A DNA stretch of 47,775 bases from contig QMKX01000011.1 in assembly GCA_003643835.1 (NCBI GenBank), forward strand, positions 1-47,775. Reading direction: 5' to 3'. This stretch comes from Campylobacterota bacterium (lineage in GTDB: Bacteria; Campylobacterota; Campylobacteria; Campylobacterales; Arcobacteraceae). This document shows, one piece after another, positions 1 through 47,775 of this stretch; positions within the stretch are counted from its first letter, which is position 1; each line of letters begins with the position of its first letter. The notes under the pieces were generated by a model, which was not told the origin of the DNA, did no database searches, and was given only the letters and a program-made list of their open reading frames with translations. The translations under genes and the position numbers were made by a program.

Positions 1-99
1 TGCTATTTTAACTGCTTGATTATTTAGTTCTCCTAATAATCTTGGTGACCAATGCTCATTTATTAAAGAAAACTTTTCTGCTAAATTTACTGCTTTCAT
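1..99 (-). CDS. Cupin-domain protein, N-terminal fragment (cut by window edge)
   Basis: Only the first 33 codons are in the window; the rest lies beyond base 1. The start ATG is at 97-99 and has a good Shine-Dalgarno (AAGGAG, 108-113). The N-terminus reads MKAVNLAEKFSLI, then NEHWSPRLLGELNNQ. From memory this is how small single-domain cupins (mannose-6-phosphate-isomerase-like, about 110-120 aa) begin, but the metal-binding His motif is not in view. The start codon lies only about 17 nt beyond the end of an integron attC-like site (117-237), so the gene may be a cassette gene. A minus-strand promoter at 264-286 would transcribe through that site into this gene. Family call is moderate; substrate unknown. 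Confidence 0.55.
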   Translation of the reverse strand, partial: MKAVNLAEKFSLINEHWSPRLLGELNNQAVKIA

Positions 100-116
100 T
101 TTTTGTTGCTCCTTTA

Positions 117-237
117 GTATAACGTTCAGCTAACCTGCAAATTTGTAGTATATTTAAAAGGGCAAGCTGTAGGCAAAGAACTTTAAATATTCACAAATTT
201 GTCTGGTTCTGCGTCTTGTTGTCACATGCGGTTAGAC
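117..237 (-). mobile_element. Integron attC-like recombination site (putative)
   Basis: Read on the minus strand, the 121-bp stretch starts with GTCTAAC (a perfect RYYYAAC R'' box) and ends with GTTATAC (GTTRRRY R' box with one mismatch). The two are near-complements of each other. Between them lies an imperfect inverted repeat: CAAATTTG-x-TATTTAAA (about 137-157) against its complement at about 182-202, with flanking AACC/GGTT. The end reads GGTTAGCTGAAC before R', a style common in attC 3' halves. Length fits attC sites (about 60-140 bp). The next gene (cupin) starts about 17 nt after R', as in cassettes. L boxes are not clear and no integrase is in view, so this is a candidate only. Confidence 0.45.
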
Positions 238-263
238 GAGATGGTAGCTACATATTTAACGAC

Positions 264-286
264 ATTATAGTATAATTATGCTTAAA
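264..286 (-). promoter_or_regulatory. Promoter reading toward the attC-like site and cupin gene
   Basis: On the minus strand TTTAAG (281-286) is followed after 11 nt by TATAAT (264-269). The spacing is one nt longer than in most promoters of this window. The stretch upstream (TTGATGATTTT..GGTT) resembles the one upstream of the cassette promoter at 3791-3812. Confidence 0.5.
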
Positions 287-303
287 TAACCTGTAAAATC
301 ATC

Positions 304-325
304 AAAAAATCAATTTTTTTAATTG
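304..325 (-). terminator. Weak terminator-like hairpin after the methyltransferase fragment
   Basis: On the minus strand CAATT-AAAAA-AATTG is followed by ATTTTTT, about 25 nt after the methyltransferase stop codon. The stem is only five A/T-rich pairs, so it may not function. Confidence 0.25.
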
Positions 326-348
326 CTGACTTTTGGTATCGTTTGCTT

Positions 349-645
349 TTATCTATACAGCTCGTCTGTCGCTACTGTTTGTAGGGCTATCGCTTTTGAC
401 AATGCTGGTGGCACGGCATTGCCTATCTGTGTGATTTTGTCGTTTTTGTTGCCACAAAACGCATAGCCATCTGGAAAGCCTTGTATCTTTGCTAGTTCGC
501 CTACCGTGAACTCTCTAGCATATAAGTTGCCTCTGTATAATATAGGCACAAACAACCGTGGCTGAAAAGCATATCCACAATGTATCGTTTTCGTAGGTGC
601 TTCTATATCGCACAGCTCTATATGGTTTGGCGATAAACAACTAGC
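349..645 (-). pseudogene. C5-cytosine DNA methyltransferase, 3' fragment
   Basis: The open frame (about 98 codons, preceded by an in-frame stop at 646-648) encodes only the C-terminal end of a DNA (cytosine-5)-methyltransferase. Visible are [15 protein letters not shown], the [12 protein letters not shown] segment, [16 protein letters not shown] (end of the target-recognition region) and motif [15 protein letters not shown]. Missing are the SAM-binding FxGxG motif, the catalytic Pro-Cys motif and the ENV motif, roughly the first two thirds of a protein normally 300-400 aa long. The homologous reading begins within a few bases of the stop codon of the upstream nuclease gene (641-643) and has no credible own start, so a deletion appears to have fused the two. 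It cannot encode an active methyltransferase. Confidence 0.8.
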
Positions 646-1579
646 TTATCTTTGATTTTAGATGATATTCTGTCGTCTCTTTTTGTTTGTAAACTCTTTT
701 TTCAAAAATCAAATTTTTTATAGGATTATCAATAGTTAAAAATCTTGGCTTGCTTTTCAAGTTTAATACCAATGTTACAATATAGTCATTTTTATACTCT
801 ATTGCCTTGTTGTATTCATTGTTTGTTAGCCTAAACAAGCCGCTATTTTCTTGTATGCCTTTTACTTCAGCTAAATAAATATTTTGTGTCAAGCTAACTT
901 GAAAGTCATAACCATCGCCAAATAATCGCGCATCCTCTATATCGCCACCTTTAAATATATCTATTTTATTATAGTTGTCTATAAAGTATTGTTCTGCCAT
1001 TATGCCAGTTTCTTGTAGTTTTTGAAATCTTGTTTTTGAAATCGGTTTTTTGATGTTGTCAAGAACGTTAGCAAAATCCAAATTAATATCTGCTTCTTTT
1101 TTAAAAATAACATATTGGGATAAGTTTATGCCCTTTGAAATCTCTACCACATAGCTTTTCTGAATATTGGCTATATCAACAATTTTTGAGACTGAAAGCT
1201 TATCGTTTAAAATATTTTTTGCATATCTAATGCCAAATAATCTAATAGCCATTGTGTTATCATTTTTTTCTGCGTTAAAATACATATAGTTCAATATTTT
1301 CCCAAGTGTTTCTACAGTGTGGTGTTCGTATTGTATTGATGTTTCGGTTTTTTCAGATACTTTGACATAATAAGACAATCTTAATGCTTTTGATATTTCA
1401 GCACTATATGAAGCAGAAAGAGATGTGCCACTAACTATATCGGAACTGACTATATTAAGTTTTTTTATATCATCGGCATACATAACTGTAAATAGATATA
1501 TCATAGCAACTTTTTCGCCTTTTTTAGCCATTTTATACATTCTGTCTAGTTTGTCTTGTAAAAATTGTATTTTAAGCAT
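641..1579 (-). CDS. DUF3883-type PD-(D/E)XK restriction endonuclease-like protein
   Basis: A 312-aa protein whose C-terminal part (about 180-300) looks like a DUF3883 nuclease domain, often found in restriction enzymes. GDGYDFQVS gives a candidate catalytic Asp225, followed by YLAEVKGI (Glu238, Lys240) and then [18 protein letters not shown]. The N-terminal half contains two related segments (about 14-75 and 98-160), each with a LF-x-x-YA pattern and ending in [16 protein letters not shown], suggesting a duplicated DNA-binding module. The start ATG overlaps the stop of the upstream nuclease gene by 8 nt, so translation is probably coupled. Directly downstream is the broken C5-methyltransferase, its likely former partner. 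With that partner destroyed, the enzyme is either inactive, blocked by another methylase, or part of a changed function. Target sequence unknown. Confidence 0.7.
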
Positions 1580-2228
1580 CTATTTTATCCAAATATTCAA
1601 AAAGTCTTGGCTCCAAATACTGTCTTGATATATCGCTAAATAAATATTTATTTGTTTTAGAATCAAATTGATAAAATGGTATATTTGATACTTTAAAATT
1701 GTAGTTGTTATTTTTAATTTCCTTTTGTTTTATTATTTCATGTTGATAGTGTTTTATAGTTTTATTAGATAAAATGTCTATGCCCTTAAACAATACTATG
1801 TCTTGTTTTTTGTTGTTTCCAAACACATAGATGCCGTTTGCTTTTGGTAGATTGCCATTCCACATAGGACTTGTGGCAGTGTCGCTACTATATTTTATCT
1901 CTACTGGTATGATATACTTTTGAGTAAATATCATAAAGTCAGGATAATCTTGAGTGCCAAAAGGTTGCCATACAAATATATCTATCATAGATTTATCATG
2001 ATTTAGTATATTTGATATAGGCTTGGTGTTGTAGTTGTCGTGTATTAACTTTTTGATGGTTTGAAATTCTTGTTCGTATTTGTCTTTTATACTGTGCTTT
2101 AGTTTTCTTGTAAATCCCAATTCTTTGCATTTATCTTCAAAAATATCTTCAAACTCACTGCCTTTTCTAGTTTGTAGCCACCTTGAAGTGTTGTTTGTAA
2201 TATCCTCAAATATAGGTTTGACTTTCAT
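1572..2228 (-). CDS. Putative type II restriction endonuclease, PD-(D/E)XK fold
   Basis: A 218-aa protein with a recognisable nuclease core: YPDFMIF (Asp97), IIPVEIKYS (Glu110, Lys112), then SPMWNGNLPKANGIYVFG, a pattern I associate with type II restriction enzymes (serine after ExK, conserved aromatic-rich segment). I chose the ATG at 2226-2228. It has an upstream Shine-Dalgarno (AAAAAAGGG), whereas the earlier in-frame ATG at 2249 lies inside the -10 box GATATAATG. The gene is first in a minus-strand operon with the DUF3883 nuclease (8-nt overlap) and the methyltransferase remnant. Two nuclease genes for one methylase could mean a heterodimeric endonuclease or two merged systems. Family assignment is from motifs only. 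Confidence 0.65.
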   Translation of the reverse strand: MKVKPIFEDITNNTSRWLQTRKGSEFEDIFEDKCKELGFTRKLKHSIKDKYEQEFQTIKKLIHDNYNTKPISNILNHDKSMIDIFVWQPFGTQDYPDFMIFTQKYIIPVEIKYSSDTATSPMWNGNLPKANGIYVFGNNKKQDIVLFKGIDILSNKTIKHYQHEIIKQKEIKNNNYNFKVSNIPFYQFDSKTNKYLFSDISRQYLEPRLFEYLDKIDA

Positions 2229-2247
2229 ATTGTTGCCCTTTTTTGCC

Positions 2248-2269
2248 ATTATATCACAATTTACTAAAT
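2248..2269 (-). promoter_or_regulatory. Promoter of the restriction gene pair
   Basis: Minus strand: ATTTAG (2264-2269), 8 nt, GATATAAT (2248-2255). The predicted transcript start near 2241 lies 13 nt before the chosen start codon at 2228. Confidence 0.6.
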
Positions 2270-2296
2270 TTATCTATTTATAATCCCAAACCACCG

Positions 2297-2460
2297 CCCC
2301 AGCCAAAAGATTGTTTGGATACAATGCTCTCATGAACCTAAAAGACAGTATATCCTCTCTACCTGCTACCCCTGGTATATATCAGTATTTTGATACACAT
2401 GGCAAGCTTCTGTATATAGGCAAGGCAAAAAATCTAAAAAACCGTGTCAAGAGCTATTTT
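2297..2460 (+). repeat. Direct repeat, copy 1: duplicated uvrC promoter and 5' end
   Basis: 164 bp align without gaps to 3890-4053. I count nine mismatches (about 94-95% identity). The copy covers the uvrC promoter, start codon and first 43 codons. Homology ends abruptly at both edges. The two copies are in the same orientation and enclose the 1.43-kb cassette 2461-3889. Confidence 0.9.
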
Positions 2461-2475
2461 CAAAAGAGTGGTTAA
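2332..2475 (+). pseudogene. Truncated uvrC copy (GIY-YIG start only)
   Basis: An open frame of 47 codons starts [20 protein letters not shown], continues with [18 protein letters not shown], then leaves homology (QKSG) and stops at 2473-2475. It carries the GIY...YIG part of UvrC but not the catalytic remainder, the UVR region, the RNase-H-like domain or the helix-hairpin-helix. Its promoter copy is intact (GATACAAT at 2318-2325, six nt before the ATG), so a short peptide could still be made. Most substitutions from the intact gene fall near the start codon or at third positions. Confidence 0.85.
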
Positions 2476-2532
2476 ATTTGATTTTGAGGTCGTTAGTTAG
2501 ATTGCTTAGTTTTTAGAGGTATCTTTAATATT

Positions 2533-3249
2533 CTAACTCATATCAAACTCAATCTCTTTTTGATTTTTGCTGTCTATATAATCTTTGATATTTTGTTTGA
2601 TATTTTTTATAGATACAAAACTAAATGTCTGAATTTTTTGTTTTTCTGCTTGGAATGCAGAAACTACCCACACAAATATCAAAAATACTTGACTATAAAT
2701 ACAAAAGTTCAAGATAATTTCGCTGATATTTATACTGAAGCTATAATTCAAGAAATCAATATTTATAGGCGACAGTGTTATGTTTATCAACGAAAGCACG
2801 ATAGCGACCAATCCAAATACAGCAAACACAACATATAGTTTATATGATTTTTGTTTAAAATTGTTTGCTTCTTTTGCAAACTCAAACATCTCTTTGTCTA
2901 TAGTCGTCAAAAACTCATCGTAGTTTGCAGATTGTTCAGGAATATTTACATATTGTAGTATTTTCCTTTTAATATCTTGTGAGCTTAATTTTTCTATGTC
3001 ATTTCTTAGTTTTGAGATACTTTTATAACCTATGATAGAATCATGAAAAACAAATAAAATAGCTGATAAAATTAGGAAAAGTGCTTGTTGTGTCCCTATT
3101 AAAATACTAGTATCTGTGCTGGATTTAAGCGGAATGAAACAAGACACTACTACAAGAACCGACAAAGCTATGATTATGTGATATAGTTTATAATCTTTTA
3201 TCCAAATATTTTTAGCTAATATATCTTTTATGTTTTGATTGTTTTTCAT
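2533..3249 (-). CDS. Four-helix membrane protein of the inserted cassette (unknown function)
   Basis: 238 aa, not recognised as a named family. Hydrophobic segments at about 22-41, 48-69, 137-157 and 176-199 predict four transmembrane helices arranged as two hairpins. Between them is a charged, probably cytoplasmic region of about 65 residues (EKLSSQDIKRKILQY..), and the tail after helix 4 is also charged (AEKQKIQTF...KDYIDSKNQ). There is no signal peptide and no enzymatic motif. It starts 5 nt after the stop of the 164-aa gene, so both are one operon behind the promoter at 3791-3812; no clear Shine-Dalgarno is visible. The layout (small soluble sensor-like protein plus multi-pass membrane protein in a mobile segment beside a restriction module) fits a membrane effector of a defence or toxin system, but that is inference. 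Confidence 0.65.
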   Translation of the reverse strand: MKNNQNIKDILAKNIWIKDYKLYHIIIALSVLVVVSCFIPLKSSTDTSILIGTQQALFLILSAILFVFHDSIIGYKSISKLRNDIEKLSSQDIKRKILQYVNIPEQSANYDEFLTTIDKEMFEFAKEANNFKQKSYKLYVVFAVFGLVAIVLSLINITLSPINIDFLNYSFSINISEIILNFCIYSQVFLIFVWVVSAFQAEKQKIQTFSFVSIKNIKQNIKDYIDSKNQKEIEFDMS

Positions 3250-3254
3250 GTGTT

Positions 3255-3749
3255 CTATTTGAACATATTGTCAAAATTATTTTTAAGATACTCTCTTTCT
3301 TTTTTGCTGTTAAAGTTTGCTATAGCTTCTACAATACCATCATCTATATTTTTGTCACTATATTCGTATCTAAAACCATTTGTATCGTTGAACAAATAGT
3401 TTATACTTTCATTTGAGTCTTTATCTTTAGGCAGACTATCTTTATTTATGAGCTTTTTAGATACTTTTGCTGGATACTTAGTCATTAAGTAGTTGAGAGT
3501 ATCACTGTCTTGATTTGTCGTGATGACTTTCAATTTTGTATCGCTCTTGTCTAAAAAATTAATAAGTGTGGGCTTGACAGAATTATAAAATTTATCTTGA
3601 AAGCTATCTGTCAATATGCATACTTCGCTATTTGCACTTTTGATAAGCTCCTCGGTGAGTAGCCTTGCATGTTCTATGCTTGAGTTTGCAAATCGTTTGT
3701 CTGTATTGTTTGTTGCTGAATCTTCTACCGAGCTTGTATAATTTTTCAT
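3255..3749 (-). CDS. Cassette protein resembling a degenerate phospholipase-D fold
   Basis: A 164-aa soluble protein without signal peptide or membrane helix. The pattern SSIEHARLLTEELIKSA-SEVCILTDSF..KFYNSVKPTLINFL, followed by KLKVITTNQD and, near the end, YLFNDTNGFRYEYSD...EAIANFNSKKEREYL, resembles proteins with a half phospholipase-D-like fold (strand after 'EV.I.T', then NFN near the C-terminus). No HKD (HxKxxxxD) motif is present, so catalysis of the PLD type is unlikely and a sensing or scaffolding role is more plausible. An AGGA element lies about 10 nt before the start. First gene of a two-gene operon with the four-helix membrane protein, inside the uvrC target duplication. Family call tentative. 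Confidence 0.55.
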   Translation of the reverse strand: MKNYTSSVEDSATNNTDKRFANSSIEHARLLTEELIKSANSEVCILTDSFQDKFYNSVKPTLINFLDKSDTKLKVITTNQDSDTLNYLMTKYPAKVSKKLINKDSLPKDKDSNESINYLFNDTNGFRYEYSDKNIDDGIVEAIANFNSKKEREYLKNNFDNMFK

Positions 3750-3790
3750 CTTGATGAAATCCTTTTCGCAGTTTATCTACATTTATGTGT

Positions 3791-3812
3791 ATTTTATCAT
3801 ATTTGCCTTAAT
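3791..3812 (-). promoter_or_regulatory. Promoter of the two-gene cassette
   Basis: Minus strand: ATTAAG (3807-3812), 8 nt (GCAAATAT), GATAAAAT (3791-3798). It lies inside the inserted segment, about 42 nt upstream of the first gene, so the cassette carries its own promoter. Confidence 0.7.
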
Positions 3813-3889
3813 AAACCCACAAAATCATCAAAATTTAAAATTTTGTGTATGATATGAAAAGCACAAAACCAAAACAAGCCCATACACAA

Positions 3890-4053
3890 CCCCAACCAAA
3901 AGATTGTTTGGATACAATGCTCCCATGAATCTAAAAGGCACCATATCATCTCTACCTGCTACCCCTGGTATATATCAGTATTTTGATACGCATGGCAAGC
4001 TTCTGTATATAGGCAAGGCAAAAAATCTCAAAAACCGTGTCAAGAGCTATTTT
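3890..4053 (+). repeat. Direct repeat, copy 2: 5' end of the intact uvrC
   Basis: Partner of the repeat at 2297-2460; same length and orientation. This copy continues into the full uvrC gene, so it marks the functional side of the duplication. Confidence 0.9.
3898..3918 (+). promoter_or_regulatory. uvrC promoter (leaderless type)
   Basis: AAAAG (3898-3902), 8 nt (ATTGTTTG), GATACAAT (3911-3918), then only six nt (GCTCCC) before the uvrC ATG at 3925. The expected transcript start coincides with the start codon. Confidence 0.65.
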
Positions 4054-5742
4054 AAATTTACTCCAGTTTTAGCTCCGCATGATAGCTCTAACCAAAGAAT
4101 ATTTAAGATGATAAGCGAGACGACAAGTTTGAGCTACATAGTCGTGCCAGATGAAAACGATGCTTTGATACTAGAGAACTCACTTATCAAACAGCTCAAG
4201 CCCAAGTATAATATATTGCTACGAGATGACAAAACTTTTCCATATATTTACATAGACTACAGCGAAAGTTTCCCACGACCAAAGATGACAAGAAAGATAC
4301 TCAAAAGTCCCAAAGTCAAGTATTTTGGTCCATATAGCAGTGGCTGTCGTGATATGTTAGATAGTCTGTATGAGGTGCTTCCACTAGTGCAAAAAAGTAG
4401 CGGTATAAGTGGTGGCAAGGCTTGTATGTATTTTCAGATGGATATGTGTTTAGCTCCGTGTGAGGGCAAAGTCAGCGAGGCAAAATATGGCGAAGTGGTA
4501 GCTCGTGCAGTAGCACTAATACAAAACAAACACTCACTTATAAAACAACTCAAGGTTCGTATGCAAAGGCTAGGAGTAGCCAACAGATTTGAAGATGCTA
4601 TAGTGCTACGAGATAGGATCTCAAAGATAAGTAGATCTAGTATCCGCTCCACTATAGATATGGCAAACAACGAAAATATAGATGTCGTAGTAGCCAGACA
4701 AAGCGGTCTCAAAGTCGCTATAGTCCGTATGTTTGTCCGTGATGGCAAGATAGTGTCATCTACTAGCTCGGTGATAAACATCCGCCAACCGCTGGATAGT
4801 TTTGATGAGTTGTATAAAAGTATCATCATAAACAACTACCAAGCAGTGCTACCAAATACTCCTACGGCTATATTGTTGGGCGAGGATATCAGATATATAG
4901 ATGAGCTAAAGGAGTTTTTGAGCCAAACTTTACAAAAAAAGGTAAACCTACTTTCGCCCAAAATAGGAGCCAAAAAATCTATAGTAGAAGTAGCGAAGAT
5001 CAACTGTGAGGAGTTGCTACGACAAGTTAAACCAGACGGCGATATACATGACGAGATAGGCAAGTTGTTTGAGTTTGATAACACTCCCAAACGATACGAA
5101 GTATTTGACAACTCACATATGGCAGGACAAGCAACAGTGGGTGCTATGGTAGTATATGATGAAAATAAGTTTGTCAAAGCAGACGATAGATTGTATCACT
5201 TGGAAAAAAAGGACGAATATGGACAGATGCGAGAGATGCTTACAAGGAGAGCTAAAAAGTTTGATGAAAATCCACCGCCAGATGTATGGCTGATAGATGG
5301 TGGGGCGACACTACTCAAACTTGCTTACGAGATAGTCCAAAGCACAGGAGCAAATATAGATATAGTAGCTATATCAAAGCAAAAAATAGACAAAAAATCA
5401 AACAGATCAAAAGGCAGAGCAGATGATATCTTGCATACAGAGAAGCAGTCGTATAAGCTACCACATAGCGACAAGCGGTTGCAGTTTTGTCAAAACTTAC
5501 GAGATATGGCACACAAAAAGGCGATAAATTTCCACAAAAAGACCAAAGCAAAACAAGATAAAAATATATCTTTGCTGGAGGTTCACGGCATAGGCAAAGC
5601 AAAGTTGACAAAACTTCTAAGCTATTTTGGCACATTTGAGAGTATAAAATCAGCTAATATGGATATACTGATAGAAGTCGTCAGCAAGACCGATGCGACA
5701 AAGATAAGGAGCTATTTCGATGGATTATCTAAGCATAGATAG
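3925..5742 (+). CDS. uvrC: UvrABC system protein C (excinuclease subunit)
   Basis: 605 aa, the usual UvrC length. UvrC makes both incisions around a DNA lesion after UvrAB damage recognition. Visible are the N-terminal GIY-YIG nuclease (GIYQYF at 15-20, [16 protein letters not shown]), a Cys-containing region (GKACMYFQMDMCLAPCEG), the UVR domain for UvrB contact (about 195-235, RFEDAIVLRDRI), the RNase-H-like nuclease (EVFDNSHMAGQATVGAMVV and WLIDGG) and a C-terminal helix-hairpin-helix (LLEVHGIGKAKLTKLL). I chose ATG 3925 because the longer TTG start at 3904 lies in the promoter. No Shine-Dalgarno precedes it, and the -10 box ends six nt upstream, which implies a leaderless mRNA. bioA overlaps its end by 23 nt. 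A truncated copy of its 5' end sits 1.6 kb upstream. Confidence 0.95.
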   Translation: MNLKGTISSLPATPGIYQYFDTHGKLLYIGKAKNLKNRVKSYFKFTPVLAPHDSSNQRIFKMISETTSLSYIVVPDENDALILENSLIKQLKPKYNILLRDDKTFPYIYIDYSESFPRPKMTRKILKSPKVKYFGPYSSGCRDMLDSLYEVLPLVQKSSGISGGKACMYFQMDMCLAPCEGKVSEAKYGEVVARAVALIQNKHSLIKQLKVRMQRLGVANRFEDAIVLRDRISKISRSSIRSTIDMANNENIDVVVARQSGLKVAIVRMFVRDGKIVSSTSSVINIRQPLDSFDELYKSIIINNYQAVLPNTPTAILLGEDIRYIDELKEFLSQTLQKKVNLLSPKIGAKKSIVEVAKINCEELLRQVKPDGDIHDEIGKLFEFDNTPKRYEVFDNSHMAGQATVGAMVVYDENKFVKADDRLYHLEKKDEYGQMREMLTRRAKKFDENPPPDVWLIDGGATLLKLAYEIVQSTGANIDIVAISKQKIDKKSNRSKGRADDILHTEKQSYKLPHSDKRLQFCQNLRDMAHKKAINFHKKTKAKQDKNISLLEVHGIGKAKLTKLLSYFGTFESIKSANMDILIEVVSKTDATKIRSYFDGLSKHR

Positions 5743-6943
5743 GCTTCACACATGGCACCCATATAGCTCACACCCTAGCACACAGACACCGCTTTTAGTT
5801 AGAGAAACATATGCTCAAACTATAGTTTTAGACGATGACACCCAGCTTGTAGATGCTATGAGTTCGTGGTGGTCAGCTATATGGGGATACAACCACCCAA
5901 ACATAATCAAAGCACTCAAAAAGCAAGCTAATACTATGCCCCATGTGATGTTTGGTGGACTTACCCATAAACCTGCGATTGAGCTTACATATAAGTTGGC
6001 AAAACTTACAAAACTTCCTAGTATATTTTTAGCCGATAGTGGTTCGGTGGCAGTAGAAGTAGCACTCAAAACAGCGATATTGTATCAAAAAGCAAAAGGC
6101 AAAGATGTATCAAGATTTGTAGCTTTGAGACACTCATATCACGGCGATACTTTGGGTTGCATGGGAGTATGCGACCCACAAAACAGCATGCACTCACTTT
6201 ATAGTAGCTATGTGCCACAAAATATATTTACTTCTATAGAAAATCTAGGGCAAACTATCGTAAATCATCACAAAGATATAGCAGGGGTCATAGTAGAACC
6301 CATAGTTCAAGGTGCTGGCGGTATGCGGATACACGATACAGAGTATCTCAAGATAGCCAGGCAGTTGTGTAGCAAATACGACTTAGTGTTGATAGCCGAC
6401 GAGATAGCTACTGGCTTCGGGCATACAGGAACTATGTGGGCTTGTGACCACGGCGGTATCACACCAGATATCATGACTGTAGGCAAGTCTTTGACTGCTG
6501 GAGCTATGACATTAAGTGCTATGTGTGCTACCAAAAATATCAGCGATACGATATCAAATAGTCCGTTCAAAGCACTCATGCACGGACCCACATATATGGG
6601 TAACTCTCTTGCCTGTGCGGTGGCAAATGCCAGCATAGATTTGTTTAGCCAGATTGATTGGCAAAATAAAGTGGCAAATATACAAAAGATATTTACCACA
6701 AATCTATCGCCACTCAAAGCTCATAAAAAAGTCGCCGATGTGCGATGTATAGGAGCTATAGGAGTGGTGGAGTTAAAGAGTGACAAATATGCTATGGCAC
6801 TACAAAAGCATTGTGTCAAAAGTGGTGTGTGGATACGACCATTTGGCAAACTACTTTATAGTATAGTGTCGTATAATATCACCAACGATGAGTTAGAGCA
6901 TATCACCACATCTATGACAAAAGCGGTTTATAGTTTGTCATAA
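5720..6943 (+). CDS. bioA: Adenosylmethionine-8-amino-7-oxononanoate aminotransferase
   Basis: 407 aa, class-III PLP aminotransferase of biotin synthesis. It converts 7-keto-8-aminopelargonic acid to 7,8-diaminopelargonic acid with SAM as amino donor. The sequence shows the BioA-typical WHPYSS and MSSWWSAIWGYNHP, SGSVAVEVALK, RHSYHGDTLG, EPIVQGAGGM, LIADEIATGFGHTG (Asp227) and the PLP lysine in TVGKSLTAG (Lys256). The start ATG lies inside the end of uvrC with AAGGAG eight nt upstream, so the two are co-transcribed. Its 3' end overlaps the convergent dut gene by 16 bp. No other bio gene is in the window. Confidence 0.93.
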   Translation: MDYLSIDRLHTWHPYSSHPSTQTPLLVRETYAQTIVLDDDTQLVDAMSSWWSAIWGYNHPNIIKALKKQANTMPHVMFGGLTHKPAIELTYKLAKLTKLPSIFLADSGSVAVEVALKTAILYQKAKGKDVSRFVALRHSYHGDTLGCMGVCDPQNSMHSLYSSYVPQNIFTSIENLGQTIVNHHKDIAGVIVEPIVQGAGGMRIHDTEYLKIARQLCSKYDLVLIADEIATGFGHTGTMWACDHGGITPDIMTVGKSLTAGAMTLSAMCATKNISDTISNSPFKALMHGPTYMGNSLACAVANASIDLFSQIDWQNKVANIQKIFTTNLSPLKAHKKVADVRCIGAIGVVELKSDKYAMALQKHCVKSGVWIRPFGKLLYSIVSYNITNDELEHITTSMTKAVYSLS

Positions 6944-7590
6944 ATCTTTTCTAATTTAGCATACAACTCATCGAAGCTTATATTTTTGTTGCTTTTAAGA
7001 ACTACTGATAAATACTCATTGTCCTCTTTGCCATCCCAGTTTTTCTTGTATGTGCCATCTTTGTAGCCGTGGTCTTGGCGAAACTTATTTAAACAATTTT
7101 TTGCTATATATACCATATATAGGTCATCTAAACTAAATTGACAAGAAGCACAAAGCTCAAAAAAACTCTGCAATAGTTGCGATAAATCTTTTTGTTTTAT
7201 TTTATCGTTTGTTGCGATATTTAAAGCTTTTTTCATAAATATCTCGGCATCTTTTTGCACTTTTTTGTTGTCAAACTGCGAAGAGGTATCATAAGAGCAA
7301 AAATCTTGTGTCAGCTTGATAGATGTTTTGAAGCTACACTCTTGGAGTAATAAGCTTAAAACAAAATGCCATATGTCACTTAATTCTACTTTGATATTGT
7401 TTATATCTGGTTCTTTGTTTATATCTTTCCAGTGTTTCCAAGGGAGCGAATCTATAAGCTCCGCTGTCTCCATATATATACACATAGGCCAGTTTATCTC
7501 TTTTTTGAACTTGTTTATTCCTAACTCCCAGTTAGCTCCGTTGGTTTCATCGTTTAATCTTTTTTGTTGTGTTAGCATATCGCTTATCAT
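6928..7590 (-). CDS. dut: Dimeric dUTPase (dUTP diphosphatase)
   Basis: 220 aa, all-alpha NTP-pyrophosphatase fold rather than the common trimeric dUTPase. It hydrolyses dUTP (and dUDP) to dUMP, keeping uracil out of DNA. Motifs seen: NWPMCIYMETAELIDSLPWKHWK and VELSDIWHFVLSLL (metal-binding Glu/Asp residues), and the family signature KNCLNKFRQDHGYKDGTYKK followed by WDGKEDNEYL. Campylobacter and Helicobacter use this type. The start overlaps the stop of prmC by four nt (ATGA), so it is translationally coupled as the second gene of the pair. Confidence 0.9.
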   Translation of the reverse strand: MISDMLTQQKRLNDETNGANWELGINKFKKEINWPMCIYMETAELIDSLPWKHWKDINKEPDINNIKVELSDIWHFVLSLLLQECSFKTSIKLTQDFCSYDTSSQFDNKKVQKDAEIFMKKALNIATNDKIKQKDLSQLLQSFFELCASCQFSLDDLYMVYIAKNCLNKFRQDHGYKDGTYKKNWDGKEDNEYLSVVLKSNKNISFDELYAKLEKIYDKL

Positions 7591-8408
7591 AATCTCTCCA
7601 ATACAAAGCCCCTATCAAAGTGGGCATAATCTTTGTAAAATTTTAGGTATTTTATTGAAAAGTTCTTAAAATATCGTCTGAGTTCATCTTTTTGGTCATG
7701 ACCAATTTCACATACAAGATATCGAACATCAAGCAAAAAAAACTCTTTTATGATTTTTTTTAGCAGTTCATCGCCTTTTTTGCCACCATACAAAGCGATA
7801 TTTGGTTCGAAGCTTAAACTTTTATGTAGTTTTATGTCGTTTTTGATATATGGTGGGTTTGATATGACCATATCAAACTTTTGTTGTGGCACATTTTCAA
7901 ACAGATTACTTTTGAGCACTTTTATATTTTTGGTTTGTTTGTGTTTGGTTATGTTTATTTTCGTTGTTTTGATAGCTGTGTCGCTTATATCTGTGGCAGT
8001 TATGGAGATATTTTTTACCTTTTTTGCTAATACTATTGATACAACTCCGCTGCCACAACCTATCTCCAATACTTTTGGATTTGATATATTTTGAAGTGTC
8101 GTTATCGCTTCGTCTATGAGTAGTTCTGTCTCTGGTCGTGGTATCAATACACCCTCTTGAACAAAAAACTGCTCGCTATAAAAACTTGCTATATTTGTGA
8201 TATATTCTATAGGGTATGCCGTAGCTCTTTTGTGTATAAGTTCTATAATTTTTTCTTGACAAATACAAAATTTGTCATAATTTTTGTGTATATAGGTGAT
8301 ATCTTTTTGCAAAATATAGCTAATAAGTATCTCAACTTCTTTGCGTGATATGTTGGTGATATTTTGTAGTTTATGATGATGTTTGTCTATGATATTTTTG
8401 TATGTCAT
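7587..8408 (-). CDS. prmC: Peptide chain release factor N5-glutamine methyltransferase
   Basis: 273 aa. PrmC (HemK) methylates the glutamine of the GGQ motif of release factors RF1 and RF2 with SAM. The sequence has the N-terminal helical domain, the IPRPETE motif (89-95), the SAM-binding VLEIGCGSG (117-121 for GCGSG), and the substrate-binding NPPY (184-187). First gene of a minus-strand pair with dut (four-nt overlap), and divergent from the outer-membrane protein gene at 8476 with about 67 nt between the two starts. Confidence 0.93.
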   Translation of the reverse strand: MTYKNIIDKHHHKLQNITNISRKEVEILISYILQKDITYIHKNYDKFCICQEKIIELIHKRATAYPIEYITNIASFYSEQFFVQEGVLIPRPETELLIDEAITTLQNISNPKVLEIGCGSGVVSIVLAKKVKNISITATDISDTAIKTTKINITKHKQTKNIKVLKSNLFENVPQQKFDMVISNPPYIKNDIKLHKSLSFEPNIALYGGKKGDELLKKIIKEFFLLDVRYLVCEIGHDQKDELRRYFKNFSIKYLKFYKDYAHFDRGFVLERL

Positions 8409-8436
8409 AAATAGATATTATCTAAAAGATGTTAAA

Positions 8437-8458
8437 TTTAATAATATTATGCTATAAT
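8437..8458 (+). promoter_or_regulatory. Promoter of the outer-membrane protein gene
   Basis: TTTAAT (8437-8442), 8 nt, GCTATAAT (8451-8458). A Shine-Dalgarno (AAAAAAGGA) and the ATG at 8476 follow. Confidence 0.65.
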
Positions 8459-8475
8459 AGAAAAAAGGATTATAT

Positions 8476-9270
8476 ATGAAAAAGATGTTTTTAGTATTTG
8501 TTTTGATAGTTTTAAATAGTTTATTTGCACAAGCAAAAAGTGGTATTGATTTGGAGTTAGGTGCAGGGGTATGGATGCCAACTATATCAGGCCACATCCA
8601 ATATGACCAAGACAAAAATACAAAAGGCGATAAAATAAAGTTTGATGAGATGGAGTTTGACAAAGATGCAGGTAGTTATATATATGTTGATTTCAACCAC
8701 TTCGTGCCGATTTTGCCAAACTTACGATTGGAGAGAACCAACTACAAAATAGTCGGCAACAACAAAAACTTCAATGTTGATTTTGGTGGTGTCACTTTCG
8801 CTGGTGAGTTAGATATGACTATAGATATGACACAAACAGATATCATAACTTATTGGTCGGTGCCATTTGTATCTACAGCAACTGCAGGTATATTAGATAT
8901 CAACTTTGGTTTAGATGCCAAAAAATACGATGGTAGTATATCGCTTGAAGAGAAAACTACAAAGACATTGGAAAAAGCTACAATAGACGAAACCTTGCCT
9001 TTGGTGTATCTTAACTTTATAATTGATATACCATTTGCGCCTATTAAATTTGATTTGACTACTAAGTTTGTGTCGTATAAAGATGCAAAAATATCTGACA
9101 ACAGCTTTAAGCTAATCTACAAGATGCCATTTTCAAATGCTGTAGTAGATGTCAATCTTGATGTAGGTTATAGAGTGCAAAACATAACTATACCAGATAG
9201 CTTGGTAGATAATTTAGACTTAAATATGGACACCAAAGGCGCTTTTTATGGTGTGAGTGTCAAGTTTTAG
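8476..9270 (+). CDS. TIGR04219-type outer-membrane beta-barrel protein
   Basis: 264 aa. It starts with a signal peptide (MKKMFLVFVLIVLNSLFAQA, cleavage after AQA), then GIDLELGAGVWMPTISGHI, alternating hydrophobic strands and a final aromatic residue (GVSVKF), as expected for a barrel inserted by the BAM machinery. The start pattern and length match the TIGR04219 family, found mainly in sulfur-oxidising Campylobacterota. No ligand or transport role is known to me. Single gene with its own promoter and Shine-Dalgarno; a hairpin overlaps the stop codon (9269-9289) and a strong terminator follows at 9346. Confidence 0.8.
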   Translation: MKKMFLVFVLIVLNSLFAQAKSGIDLELGAGVWMPTISGHIQYDQDKNTKGDKIKFDEMEFDKDAGSYIYVDFNHFVPILPNLRLERTNYKIVGNNKNFNVDFGGVTFAGELDMTIDMTQTDIITYWSVPFVSTATAGILDINFGLDAKKYDGSISLEEKTTKTLEKATIDETLPLVYLNFIIDIPFAPIKFDLTTKFVSYKDAKISDNSFKLIYKMPFSNAVVDVNLDVGYRVQNITIPDSLVDNLDLNMDTKGAFYGVSVKF

Positions 9271-9345
9271 TTTCTACTTTTTAGAAACTGACTAAAGCAC
9301 ACTTTTAAACTATAAATCGGTGTTAAAATAGCACAAGCAAAACTG

Positions 9346-9368
9346 CCCCGAACAAGTTTCGGGGTTTT
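9346..9368 (+). terminator. Rho-independent terminator after the outer-membrane protein gene
   Basis: Stem CCCCGAA / TTTCGGGG (9346-9364) with a five-nt loop, then TTTT. Flanking AAAAC/GTTTT would lengthen the stem, so it may work in both directions. It lies about 75 nt after the stop codon. Confidence 0.85.
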
Positions 9369-9413
9369 GAAGTGATTGTATTTTTTAGGAACCTTGAACT
9401 TATTTAGGACAAA

Positions 9414-9567
9414 ATATTGAAGTAGTTATAGTATGTTGAGCTATCTAACCTTTCAATATATAAGCTATTGGCAGAAAACGGAAAACTACCACTATCAGTT
9501 CTCCGCTATCTGTTAACCGTGGGTTAGAAGCAAGGGGCGGACTGGTTCGCTCTTGCGAGGCACGAAC
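9414..9567 (+). ncRNA. Structured non-coding stretch upstream of hisH (unidentified)
   Basis: In the 354 bp between the outer-membrane protein gene and hisH there is no ORF I can support, but four hairpins lie in a row: ATATTGAA/TTCAATAT (9414-9459), CGGAaAACT/AGTTcTCCG (9479-9505, one mismatch), TAACC/GGTTA (9514-9526), and GTTCG-CTC/GAG-CGAAC (9545-9567). GC content over 9475-9570 is higher than the surroundings. I do not recognise 4.5S RNA, 6S RNA, tmRNA, RNase P RNA or a known riboswitch. It could be a small RNA, a hisH leader, or the right-end relic of an IS200/IS605-like element. No clear promoter of the window's usual type is visible. Confidence 0.35.
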
Positions 9568-9624
9568 GAGACATCCAAATGAAGCATGAGTGAGACAACA
9601 AAAGGAAACAAAAGTGAAACAATT

Positions 9625-10236
9625 ATGATAGCGATAATAGACTACAATATGGGCAACCTATCAAGCGTGAAAAATGCTTGCGACAAGATAGGAGCTTCAT
9701 CAAAAATTGTATCAAAACCAGAAAACTTAAAAGATTATGATAAAATAATTTTACCCGGAGTTGGAGCATACAAAGATGCTATGGAGCATCTCAAAGAGTT
9801 TGGACTTGATGATGCCATAAAACAGTTTGCCGACACTGGCAAGCTGGTATTTGGTGTATGTTTGGGATTACAACTACTTTTTGATAGTAGCGACGAGTTT
9901 TGTCATACTAAAGGACTTGGTTTGATACAAGGTAAAGTTGTAGCATTTGACAAATCAAAATTTATAAATACTAATCTAAAAGTGCCACAAATGGGCTGGA
10001 ATAAAATCACAACTAACAACAATAAACTTTTTGAAAATACTCAAAATCCATATCTGTATTTTGTGCATTCGTATCATATTGTTTGTGATAATTCTTGTAG
10101 TATAGGTGAGACTACATATGGTTACAACTTTACAAGTGCGGTTAATTATGAAAATATATATGGCTTACAACCACACCCTGAAAAATCACACAACGAAGGA
10201 TTACAAATATTGAAAAATTTTTGTAACTTTAATTAA
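9625..10236 (+). CDS. hisH: Imidazole glycerol phosphate synthase, glutaminase subunit HisH
   Basis: 203 aa from ATG 9625. HisH releases ammonia from glutamine for HisF in histidine synthesis, and the complex also yields AICAR. Class-I glutaminase triad is present: nucleophile in VFGVCLGLQLLF (Cys79) and HPEKS (His184, Glu186). It also has the start IAIIDYNMGNLSSV, PGVGAYKDAM and MGWNKI. An in-frame ATG at 9586 would add 13 residues unlike the family. The better Shine-Dalgarno (AAAGGA, 9601-9606) points to a four-codon GTG frame (9614-9628) whose stop overlaps the hisH ATG, so start control is unusual. hisF is not adjacent. Confidence 0.9.
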   Translation: MIAIIDYNMGNLSSVKNACDKIGASSKIVSKPENLKDYDKIILPGVGAYKDAMEHLKEFGLDDAIKQFADTGKLVFGVCLGLQLLFDSSDEFCHTKGLGLIQGKVVAFDKSKFINTNLKVPQMGWNKITTNNNKLFENTQNPYLYFVHSYHIVCDNSCSIGETTYGYNFTSAVNYENIYGLQPHPEKSHNEGLQILKNFCNFN

Positions 10237-10249
10237 ATTATGATAATAT
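10228..10249 (+). promoter_or_regulatory. Promoter of the BI-1 family gene
   Basis: TTTAAT (10228-10233), 8 nt, GATAATAT (10242-10249), overlapping the hisH stop codon. AAAAGGA and the ATG at 10277 follow. Confidence 0.45.
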
Positions 10250-10276
10250 ACCAAACTTAAAATAAAAGGATAAAAT

Positions 10277-10972
10277 ATGTTTAATAGAAATATAAGTGCG
10301 GCGAGTGTCGCAAATAGCCCGCGGATTCAATACGCAGATAGGTCGCATATGCTTAGCTTCTTAAGAGCAACTTATCAGCTTTTTGCTGGTTCGCTTCTAA
10401 GTGGAGCTACTGGAGCTTATATTGGGCTTGGTTTTGCTGCTACTATATCAAGTTGGTTTTGGGGTTTAGTGATACTTGAGTTTGCTCTGCTTTTTGCTGC
10501 ATTTAAACTCAAAGAAAAACCAGTTGTCAATCTGGTGGTGCTGTTTGCTTTTACATTTGTAAGCGGTTTGGTGTTGGCACCTCTTATGGTCAATATCTTA
10601 AATATGCCAAACGGTGGCAATATAATAGCACAAAGTTTTCTCATGACCTCTGTGGCATTTGGTGGTATATCTATGTTTGCACTTACAACCAAACGAGACT
10701 TCAGTTCTATGGGCAAGATGCTTATAATATCACTTATAGTGTTAATCGTAGCGATGGTGATAAATATTTTCATCGGGTCTACTATAGTTCAACTGGCCAT
10801 ATCAAGTGTAGGGGCTATACTTTTTAGTGCTTTTATACTTTATGATACCCAACAAATAGTTAGAGGTGCTTATGCTACTCCAATAGAAGCAGCTATATCG
10901 TTGTATCTTGATTTTCTAAATCTTTTTATATCGTTGTTACAGATATTTGGTATATTAGGAAGTGATGATTAA
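10277..10972 (+). CDS. Bax inhibitor-1 / YccA family inner-membrane protein
   Basis: 231 aa with about seven hydrophobic segments covering most of the protein. It begins with a short hydrophilic N-terminus (RIQYADRSHMLSFLRATYQL) and ends with DFLNLFISLLQIFGILGSDD. The segment FSAFILYDTQQIVRGAY, with a conserved Asp in a late helix, and LYLDFLNLFI are typical of the BI-1 (TMBIM) family, including E. coli YccA, a modulator of the FtsH protease. The exact role here is unknown. A good Shine-Dalgarno precedes the ATG. The 3' end overlaps the next gene's start by 8 nt, so both are co-translated. Confidence 0.88.
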   Translation: MFNRNISAASVANSPRIQYADRSHMLSFLRATYQLFAGSLLSGATGAYIGLGFAATISSWFWGLVILEFALLFAAFKLKEKPVVNLVVLFAFTFVSGLVLAPLMVNILNMPNGGNIIAQSFLMTSVAFGGISMFALTTKRDFSSMGKMLIISLIVLIVAMVINIFIGSTIVQLAISSVGAILFSAFILYDTQQIVRGAYATPIEAAISLYLDFLNLFISLLQIFGILGSDD

Positions 10973-11360
10973 CAATTTGTATAGACTTGTTGATGCAAAT
11001 ATCAACAGACTAAGCGAAGCTATAAGAGTCGTTGAGGATATATCTCGGTTTATTTTCAACGACAAAACTACTACAAAAAAATTAAAAAACCTAAGACACA
11101 GATGTCAAATAGGCAATTATGACAAACTACTTCAAAATCGCAATATCAAAGGCGACATAGCAAAACAAAGCACAAAAAGCGAGCTTTCAAGAGAGAATAT
11201 CAAAGATATAGCAGTAGCGAGCTTCAAAAGAGCAGAGCAAAGCAGCAGGGTGCTTGAAGAGGTTTTTAAGATGAGCAAGAAAAACAGCTCAGACTATTTC
11301 AAACAACTAAGATACGAACTATACGATATAGAAAAATATTTCAATAAAAACCAATCATAA
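10965..11360 (+). CDS. ThiD2-like / thiamine-phosphate pyrophosphorylase N-domain protein
   Basis: 131 aa. The pattern YRLVDANINRLSEAIRVVED followed by ISRFIFND and KLKNLRH matches the helical domain (ThiD2/ThiED1) fused in front of ThiE in some bacteria. In Campylobacterota it often occurs alone and is annotated as thiamine-phosphate pyrophosphorylase. It lacks the TIM-barrel phosphate site of ThiE, so it is not by itself a complete synthase. A GTG at 10962 and an ATG at 10965 are both possible; ATG has the better Shine-Dalgarno spacing (AGGAA). It overlaps the BI-1 gene. The ThiE-like barrel protein of this genome is at 29472, far away. Confidence 0.7.
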   Translation: MINNLYRLVDANINRLSEAIRVVEDISRFIFNDKTTTKKLKNLRHRCQIGNYDKLLQNRNIKGDIAKQSTKSELSRENIKDIAVASFKRAEQSSRVLEEVFKMSKKNSSDYFKQLRYELYDIEKYFNKNQS

Positions 11361-11503
11361 TTGAACCTTCTGATTAAATTAAAATACAAATAGTTGGAAA
11401 TAAGTTGTTTGATAATGTTTGCTAAAATGAAAATTGATTTAAAAATGTCATCTGTAAAAATAACAGATATAAAATTTATGGTATTGTTGGTATTGTATGG
11501 AAC

Positions 11504-11535
11504 AAAAGCACAAACAATATATGTCTGTGCTTTTT
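11504..11535. terminator. Bidirectional terminator hairpin
   Basis: AAAAGCACA (11504-11512) pairs with TGTGCTTTT (11526-11534) across a 13-nt loop, with A and T runs on both sides. It lies between two convergent genes and can serve both. A smaller hairpin (ATCTGT/ACAGAT, 11450-11468) lies upstream. The rest of 11361-11556 shows nothing I can call. Confidence 0.75.
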
Positions 11536-11556
11536 GAGTTTTGTTAGTTTATGATA

Positions 11557-11874
11557 CTAACAAGATGGGACATTGCCAGAATCGTTCGCAAATTCGTGGA
11601 AAAAGTCATATAAGTGTGGAAGATATTTGTCTTTGACATCTTCAACTTTTGGACAAATTTTCTTTATCTCTACTTCAAGTTTGGCACCATTGCCTATAGC
11701 TTTCCATTCGCTTTGTGAATGTTTAGCGGCCATTTTAGCCCCTGTAAATCCGCAAGCTGGCTTTAGTTTTTTTACAAAAAGCTTTTGTCCTTTGTGAACA
11801 TTTGCCGAAGCAGATGTAGATGCCAGTGCCATAAGCACGCCTGTAGCTAAAATAATTTTTAACATTTTTGTCAT
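11557..11874 (-). CDS. Periplasmic cytochrome-c-like protein without heme motif
   Basis: 105 aa with a signal peptide (MTKMLKIILATGVLMALAST..ASA). The mature part begins VHKGQKLFVKKLKPACGF, which looks like the start of a small cytochrome c where CxxCH would sit, but only a single Cys (41) remains and no CxxCH occurs. Two further Cys (74 in KKICP, 105 as the last residue in SGNVPSC) could form disulfides. Similar proteins, sometimes labelled cytochrome c, occur in sulfur-oxidising and Arcobacter-like Campylobacterota (recalled, not searched). A role in periplasmic redox or sulfur chemistry is a guess. Own promoter and Shine-Dalgarno (AAAGGA). Confidence 0.65.
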   Translation of the reverse strand: MTKMLKIILATGVLMALASTSASANVHKGQKLFVKKLKPACGFTGAKMAAKHSQSEWKAIGNGAKLEVEIKKICPKVEDVKDKYLPHLYDFFHEFANDSGNVPSC

Positions 11875-11899
11875 AATCTATCCTTTTTTTAAGTTCTTA

Positions 11900-11921
11900 A
11901 TTATATCAAGCTAATCTTAAA
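11900..11921 (-). promoter_or_regulatory. Promoter of the cytochrome-like gene
   Basis: Minus strand: TTTAAG (11916-11921), 8 nt, GATATAAT (11900-11907); a textbook match to the promoter type of this window. Confidence 0.75.
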
Positions 11922-11963
11922 CTAACTTTTGGTTTAGAAACTAACTTTTAAAATTAAGCACAA

Positions 11964-13034
11964 TTATTGGAAATACCTGTTGATGTCATTGTAAAAACCC
12001 AACATAAGCAAAAATAGTAGTATCGATAAACCAACAAAAGCAAATGAGCCCAAGGCTTTGTCGCTTGGTTTTTTGCCAAATACCCACTCATATATGTTAA
12101 ATACAATGTGTCCGCCATCAAGCACTGGTATAGGCAACAAATTCAATATTCCAAGATTGACAGATATCAATGCGGTTATACTCAGTATTGCCACTATGCC
12201 GACCTTTGTAGCTTGATTTATGATAGAAGCTATACTTATAACTCCGCCTACTTCACTGCTACTTATAGACCCAAATAGCAATTTACCAATACCTAAAAAT
12301 ATCATAGAACAAGCATCTGCTGTGCTACTTGCTGCATATTTCAGTCCATCAAATAGGCCATAATTTATGTCTATGAGTATCTGTTTTGGTGATATACCTA
12401 TGAGTTTTTTTTGTATCTTTTCGTTGAATCTATTTGTAGCATCACTTATCTTTGGTCTTAATACAAATGACCTTATGTCGCCATCTCTTTTGATATATAT
12501 TTTGATACTGCTTGTGGAGTTTTCGATAATCTCGCCTACATCGCTCCACTTTTGTATTGGTGTTTCGTTTATCTTTATGATTTTGTCTCCCGACACAATG
12601 CCGGCTATTTGTGCTGGAGATGACGCTACAACTTTATCAATAGTAGGACTCAAAGCCTTCACTCCTATCAAGCTTATCGCAAAATACAGGACAAAAGCTA
12701 AAGCTATATTTGCCAATGGACCACCAAGCAGTATGGCTATGCGTTGATATGGTTTTTTTGAACTATAACTATCAAACTCATCGTTTGTGAGTGTTGGTTT
12801 GGTATCATCTTGGCCTTTCATTTGTATATAACCGCCCAAAAAAAGTGTAGGATACAGCACATAATTTGTGCCTTTGTAGGTTTTTTGATATATTGGTTTA
12901 AGTAATCCAAACATACCAAACCCTATAGAAAACTTCTTTACACAAACTCCCATATATTTTGCTACTACAAAATGCCCCAGCTCGTGAAAGAAGACCAAAA
13001 ACATAAACACCAAAACTACGACAAATATACTCAT
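11964..13034 (-). CDS. rseP: RIP site-2 protease RseP
   Basis: 356 aa inner-membrane zinc metalloprotease that cleaves transmembrane segments, for example of anti-sigma factors or remnant signal peptides. It has HELGHF in the first helix (His17, Glu18, His21), a PDZ domain (about 125-200, SPAQIAGIVSGDKIIKIN) and the third metal ligand region NLLPIPVLDGGH near residue 300, followed by a last membrane helix. The length fits the single-PDZ forms of Campylobacterota (E. coli RseP has two PDZ domains). Own promoter and Shine-Dalgarno (AAGGA); divergent from recD2. Confidence 0.92.
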   Translation of the reverse strand: MSIFVVVLVFMFLVFFHELGHFVVAKYMGVCVKKFSIGFGMFGLLKPIYQKTYKGTNYVLYPTLFLGGYIQMKGQDDTKPTLTNDEFDSYSSKKPYQRIAILLGGPLANIALAFVLYFAISLIGVKALSPTIDKVVASSPAQIAGIVSGDKIIKINETPIQKWSDVGEIIENSTSSIKIYIKRDGDIRSFVLRPKISDATNRFNEKIQKKLIGISPKQILIDINYGLFDGLKYAASSTADACSMIFLGIGKLLFGSISSSEVGGVISIASIINQATKVGIVAILSITALISVNLGILNLLPIPVLDGGHIVFNIYEWVFGKKPSDKALGSFAFVGLSILLFLLMLGFYNDINRYFQ

Positions 13035-13055
13035 AAATATCCTTAATATACGAGC

Positions 13056-13077
13056 ATAATATCTAAAATAACTTAAG
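13056..13077 (-). promoter_or_regulatory. rseP promoter
   Basis: Minus strand: CTTAAG (13072-13077), 8 nt, GATATTAT (13056-13063). Confidence 0.7.
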
Positions 13078-13126
13078 GCCAGTTCTAAAAACCTCTATGA
13101 GCATAGTTTTAAAAGGTGTGCTTAAT

Positions 13127-13148
13127 ACAAAGTATATTTAGATATAAT
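13127..13148 (+). promoter_or_regulatory. recD2 promoter
   Basis: ACAAAG (13127-13132), 8 nt, GATATAAT (13141-13148), followed by AAAAGGA and the TTG start at 13165. Back-to-back with the rseP promoter. Confidence 0.6.
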
Positions 13149-13164
13149 AATCAAAAGGATATCA

Positions 13165-15423
13165 TTGGAAAAACTAACAGGAACCATAAAAAAAGTGCTT
13201 TTTTGTAGTGACGATGGCTACTGTATAGCCGTGTTGGACAAAGGACAAAAAATTTGCGGCACTTATATACAAACAAATATAAAAAAACTTGAAGGCGAAG
13301 AGGTATCTTTGAGTGGCAACTGGACAAAACACAAAAAATATGGCGAGCAGTTTGTATTTGAAAGTTTAGAGCTTATGGAAGAGCAGCTATATTTTTTTTT
13401 GACAAAGGTTGTCAAGGGGGTTGGTAAAAATGTTGCAAAAACACTCACAAACAAATACAGCGAAGATGAACTTGTAGACATAATAGAAAACAACCCAAAT
13501 ACCCTGCTAAATATAAAAGGTATAAAAGAGAAAAAACTTCAAACGATAACAAATAGCTGGCAAAAATATCGCCACTTAAAAGAACTTAGTTTGTATCTGT
13601 CTAAATATGGCGTGACTACGAACTTAATATCAAAGATATTTGAGAAGTTTGGAGCTGTAGAAAATATAGTATCAAAGATAGAACAAAATCCATACATACT
13701 TGTCAAAATAGATGGCATAGGTTTCATAAAAGCTGACGAGATAGCCAAAAGTATAGGCATAGATAGAAAATCAAACTTTAGAATTCAAGCTGGTATGAAT
13801 TTTGTCCTAAACGAATACTGCAATTCAAACGGAAACAGCTCAATATCAAAAAAGAGATTGTTTAGTTTGCTTGATGATATGATGAAGTTTGAAAATGAAA
13901 ATATATTGTATGAGAGGTGTTTGCAACATCAAATATCATCTGGTGAGATTAAAAAAACAACACAGAACAGATATGCTATATCTATGTTATATTTTGCAGA
14001 AAAAAATATAATTGAGTTTTTCAGAAACAGACAAAATAAAAACAGACAAACAATCATAAATGATTTTGACAACTATATAAATACCAAACAAAAAACCTTT
14101 GATTTTGTATTAAGTAGCGAACAAAAAGAGGCCGTAAAACTTATAAATACTGGTGAAAAAACCATAGCTCTTGTGGGTTATGCTGGAACTGGTAAATCAA
14201 CAATAAGCAGAGCGTTGTTGGAGTTATTAGAAGAGATATATAGTTATGACGATATACGATGTGTAGCTCTTAGTGGTATCGCATCGCAAAGAATTAGCGA
14301 CACCACTGGATACAATAGCAGCACCATACAGTCATTGCTTTTGTCTTATGAAAACAAGGATTATTTTGATTTCAAAGTATTGTTGCTTGATGAAAGCTCT
14401 ATGGTAAATTCTGTTATGTTTTATCAAATAGTATCAAAAATAAAAAGCGATACAGTGTTTATAGTTGTAGGAGACGATGGCCAGCTTCCTGCTATAGGAG
14501 CAGGAGATGTATTGTGTGATATTGTAAGATACAACTTAATACCTGTTTGTAAGTTGACAAAAATCTATAGACAAAATGAAAATCATGCGATAGCTACGAT
14601 AGCCAATGATATCAGAGTAGGTCAGCTGCCAATTTATGATAAAAAATTTGATGATTTTTGGTTTGAAAATATATCAATACCAAATTTTTATTCTCAAAAG
14701 GCAACCTTGAGCGAATATGAATTTGCTATACTAAGAGATGAAAACACCACAAAAATATTGCAACATATACTAATATATGCGACAAAAGAGAAAAATATAT
14801 TAGATAATTTAATAAAACAAAAAAAAATAAAAGAGTTTTTGACATATTTTCAGGTTATATCACCTATGAAAGCTGGTGTTTTAGGAGTAAACAATCTGAA
14901 CAATCAACTTCAAAACATATTTAATCCAGCTCGATGTAAAGTTATCAAATTGTTTGATATTGAGTTTCGTTTGGGCGACAAAGTGATACACATAAAAAAT
15001 GAAAATATGAAAGCCAAAACTATGTCAAACTACAAAGAAAATAACGATGAGTTTATAGAAAAACGAGTTTTTAATGGGCAGCTGGGGTTAATAATAAAGC
15101 TAAATTTTGAAGATAGCATAGCTGTAGTTCTGTATCCAAATGATGACTTGGTTGTGTATTATGAGTTTAGCGAACTTAAAAGTTTGTTGTCGCTTGCATA
15201 TAGTTTGACGATACACAAAACACAAGGTATGGAGTATCAAACAGCTATCATGCCTATGAGTTTTTCACACTTTATTATGCACAATACAAAGCTTCTTTAT
15301 ACTGCCATAACGAGAGCAAAAACGATGTGTGTAGTTGTAGGAGAACAAGAGGCATTCAAGTCCGCTTGCAAAAGGATAGAGAATACTAAAAGAGAAACAG
15401 TCATACAAGATATATACAAATAG
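13165..15423 (+). CDS. recD2: RecD2-type ATP-dependent DNA helicase (TTG start)
   Basis: 752 aa superfamily-1B helicase of the RecD-like kind that occurs without RecBC and unwinds DNA 5' to 3'. It has an N-terminal OB/HhH-like region (KLTGTIKKVLFCSDDGYCIAV; GVGKNVAKTL; IKGIKEKKL), Walker A VGYAGTGKST (about 335-344), Walker B LLDESSMV, the QLPAIGAGDVLCD motif, and the C-terminal LSLAYSLTIHKTQGMEY with YTAITRAK. The start TTG (13165) is preceded by AAAAGGA at a normal distance; no ATG nearby fits. Single gene with its own promoter, divergent from rseP. Confidence 0.88.
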   Translation: MEKLTGTIKKVLFCSDDGYCIAVLDKGQKICGTYIQTNIKKLEGEEVSLSGNWTKHKKYGEQFVFESLELMEEQLYFFLTKVVKGVGKNVAKTLTNKYSEDELVDIIENNPNTLLNIKGIKEKKLQTITNSWQKYRHLKELSLYLSKYGVTTNLISKIFEKFGAVENIVSKIEQNPYILVKIDGIGFIKADEIAKSIGIDRKSNFRIQAGMNFVLNEYCNSNGNSSISKKRLFSLLDDMMKFENENILYERCLQHQISSGEIKKTTQNRYAISMLYFAEKNIIEFFRNRQNKNRQTIINDFDNYINTKQKTFDFVLSSEQKEAVKLINTGEKTIALVGYAGTGKSTISRALLELLEEIYSYDDIRCVALSGIASQRISDTTGYNSSTIQSLLLSYENKDYFDFKVLLLDESSMVNSVMFYQIVSKIKSDTVFIVVGDDGQLPAIGAGDVLCDIVRYNLIPVCKLTKIYRQNENHAIATIANDIRVGQLPIYDKKFDDFWFENISIPNFYSQKATLSEYEFAILRDENTTKILQHILIYATKEKNILDNLIKQKKIKEFLTYFQVISPMKAGVLGVNNLNNQLQNIFNPARCKVIKLFDIEFRLGDKVIHIKNENMKAKTMSNYKENNDEFIEKRVFNGQLGLIIKLNFEDSIAVVLYPNDDLVVYYEFSELKSLLSLAYSLTIHKTQGMEYQTAIMPMSFSHFIMHNTKLLYTAITRAKTMCVVVGEQEAFKSACKRIENTKRETVIQDIYK

Positions 15424-15456
15424 CAGTTTTTTACCTATTTATTTATATCGTATTGT

Positions 15457-17439
15457 TTAATTTAAACTCTCTATCTTTTTTTTGACTACTTCAAAATCTT
15501 TGTTATAGCTAAAACAACTTCTTGTGTTGCATCCTAAATAGTCAATACTTTTATCAAGATGTTTATACACAAATGGATATTTGATATCTTTTGTATCTAT
15601 TTTATTTAGATTTTGTTTGGTTGATTTGATTATAACGGGCTCTATTTTTTGCCAAGAAGCTACTACAAGAGCTTCAGGAAAATACGAAGGGAATTTTATC
15701 AACCGGTCTTTAAAATTATCTAACGAACTATTTGCTATATCAAGAAGTTTCATATCACTACTCATAGCTCCTAACAAAACTATATTTTGTAGATTTATAC
15801 CCAAAGAGCTTGCATACCCACCACCATTTATTGATGCGGTTACATCAAAACCATCGTTTGCCATATACCAAGTTTTATTTTTATAAAAAAGTTTTATTGA
15901 TTTTTTTGTGATGTCGCTAAATAGCTGAAAATATCTTTTGTCCATAGTTGCTTGGTATGCTTCAAATAAAGCAGATGACACAAAAGCATAATCCTCAAGC
16001 AAACCTTTTTGGGTTGGTTTTTTGTGGTTTATAGTTTGATGATACAGTTCGCCATCTATATAAAAAAGTTTTAGCAATGCTTCAAGAGAAACTAAAGCTT
16101 GTTTTAAGTATTTTTTGTTTGTATCTTTTGCTTTAATTTTCGCTTTTATATACATAGCATTCCATGCTGTGTTTATCTTGTTGTCTATAAACGGATACTC
16201 TTTTTTGTCTCTTATATTTTTTAACACTCTTTTGACATTTTGTAAATTGTTTGGTATATTGTGCGATGTTATATGTGGGTTTGATAAATCACCGTCAAAA
16301 TTACCATCTTGTGTGATACCCAAATATTTCAAAGAGTTTTTAATAGTAATAGTAGCAATTTTAGCATCTTTTGATGCATCAAACGCTTCATCATAATCAT
16401 ACACAAAGAAAAATCCTTCGTGGTTTTCACCCAGACTATTTTTGCTATCTGCATTTGATGCACTTTTGTATAGATTTTTAGTTTTAAATCGTCTTTCTAT
16501 TTCTGTTATTGTTTCGTTTATCGTTTTTTCAAATAATATATTTTTGTCATATTGTAGCGCTTTTGAATACACCATAAGTGCTTCAGCATTTGTGTATAGC
16601 ATCTTTTCAAAGTGTGGTATTTGCCACTTCTCATCAACAGAATAACGATAAAAAGCTCCATCTATTTGGTCGTATATACCACCCTTTGCCATAGCTGCTA
16701 AACTCTCATCGGCCATAGTTTTTGCTTGTTTGTTTTTTGTAACATCGTATAGTTTATAAAGCATACCTATCTTATCAAATTGTGGAAATTTCGGACGAGC
16801 AGAAAAACCTTTATTTATAGTATCAAAGCTACTTGCTACTTGTTTTATAGCGTTTTCTTGCATTTTATTATCAAATTTTTTGTTGCTTTTTTGTTGTTGA
16901 TTGTTAGACAAAATATCAAGCACTTTTTGACCAGATTGTTTTAACTTATATCTTGGTATTTTTGGTATATCTTCTAATATCGTCATAAGTCCAGGCGAGC
17001 CATAACCTTTGGTTTTTGGTATATATGTGCCAGCATAAAATGGCTCCTTGTCAGCTGTCATCACTATAGTAAGTGGCCAACCTCCACCTTTGTTGTTAAA
17101 TACCTGATACACTCTTTGATAAAAATTGTCTATATGAGGAAACTGTTCTCTATCTACTTTGATACTTATGTAATTTTTATTTAAAAGTTTGGCTATATTT
17201 TTATCTTCAAATGACTCGTGAGCCATCACATGACACCAATGGCAAGTGCTATATCCTATAGATAAGAAAATCAATTTATTTTCTTTTTTAGCCTTTTTAA
17301 AAGCTTCTTTGCTCCAAGGATGCCAAGATACTGGGTTGTCTTTGTGTTGTAAAAGATACGGAGATGTTTCATTTGATAGGTTGTTTGATGCTATTATTGA
17401 TGAAACTATTATTGATGAAGCTATTATTTTTTTGATCAT
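15457..17439 (-). CDS. DUF255 / YyaL-type thioredoxin-domain protein, probably exported
   Basis: 660 aa. The first 20 residues form a hydrophobic signal-like segment. It is followed by the very conserved [36 protein letters not shown] (redox-like CxxC at 66-69) and [13 protein letters not shown] of a thioredoxin-like domain. A long alpha/alpha-barrel-like region follows ([47 protein letters not shown]) as in N-acylglucosamine-epimerase folds. The family is widespread but its reaction is not established. The end NTRSCFSY supplies extra Cys residues. It has a Shine-Dalgarno (AAAAAGGA) and its own -10 box with a short palindrome in the leader. Confidence 0.85.
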
Positions 17440-17457
17440 ATTAAATCCTTTTTATAT

Positions 17458-17489
17458 TTGAACTACATTGTTCAACAACATATAATATC
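17458..17489 (-). promoter_or_regulatory. -10 box and palindrome before the DUF255 gene
   Basis: Minus strand: GATATTAT (17482-17489) preceded by a T-rich stretch. Between it and the Shine-Dalgarno lies TTGAAC-N6-GTTCAA (17458-17475), a six-bp inverted repeat that could be an operator or an mRNA hairpin. Confidence 0.45.
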
Positions 17490-17529
17490 AAAAAATCAAG
17501 CTTTTGTGTGTAATATATGTTACGCACAA
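17488..17529 (-). terminator. Terminator of the str operon
   Basis: TTGTGTGTAA / TTACGCACAA (17504-17529, one G-T pair, six-nt loop), extended by GCTT/AAGC. On the minus strand it is followed by GATTTTTTG. It lies about 57 nt after the fusA stop codon. Confidence 0.65.
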
Positions 17530-17585
17530 ACAAGCCAAAAAGATAAAATTATCATCTTGAGTATGCTTATGCGTTGTGGCTTGTG

Positions 17586-19700
17586 TTATCCATTTCTCAA
17601 TTTCATGATATCTTCCGCTATATTTTTTGGCACTTCCATATATTGGTCAAATATCATACTATATGTGGCTCTACCTTGAGACAAACTTCGTAAATCTGTT
17701 GAGTATCCAAACATTTCAGCAAGTGGCACGAGAGCAATTACAAGTTTCACTCCAGCTCTCTCATCCATAGATTGGACCTGACCTCGGCGTTTGTTACAAT
17801 CGCCAATAACATCACCCATATAATCTTCGGGTGTTTCAATTTCAACTCTCATCATAGGTTCAAGTATGCAAGCACCTGCTTCTTTTTGTCTACAGCCAGC
17901 TTTAAATCCCATAGAAGCAGCAAGCTTAAATGCCATCTCACTACTATCTACATCGTGATAAGAACCATCATAAACAGTTATTCGTATATCTACAAGCGGA
18001 TACCCAGCGAGAACACCACCTTGCATAGTTTCACGACAGCCTTTCTCAACAGCAGGTATAAACTCTTTTGGTATTACTCCGCCTTTTATAGCATTGACAA
18101 ACTCAAAACCTTTTTCGTTGGTTTCTTCTTTTGTCATAGGTTCAATTTTTAGATATACATGACCATATTGACCACGGCCACCTGATTGTTTTGCATATTT
18201 GTATTCTTGATTGACACCATTTTTGATAGTTTCTCTATATGCGACTTGTGGAGCTCCTACTTCAGCTTCAACTGAAAATTCTCTTTTCATCCTATCTACA
18301 AGTATCTCAAGATGCAGCTCACCCATACCAGAGATGATAGTTTGTCCGCTCTCTTCATCGGTTTTTACTCGAAAGCTTGGATCTTCTTGTGCCAGTTTTC
18401 CCAGTGCCACGCCCATCTTTTCTTGGTCTGCTTTTGTTTTTGGTTCTACTGCTACTGATATCACTGGCTCTGGAAACTCCATTCGCTCCAATACCACTTG
18501 ATCTTTTTCGCTTGCCAATGTATCACCTGTAACTGTAGCTTTAAGTCCCACTACAGCTCCTATCTCACCTGCATATAGTTCGCTTACCTCTTCTCGTTTG
18601 TTTGAGTGCATCTTAAGTAGTCGTCCTATTCTCTCTTTTTTCATTTTAGTAGAGTTGTAAACATATGTGCCTGATTTTAAAACACCTCTATATATTCTCG
18701 TAAATGTAAGCTGCCCTACAAATGGATCAGTCATAATTTTAAAAGCCAATCCTGCTACTTCTCCATCATCAGTTGAAGGCACGATAACATCTTTGCCATC
18801 TTGTGTTTCACCTTTGATATCTTCAACTTCAAGCGGCGATGGCAAATATAAAGCAACTGCATTGAGCAAAGTTTGTACCCCTTTGTTTTTAAAAGCAGTT
18901 CCACAAGTCATAGGGGTGATAGACATACTCAAGCAGCCTTTTTTGATACCTTTTATGATATCATCTTCACTCAAATCCCCATCTTCAAAAAACTTTTCCA
19001 TCAACTCATCGTCGGCTTCGGCAGCTGCCTCTACCATCCTTTCTCTATACTCTTTTGCTTTGTCAAGCATATTTGCAGGTATATCTTCTACATGATAGTT
19101 TGAACCCATAGCTGCATCTTGATCCCACACTATAGCTTTCATTTGAACCAAATCAACTATACCGGTGAAATTTTCTTCTGCTCCTATTGGTAGTTGAATT
19201 GGCACAGCGTTTGATTTGAGTCTCTCATTTACTTGAGATTCAACCATATAAAAATCAGCTCCTGTTCTGTCCATTTTATTTACAAATATGATACGAGGAA
19301 CTCTATATTTATTTGCTTGTCGCCACACTGTTTCGCTTTGTGGTTGAACACCACCTACCGAACAAAACACTGCTACTGCACCATCGAGCACCCTCATACT
19401 TCGTTCTACTTCAATAGTAAAATCAACATGCCCTGGAGTATCTATGATATTTATCATAAGGTCATCGTTTGTTTTTGGATGCTCCCAATGGCAAGTAGTA
19501 GCAGCACTTGTGATTGTGATACCTCTTTCTTGTTCTTGCTCCATCCAGTCCATAGTAGCAGCTCCATCGTGAACTTCGCCTATTTTATGTTCCACCCCTG
19601 TATAATACAGTATTCTTTCGGTTGTGGTGGTTTTTCCTGCGTCTATGTGTGCTGCTATTCCTATATTTCTTAGTCTATTTAGTGGTGTTTTTCTTGCCAT
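17586..19700 (-). CDS. fusA: Translation elongation factor G
   Basis: 704 aa GTPase that moves tRNAs and mRNA after peptide-bond formation and, with RRF, recycles ribosomes. The GTPase motifs are clear: [12 protein letters not shown], the switch region [26 protein letters not shown] and [11 protein letters not shown]. The later domains are also seen ([24 protein letters not shown]; the C-terminal [20 protein letters not shown]). Third gene of the minus-strand str operon, nine nt after rpsG, with the strong Shine-Dalgarno AGGGG. No tuf gene follows, as is usual in Campylobacterota. Confidence 0.97.
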
Positions 19701-19709
19701 CTTAAACCC

Positions 19710-20186
<477 letters not shown>

Positions 20187-20561
20187 TTATTTCTTTGGTT
20201 TTTTGGTGCCGTATTTACTTCGTGCTACTGTTCTGTTTGCTACGCCGGCAGTATCAAGTGCGCCTCGAACTATATGATACTTCACGCCGGGTAGATCCTT
20301 TACTCGCCCACCACGAACCAGCACTATACTATGCTCTTGTAGGTTGTGTCCTTCGCCACCTATGTATGAGATGACCTCATAACCAGTAGTTAGTCTCACT
20401 TTAGCAACTTTTCTCAAAGCTGAGTTTGGTTTTTTTGGAGTTGTTGTATAAACTCTTGTGCACACTCCTCTTCGTTGTGGGCATGATTGCAAAGCACGAG
20501 ATTGTGATTTTTTCACAACTTTTTTTCGCTCTTTTCTTATCAATTGATTGATTGTAGGCAT
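20187..20561 (-). CDS. rpsL: 30S ribosomal protein S12
   Basis: 124 aa, full length. S12 sits at the decoding centre and is the classical streptomycin-resistance locus. Motifs: [14 protein letters not shown], the first lysine loop [17 protein letters not shown], and the second loop [17 protein letters not shown]. Both loops carry the wild-type lysines ([18 protein letters not shown]), so no resistance substitution is visible. First gene of the str operon, with a leader of about 125 nt that contains a strong hairpin. Confidence 0.97.
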
Positions 20562-20586
20562 ATTTTTCCTTAAATTTGGTTTGTAA

Positions 20587-20615
20587 CGATTGCTGTGAAA
20601 GTCACAAAAGCATCG
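20587..20615 (-). promoter_or_regulatory. Hairpin in the rpsL leader
   Basis: Nested pairs CGAT/ATCG, GC/GC and TGTGA/TCACA (11 pairs, three-nt apical loop, small internal bulges) lie 26-54 nt upstream of the rpsL start codon. It could be an autoregulatory leader of the str operon; no known S7-binding motif is recognised. Confidence 0.45.
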
Positions 20616-20692
20616 CTGAAGCTTCTCAAGATAGGTATCTTAATACTACCTAATTTTAAGACAAATTTGTTGTTTCTTAAAAAAAGTAAGGT

Positions 20693-20714
20693 ATTGTATC
20701 TAAACAAACTTATA
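20693..20714 (-). promoter_or_regulatory. str operon promoter
   Basis: Minus strand: TATAAG (20709-20714), 8 nt, GATACAAT (20693-20700). It is divergent from the tRNA-Cys promoter about 43 nt away. Confidence 0.7.
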
Positions 20715-20756
20715 AAAACAATAAAAAAATTATTTAAAATGATTTTTATAGGTGCT

Positions 20757-20778
20757 CTTAAGATTGTTTGGATAAAAT
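20757..20778 (+). promoter_or_regulatory. tRNA-Cys promoter
   Basis: CTTAAG (20757-20762), 8 nt (ATTGTTTG), GATAAAAT (20771-20778). The tRNA begins 11 nt later. Confidence 0.75.
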
Positions 20779-20788
20779 TGTCAAAATT

Positions 20789-20863
20789 GGAGCTATAGCA
20801 AAGTGGCTAATGCATTGGATTGCAAATCCTTGATCCTCGGTTCGACTCCGAGTAGCTCCTCCA
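20789..20863 (+). tRNA. tRNA-Cys (anticodon GCA)
   Basis: 75 nt including encoded CCA. The acceptor stem GGAGCTA/TAGCTCC is perfect (7 bp), discriminator U; the T arm is CTCGG-TTCGACT-CCGAG, the D arm GCAA-loop-ATGC, and the anticodon loop TTGCAAA carries GCA. The anticodon stem is odd: TTGGA opposite TCCTT gives three normal pairs and two U-U oppositions at its top (positions 27-43 and 28-42). Otherwise it matches bacterial tRNA-Cys well. Beyond the CCA (20864-20972) I see no clear terminator and no gene. Confidence 0.93.
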
Positions 20864-20972
20864 TTTCAGCCATTTCAACCAACTACGAGGACTAAATGAT
20901 GGCTCCAAAACCAATAAAATTATAAAAACACACAGAGCAGATAATTAAAAATAAACAAACTATAAAGCTACC

Positions 20973-21026
20973 TTTAAGTTTGATTATAATATAATTTTGT
21001 TTTATATAAAGTTTTGTAGATACAAT
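20973..21026 (+). promoter_or_regulatory. Tandem promoters of the cupin gene
   Basis: Upstream box TTTAAG (20973-20978) with TATAAT (20990-20995), and a second -10 box GATACAAT (21019-21026). The start codon is at 21048. Confidence 0.5.
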
Positions 21027-21047
21027 ACAAACAAAAATGGAGATAGT

Positions 21048-21512
21048 ATGAAACAAATAAAACAAATAATAAAAGATACTAATACAACAGCCGTAGATTT
21101 AGGATATATAGATGACTTGATGGAGTATTCTTTAACTCATAAAGTGACCAAACAAAATATAGAAGGAAAAGTGTATCTAAAAGATGCCACAAACTCTACG
21201 AGCACAGAGATATCATTTAATTCACTACCACCTAAAACAGAACAACCATATTTTCACACTCATAAACAAAATGAAGAAACATATATAGTGCTGAAAGGTT
21301 TTGGATTTTTTCAAGTAGATGGCAAGGTTTTTGATGTAAAAGAGGGTAGTGTGGTAAGAGTAGCACCAAATGGCATACGAGGCATACGCAATTCATCTGA
21401 CAAAACTATGGTATATATTGTGATACAATCCAAAGAAAATTCACTTGAGCAGTATTCTACAGATGATGGCACAAGAGTAAAATTTGAACCAAAATGGCAA
21501 GATAAAATATAA
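21048..21512 (+). CDS. Small cupin-domain protein
   Basis: 154 aa from the ATG at 21048 (Shine-Dalgarno GGAG nine nt upstream; an in-frame TTG at 20997 lies in the promoter). It has the cupin core: PYFHTHKQNEETYIVLKG (motif 1 with two His and a Glu) and GSVVRVAPNGIRGIRNSSD (motif 2, where the usual His is not obvious). A metal-dependent enzyme or a sensing protein is possible; the substrate is unknown. Followed after about 57 nt by a Crp-like regulator on the same strand. Confidence 0.75.
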   Translation: MKQIKQIIKDTNTTAVDLGYIDDLMEYSLTHKVTKQNIEGKVYLKDATNSTSTEISFNSLPPKTEQPYFHTHKQNEETYIVLKGFGFFQVDGKVFDVKEGSVVRVAPNGIRGIRNSSDKTMVYIVIQSKENSLEQYSTDDGTRVKFEPKWQDKI

Positions 21513-21569
21513 AAAATCTCTAAAAATATGATAGTATTTTATGAAAACAAATAAGCTTGAAATAGTAAA

Positions 21570-22157
21570 ATGAGATATTTTAAAAAACTAATAACCCAGC
21601 ATATAAATATAGAAAATAACGAGTGGCAAGAATTAACTTCAAAATTTAGAAAAGTTGCCATAAAAAAGGGTGGCACCATCTCAAATGCTGGAGATATTTT
21701 CAAAGATTTTTATTTTGTCAAAAGTGGATTGGCACGATCTTATTTTATAGATTTAAATGGCAAAGATTTCACTTGGCAAATATATTTTAGAGGTAAAAGC
21801 AAGTATGGACTCAATAATTTTATGGATGATAGTGTGAGTTATTATGAAAACGATGGTTCTATGTTATATTTTGAAGCTTTAGAAGATAGTGTTTTTTATG
21901 TAATTAGCCTAAAAGATATGGATGATTTTTTAAATATAGCAGACAAAAAGTGGGAATATCTAGCGAGAATATGGCTTCACGATACATATTTTAGCTCAAC
22001 TTACAAAAGAGTTATATCGCTTATGAGTGAAAATGCAAACCAAAGATACGAAAGGTTGCTTGTAGAGTATCCAGATATTTTTTCAAAAGTAAAAGCATAC
22101 CAAATAGCTGCATTTCTGGGAGTTGCTCCACAAACACTCAGCAAGCTTAAAAAATGA
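21570..22157 (+). CDS. Crp/Fnr-family transcription regulator
   Basis: 195 aa. An N-terminal cyclic-nucleotide-binding-like beta roll is visible (KKGGTISNAGDIFKDFYFVK, SGLARSYFIDLNGKDFTW), then a long dimer helix, and a C-terminal helix-turn-helix (KVKAYQIAAFLGVAPQTLSKLKK). There are no Fnr-type cysteine clusters, so oxygen sensing by an FeS cluster is unlikely. The phosphate-binding arginine of true cAMP receptors is not evident. No convincing Shine-Dalgarno. It may control the neighbouring cupin, PEP-mutase-like and repair genes. Confidence 0.8.
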   Translation: MRYFKKLITQHINIENNEWQELTSKFRKVAIKKGGTISNAGDIFKDFYFVKSGLARSYFIDLNGKDFTWQIYFRGKSKYGLNNFMDDSVSYYENDGSMLYFEALEDSVFYVISLKDMDDFLNIADKKWEYLARIWLHDTYFSSTYKRVISLMSENANQRYERLLVEYPDIFSKVKAYQIAAFLGVAPQTLSKLKK

Positions 22158-22223
22158 ATCTAAGTGAATGAAATAAATTTTAAAATCTGTTATAATTATA
22201 CAATTTAAAAAATAGGAGAAAAT

Positions 22224-22988
22224 ATGAAAATAGATGAGTTTAGAAAATTAAACCAAGATAACCAGATACTGCATATTGGAAATGTATGGGATATAAATAG
22301 TGCTTTGATATTGCAAAGAAATGGCTACAAAGCATTGGGGACTTCAAGTGCGGCTATCGCTAGTTCGTTGGGTTATGAAGATGGTGAGCAGATGAGTTTT
22401 GATGAGTTGTTTCAAATTTGCAAACAAATTATATCTAAAATAAATGTGCCACTTAGTGTAGATATAGAAGCGGGATACAGTAGAGATGTCAAGCAAATAA
22501 TAAAAAATATCATAGCACTTCACGATATTGGTGTAGTTGGTATCAATATAGAAGATTCTGTTGTGCAAAATAGTAAGCGAGAGATAGAACCAAAAGAAAA
22601 ATTTGCCAAATTATTAGAAGATATAAAAATAGGTCTAAAAGAGAAAAATATAGATATGTTTATAAATGCGAGAACTGATAATTTTATCATGGGATTAGAC
22701 AACCCCTTGCAAGATACAATAAAAAGAATCAAATCCTACGAGCCTTATGCAGATGGCATTTTTGTGCCTTGTATTGTAGATATAGAAGATATAAAAGAGG
22801 TCGCTAAAGCTACCACTTTGCCTATAAATGTCATGGCGATGCCGGGTTTGGCTTCGTTTGATATTTTGCAAAAAGCAGGCATAAAAAGAGCAAGCCGTGG
22901 ACCTTTTGTCTATAATGGCTTGGTGAAGTATTTTGAAAATATAATCAAAACAGTTAGAAAAGATAACTCTTTTGAAAGTATATTTTGA
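22224..22988 (+). CDS. Isocitrate lyase / PEP mutase superfamily enzyme
   Basis: 254 aa TIM barrel. Motifs: HIGNVWDINSALILQR, LGTSSAAIASSLGY, LSVDIEAGYS (Mg-binding Asp80 and Glu82), VGINIEDS and INARTDNF. Members cleave or isomerise 2-hydroxy or phosphono carboxylates (2-methylisocitrate lyase, oxaloacetate decarboxylase, PEP mutase). The short length and missing KKCGH signature argue against isocitrate lyase itself. Good Shine-Dalgarno (AGGAG), -10 TATAAT at 22191-22196. Its stop overlaps the start of ogt (TGATG), so both form an operon. Confidence 0.82.
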   Translation: MKIDEFRKLNQDNQILHIGNVWDINSALILQRNGYKALGTSSAAIASSLGYEDGEQMSFDELFQICKQIISKINVPLSVDIEAGYSRDVKQIIKNIIALHDIGVVGINIEDSVVQNSKREIEPKEKFAKLLEDIKIGLKEKNIDMFINARTDNFIMGLDNPLQDTIKRIKSYEPYADGIFVPCIVDIEDIKEVAKATTLPINVMAMPGLASFDILQKAGIKRASRGPFVYNGLVKYFENIIKTVRKDNSFESIF

Positions 22989-23509
22989 TGGGTCAAAACT
23001 ATATCCATATCCAATTTTTCAAGACAAAATTTGCCGAGTTTATATTAGGTTCATTTGATGGCAAACTTTGTATGCTTGATTATAAATACAGAAAAATGAG
23101 AACAACAATAGACAACAGGCTCAAAAATAGCTTTGATGCCCAACTTATAGAAAAAGATGACGAAGTATTGAAGCAAACAAGAAAACAACTCGCTGAGTAT
23201 TTTGATAAAACAAGAAAAGATTTTGATATTCCTATCATCACAGCTGGGACTGATTTCCAAAAAAAAGTTTGGAGTGCATTACAAAAGGTGCCTTATGGTG
23301 CTACATCTACATACTTAAAATTAGCGAAAGATATAGGCTGTGAAAAAGCAGTGCGAGCTGTGGCAAATGCAAACGGAGCAAACAGTATAGGTATCATCGT
23401 GCCGTGTCATCGTATCATAGGGACAAATGGTGAGCTTACTGGTTATGCTGGTGGCTTGCCTTTGAAAAAAAGATTATTAAAGTTAGAAAACAATTTATTT
23501 GCGAGTTGA
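22988..23509 (+). CDS. ogt: Methylated-DNA-protein-cysteine S-methyltransferase
   Basis: 173 aa. It removes methyl groups from O6-methylguanine in DNA onto its own cysteine in a one-time reaction. The active site IIVPCHRIIG (Cys140), the wing helix ATSTYLKLAKDIG and the DNA-binding arginine region KAVRAVANANG are clear. The start ATG overlaps the stop of the preceding gene (TGATG); an in-frame TTG three nt earlier is less likely. It is followed within two nt by a stand-alone Ada zinc domain; together they cover two parts of Ada as separate proteins. Confidence 0.93.
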   Translation: MGQNYIHIQFFKTKFAEFILGSFDGKLCMLDYKYRKMRTTIDNRLKNSFDAQLIEKDDEVLKQTRKQLAEYFDKTRKDFDIPIITAGTDFQKKVWSALQKVPYGATSTYLKLAKDIGCEKAVRAVANANGANSIGIIVPCHRIIGTNGELTGYAGGLPLKKRLLKLENNLFAS

Positions 23510-23511
23510 TT

Positions 23512-23733
23512 ATGACAGACGAAGAAAAATATAAATTTATAGGATGTAGAGATACGAAATATGATGGAGTGTTTTATACAGCTGTCAAAACTACTGGTAT
23601 ATTCTGTTTGCCATCTTGTAAAGCAAAAAAGCCTTTAGAAAAAAATGTGATATTTTATGATACCAAAGACAAAGCTATAAAAAACGGCTTTAGAGCTTGC
23701 AAGATATGTAAACAAATAGCAAGTTTATCGTAG
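23512..23733 (+). CDS. Stand-alone Ada N-terminal (zinc, methylphosphotriester) domain protein
   Basis: 73 aa. The sequence FIGCRDTKYDGVFYTAVKTTG, then IFCLPSCKA and RACKICKQ, matches the Ada N-terminal domain. Four zinc-binding cysteines are C32, C36, C63 and C66. In E. coli Ada the first of these takes a methyl group from DNA phosphotriesters and activates the protein. Here the helix-turn-helix (AraC) part and the C-terminal methyltransferase are absent; the latter is the separate ogt gene just upstream. Start ATG 23512, two nt after the ogt stop. It may act as a repair or sensor protein with an unlinked regulator. Confidence 0.88.
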   Translation: MTDEEKYKFIGCRDTKYDGVFYTAVKTTGIFCLPSCKAKKPLEKNVIFYDTKDKAIKNGFRACKICKQIASLS

Positions 23734-23790
23734 AAAAATTTTAGAGGTGTTATATTTAGATTGTGTTGTTGTTAATTTAAATAAACTAAC

Positions 23791-23812
23791 CTTAAGATAA
23801 ATTTGATACAAT
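23791..23812 (+). promoter_or_regulatory. Promoter of the PHP phosphatase gene (leaderless type)
   Basis: CTTAAG (23791-23796), 8 nt, GATACAAT (23805-23812), then six nt (ACACTC) and the ATG at 23819, the same spacing as at uvrC. Confidence 0.7.
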
Positions 23813-23818
23813 ACACTC

Positions 23819-24643
23819 ATGATAATAGATATTCACAACCACACAAACAGATGTAACCATGCTACAGGTGATATGGGGCAGTATATCAAAAAAGCTATAA
23901 GCAGCGGTATAGATATATATGGTTTTAGTTGCCACGCACCAATAAAACAAAACATAGACCCACACAACAGAATGCCTTTGAGCGATATAGATGAGTATAT
24001 AAAAGACATAAAAAAATTGAAACAAAAGTATAAAAATAGTATCAAAATTTTAACTGGCTTTGAGGTTGATTATTTAACTGGCGATTATATTTATGATGAG
24101 ATTTTGAACACAAAAGTTGATTATCTTATAGGTTCGGTGCATTTTATACCTTTGTCAAGCGAAAAGTATTCGCTGTTTAATCCAAAGTTTTGGGGTTTTG
24201 ATAATCCTGATTTCATAGGCCAGTATGAAGATAAAGATATTGATACAATTTGGCAAAACTATTTTGATGCAGTTGAACTTATGGCAAAATCTAAACTATT
24301 TGATATAGTTGGACACTTGGATCTTATCAAGATATTTGGATTTATGCCTACAAAAGATCCAAAAAGTTTAGCACAAAAAGCTATAAAACAGATAAAATTA
24401 TCTGGTATGAGCGTAGAGATAAATAGCGCAGGACTAAGAAAACCAATAGGTGAACAATACCCAAGCACAGAGCTACTACAGCTATGTTTTGATATGGATA
24501 TACCTATCACATTTGGTAGCGATGCACACAATGTAGAGCATATAAATAGTGGATACGATATATGCTTGAAGTTAGCTAAAGATGTTGGTTATACCAAAGC
24601 AGTGTATTATGAAAATAGACAAAAAATATCTATAAAGATTTAA
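23819..24643 (+). CDS. PHP-domain phosphatase, histidinol-phosphatase (HisJ) type
   Basis: 274 aa. PHP metal-binding motifs: MIIDIHNHTNRCNHATG at the N-terminus, TGFEVDYLTGD, YLIGSVHFIP, IVGHLDLIKIFG, SVEINSAGLRKPIGEQYPS and ITFGSDAHNVEHI. This set is typical of HisJ-like histidinol-phosphatases (histidine pathway), though some PHP proteins act on other phosphates. The start codon is only six nt beyond the -10 box and no Shine-Dalgarno exists, so the mRNA is probably leaderless. The other histidine gene in the window is hisH (9625). Confidence 0.85.
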   Translation: MIIDIHNHTNRCNHATGDMGQYIKKAISSGIDIYGFSCHAPIKQNIDPHNRMPLSDIDEYIKDIKKLKQKYKNSIKILTGFEVDYLTGDYIYDEILNTKVDYLIGSVHFIPLSSEKYSLFNPKFWGFDNPDFIGQYEDKDIDTIWQNYFDAVELMAKSKLFDIVGHLDLIKIFGFMPTKDPKSLAQKAIKQIKLSGMSVEINSAGLRKPIGEQYPSTELLQLCFDMDIPITFGSDAHNVEHINSGYDICLKLAKDVGYTKAVYYENRQKISIKI

Positions 24644-24731
24644 AGGATAAAATATAGAAATAGTATCAAATAGGCTACTTAGAATTGTAGGAGCTTTAGT
24701 CAAGTTAATCGGTTATATATATCATCTTGTA

Positions 24732-25448
24732 TTGCCAAAACATAGGTTTAAAATACCAAAACAAAAACCCCCTTTGATAGCAAACGATAAAAATACAACA
24801 ATACCAAAAATACTTTGGCAAACAAACTACTCAAACATGGTTAGCTTGCCTGTCTATTTAAACTATTGTTTAAATAGAGTTTTCAGTTTGGGTTATAAGT
24901 ATAGATATTTTTCAAATGAAGATTGTCTTTTGTTTATAACTAAACATTGTGACGATAAAACAACACAAGCATATAAAATGCTTCAAGACGGAGCAAGCAA
25001 AGCTGATTTTTGGCGCATGGTTGTGCTCGATGTTGTTGGTGGGGTGTATCTCGATATGGATGGACATTTTGTATGGCCTTTATCTAAAATAATTGGAGAT
25101 GAAAAAACGCAAGAGTTGTTTGTAGTGCCAAGACGCGATACTTATACAAACTATTTTTTAGCTTCCAAGCCAAATAGCGTCATATTAAAAAAAGCTATAA
25201 GTATAGCTGTGAAAAATATCCAAGATGCCACAAATGGCAAAAAAGATAAGCTTACAGTTTATAGTCTAACGGGACCAGCAACTATAGTCGAAGCAATTGG
25301 CAAAAAAAAGGTAAATAAAAAGATATACAAAAAAGTGTGTATACAAGGCAATCTTACAAATGAGTATTTTCAATATATTGACAAAAAAAATGGCAAATGG
25401 ATACACACAAAAAGAGAAGATATACTTCACAAAAAGAGCCACAAATGA
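24732..25448 (+). CDS. Glycosyltransferase family 32 (DXD) protein, start codon uncertain
   Basis: 238 aa from the TTG at 24732. It has IPKILWQTNYSN, DGASKADFWRMVVLDVVGG and VYLDMDGHF (DXD, Asp108 and Asp110) of the Gly_transf_sug/GT32 family, and LTGPATIVEAIGK. The frame stays open upstream to a stop at 24648 and encodes IEIVSNRLLRIVGALVKLIG, a basic hydrophobic anchor that looks like a genuine N-terminus. The codon at the proper distance from the Shine-Dalgarno AAAGGA is ATA (24654), not ATG. So either an ATA start is used, or a start codon was lost and the TTG replaces it. Overlaps the next gene by four nt (ATGA). Likely role: sugar transfer in surface polysaccharide or lipid A-core. Confidence 0.82.
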   Translation: MPKHRFKIPKQKPPLIANDKNTTIPKILWQTNYSNMVSLPVYLNYCLNRVFSLGYKYRYFSNEDCLLFITKHCDDKTTQAYKMLQDGASKADFWRMVVLDVVGGVYLDMDGHFVWPLSKIIGDEKTQELFVVPRRDTYTNYFLASKPNSVILKKAISIAVKNIQDATNGKKDKLTVYSLTGPATIVEAIGKKKVNKKIYKKVCIQGNLTNEYFQYIDKKNGKWIHTKREDILHKKSHK

Positions 25449-26029
25449 TAAAAAAATTATCGTATAGTGTAGCTGTCGTAGTTGTGTTGTTGCTTGGATA
25501 TGATGGCTGGAATATGCATATAAACAACAATTTTGGCACCATAAGCCCAAATAAAGTTTATAAATCCAGAGCGATAGACGCAGATGATATTGGTAGTTAT
25601 ATAGATAAGTATAATATAAAAACGGTAATAGACCTAAGAGACACACAAAACCAAAAGACAAATAGAGAAGCAGAAAAAAAAGCGATAGATGCTATAGATG
25701 GAACCCGGTATATCAATATCAAATCACCACAAACTCCAACAAAAGAAAACTTAAAAGAGTTTTATGAAGTGATGGATGACAAATCAAATTATCCTGTGTT
25801 GATACACTGTTATCATGGGCTTGGACGAACTATGTTGTATAGTGCCTTGTATCGTATTGAGTATGAAAATATGTCAAATAAAGATGCCAGATGGCTCACT
25901 CGCCCATACCCTATAGAATCAATTTTGCACAACAGTAGCTTCGCAAAAGGACGCAACAAGGGTGATTTTTTGATAAACTATATCAAAAGAGACAAAGGCG
26001 ATAGCGCTACAATTAAGACTATGGAGTAA
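25445..26029 (+). CDS. Membrane-anchored dual-specificity / tyrosine phosphatase-like protein
   Basis: 194 aa from ATG 25445, overlapping the GT32 stop. It has an N-terminal membrane segment (LSYSVAVVVVLLLGY, about 5-20), then VYKSRAIDADDIGSYI, TVIDLRDTQNQ and the phosphatase loop LIHCYHGLGRTM: HC-x5-R with Cys122 and Arg128. The fold class is DSP/SIW14-like, and with the anchor it probably faces the periplasm. Between a glycosyltransferase and manC, it may dephosphorylate lipid-linked or sugar intermediates, as some LpxE-independent phosphatases do, or regulate polysaccharide synthesis. Substrate not established. Confidence 0.82.
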   Translation: MIKKLSYSVAVVVVLLLGYDGWNMHINNNFGTISPNKVYKSRAIDADDIGSYIDKYNIKTVIDLRDTQNQKTNREAEKKAIDAIDGTRYINIKSPQTPTKENLKEFYEVMDDKSNYPVLIHCYHGLGRTMLYSALYRIEYENMSNKDARWLTRPYPIESILHNSSFAKGRNKGDFLINYIKRDKGDSATIKTME

Positions 26030-26031
26030 AT

Positions 26032-27369
26032 ATGACAAATATAATTTTGTGTGGTGGAAGTGGCACGAGATTGTGGCCTATAAGTAGAACACTTATGCCA
26101 AAGCAGTTCGTGCCACTTATAGAAAACAAATCGCTGTTTGAATTAACTATGACTAGAAATAAAGATATTTGCGATGATATTTTAGTCGTGTCAAACCAAG
26201 AGCAATATTTTGTAGTCAAAGATAAAATAGCAAATATAAAAAAAATAACAAAAAATAAGTTGAAGTTTTTGCTCGAGCCTATAGGCAGAGATACAGCTGG
26301 TGCTATAGCGTTGGCTTGTATGAGTTTGGATGAAGAAACTATAGTGCTCATTACACCAAGCGATCACCTGATAAAAGATGAAAAAAATTATAAAAAAGTG
26401 ATACACCAAGCAAAGAAGTTCGCACAAGATGATTTTTTAGTGACATTTGGTATTGAGCCAACCTCTCCAGAAACTGGTTATGGTTATATACAAGCTAATA
26501 AAAACGAAGTGATTAGTTTTGTAGAGAAACCAGACAAAAAAACAGCAAAAAGATATATAGAGATTGGTGGGTATTATTATAATAGTGGTATGTTTATGTT
26601 TAAAGCTGGCGTGTTTTTGCAACAATTGAAACTATATGAAGCAGATATATACACTATGTCTAAAAAAGCTATATCAAATAGCAAACAAACTAACAACACA
26701 ATCAAAATAGATATAAACGATATGTTAAATATACCAACAAATAGTATTGATTATGCTGTGATGGAAAAAAGCAATATAGTCAAGATGATACCAAGCGATA
26801 TAAAATGGAACGACATAGGAAGTTTTGATGCTTTGTCAAATGAGATAAAAAATGACAAAAACAATAATCTTATATTGTCAAATAAAGTTGTAAAAACTAT
26901 AAATATAAAAGATACAATAGTGGTGGACACTGACGATGCTTTGCTTTTGTGCAAAAAAGGTAGCTCGCAAAAAGTTAAACAAATTGTAAATAAATTAAAA
27001 TCAACAAATGAAACCTTGACCAAAATCCACCTAACTGGCTTCAGACCTTGGGGTAGTTATACTGTGCTTCAAGAGAAAAGTGGCTATAAGATAAAAAATA
27101 TTATTGTCAAATCAAACAAAAGATTGTCGCTTCAGTCACATAAATATAGAAACGAACACTGGATTGTAGTCAAAGGAGTGGCAACTATCACAATAAACGA
27201 CAAGATATTTAAACTACAACAAAACCAATCTACTTATATACAAGCAGGCGACAAACACAGGTTGGCCAATGATACAAAAAATGACTTGATCATAACAGAA
27301 GTTCAAGTAGGTAGCTATACTGGTGAAGATGATATCATAAGATATGACGATGATTTTAGTAGGTCGTAG
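26032..27369 (+). CDS. manC: Mannose-1-phosphate guanylyltransferase / mannose-6-phosphate isomerase
   Basis: 445 aa bifunctional enzyme that supplies GDP-mannose. The N-terminal nucleotidyltransferase has ILCGGSGTRLWPISR and PKQFVPL, EPIGRDTAGAIAL, ITPSDHLI, TGYGYIQ and FVEKPD. The C-terminal cupin isomerase domain has RPWGSYTVL, KRLSLQSHKYRNEHWIVV and GDKHRLAN. The length is slightly under the usual 460-480. It starts two nt after the phosphatase stop and completes the polysaccharide group. GDP-mannose feeds O-antigen, capsule or, via GMD, fucose-type sugars. Confidence 0.92.
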   Translation: MTNIILCGGSGTRLWPISRTLMPKQFVPLIENKSLFELTMTRNKDICDDILVVSNQEQYFVVKDKIANIKKITKNKLKFLLEPIGRDTAGAIALACMSLDEETIVLITPSDHLIKDEKNYKKVIHQAKKFAQDDFLVTFGIEPTSPETGYGYIQANKNEVISFVEKPDKKTAKRYIEIGGYYYNSGMFMFKAGVFLQQLKLYEADIYTMSKKAISNSKQTNNTIKIDINDMLNIPTNSIDYAVMEKSNIVKMIPSDIKWNDIGSFDALSNEIKNDKNNNLILSNKVVKTINIKDTIVVDTDDALLLCKKGSSQKVKQIVNKLKSTNETLTKIHLTGFRPWGSYTVLQEKSGYKIKNIIVKSNKRLSLQSHKYRNEHWIVVKGVATITINDKIFKLQQNQSTYIQAGDKHRLANDTKNDLIITEVQVGSYTGEDDIIRYDDDFSRS

Positions 27370-27387
27370 TTAATTTTATAAAATTAT

Positions 27388-27395
27388 GATAAAAT
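27388..27395 (+). promoter_or_regulatory. -10 box of the SurA-like gene (leaderless type)
   Basis: GATAAAAT, followed by five nt (ACGTT) and the ATG at 27401. The upstream box is poor (TTTTAT). Confidence 0.5.
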
Positions 27396-27400
27396 ACGTT

Positions 27401-28000
27401 ATGAATAGATTTAAGATATTGTTTTGTTTATTGTTGCCTATTTTTGGTTTCGCTGGACTTGTTGATGGTGTAGCTATTCGTATAAATGGTGACTATATTA
27501 TAACTTTGTCGGATATAAACAACAAAATGCGAAGCTTGAATATAGACAAACAAAATGCCATAAAACTTCTAATAGATGAGACATTGTTTGAAGAGCAATT
27601 AAAAAGCCAAGAGATAGCTTTGCTTGATGGTGAGGTAGATGATTATGTCTATAAGTTATCGAAAAGAAATGGTATGAGTGTAGGTGAGTTTAAACAAGAG
27701 GTTAAAAAACGCCAAAGTTATGATAAGTTTATCGAAGGTATAAAGATGGAGATAAAAAGATACAAGTTGGTGCAAAACATATCAAAACAAAACTTAGTCC
27801 CGCCAGATGATGAAGAGCTTGAAGTGTATTATCGTAACAACATACAAAAATTTTCCAAAGGCGGCTCTATACAGGTGTATCCTTTTGAGCAAGTTAAAAA
27901 AAGAATATTTGAAGTGGTTATGAAAGAGAAAGAGACAAAATTCTTAAAAGAGTATTTTTATAAACTAAGAATGATAAGCAACATAGAGATTGTCAGATAA
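27401..28000 (+). CDS. SurA N-domain-like periplasmic chaperone, lacking a PPIase domain
   Basis: 199 aa from ATG 27401, which gives a clean signal peptide (MNRFKILFCLLLPIFGFA); an ATG five codons earlier overlaps the -10 box. The mature part, VDGVAIRINGDYIITLSDIN, LLIDETLFEEQLKSQEI, DGEVDDYVYKLSKRNGMS and a C-terminal helical swap (PFEQVKKRIFEVVMKEKE), is the SurA/PpiD chaperone core. No parvulin (rotamase) domain is inserted: the protein goes from YYRNNIQKFS straight to the last helices. It would escort outer-membrane proteins without isomerase activity. gatB follows after three nt. Confidence 0.78.
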   Translation: MNRFKILFCLLLPIFGFAGLVDGVAIRINGDYIITLSDINNKMRSLNIDKQNAIKLLIDETLFEEQLKSQEIALLDGEVDDYVYKLSKRNGMSVGEFKQEVKKRQSYDKFIEGIKMEIKRYKLVQNISKQNLVPPDDEELEVYYRNNIQKFSKGGSIQVYPFEQVKKRIFEVVMKEKETKFLKEYFYKLRMISNIEIVR

Positions 28001-28003
28001 TAT

Positions 28004-29437
28004 ATGGATGCATTTGAAGTAGTGATAGGTTTAGAGGTGCATGCTCAACTAAACACAAAAACAAAACTATGGTGCAGATGTGCTACAAGCTTCGGTGCAA
28101 AACCAAATACAAATATATGTCCTACTTGTATAGGACTTCCAGGAGCTTTGCCAACTATAAATAAAAAAGCTGTGCACAAAAGTATAGCATTGTCAACTGC
28201 TATTGGTGCTACGATAAACAAAAAATCTATATTTAACAGGAAAAATTACTTCTACCCAGATCTTCCTGCAGGATATCAAATATCACAATTTGAAGTGCCG
28301 ATAGTTGGTGAGGGCAAGCTTGATATACAGCTTGAAAACGGAGAAACAAAAACTATAGGTATACATAGAGCTCATCTTGAAAACGATGCAGGCAAAAATA
28401 TCCACGATGGAGCCATAAGTAAAGTAGATCTAAATAGAGCCGGCACACCACTTCTTGAGATAGTTAGTCATCCAGATATGTCAAATAGTTATGAAGCTAT
28501 AGCGTATTTAAAGAAACTGCATAACATCGTGCGATATATCGATATAAGCGATGCATCTATGCAAGAGGGCAGTTTTCGTTGTGATGTCAATATATCGATA
28601 CGACCAAAAGGTGACAAAAAATTGTACACAAGAAGTGAAATAAAAAATATGAACAGTTTCAAGTTTATAGAAAAAGCTATCAAATACGAAACAAATCGTC
28701 AAATAGAAGCTTGGATGGGTGGAGTGTATGACGAGGAGGTCGTCCAAGAGACAAGATTGTTTGATGTCAATACAAACGAAACAAAAAGTATGCGAGGCAA
28801 AGAAGATGCTGCTGATTATCGCTATTTTCCTGACCCTGATTTATTGCCACTGATTGTGTCAGATGATATGATAGAAAAGTATAAAACAATACCAGAACTA
28901 CCAGACGAAAAAATCAAACGATATACCAATGACTACAAAATCAAAATAGAAGATGCCAAACAGTTAGTATCGGACAAAAATATCGCATACTATTTTGAAG
29001 AGATGATAGAAAATAAAGCAGATGCCAAAACATCAGTATCGTGGTTGTGTGTTGAGCTTTTAGGCAGGTTAAGTGAAGGTGTAGATATAGCCAACTCACC
29101 AGTAAAGGCCGACAAGCTCGCAAACTTAGTATCAGCGATAACTAGTAGCACAATAAGCGGAAAAGCAGGCAAACAAGTGCTCGATCATCTTATGAAACAC
29201 GATGAAAAAGTTGAGTTAGTTATAGATAAATTAGGCTTGAAGCAACTAAGTGATGATACTGCGATATTGAAACTTATAGACGAAATAGTTCAAAACAACC
29301 AAGAGAAAGTCCAACAATATCAAAGTGGCAAAGATAAGCTTTTTGGATTTTTTGTTGGACAAGTTATGAAACATAGTGGTGGTACGGCAAATCCACAAGT
29401 AGTAAATAAACTACTTAAACAAAAATTGCATAAATGA
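28004..29437 (+). CDS. gatB: Aspartyl/glutamyl-tRNA amidotransferase subunit B
   Basis: 477 aa, full length. GatB is the kinase/amidotransfer subunit of GatCAB, which turns Glu-tRNA(Gln) and Asp-tRNA(Asn) into the amidated forms. It starts [19 protein letters not shown]. Zinc-binding Cys are in LWCRCATSF and [11 protein letters not shown], followed by [19 protein letters not shown], the helical and YqeY-like tail ([20 protein letters not shown]) and the C-terminal [11 protein letters not shown]. It fits with the discriminating or Glu-charging GltX at 32608. gatA and gatC are not in the window. No strong Shine-Dalgarno; probably coupled to the SurA-like gene. Confidence 0.96.
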
Positions 29438-29471
29438 GTAGGTAATAAATAGTTTTAAAGGTGATAATGGT

Positions 29472-30023
29472 ATGATAAAATATCTTATAACAGATACTAA
29501 GTATTATCAAAATGAAAAACAATTTAGACAAACAATACAAAATAGCTTCAAACTGCACAAACCAGATATAGCGTGTTTTAGAGATAAAAGTTCCAATGAT
29601 TTTGAAAAATATGCTAAAATATTTTATGATATATCAAAAAAACAAAATATAAACAAAATATTTATAAACAACAATATAATTTTAGCAAAAAAATACAAAT
29701 ACCATGGAGTTCATCTAAATTCAAATCAATTCAACGATATAAAATATGCAAAAAAACTTGGCTTAAAAGTAGCTATAAGTTGCCATAGTTTAAAAGATGT
29801 AAAAGTAGCTTTGAGACAAAAAGCTGATATAGCCACATATTCACCGATATTTAAAACACCAAGCAAAGGTCAGCCACAAGGATTGTTTGCGTTGAAAAGA
29901 GCTACAAAGATATACGACATACCTATAATCGCATTGGGTGGCATAGTTTCAAAAAGACAAATATACAAAATAAAAAAAATAAAACTCAAAGGTTTCGCTT
30001 CTATAAGGTATTTTTTCAAATAA
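29472..30023 (+). CDS. ThiE/TenI-family thiamine-phosphate synthase-like protein
   Basis: 183 aa TIM barrel. It has MIKYLITDTKYY, YHGVHLNSNQF, VAISCHSLKDVKVALRQKA, the conserved segment IATYSPIFKTPSKGQPQG and IIALGGI. This matches the compact ThiE/TenI proteins of Campylobacterota. The Asp/Lys residues of E. coli ThiE's pyrophosphate site are only partly recognisable (YSPIFKTPSK), so catalysis is likely but not certain. The separate ThiD2-like protein at 10965 may be its partner. Start ATG 29472 with AAAGGTG upstream. Confidence 0.75.
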   Translation: MIKYLITDTKYYQNEKQFRQTIQNSFKLHKPDIACFRDKSSNDFEKYAKIFYDISKKQNINKIFINNNIILAKKYKYHGVHLNSNQFNDIKYAKKLGLKVAISCHSLKDVKVALRQKADIATYSPIFKTPSKGQPQGLFALKRATKIYDIPIIALGGIVSKRQIYKIKKIKLKGFASIRYFFK

Positions 30024-30045
30024 CTTAAGGTTCATATGATACAAT
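30024..30045 (+). promoter_or_regulatory. icd promoter
   Basis: CTTAAG (30024-30029), 8 nt, GATACAAT (30038-30045). The ATG formed by the end of the -10 box (30044) is not the gene start; AAAAAAAGGA and the ATG at 30071 follow. Confidence 0.75.
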
Positions 30046-30070
30046 GTCTAACTTTAAAAAAAGGATTTTT

Positions 30071-32239
30071 ATGTCAAAAATAATATGGTCTAAAATAGAC
30101 GAGGCGCCTGCGTTAGCAACTTATTCTTTACTTCCAATAGTAAATGCTTTCACAAAGGCTGCTGGAGTTGAGGTAGTTGTAAGTGATATTTCACTTGCCG
30201 CTAGAGTTTTAAGTTCACAAGGAAAAGCAGACGATGAGTTGGCAAAACTTGGAAAAGTTGTGTTGCAAGAAGATGGCAACATAATCAAACTTCCAAATGT
30301 ATCGGCATCGGTTGGACAGCTGATAGATTGTATCACAGAGCTTCAAAGCCACGGCTTTGATATACCTGCCTACCCAGAAGACCCACAAAATAATGACGAA
30401 AAGAAAATACAAAAAGCATATGCAGTATGTTTGGGTAGTGCTGTAAATCCAGTGCTACGAGAGGGTAACAGCGATCGCCGTGCAGCCGATGCTGTCAAAA
30501 AGTTTGCTCAAAACAATCCACATAGATTAAGCGCCATGAGTGAAAACTCAAACTCAAGAGTAGAGCATATGAAAAGTGGCGATTTTTTCTCAAACGAGCA
30601 GTCAGTGGTGCTGGACAATAACTCAAATATAACTATAGAGCTAAATGGCAAATGCCTAAAAGAGCTTGACGATACACAAGACAAAGAGATAATAGATGGC
30701 ACATTTATGTCGGCATCTGCTTTGAGAAAGTTTTATCAGGAGACTATAGATAGTGCGAAAAATACAGACACTTTATGGTCGCTTCACTTAAAAGCTACCA
30801 TGATGAAAGTTAGTGATCCTATCATGTTTGGTCATGCTACTGAGGTGTTTTTCAAAGATGTGTTTGCTAAATATCAAGGTGAGTTTGATGCTCTTGGCTA
30901 CAACTCAAATATGGGGCTTGGCGACTTATACAAAAAGCTTGAAAATAGCGACAAAAAAGATGAGATAATCAAAGCTATAGAAGCTACATATGTTACGCAG
31001 CCACGCATAGCTATGGTTGATAGTAGCAAAGGTATCACCAACTTACATGCATCAAACGATGTCATCATAGATGCTTCTATGCCAGCAGCTGTCAAAACAG
31101 GATGTAAAATGTGGAACAAAGACGACAAGGCAGAAGATGTGGTATGTGTCATACCAGATAGCTCATACGCTGTGTTTCACAAAGCTATGGTAGATGACTG
31201 TGTAGCAAATGGGCAATACAATGTGACAACTATGGGCAACGTAGCAAATGTAGGACTGATGGCACAAAAAGCAGAAGAGTATGGAAGCCACCCAACTACA
31301 TTTGAGATAAGTGAAGCTGGAACAGTGGAAGTCAAACAAAATGGCAAGGTTCTTATGAGCCATAAAGTAGAAGCTGGAGATATATGGAGAATGAGCCGTG
31401 TCAAAGATATCCCCATACAAGACTGGGTGCGGCTGGCAGTTGAGAGAGCGCGATTGACTGGAACTCCAGCTGTGTTTTGGCTAGACAAAGACAGAGCACA
31501 TGATGCCAATATGATAAAAAAAGTTCAAAAATACATCAAAAATCACGACACAAGTGGGCTTGATATGCCTATTATGGATGTAGCAAAAGCAACAAAATAC
31601 ACCAATGCCAGAGTGAGAGAAGGCAAAAATACTATCTCGGTCACAGGCAATGTGTTGAGAGACCATCTGACCGATATGTATCCTATACTTGAGTTAGGAA
31701 CTAGTGCAAAGATGTTATCAATAGTGCCACTCATCGCTGGTGGCGGGCTGTTTGAGACAGGTGCTGGAGGTTCTGCTCCTAAGCATGTAGACCAGTTTTT
31801 AAAAGAAGGACACCTACGATGGGATAGTTTGGGTGAGTTTCTTGCCCTTGCAGAATCTTTAAGAATGATAGGCAACAAAAACAAAGATGCCAAACTCTCA
31901 GCACTGACCAAAGCTTTGGACATAGCAAACAGTGGCTACCTTGATAACAACAAAGAACCCAGCCGTAAATGTGGCGAACCAGACAACAAAGCCTCACACT
32001 TTTTTGTAGCATTGTATTGGGCAGATGCTCTAGCAAAAAGCGACAACAGTGAGCTTGCTTCAAAGTTCGCTCCAGTAGCCAAAGCCTTGAGCAAAAACGA
32101 AAGTAAAATCATGCACGAGCTTCTATCGGTTGAAGGCAAAGCACAGGATATTGGTGGGTATTATCACCCCGATGATCAAAAAGCCCAAAAAGCTATGCGA
32201 CCATCTGCTACACTTAATAGTATAATAGATAGTATATAG
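30071..32239 (+). CDS. icd: NADP-dependent isocitrate dehydrogenase, monomeric type
   Basis: 722 aa. It oxidises isocitrate to 2-oxoglutarate in the TCA cycle, producing NADPH. The protein is of the large monomeric class (about 735-745 aa), recognised from IIWSKIDEAPALATYSLLPI, LREGNSDRRAADAVKKFA, LHLKATMMKVSDPIMFGHA, MVDSSKGITNLHASNDVIID and EGHLRWDSLGEFLALAESL. This class is usual in Campylobacterales. Start ATG 30071 with a strong Shine-Dalgarno, and its own promoter. Together with the fumarase on the opposite strand it gives two TCA steps in this window. Confidence 0.96.
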   Translation: MSKIIWSKIDEAPALATYSLLPIVNAFTKAAGVEVVVSDISLAARVLSSQGKADDELAKLGKVVLQEDGNIIKLPNVSASVGQLIDCITELQSHGFDIPAYPEDPQNNDEKKIQKAYAVCLGSAVNPVLREGNSDRRAADAVKKFAQNNPHRLSAMSENSNSRVEHMKSGDFFSNEQSVVLDNNSNITIELNGKCLKELDDTQDKEIIDGTFMSASALRKFYQETIDSAKNTDTLWSLHLKATMMKVSDPIMFGHATEVFFKDVFAKYQGEFDALGYNSNMGLGDLYKKLENSDKKDEIIKAIEATYVTQPRIAMVDSSKGITNLHASNDVIIDASMPAAVKTGCKMWNKDDKAEDVVCVIPDSSYAVFHKAMVDDCVANGQYNVTTMGNVANVGLMAQKAEEYGSHPTTFEISEAGTVEVKQNGKVLMSHKVEAGDIWRMSRVKDIPIQDWVRLAVERARLTGTPAVFWLDKDRAHDANMIKKVQKYIKNHDTSGLDMPIMDVAKATKYTNARVREGKNTISVTGNVLRDHLTDMYPILELGTSAKMLSIVPLIAGGGLFETGAGGSAPKHVDQFLKEGHLRWDSLGEFLALAESLRMIGNKNKDAKLSALTKALDIANSGYLDNNKEPSRKCGEPDNKASHFFVALYWADALAKSDNSELASKFAPVAKALSKNESKIMHELLSVEGKAQDIGGYYHPDDQKAQKAMRPSATLNSIIDSI

Positions 32240-32241
32240 AA

Positions 32242-32273
32242 GATATACACAGCCACTTGAGGCTGCGTATATC
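32242..32273. terminator. Terminator-like hairpin between icd and yggT
   Basis: GATATAC-a-CAGCC / GGCTG-c-GTATATC (12 pairs, one mismatch, six-nt loop ACTTGA), starting three nt after the icd stop codon. A T-run follows only about 12 nt later. Confidence 0.6.
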
Positions 32274-32332
32274 AGAATATAAAATATTTTTTGTAAATAT
32301 TTAAGGTCACCTCTAAAAGACACTATAAAATA

Positions 32333-32611
32333 TCAAATACCCATAAACAGTTTGCTTAAAAATGTCTCAAGAAATATCAATACAAATATCACGATAACTG
32401 GCGCCAAATCAATGCCGCCAAATACGGTTGGCACAATTCGTCTTACCAATACATAAGCTGGCGTGGTTAATCTATCGAGTAGCTGAACTATTGGATTAAA
32501 AGGATCAGGCCTCACCCAAGAAAGCAAAGCAGATATTATTATCACCCATTTATATAAAGTGATAACTCCTAAAACAATCACAAAAACACTACTAAAAAAA
32601 GCACTCATCAT
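32333..32611 (-). CDS. YggT family membrane protein
   Basis: 92 aa with two hydrophobic stretches (about 4-32 and 64-85) around the signature [20 protein letters not shown] and [13 protein letters not shown]. The family is linked to osmotic tolerance and cell shape or division in several bacteria (CCB3/YggT); the role here is unknown. Last gene of the glnA-gltX-yggT row; its start overlaps the gltX stop by four nt (ATGA). Confidence 0.9.
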
Positions 32612-33906
32612 ATAATATCTCCTAAATAATTTTTAATAAGTGGGTATATCTCACTTAAGTTTGGGCCACTTGATGCCCCTGTCAATGCAAATCTAACACA
32701 ACTAAAAAACTCTTTGCCTTTTAGTTGTGTTTTGTTTTGAATATCTGTTTTAAACTCAACAAAACTTTCGAAATAGGGTGCTTCGTTTATAGCTTGTTGC
32801 ACTACAATGAGATTTTGACCAAGTTTTTTTTCTTTTTTGTTTGATGCAAATATAGTATTGATCTTTGATTTTATTTGCAAGGTTGTATCGCACTCTTCAA
32901 GATAAAGTTTCGCTAACTTGCCTATATCTTCATCGGCATATCCAATTATTTTAGATAGTCTCATATCGTCAATATCTTTTATGTGACGGTTGTTGATATA
33001 TTCTAACTTTTTTATATCAAATTTTGCTGGGGCTTTTGATATTTTTGATATGTCAAACCAGTTTATGGCTTCTTTTATCGTAAATATCTCTTTTGGAGGA
33101 TTGTATCCTAAAAGCACCAAATAGTTTGCTATAGATACAGGCAAAAATCCAAGCTTTAAAAGATTTTGCACTGAAGATGTTTCATCTCTTTTTGACATCT
33201 TTTTGCCTGTATTTATGTCAAGTATCATAGGCAAGTGAGTATAATTTATAACTTTGTCGTATCCTAACATATTTCGTATGTGTATTTGTTTTGGTGTGTT
33301 TGATAAGTGATCTTCACCGCGAATTATATGACTAATATCTGCTATCATATCATCTATAGCACAAGCAAAATTATATGTAGGAGTTTTGTCTTGCCTTAAA
33401 ATTATAAAACTATCTATATCAAATGGTTCAAAACTAAACTCACCTTTTATTTTATCTTGAAATTTTATAGGTTTTGTAGCTCTTTTGATACGAACTACAA
33501 AAGGGGCATTGCATTGAAGTTTAGTTTCGTCGCTTATATTTAGACAAAAGTCGCCATATCTATATGGTCTTTTTTCTTGTTTGGCTTTTTGTCTGTCTTG
33601 TTCTATAACCTCACTACTACAAAAACAGTTAAATGCCTTTTTGTCAAGCAATAAATCCAAAGCCATCTTGGTGTGAAACTTTTGATTGTCGCTTTGGTAT
33701 GAGATAGAGCTAAATTTTATAGAAAAAAGGTCAAGTATTTGCACGATTTGTTTGTCTTTGTCTTTGATATTTCTGTCTTTGTCAGTATCTTCAATACGAA
33801 CTAAAAGCTGTTTGCTTGTCTGTTTTGATAATATATAGTTAAGCAAGGCAACTCTTAGGTTGCCTATATGCATATCGCCAGTTGGACTAGGTGCAAACCT
33901 TAACAT
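32608..33906 (-). CDS. gltX: Glutamyl-tRNA synthetase
   Basis: 432 aa class-I tRNA synthetase, somewhat shorter than the usual 460-490. It has [20 protein letters not shown] (HIGN motif) and GKKMSKRDE (KMSKS-type motif), plus [12 protein letters not shown] and [20 protein letters not shown]. The C-terminal anticodon-binding domain is present ([20 protein letters not shown]). Campylobacterota usually have two GltX enzymes, one charging tRNA-Glu and one mischarging tRNA-Gln for GatCAB; which one this is cannot be decided by eye. It follows glnA after six nt. Confidence 0.93.
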
Positions 33907-33912
33907 ATTATC

Positions 33913-35340
33913 CTAACAAGAGTATGTAGTTTTAAACTCAAAAGCGGTTGGTCGTGCCTCATAAGGCCATATTTGTCTTTCGTATTGATAGTGTTGGTAT
34001 GTGTTTATCATATCTTGTGTAAATACAGGTTTTAAAAAGTCATTGTCTTTTATCAAACCCTCTACGGCCATTCTTAGAGTGTTTGGCATCTGTGGAATAT
34101 GTTTCTCTCTAATTTCATCTAAAGATAGCTCAAACAGATCTTCATCCATAGGGCCAACTGGCTCTATTTTGTTTTTGATACCATCAATTCCAGCCATCAT
34201 CATAGCAGCAAAACCTAAGTAAGGATTTGCAGTGCTATCTGGAAATCTCATCTCAAGTCGTGTCGCTGCTTCTCCAGCTCCCCACGGAACCCTACAAGCA
34301 GCTGAACGGTTTTGTGCTGAGTAGGTCAATATGCTCGGTGCCTCAAAGCCAGGAACCAACCTTTTGTATGAGTTTGTAGAGGCATTGGTAAATGCAGATA
34401 CCGCAAATGCATGCTTAAATACGCCACCAGCATACCACCTTGCTTCATCTGACAAGTTGCCATATTCGCCTTTTTTATAAAATGTATTTTTGCCATCTTT
34501 CCATATGCTTTGATGCACATGCATTCCATTGCCATTGTCGCCGTGAATTGGTTTTGGTATAAATGTAGCAGTTTTGCCGTTTAGGTGTGCTACCATCTTG
34601 ACTACATATTTGAGCTTTTGAACATTGTCAGCAGCTTCAACGAGCGTATCATATACTATGCCTATCTCGTGTTGTCCTTGTGCTACTTCGTGGTGACCTA
34701 ACATGACAGTTAATCCCACCTCTTCAAGCACCAGCATAATCTCTGCTCTCAAATCCACAGCTTTGTCTACAGGAGCTACTGGAAAATACCCACCTTTGGT
34801 GCCAGCTATGTGAGACATATTACCCCCTTCTATATCTGCTTTTTTGTTCCAGCCGCCATCTTCTGTATCTACAAAATAGAATGATTCGTTTGGTCTATCT
34901 TTTATCTTGACATTTTCAAATATAAAAAACTCATTTTCAGGACCAAAATATGCCACATCTCCTACATTTGCTTGTGCTAAATACTCTAACGATTTTGCAG
35001 CTATGCTACGAGGGCATTTTGCATACATTTCGTTTTTGTATATATCATACACACTACATATGACTATGATTGTCATATCTGCTGTAAATGGATCCAAAAA
35101 AGCACTTTGGACATCTGGTTTTAATATCATATCTGATTGATTTATTGGTTGCCATGCTTCTATGCTGCTACCATCAAATGGCATACCATTTTCAAACAAC
35201 TCTTCATTTACCGCTTTATATCTATAGCTTATATGATGCCAAGCACCTTTGATATCCGTAAATCTAAAGTCTACGAACTCTACTTCTTTTTTTTCACAAA
35301 ACTCAAAAAACTCTTTGTTGTTGTTTACAAATTTTCCCAT
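33913..35340 (-). CDS. glnA: Glutamine synthetase, type I
   Basis: 475 aa. It makes glutamine from glutamate, ammonia and ATP. Motifs: [60 protein letters not shown] and [11 protein letters not shown]. The loop that carries the adenylylation tyrosine in E. coli (NLYDLP) reads [10 protein letters not shown] here, with Phe at the Tyr position, as I recall for Helicobacter GlnA, so control by GlnE-type adenylylation is unlikely. Own -10 box GATACAAT at 35366-35373 (minus) and Shine-Dalgarno AAAGGA. Confidence 0.95.
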
Positions 35341-35365
35341 AATATTCCTTTAATAAAACTATAAC

Positions 35366-35387
35366 ATTGTATCAAAATAAAATAAAT
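35366..35387 (-). promoter_or_regulatory. glnA promoter
   Basis: Minus strand: ATTTAT (35382-35387), 8 nt of A/T-rich sequence, GATACAAT (35366-35373). It lies between the fumarase operon and glnA. Confidence 0.6.
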
Positions 35388-35401
35388 TAAAGATATACCA
35401 T

Positions 35402-35962
35402 TTATTCAAATACTTCATATTGCTCTCTGCCTATTTGATACAAATCATCTCCATATGAGTCGTTTATCACGGTTACTGGAAAATCCTCTACTTCTATCTC
35501 TCGCACTGCTTCAGGTCCTAACTCAGGATATGCTATGATTTTGGAGCTTTTAATTTTCTTGCCCAGCAATGCTCCAGCTCCACCTGTAGCACCAAAATAT
35601 ATTGCTCCATACTTTTTGCATGCGTCTTTTACTGCTTGGTTTCGTTTGCCTTTGCCTATCATACCAAGACTACCATTTGCTATCATGGTGGGACTATAAC
35701 TATCCATACGATAACTTGTAGTTGGACCTGCACTTCCTATTGGTTCGCCGGGTTTAGCAGGGGTTGGACCTACAAAATATATCACACTACCTTTGATATC
35801 AAATGGCAACTGCTTGCCCTGTGCTATCAAGTCAGTTAGCTTCTTGTGTGCTGCGTCTCTCGCTGTAAAAAGTTTGCCACTTAACAACACTATGTCGCCT
35901 ACTTTTAGCTCTCTTGTTTGTTTTTCGTTTAGTGGTGTAGTTAGTTTGTATGTTTTGCTCAT
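35402..35962 (-). CDS. fumB: Fumarate hydratase class I, beta subunit
   Basis: 186 aa, corresponding to the C-terminal half of class-I [4Fe-4S] fumarases. It has LKVGDIVLLSGKLFTARDAAH, YFVGPTPAKPGEPIGSAGPT and GKGKRNQAVKDACKKYGAIYF. The subunit completes the active site with the alpha subunit, interconverting fumarate and malate. It could in principle be the tartrate dehydratase beta subunit, which is homologous, but with TCA genes around and no tartrate genes fumarase is favoured. It starts 10 nt after the alpha subunit gene. Confidence 0.85.
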   Translation of the reverse strand: MSKTYKLTTPLNEKQTRELKVGDIVLLSGKLFTARDAAHKKLTDLIAQGKQLPFDIKGSVIYFVGPTPAKPGEPIGSAGPTTSYRMDSYSPTMIANGSLGMIGKGKRNQAVKDACKKYGAIYFGATGGAGALLGKKIKSSKIIAYPELGPEAVREIEVEDFPVTVINDSYGDDLYQIGREQYEVFE

Positions 35963-35972
35963 GAGTTATCCT

Positions 35973-36824
35973 TTATATAGTTATATGTGAGTGTCGTGAG
36001 CTATGACACTGGACATTGACTGACACTGGCAGTGAAGCTATATGACAAGGGTTTGATTCTATATGCACGGCGAGCACAGTTTGTGTGCCGCCCATACCCA
36101 TAGCTCCGATACCCAATTTGTTTAACTCATCTTTTATCTCTTGTTCTAGTTTTGCCATCTCGTCATCTTCGTTGGTGCTACCTATATCACGAAACAAAGC
36201 ATGCTTTGACGAGATACAAGCTTTTTCAAATGTGCCACCGATACCCACTCCAACGGTAAGTGGCGGACAAGGGTTGCCACCACCATCACTTATGACCTCT
36301 TTGACATAGTTTATGATACCTTGACGGCCAGCTGCTGGTGGGAAAACTTTGGCTCTCGATACATTTTCGCTGCCTCCTCCTTTTGCTGCGTATGAGATAT
36401 CGAGCTTGTCACCAGGGACTATATCGAAGTGCACAATAGCTGGTAAGTTATAGCCAATTGTGTCTTTTAGGTTTGCTCTACTAAATGGCTCACAAGTGCT
36501 TGCTCTCAAGTATGCTTCCTTGTAGCCTTGTTCGGTAGCTTCGTTTATAGCATCTCTTATATTGCCACCGACTACCCTCACATCATCGCCAATATTGACA
36601 AAAAATACAGCCAACCCAGTGTCTTGACAAAGCGGTCTTTGTTCGTTTTTTGCTATGTCTGCATTTTCAAGTAGTTGTGCTAACACCTCTTTTGAAACTT
36701 GTGATTTTTCGTTTTCATAGGCATCTTTTATAGCTTTGTAGGCATCTTTTGGCAACACTGTTCCACACTGGACTATCATATTTTTGATAACATTTACTAT
36801 ATCATTGTATTTTATCTCTCTCAT
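35973..36824 (-). CDS. fumA: Fumarate hydratase class I, alpha subunit
   Basis: 283 aa. It carries the FeS-cluster cysteines: NEQRPLCQDTGLAVFF, RASTCEPFSRANLKDTIGYN and GGNPCPPLTVGVGIGGTFEKA. The extended loop KGGGSENVSRAKVFPPAAGR and the end HIESNPCHIASLPVSVNVQC belong to the family. The split alpha/beta form is common in Campylobacterota and archaea. First gene of the fumarase pair, with Shine-Dalgarno AAAAAGGA and a probable promoter overlapping the clpB stop. Confidence 0.88.
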   Translation of the reverse strand: MREIKYNDIVNVIKNMIVQCGTVLPKDAYKAIKDAYENEKSQVSKEVLAQLLENADIAKNEQRPLCQDTGLAVFFVNIGDDVRVVGGNIRDAINEATEQGYKEAYLRASTCEPFSRANLKDTIGYNLPAIVHFDIVPGDKLDISYAAKGGGSENVSRAKVFPPAAGRQGIINYVKEVISDGGGNPCPPLTVGVGIGGTFEKACISSKHALFRDIGSTNEDDEMAKLEQEIKDELNKLGIGAMGMGGTQTVLAVHIESNPCHIASLPVSVNVQCHSSRHSHITI

Positions 36825-36840
36825 ATTTATCCTTTTTTGT

Positions 36841-36862
36841 ATGATACCAAATCTAACTTATG
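36841..36862 (-). promoter_or_regulatory. Probable fumarase operon promoter
   Basis: Minus strand: CATAAG (36857-36862), 8 nt, GGTATCAT (36841-36848). The -10 box is imperfect. It overlaps the end of clpB. Confidence 0.4.
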
Positions 36863-39429
36863 GTTAACTCTATTTTATCATTTTTTATATCAAAACTAGC
36901 AGTATCACCATCTTTTAACTGCTCTTTGAGTATCTCATCGCTTAGCCTATCTTCTATTATGTCATATAAAGCCCGTTTAAGCGGTCTAGCTCCATACACA
37001 GGATCAAACCCTGCATTTGCTATGTAGTTTTTCATATCACCGCTTATCTCTATAGATATATTTTGGCTTAAAAGCTTAATTTTTAGTTCATCAAGAAGTA
37101 TATCTACTATCAAAGTGATAGCTTCAAGATTTAGCTGGTCAAATATCACAATATCATCGAGCCTATTTAGAAACTCTGGCTTGAAATACCGTTTTAGTTC
37201 ATGGGTTACTTCTTGTTTTTGTTCACTCTTGTCTTCTATCGTGGCGATTTTGTCGCTTGCTATGTTTGAAGTTAGGATGATGATACTATTTGTGAAATCA
37301 ATTGTAACTCCTTTGTTGTCAGTCAATCGTCCATCGTCTAATACTTGCAAAAGGATATTAAATATATCTTTGTGGGCTTTTTCTATCTCATCAAATAGCA
37401 CTATACTATATGGTTTTCGTCTAACTGCCTCCGTTAGTTGTCCGCCCTCTTCATAGCCAACATACCCAGGCGCAGCACCTATGAGGCGACTAACCGAGTG
37501 TTTTTCCATATACTCACTCATATCAAATCGCACAAGTGCTTCGGGGGTATCAAATAAAAATTTAGCCAGAGTTTTAGCAAGTTGTGTTTTGCCTACACCT
37601 GTAGGGCCTAAAAATAGAAAACTTCCTACAGGTCGGTTGGCGCTACTTAGTCCAGCTTTATTTCTTTTTATAACTTTGCCTATAGCTTCTACTGCTTCAC
37701 TTTGACCTACGACATCTTTTTTGAGCACATTGACTATATTAAGAACTTTTTGTTTTTCAGTGCTTAACATTTTTGATACTGGTATATTTGTCCATTTTGC
37801 AACTATGCCAGCTATCATCTCATCGTCTACAAAATTTTTAAGCAAAGCTCCGTGTTCTTGCATGGTTTGCCATCTGTTTTCAAGTTTATCTATACTTGCT
37901 TGTAGTTTGGGTATCTCGCCGTATTCTATTTTTGCTGCTTTTTCAAACTCACTTTGTCGTTTGGCTATGGTTGACAAATCTTTTTGTCGATCTATCTCGC
38001 TTTTAAGTTTTGATATATCGTCAAATGTAGTTTTTTCATTTTCAAATTGTGCCAAAAGAGAGTTGTGTAGTTCGTCTAAGTCGCCAAGCTCTTTGTCTAT
38101 GGCTTTTATCCTTTTGTCATTGGTCTCGTTTGGCTCCATCTTTAGAGCTTCTTTTTCTACTTTGAGAGTGCTTATAGTTCTGCTTGTTTGACTAAGTTTT
38201 TCTGGTTGGGATTGGATTTGAATTTTGAGCTGTGCTGAGGCTTCGTCTATGAGGTCGATAGCTTTGTCAGGCAAAAATCTATCAGTGATGTATCTGTGAG
38301 ATAGCTTCACGGCACTGACTAATGCACTGTCTTTTATAGATATATTGTGAAAAGTTTCTAATTTGTCTTTGATACCACGAAGTATCTGCAAGGCTTCGTT
38401 GATAGTAGGTTCGCTTACAAGTATAGGCTGAAATCGCCTTTGCATCGCTGTGTCTTTTTCAAAATATTTGCGATACTCTTTGATGGTAGTTGCACCTATA
38501 GTGTGTAGTTCGCCTCTAGCTAAACTTGGTTTTAGTATGTTCGCTGCGTCCATACTGCCTTCACTCGCACCTGCTCCAATGATAGTGTGAATCTCATCGA
38601 TAAATAAAATAATATCTCCAGCTTTTTTGACTTCATCTATGACTGATTTTAATCTATCTTCAAACTCGCCTCTGTATTTCGCACCTGCTATCAACGCACT
38701 CATATCAAGAGTTATGACCTTTTTGTTTAAAAGTGAAGTTGGCACATCTTTATCTACAATTTTTTTTGCAAGTGCTTCTGCTATAGCTGTTTTGCCTGTG
38801 CCCGGTTCTCCTATAAGTATAGGATTATTTTTAGTTTTTCTCACAAGTATTTGCATCATACGGTCTATTTGTTCATCTCGTCCTATGACCGGGTCAAGCT
38901 CTCCATCTATCGCTTTTTGGTTTAGGTTTATGCCAAACTTTTTTAAGCTTTCAAGATTTTCATCTTTAGTGGCTTGGTCTATCTTAGCTCCTCCTCGCAT
39001 ATCTTCTAAAGTTTTTTTAAGTTGAAGGGCATCAACATATTTGTCAAACAACTCTTTGTATGTAGATGTATCTATATTAGCTAATATGTATGTGTCAACC
39101 GCTACAAAGCTATCACCCATGTTTGTCATAAGAGCCACTGCTTTTTCCAAACTTTGTACTGCATTTTGTGATACTCTTATGTCTTCTTTGCTTATGGCAG
39201 AGACTTTTGGTAGTTTGTCGGCCATACTTTTAGCTTCAAGTTCTATTGGTTTGGTGTCTATGTTTAGCCTATTGAGTGCTTGGTTGAGTGTAGAGTTTGT
39301 AGTGTTTATCATAGCCCAATATATATGTACAGGCATCACTTCTTGTGTCTTGTTGTGTAAGCATAACGACACAGCTTGTGATATTGTTTCGTTTAAGTTG
39401 TTGGTGAGTTTGTCCATGATATCTTTCAT
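36853..39429 (-). CDS. clpB: ATP-dependent disaggregase ClpB
   Basis: 858 aa, full-length Hsp100 hexameric ring that with DnaK pulls proteins out of aggregates. In order: an N-domain (about 1-145); NBD1 with Walker [18 protein letters not shown] and [12 protein letters not shown]; the long coiled-coil middle domain (about 400-520, [19 protein letters not shown]); and NBD2 with [29 protein letters not shown] and RLDDIVIF. The ATG at 39429 has a weak Shine-Dalgarno (AAGGG); an ATG four codons later is an alternative. Divergent from argG; no HspR-type inverted repeat (CTTGAGT-N7-ACTCAAG) is visible, but a palindrome lies between the two promoters. Confidence 0.96.
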
Positions 39430-39455
39430 ATTTTGCCCTTGGTGTATTATAAACT

Positions 39456-39477
39456 ATTGTATCATAAAAATATTAAA
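39456..39477 (-). promoter_or_regulatory. clpB promoter
   Basis: Minus strand: TTTAAT (39472-39477), 8 nt, GATACAAT (39456-39463). Confidence 0.65.
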
Positions 39478-39483
39478 GGCACC

Positions 39484-39505
39484 TTTAAGTCTATTTAGAT
39501 AAAAT
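39484..39505 (+). promoter_or_regulatory. argG promoter
   Basis: TTTAAG (39484-39489), 8 nt, GATAAAAT (39498-39505). Its upstream box and that of the clpB promoter form the palindrome TTAAAGG-CA-CCTTTAA (39473-39488). Confidence 0.75.
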
Positions 39506-39521
39506 TTTAAAAAGGAAGAAA

Positions 39522-40760
39522 ATGGATAAAAATATCAAAAAAGTAGTTTTAGCATATAGTGGCGGGCTTGATACATCGGTCATACTAAAGTGGCTACAAG
39601 ACGAATATGATGCTGAAGTTATCACATTTACCGCTGATTTAGGGCAAGGAGATGAGGTCGAACCAGCACGAGCCAAAGCATTAAGCTGCGGTATCAAGCC
39701 TGAAAATATATTTGTGTTAGATATCCAAGAGGAGTTTGTGCGAGATTATGTATTTCCTATGTTTAGGGCAAATGCTATATATGAAGGTGAGTATTTGCTT
39801 GGCACCTCAATAGCTAGACCACTTATAGCCAAAAAGCAAATAGAAATTGCCAAACAAATGGGAGCCGATGCAGTATCACACGGAGCTACTGGCAAAGGCA
39901 ACGACCAAGTGAGATTTGAGCTTGGATACTTAGGGCTAAATCCAGATATCACCGTGATAGCTCCATGGAGAGAATGGGACTTGAATAGCCGTGAGAAATT
40001 ACTAAATTATGCAAAAAAACATGATATAGATATAGACAAAAAACATCTAAATGAAAGTGGCAAGCCAGTAGTAAGTCCATACTCTATGGATGCAAATTTG
40101 CTACATATATCGTATGAGGGACTACACCTTGAAAACCCTATGAACGAACCAGAAAATAGTATGTGGCTATGGACTACTGACCCCCAAGATGCTCCTGATA
40201 TACCAGAATATATAACTATTGGTTATAAAAACGGCGACCCAGTGAGACTAAATGGCAAAGAGTTGTGCCCAACTGTTATGCTACGAACCTTGAACCAATA
40301 CGGTAACAAACACGGTATCGGTCGTATAGATATAGTAGAAAACCGATATGTAGGTATGAAAGCTAGAGGTTGCTACGAGACACCGGGCGGCACTATCATG
40401 CTTAAAGCCCACAGGGCTATAGAAAGTTTGTGTCTTGATAGAGAAGAAGCCCACCTAAAAGACGAGCTAATGCCACGATATGCCAAACTTATATACAATG
40501 GATTTTGGTATTCAAGTGAGAGAGAGATGCTGCAAAAAGCGATAGATGAGACACAAAAGTTTGTGCAAGGTGATGTCAAGCTTAAGCTATACAAAGGCTC
40601 TGTGCAAGTAGTGGGTCGCCAGTCTGATGTGTCGCTTTATAGCCAAGAGCATTCAACTTTTGAAGAAGATGAAGTATATGACCAAAAAGATGCCGAAGGC
40701 TTTATACGACTAAATGCTTTGAGACTTATGATAAAGGGTCAAAAAAGGGGCAATAAATAG
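39522..40760 (+). CDS. argG: Argininosuccinate synthase
   Basis: 412 aa, full length. It joins citrulline and aspartate with ATP in arginine synthesis. It has the N-type ATP pyrophosphatase loop [55 protein letters not shown] and [11 protein letters not shown]. The start has AAAAAGGAAG upstream and its own promoter. A restriction-modification island begins three nt after its stop codon, so argG is the left boundary of that insertion. Confidence 0.96.
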
Positions 40761-40763
40761 GCG

Positions 40764-41561
40764 ATGAAGTTCAACGATATCGATATGAACCACTGGAAAG
40801 ATAGCGATATAAATACAGATAGCCTGTGGATGATAAACGCTCGTGACAAAAGTGGCAAACACAAAAATATATATCATGGCAACTTTGTGCCACAAGTGCC
40901 GTATCAACTCCTACAAAGATACACAAAAAAGGGCGATGTAGTATTGGAGCCGTTTATGGGAAGTGGCACGACACTTTTTGAGTGCGAAAAACTTCATCGT
41001 AGATACATAGGGTTTGATATAAATCCACAGATGTTGGATTATGTGAGTGAAAGTATGGGCGATGGAGATTATGCGGATAACTTTTATATAAATCATTGTA
41101 ATTCGCTTGATGAACTACAAGTAGATGAAAATATATCAAAAGCAAACGATAAGTTTGGCACCACAGCAGTGCAATTTGTGTTGATGCACCCACCATATAT
41201 GGATATAGTCAAATTTACACAAGACGAAGACGACCTGTCGCAAATCGGTGATATTCATAAATTTATGATAAAATTCAAAACAATATGCCAAAATAGTCTC
41301 AAGCACTTGGAAAAAGGGCGGTATTTTGCTGTGGTCATAGGCGATGTGTATAAAAACAGCGAAGTCGTGCCTCTGGGGTTTTATTGTATGGATATGATAA
41401 AACGAAACTTCAAAGTCAAGCTAAAAGGCACGATAGTCAAAAACATAGAGGGCAATCGTGGCAAACTTGGCAGTGGTGGTATATGGAGATATAGGGCTTT
41501 GAGTAGTGACTATTATATATTTAAACATGAATATATTCATGTTTTTAAAAAGGAGTTTTAA
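40764..41561 (+). CDS. DNA amino-methyltransferase (N4-cytosine or N6-adenine)
   Basis: 265 aa. SAM-binding motif I VVLEPFMGSGTTLFE (62-70 core), YIGFDINPQ (motif II-like) and the catalytic motif as HPPY (142-145, in FVLMHPPYMDIVKFT), where most enzymes have DPPY or SPPY. Motif I precedes the catalytic motif. The short N-terminus ends in YHGNFVPQVPYQLL. The methylated base cannot be decided by eye. It starts three nt after argG without a strong Shine-Dalgarno and overlaps the next nuclease gene by one nt, so it forms an operon methylase-nuclease-methylase. Codon use is like the chromosome (ATA-rich). Confidence 0.82.
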   Translation: MKFNDIDMNHWKDSDINTDSLWMINARDKSGKHKNIYHGNFVPQVPYQLLQRYTKKGDVVLEPFMGSGTTLFECEKLHRRYIGFDINPQMLDYVSESMGDGDYADNFYINHCNSLDELQVDENISKANDKFGTTAVQFVLMHPPYMDIVKFTQDEDDLSQIGDIHKFMIKFKTICQNSLKHLEKGRYFAVVIGDVYKNSEVVPLGFYCMDMIKRNFKVKLKGTIVKNIEGNRGKLGSGGIWRYRALSSDYYIFKHEYIHVFKKEF

Positions 41562-42685
41562 TGGCAACAACACATGTGTTTGTAGTAGATAGCACTACAT
41601 TTCAATACCATTTAGAATATATGTTTGCAGGAACTGGAGCAAACAACGATGTAATTGATTTTAATAATTCTTCAAATACATCTTTGCATTATGCAACTGA
41701 AAATAAATTACTTGGTATGATAGCAGATGGTAGCAGGATAAGAGCTAATGACTTTGTAGTTTTTTATTTACAGCAAAATTTTTCACAAGGAATTAGAGAA
41801 GGAAAATTTTATGGTATTTTTCAAGTTACTCAAACTTTATTTTTAGACAATAACAATAACACTCAATTTTTAAGACAACAATTAAATAAATCATTAACTT
41901 TTAGAATTCTAATTCAGCCATGCCAAGTATATGCTGAAGGTGTAACAGAATGGGAAGCATTAGATAAAATTAGACATATTCAATCTCCAAATCAGATGTT
42001 ATGGAGTTTAATCTATAGAAAACTAAAAGGCAATCGTGGCAATACGATGATTACTATTTATGAAAGTGAAAGACTTTTTCAATTAATTAGAAACAAAAAT
42101 AATCAAAATGATTTAATGGGAAATAATTTTACATTTGATATTGGTACTCAACAAATAGTTTCAAATATAAATGCATATAGTTATAATAGAAGAGTTGAAC
42201 AAATTAATATTTTACCTAGACTAATTAATAAATATAGTTGTGGTTTGCAATTTGAAACTCATCTACAATCATATATTTTGCAAAATATTGAAATAATATT
42301 CAATAATGAATGTTTAGAATGGATTGGAAATGAAGTCTCTTGTGGCGTTGGAATGCAAAAAATTGATATATTGCTGTCTAGCATTATTAATGATATTAAT
42401 AGAAAAATAATCCCTATAGAATTAAAATCAACAGAGGCTTATCCTGAAATCATTGTTCAACTTCAAAGATATATCGATTGGCTACAACAATATTATATAC
42501 CTAATAGACCATCAAGTATAGAACCAGTTATTGTATCAAGAAAAATAGTTGATAAAGCTACACAAGACTATATTAATTTAATCAATAGTTTCAACATGTT
42601 TAATGCTAATAATAATTTATATATCAAATATATTGAATTTTCTATAAACAATAATAATATTAATTTTCAAGAGATTATTTATTAA
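41561..42685 (+). CDS. Putative restriction endonuclease with EVE/PUA-like and NucS-like nuclease domains
   Basis: 374 aa. The N-terminus (about 1-130: HVFVVDSTTFQYHLEY, IRANDFVVFYLQQ, GKFYGIFQVTQTLFL) looks like an EVE/PUA-type base-reading domain. The C-terminus has FETHLQSYIL (Glu232), GVGMQKIDILL (Asp269) and KIIPIELKSTEAY (Glu287, Lys289), a PD-(D/E)XK nuclease of the DUF91/NucS type. Between two methyltransferases, and overlapping both by one nt, it is the natural endonuclease of the operon. Its codon and base use differ from its neighbours: Ile mostly ATT rather than ATA, many AAT, hence later acquisition is likely. An EVE domain could read modified cytosine, so modification-dependent cleavage is an alternative. 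Confidence 0.65.
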   Translation: MATTHVFVVDSTTFQYHLEYMFAGTGANNDVIDFNNSSNTSLHYATENKLLGMIADGSRIRANDFVVFYLQQNFSQGIREGKFYGIFQVTQTLFLDNNNNTQFLRQQLNKSLTFRILIQPCQVYAEGVTEWEALDKIRHIQSPNQMLWSLIYRKLKGNRGNTMITIYESERLFQLIRNKNNQNDLMGNNFTFDIGTQQIVSNINAYSYNRRVEQINILPRLINKYSCGLQFETHLQSYILQNIEIIFNNECLEWIGNEVSCGVGMQKIDILLSSIINDINRKIIPIELKSTEAYPEIIVQLQRYIDWLQQYYIPNRPSSIEPVIVSRKIVDKATQDYINLINSFNMFNANNNLYIKYIEFSINNNNINFQEIIY

Positions 42686-43692
42686 TGAACTACATAGGCT
42701 CCAAACTCAAGCTTTCGTCTTGGATACTTGAAGTTGTCAAAGCTCATGTGGGTGATGATCTATCTGATAAGGTGTTTTGTGATATATTTGCTGGCACTGG
42801 TATAGTAGGACGGACTTTCAAAAAGGAGGTGCGACAAGTCATAGCAAACGACTTGGAGTATTATAGCTATGTTTTAAACAAAAATTATATAGCAAACCAT
42901 AAAAATATACAAGACAAGCACAGATATATAGACAAGCTAAACAGTTTGCCATTGATAGATAGTGGATTTGTATATCAAAACTATTGTCGTGGTAGTGGTA
43001 GTGGTCGTCTGTATTTTAGCAATACAAATGGCAAAAAGATAGATACAATTAGGACAAAAATCAAGCAGTGGAAAAAAAGTGGTGAAATTAGTCCAAATTT
43101 GTATTATTTTTTACTAGCTTCACTTTTAGAAAGTGCCGACAAAGTAGCAAATACCGCTTCTGTATATGGAGCATATCTCAAACATATCAAAAAATCAGCC
43201 CTCAAAGAGTTAGTGCTATATGGAGCTCCCTTTGAGACAAACGACAACACCCACGAGGCACACAACACAGACAGCAACGAACTTATAAAACAAATAAGCG
43301 GAGACATACTCTATCTTGACCCACCATACAACCACAGACAATATAGCTCAAACTATCATATTTTAAACACTATTGCTTTGTATGATGAGTTTATACCAAA
43401 AGGCAAGACAGGTTTGCCAGAATACAATAGGAGCGATTATTGCAAAAAAGGTGAGGTGAAAAACAGTTTTGAAAACTTGATAAAGCATGCAAAATTCAAA
43501 CATATATTTCTAAGCTACAACAACGAAGGACTCATGAGAGCAAGTGAGATAAAAGATATCATGATAAAATACGGCAAATATAGCTTACAGACAAAAGAGT
43601 ATCAGCGATTTAAGGCAGACAAGACGACAAGCAGAAATCATAAAGCCACTCATACCAACGAATATCTACACATATTGACAAAGACAAGGTAA
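42685..43692 (+). CDS. D12-class N6-adenine DNA methyltransferase
   Basis: 335 aa, alpha-class. Motif X MNYIGSKLKL at the start, motif I FCDIFAGTGIVG (31-42), a target-recognition middle part, and the catalytic motif IV ILYLDPPYNHRQYSSNYH (DPPY 212-215), followed by KHIFLSYNNEG. It methylates adenine in the specific site of the system. Its start overlaps the nuclease gene's stop by one nt. Two methyltransferases of different class beside one nuclease suggest an asymmetric (type IIS-like) recognition site, each enzyme protecting one strand. Confidence 0.88.
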   Translation: MNYIGSKLKLSSWILEVVKAHVGDDLSDKVFCDIFAGTGIVGRTFKKEVRQVIANDLEYYSYVLNKNYIANHKNIQDKHRYIDKLNSLPLIDSGFVYQNYCRGSGSGRLYFSNTNGKKIDTIRTKIKQWKKSGEISPNLYYFLLASLLESADKVANTASVYGAYLKHIKKSALKELVLYGAPFETNDNTHEAHNTDSNELIKQISGDILYLDPPYNHRQYSSNYHILNTIALYDEFIPKGKTGLPEYNRSDYCKKGEVKNSFENLIKHAKFKHIFLSYNNEGLMRASEIKDIMIKYGKYSLQTKEYQRFKADKTTSRNHKATHTNEYLHILTKTR

Positions 43693-43706
43693 AAATATTT
43701 ATTATT

Positions 43707-44090
43707 ATGAAAAAGATACAAAACAAACTAGAAAAAATATGTAAATATCTCAAAAAAAGCAATCTGTGTTTATCATCAAGCCAAAACGATGGCAGAATCA
43801 ACTCTATATTAAATGAAGATGAGATACTAAAACAGATAGAAAAAAAGTTTGATATAGATGTCCCAATGGCAAGAAACTGGGCAGATTTTTATATAGACAA
43901 CATGCCGATAAACATAAAAGTAGCGGACAAAAAAACAGGGCAAAATATAAATATAGTTCAAGCAGTAAACCGATACTTGATATTTATGTTTAGTGTTATA
44001 ACATTGGCGCTGTTGTTTGTGCCATTGTTCAAAAAGGACAAGCATATGATACACGATATACTCACCAGTAGATCAGTAGTTAAAACTTGA
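43707..44090 (+). CDS. Chimeric ORF: restriction endonuclease N-terminus joined to RDD-family C-terminus
   Basis: 127 aa. Residues about 1-72 (SSSQNDGRINSILNEDEIL, then VPMARNWADFYIDNMPINIKV) resemble the start of type II restriction enzymes with the pattern NDGR..NE..ARxWxDF...PxNIK. Residues about 72-127 (DKKTGQNINIVQAVNRYLIF, a membrane helix at 88-107, then KKDKHMIHDILTSRSVV) match the C-terminal end of RDD membrane proteins. The join lies in KV-x-DKKT, where both parents have similar sequence. It lies 14 nt after the adenine methyltransferase, whose own endonuclease it may once have encoded. Neither half is complete, so it is probably non-functional, though the frame is open. I am sure of the RDD tail, less so of the endonuclease part. 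Confidence 0.6.
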   Translation: MKKIQNKLEKICKYLKKSNLCLSSSQNDGRINSILNEDEILKQIEKKFDIDVPMARNWADFYIDNMPINIKVADKKTGQNINIVQAVNRYLIFMFSVITLALLFVPLFKKDKHMIHDILTSRSVVKT

Positions 44091-44132
44091 ACTAGGCAAC
44101 CAACAAAATAATACAAAAAAAAGGACACATAT

Positions 44133-45467
44133 ATGACATTTGACGATTTAAACTTACACGAAAAGATACTCAAAGCAGTGAAAGAGCAAGGCTACACACA
44201 GCCTACACCCATACAAGCTAAAGCTATACCGCTAGTGCTGGAGGGCAAGGATGTGCTAGCAGGAGCTCAAACTGGCACTGGTAAGACCGCTGGATTTTCT
44301 CTGCCTATGCTAGAGCTTATGATGAAAAAAGATATCAAAAAAGGGCGGCACCAAGTTCGCTCACTTGTCCTCACACCCACAAGAGAACTAGCCGCACAAG
44401 TAGGCGAAGATATAGCAACATATAGCAAGTATCTACCGTTTACATCTGCTGTGGTGTTTGGTGGAGTTGGTATAAACCCACAGATAACAAAGATAAAAAA
44501 GGGAGTAGATATACTAGTAGCCACTCCAGGACGACTTCTTGACCTTGTAGGACAGGGCAAACTTGACTTGTCTTGCGTAGAGTTTTTTGTGTTGGACGAA
44601 GCTGATAGGATGCTTGATATGGGGTTTATACACGATATCAAAAAGGTATTAGCTATACTTCCACCATACAAACAAAACTTGCTGTTTTCTGCTACATTCT
44701 CAGATGAGATCAAAAAATTAGCAGACAAACTTCTAAACAACCCTACACTTATAGAGGTAGCCAAAAGAAATCAATCTGCTGATAATATATCTCAAGTAGT
44801 ATATCCAGTGGACAAAAATAGAAAACAAGAGCTACTATCGCACTTGATACGAAAAGAAAATTGGCAGCAAGTTTTGGTATTTACACGAACTAAACACGGA
44901 GCAAACAGATTAGTAAAAGAGTTGATAAGAGATGATATAAATTCAGCTGCCATACACGGTAACAAATCACAAACTGCCAGGACTAAAGCTTTGGCTGATT
45001 TCAAAGACAAAACTATAGCCGTGCTTGTAGCTACAGATATAGCAGCTAGAGGTATAGATATAGACCAGTTGCCTCATGTCGTAAACTATGAACTACCAAA
45101 TATAAGCGAGGATTATGTCCATAGGATTGGGCGAACAGGACGAGCAGGCAACAGCGGGGAGGCTATTAGTATAGTATGTGTCGATGAGTTGGATTATCTT
45201 AAAAATATAGAAAAACTTATAAAAAAACCTATCAAAAAGATACACGAAAATGGGTTTGATATAGACCCAAATATAAAAGCCCAACCGATACAAAATGGTC
45301 GAGGTGGCGGACAAAGAGGTGGTAGAGGCAACTCTCAAGGCAGAAACCAAAACAGAAACCAAAAAAACTTTGGAGGCAGAGGTAATATCAGCTCACGAGG
45401 TCAAAGAGGCGGAGGCAACTCTCAAGGCACAGCAAACTCCTCAAGAGGTGCAAACAGAGGCAGATAG
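44133..45467 (+). CDS. rhlE: DEAD-box ATP-dependent RNA helicase, RhlE type
   Basis: 444 aa. All helicase motifs are present: Q motif [83 protein letters not shown] and [10 protein letters not shown]. The last about 55 residues are an RG-rich, disordered RNA-binding tail ([24 protein letters not shown]). RhlE-type enzymes help ribosome assembly and mRNA turnover, especially in the cold. Shine-Dalgarno AAAAAAGGA. Located just beyond the restriction-modification island, so it may be part of the original flank. Confidence 0.92.
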
Positions 45468-45492
45468 AGTATAAAACACCTCAATACTCTAT
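45464..45492. terminator. Hairpin at the end of the helicase gene
   Basis: ATAGAGTAT / ATACTCTAT, nine perfect pairs with an 11-nt loop, starting inside the stop codon. No T-run follows, so termination is uncertain. 45493-45621 holds no gene I can support. Confidence 0.45.
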
Positions 45493-45621
45493 TGTGATAG
45501 GTGCCCTAAAGTTTGAAGTTTTTATAAACCTATCTTGCAATCTTGCAAAACTAAAATTTTCTGTCATAAAGGAGACGATAGACAGGTCTGTATTCTGGCT
45601 TTTTATTGTATTGTAGATTGT

Positions 45622-45643
45622 GTTAAGGCAAATATGTTATAAT
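45622..45643 (+). promoter_or_regulatory. Promoter of the TIGR03546/03545-like gene
   Basis: GTTAAG (45622-45627), 8 nt (GCAAATAT), GTTATAAT (45636-45643). A leader of about 95 nt follows with a small hairpin ATAACC-AAA-GGTTAT (45651-45665). Confidence 0.7.
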
Positions 45644-45745
45644 AAACTCGATAACCAAAGGTTATATATCGCCACAAAAATAGCACTGACATTGATACTA
45701 GAAAGATATCTAAATATGCCTAAAGCTATAACAAAAAGGAAAATT

Positions 45746-47775
45746 ATGAAAAGTTTATTTGATCTATTTTATGCACTAAATAGCGCAGAAAAATCATACC
45801 AGTTGAGTCTCGCTTTGGCTTTTGGTGCAGTTGGTGGGTTTTTGCCATTTTTTAGTTTAACTACTGTTTTGCTATTTTTGGCGGTGTTTATGATAAATAT
45901 GCCTATAGGTATATTTATGGTATTTATGGTATTTTTCGCTTCAGTGGGAGCTTTGCTTGATCCTGTGTTTGCAGTAGTTGGACACGAGATACTCACCTAT
46001 GGAGCTTTGAACTCATTTTTCACCACACTTTACAACAACCCAGTAGCACTTTGGTTTGGATTTAATCATACTATAACTATGGGTAGTGTAGTGGTGTCGG
46101 TGGTGCTATTTTATCCTTTGTATCTTTTGTCTAAGTTTTTGTTTGAAAAGTATAGGCAGCTTATGCAGCTGGGCTTTGAAAATAAAAAGTATCTAAAATG
46201 GCTAAATCCATACAGAAAACAAAATGAAAAAAAACAAAAACAAAAGTTTATGCGATGGTGGGGTTTGGGTGTCATAGCTGTCATATATGCAGTTTTGGCG
46301 ATATTTTTCGTGCTATTTTTCGATCCACTTGTGCGGTGGGGTGCTTCGTATGGCTTAAGCAAAGCAGTGGGTAGCAGTGTGTCTATAGGCTATGCGAAAA
46401 GCAATTTTGCCGATGTTCGTATCACTTTTGGGGATATCAAGTTTGAAACAGATAGCCAAAAAAACAGTATCAAAAACTTCACTCTTGACCTACACGGCAA
46501 AAATTTATTGAGAAAAAAGCTCGATATTGAGTATATAGCATTTAAAGACATAACTATAGTAGATAAGCCTGTCATCAAAGAGCCAGCACAGGATATAGAT
46601 TTTGCCGATAAACTCAAAAATAGTTTGCCTAAAATCGAAGATATCTTTGATAGAGAAAATTTAAACTCCATAAAAGAAGCAAAAGCTATCAAAGGTAGAT
46701 TAGATGATATCAAAACTTCGTGGCAAAGCATAAAGACAGATAAAATAGATAAGTTTGACGACAATATATCGCAAATAAAACAAGACTACAAAGCTATAGA
46801 AACTATGGCAAAAGATATCAAAAATATAGAGGATATTGACAAGATAAACAAAAAAGTTAAACAACTCAAACAAAAGACAAAATCTATCAAAAATGATGTA
46901 GCGACTATAAAACAAAAATACAAAGATGACAAACAAACTATAAACGATGATTTCAAATCTATCAAAACTTTGCCACAAAAAGATATAGACAAAATTATGT
47001 CAAAATACAGCACCAAATCTGGCGGTAAGTTTGATTTTGTAGCACAATATATAGACCCCTATGTAGCACAATATAGTGCTATGGGTCAAAACTATTATGA
47101 CAAAGTCAAACCATACATACCACAAGATGCCAATGACACCAAAAACGATGTAGTTCGAGCAAAAGGACGATACATAAGATACAAGATGTTCTCAAATATG
47201 CCTACGATTACCATGCGAAAATTTGAAGCAAATGTTATAAAAGCAAACTCAAAATATAGTAGCAAGATTTTGAATATATCAAGCGACCCCAAACAACTAG
47301 GAAGCTATCCGTCTGGATATATCAACGGAAGCTCCGATAGTTTTGAGAGTTTGGATGTAGCTATCACTTATGATGGGCTACTCAAGCTAAATACCAAAGT
47401 AGCAGGAATATTTAAAGATAGCATTGAGTTGGATAAAAACCTAAAACTAAACAACTCGAAAATAGCTATAAACTCACTGACTACTGTTCAAAACTGGACT
47501 AAAATAGACACCGCTTTGAAAATAAATTTTGTCAATACAAAGTTTGTATATGCCAAAACCAAAACCAAAACAGATGAGATAGTAGGTAAGATACTCGCAA
47601 AAATTGACAACTTTGATATAAATGGCGGTATCTATGTAGATATCAAAAACCCAAAAGAGACACGCATAAATATAAACAGCAACTTAGACAAAGCTATAAG
47701 CGATGGTTTCAAAGCACAATTGGACGAAGAGTTAGATATATTTAAAACTAAACTAAAAGCCAAAATAGACGACAA
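45746..47775 (+). CDS. TIGR03546/TIGR03545-like large envelope protein (3' end beyond the window)
   Basis: At least 676 codons, open to the window end. The start ATG 45746 has AAAAAGGAA upstream. The first about 165 residues (SLALAFGAVGGFLPFFSLTT, several membrane helices, LLDPVFAVVGHEILTYGALN) resemble TIGR03546/DUF2062. The rest has one more membrane helix (GVIAVIYAVLAIFFVLFFDP) followed by a long extended region with coiled-coil stretches rich in Lys, Ile and Asp (about 280-420) and repeated 'Y-x-x-x-KPYI' and 'SKIL' motifs, like TIGR03545, an AsmA-like periplasmic protein. Such proteins are thought to work in envelope or lipid transport. In other bacteria I recall these as two adjacent genes; here they seem to be one reading frame. 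Confidence 0.7.
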   Translation, partial: MKSLFDLFYALNSAEKSYQLSLALAFGAVGGFLPFFSLTTVLLFLAVFMINMPIGIFMVFMVFFASVGALLDPVFAVVGHEILTYGALNSFFTTLYNNPVALWFGFNHTITMGSVVVSVVLFYPLYLLSKFLFEKYRQLMQLGFENKKYLKWLNPYRKQNEKKQKQKFMRWWGLGVIAVIYAVLAIFFVLFFDPLVRWGASYGLSKAVGSSVSIGYAKSNFADVRITFGDIKFETDSQKNSIKNFTLDLHGKNLLRKKLDIEYIAFKDITIVDKPVIKEPAQDIDFADKLKNSLPKIEDIFDRENLNSIKEAKAIKGRLDDIKTSWQSIKTDKIDKFDDNISQIKQDYKAIETMAKDIKNIEDIDKINKKVKQLKQKTKSIKNDVATIKQKYKDDKQTINDDFKSIKTLPQKDIDKIMSKYSTKSGGKFDFVAQYIDPYVAQYSAMGQNYYDKVKPYIPQDANDTKNDVVRAKGRYIRYKMFSNMPTITMRKFEANVIKANSKYSSKILNISSDPKQLGSYPSGYINGSSDSFESLDVAITYDGLLKLNTKVAGIFKDSIELDKNLKLNNSKIAINSLTTVQNWTKIDTALKINFVNTKFVYAKTKTKTDEIVGKILAKIDNFDINGGIYVDIKNPKETRININSNLDKAISDGFKAQLDEELDIFKTKLKAKIDD

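Follow-up and report, generated by a model that had tools for sequence, protein, structure and literature searches.

A chimeric open reading frame joining an endonuclease start to an RDD end in a restriction-modification zone of a Campylobacterota genome

Introduction

Genome rearrangements that make or break genes are known from Helicobacter pylori, where they include DNA duplication associated with inversion and the insertion of islands in restriction-modification (RM) genes, as outlined in PMC3120642, citing Furuta et al. 2011. Here, we compare with that system an open reading frame (ORF) built from pieces of two described protein families. One is the PHROG 3978 type II endonuclease family, with Campylobacterales and cyanophage P-HM2 (ADO99926.1) relatives, whose alignment shows D25, G26, R27, E34, P50, R53, W55, D57, P64 and N66 to be invariant and K68 nearly so. 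The other is the RDD family (PF06271), the C-terminal part of which is matched by residues ~70-127 of the ORF.

The window, the whole stretch of 47,775 nucleotides that was analysed, is contig C11 of genome G000 (1.43 Mb, 40 contigs). It was compared with three genomes of the same genus: G001 (GMC7.metabat2.111) and G002 (GMC3_bin_14), both metagenome-assembled Arcobacteraceae, and G003. Features of the window are numbered on contig C11, while coordinates with the prefix L refer to other loci (L035 in G002, L038 in G000, L040 and L088 in G001).

Results

The ORF (RE'::RDD', 43707..44090, + strand) encodes 127 residues. Its first part (43716..43921, +), delimited by blastn to L035 and by the family alignment, corresponds to codons 1 to ~68 of a 198-aa endonuclease, through the conserved D...PxNxK motif. 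The intact parent gene lies at L035:12162-12788 in G002, and the N-terminus of its product aligns to head residues 4-71 with no gaps. The two share 80% amino acid identity (67/84 residues) and, over 66 codons, 94.4% nucleotide identity. A search of PHROG assigned the head to phrog_3978 (endonuclease, E 3.6e-7, residues 6-86). The invariant and near-invariant positions of the family alignment listed above fall within the retained part of the enzyme, and of these the head has D25, G26, R27, E34, R53, W55, D57, P64, N66 and K68, and all of the N-terminal motifs (DGR, E, R-x-W-x-D and PxNxK) are in place. Judged by its residues, the D57...N66-I-K68 stretch looks like a PD-(D/E)xK-type motif.

Homology to the endonuclease runs through the NIKV motif and stops there, near residue 71 of the 127. 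The second half of the enzyme, with its DN, YYAL, NGNNLPFQ and W motifs, is missing. Compared with the PHROG 3978 endonucleases (full length ~198-210 aa), the fusion is without two thirds of the protein. It is also without their usual neighbor: an Eco57I-type methyltransferase gene (~390 aa) adjoins the endonuclease gene in all 19 other loci with flanking sequence (G002 and 18 more) and is absent beside the fusion. The head occurs once in G000. Phage matches to the endonuclease were limited to distant cyanophage and Mycoplasma-phage enzymes, and a plasmid search with it gave no match. Neither the intact endonuclease nor its family profile retrieved a match from the PDB; an AlphaFold model of the intact endonuclease, computed from a two-row alignment, was set aside at a pLDDT of 39.5.

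The remaining part of the ORF (43914..44090, +) derives from the 3' end of an RDD gene, ~58 codons that include the last predicted membrane helix. Residues 68-120 match positions 78-136 of the 137-position Pfam model (E 4e-4), with a score of 21.1 bits, just below the gathering cut-off of 24.1. The fusion lacks the N-terminal half of the RDD domain; the intact RDD copy of G000, on contig C8, scores 59.1 bits over model positions 4-137. The tail is 81% identical to the end of an intact 130-aa RDD protein (48/59 residues), and its nucleotide identity is 80% to the genome's own C8 copy and 86% to the G001 and G002 genes. No similarity links the parent endonuclease to the parent RDD proteins, which makes the ORF a true chimera rather than one ambiguous domain. 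The first-pass annotation, made from the window's letters alone, had proposed such a composition, and the recovery of a separate parent for each half upholds it.

The same annotation had put the join at KV-DKKT, where the parents are locally alike. This was correct to within a few codons: the exact seam is an 8-bp microhomology, ATAAAAGT, at 43914..43921 (+), common to the fusion, the endonuclease gene and the RDD genes. Around the seam, the sequence is ...CCGATAAATATAAAAGTCACC in the G002 endonuclease gene, ...CCGATAAACATAAAAGTAGCGGAC in the fusion and ...ATAAAAGTAGTAGA in the RDD genes (GTGGTAGA in G002). When one point is picked at random in each of these parents, at least 8 bases are shared with a frequency of 0.00047, so a chance match is unlikely. 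Overlaps as short as this typify illegitimate joining mediated by microhomology. A 10-bp sequence, ATTATGAAAA, flanks the RE'-RDD'-rhlE piece at either end (~43704 and ~45743); as an insertion trace, the pair is a hint that is weak in AT-rich start-codon contexts.

The start codon of the ORF derives from its flank. At the native endonuclease start (43716), ATG has become ATA, and the fused frame begins nine bases earlier, within the 3' flank of a D12 methyltransferase gene. There is no clear Shine-Dalgarno sequence just upstream of this start. An AGGA box precedes the G002 endonuclease gene and is missing before the fusion ORF because the left join sits at the start codon. A sigma-70 scan of the fusion region found promoter-like sites no more numerous than in shuffled sequences. 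We found no second genome with the joined architecture in any of the sets searched, which covered 104 family genomes, species genomes reached with peptide patterns, and viral contigs; full-length homologs with the same arrangement, which would have spoken for a genuine family, were thus not among them.

In the window, the ORF is part of a series of genes that starts with argG (39522..40760, +; NCBIfam NF001770, E 1.8e-188). Next come an N6/N4 DNA methyltransferase of 265 aa (40764..41561, +; PF01555, E 2.2e-23; PADLOC MTase_II), a probable restriction endonuclease with EVE-like N-terminal and NucS_C-like domains (41561..42685, +) and a D12-class N6-adenine methyltransferase of 335 aa with an intact frame (42685..43692, +; PF02086, E 1.5e-56; 87% to its G002 homologue). 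The fusion ORF is then followed by the DEAD-box helicase gene rhlE (44133..45467, +; NF007882, E 8.1e-204) and by a DUF2062-like gene that runs to the window's end (45746..47773, +; PF09835, E 2.5e-4, below cut-off). The order in G002 is argG, endonuclease, Eco57I-type methyltransferase (M394), D12 methyltransferase and DUF2062-like gene, while in G001 the space from argG to the DUF2062-like gene holds four other genes, among them a PIN-domain gene and one with DUF4325. By these gene orders, argG and the DUF2062-like gene are the left and right fixed flanks of a zone of RM and accessory gene turnover, filled differently in each species, in which rhlE is a newcomer. The earlier view of rhlE as the fixed right flank has to be given up, since the DUF2062-like gene closes the interval in both G001 and G002.

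Further observations were made in and around this zone. The 41561-42685 endonuclease gene lies between two methyltransferase genes and has weak database matches only (PF01939, E 1.5e-4, and PF01878, E 0.12, both below cut-off; NF002008, E 2.4e-6), possibly representing a little-described RM architecture. What G002 retains of the window's N6/N4 methyltransferase gene is its first 27 codons, and these are joined to the endonuclease gene (L035:12740-12880), an independent rearrangement of the same zone. In G001, argG is RM-flanked too: immediately upstream of it come genes for an NgoBV-type endonuclease and a C5 methyltransferase (L040:2294-4296), with a D12 methyltransferase fragment beyond the pair. 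Between rhlE and the DUF2062-like gene, the window holds a decayed relic of a ParE-toxin gene with an internal deletion of ~86 bp (45639..45737, +). It aligned to the ParE gene at L088:232-555 (PF05016, E 1.4e-12) with a score of 61, as against at most 29 in 100 shuffles. An intact pair of this kind is present in G001 (L088:59-555), and a promoter-like sequence that recurs in congeners precedes the relic (45618-45644). The 265 bp after rhlE, sister loci included, contained no tRNA or Rfam match. The relic and the 27-codon remnant are leftovers expected from repeated turnover.

In all four genomes of the genus, G000 included, an RDD gene follows frr-pyrE. The order is frr-pyrE-RDD-rhlE in G001 and G002, elsewhere in the genome than the argG zone; in G003, frr-pyrE-RDD is present and rhlE is separate. 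On contig C8 of G000, the intact frr-pyrE-RDD is followed by a convergent petC rather than by rhlE. This adjacency (L038:9384-9799) was not found in G001 or G002, where petC is on other contigs, and it is a genome rearrangement breakpoint next to RDD. Moreover, marC follows rhlE in G002 and sits on contig C27 in G000. The positions of petC and marC show that gene order around RDD and rhlE differs at several points between G000 and its sisters.

The fused tail has kept the RDD-rhlE adjacency and a spacer of ~42 bp, both common to G001 and G002, which indicates that tail and rhlE arrived as one piece. The rhlE of the window is the sole copy of its orthologue in G000 and is 90% identical to the G001 rhlE of frr-pyrE-RDD-rhlE. 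In the comparison of RDD sequences, private changes numbered 13 in the fused tail, 16 in the C8 copy and 6 in the G001/G002 pair, leaving them nearly equidistant, and G003 was too distant to root them. The piece carrying the tail and rhlE is either a second RDD-rhlE of the G000 line (a duplicate) or an import from a relative.

Synonymous divergence differed between the two halves. For the head against G002, dS was 0.20 (95% interval 0.06-0.40), lower than in every one of 148 overlapping stretches of equal length from rhlE, argG, the D12 methyltransferase and the DUF2062-like gene. For the tail against the genome's own C8 RDD, dS was 0.79 (0.37-2.0), as large as the between-species distance. 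Taken together, these values suggest that the divergence of the two RDD sequences probably predates the join by a wide margin, on small samples whose intervals just touch. A simple recent copy from C8 is also inadequate for a tail that differs from it by 20%, and an older duplicate or an import is needed. Both halves had a low dN/dS (0.16-0.19), which in the tail mostly reflects its history before the join and is no proof of present function.

Discussion

In the window, the RDD'-rhlE piece abuts what is left of a type II endonuclease gene, with the break directly behind its D...PxNIK codons. The ORF is chimeric and in all likelihood a non-functional relic of microhomology-mediated illegitimate recombination, left when RDD'-rhlE entered the RM zone. 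A piece with the 3' end of an RDD gene and rhlE would have entered the zone and met a broken endonuclease gene, and the two would have been joined at ATAAAAGT. The join may have removed the 3' two thirds of the endonuclease gene and its partner methyltransferase; we infer that the latter was lost in the same event, in a zone whose gene order varies between species. The open frame could have been kept by chance, at 1 in 3. The fusion product would be without function, and selection at the locus would act on rhlE, now the only copy in the genome, and not on the fusion.

A different origin had been suggested at the outset, in which an island insertion or a later deletion cut into an RDD gene resident beside argG. 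The location of the RDD tail at the edge of RM genes, directly before rhlE and with a spacing like that of G001 and G002, agrees with this proposal, and the part of it that places a chimera at an RM-gene edge stands. Its other parts do not, as rhlE is not the resident right flank, and in both G001 and G002 the interval from argG to the DUF2062-like gene contains neither an RDD gene nor rhlE. With RDD housed instead in frr-pyrE-RDD(-rhlE), intact on C8, a resident gene cut beside argG is very unlikely. We regard as less likely still an assembly chimera, in which a misjoined contig would show a fusion absent from the cell. G000 is in 40 contigs and the sister genomes were assembled from metagenomes, but at the join the parts have just 8-12 bp in common, a length below that of the usual assembly k-mers. 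Furthermore, a difference of 20% separates the tail from the one other RDD copy of G000, neither the head nor the rhlE orthologue has a second copy in this genome, and the flanks on both sides match the zone of the sister species.

The open frame, the invariant residues kept in the head and the low dN/dS in both halves could also be read as signs of a new gene with a function, its product being an endonuclease fragment anchored in the membrane. Such a gene would have to work without the second half of the nuclease, the N-terminal RDD helices, an obvious Shine-Dalgarno sequence or a homologue of the same architecture, which makes this reading extremely improbable. A more specific idea, in which the fused protein is made as a nuclease-core fragment tethered to the membrane and has a role of its own, such as that of a regulator or dominant-negative partner for the neighboring methyltransferase or endonuclease, is the most remote of those considered here. 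Most probably, the fusion is genomic debris of an ordinary sort and not a newly made gene that works.

With both parents and the 8-bp seam known, the locus offers a well-resolved case of Campylobacterota RM zones creating accidental gene fusions. For annotators, it means that an RDD match and an endonuclease match here belong to one probably dead ORF. If it were true that the fused protein is made and kept, the finding would matter more, and only then.

Set against the H. pylori rearrangements, as far as these are recounted in PMC3120642, the locus shares the bacterial order, RM genes as the place of insertion and partial gene copies at rearrangement ends. The intact RDD gene of G000 likewise borders a junction specific to that genome, with petC as its neighbor. 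Unlike in the H. pylori case as described there, the two RDD copies of G000 are 20% apart, and a recent duplication in one candidate inversion does not fit. The event is ordinary in kind and, at this locus, well documented.
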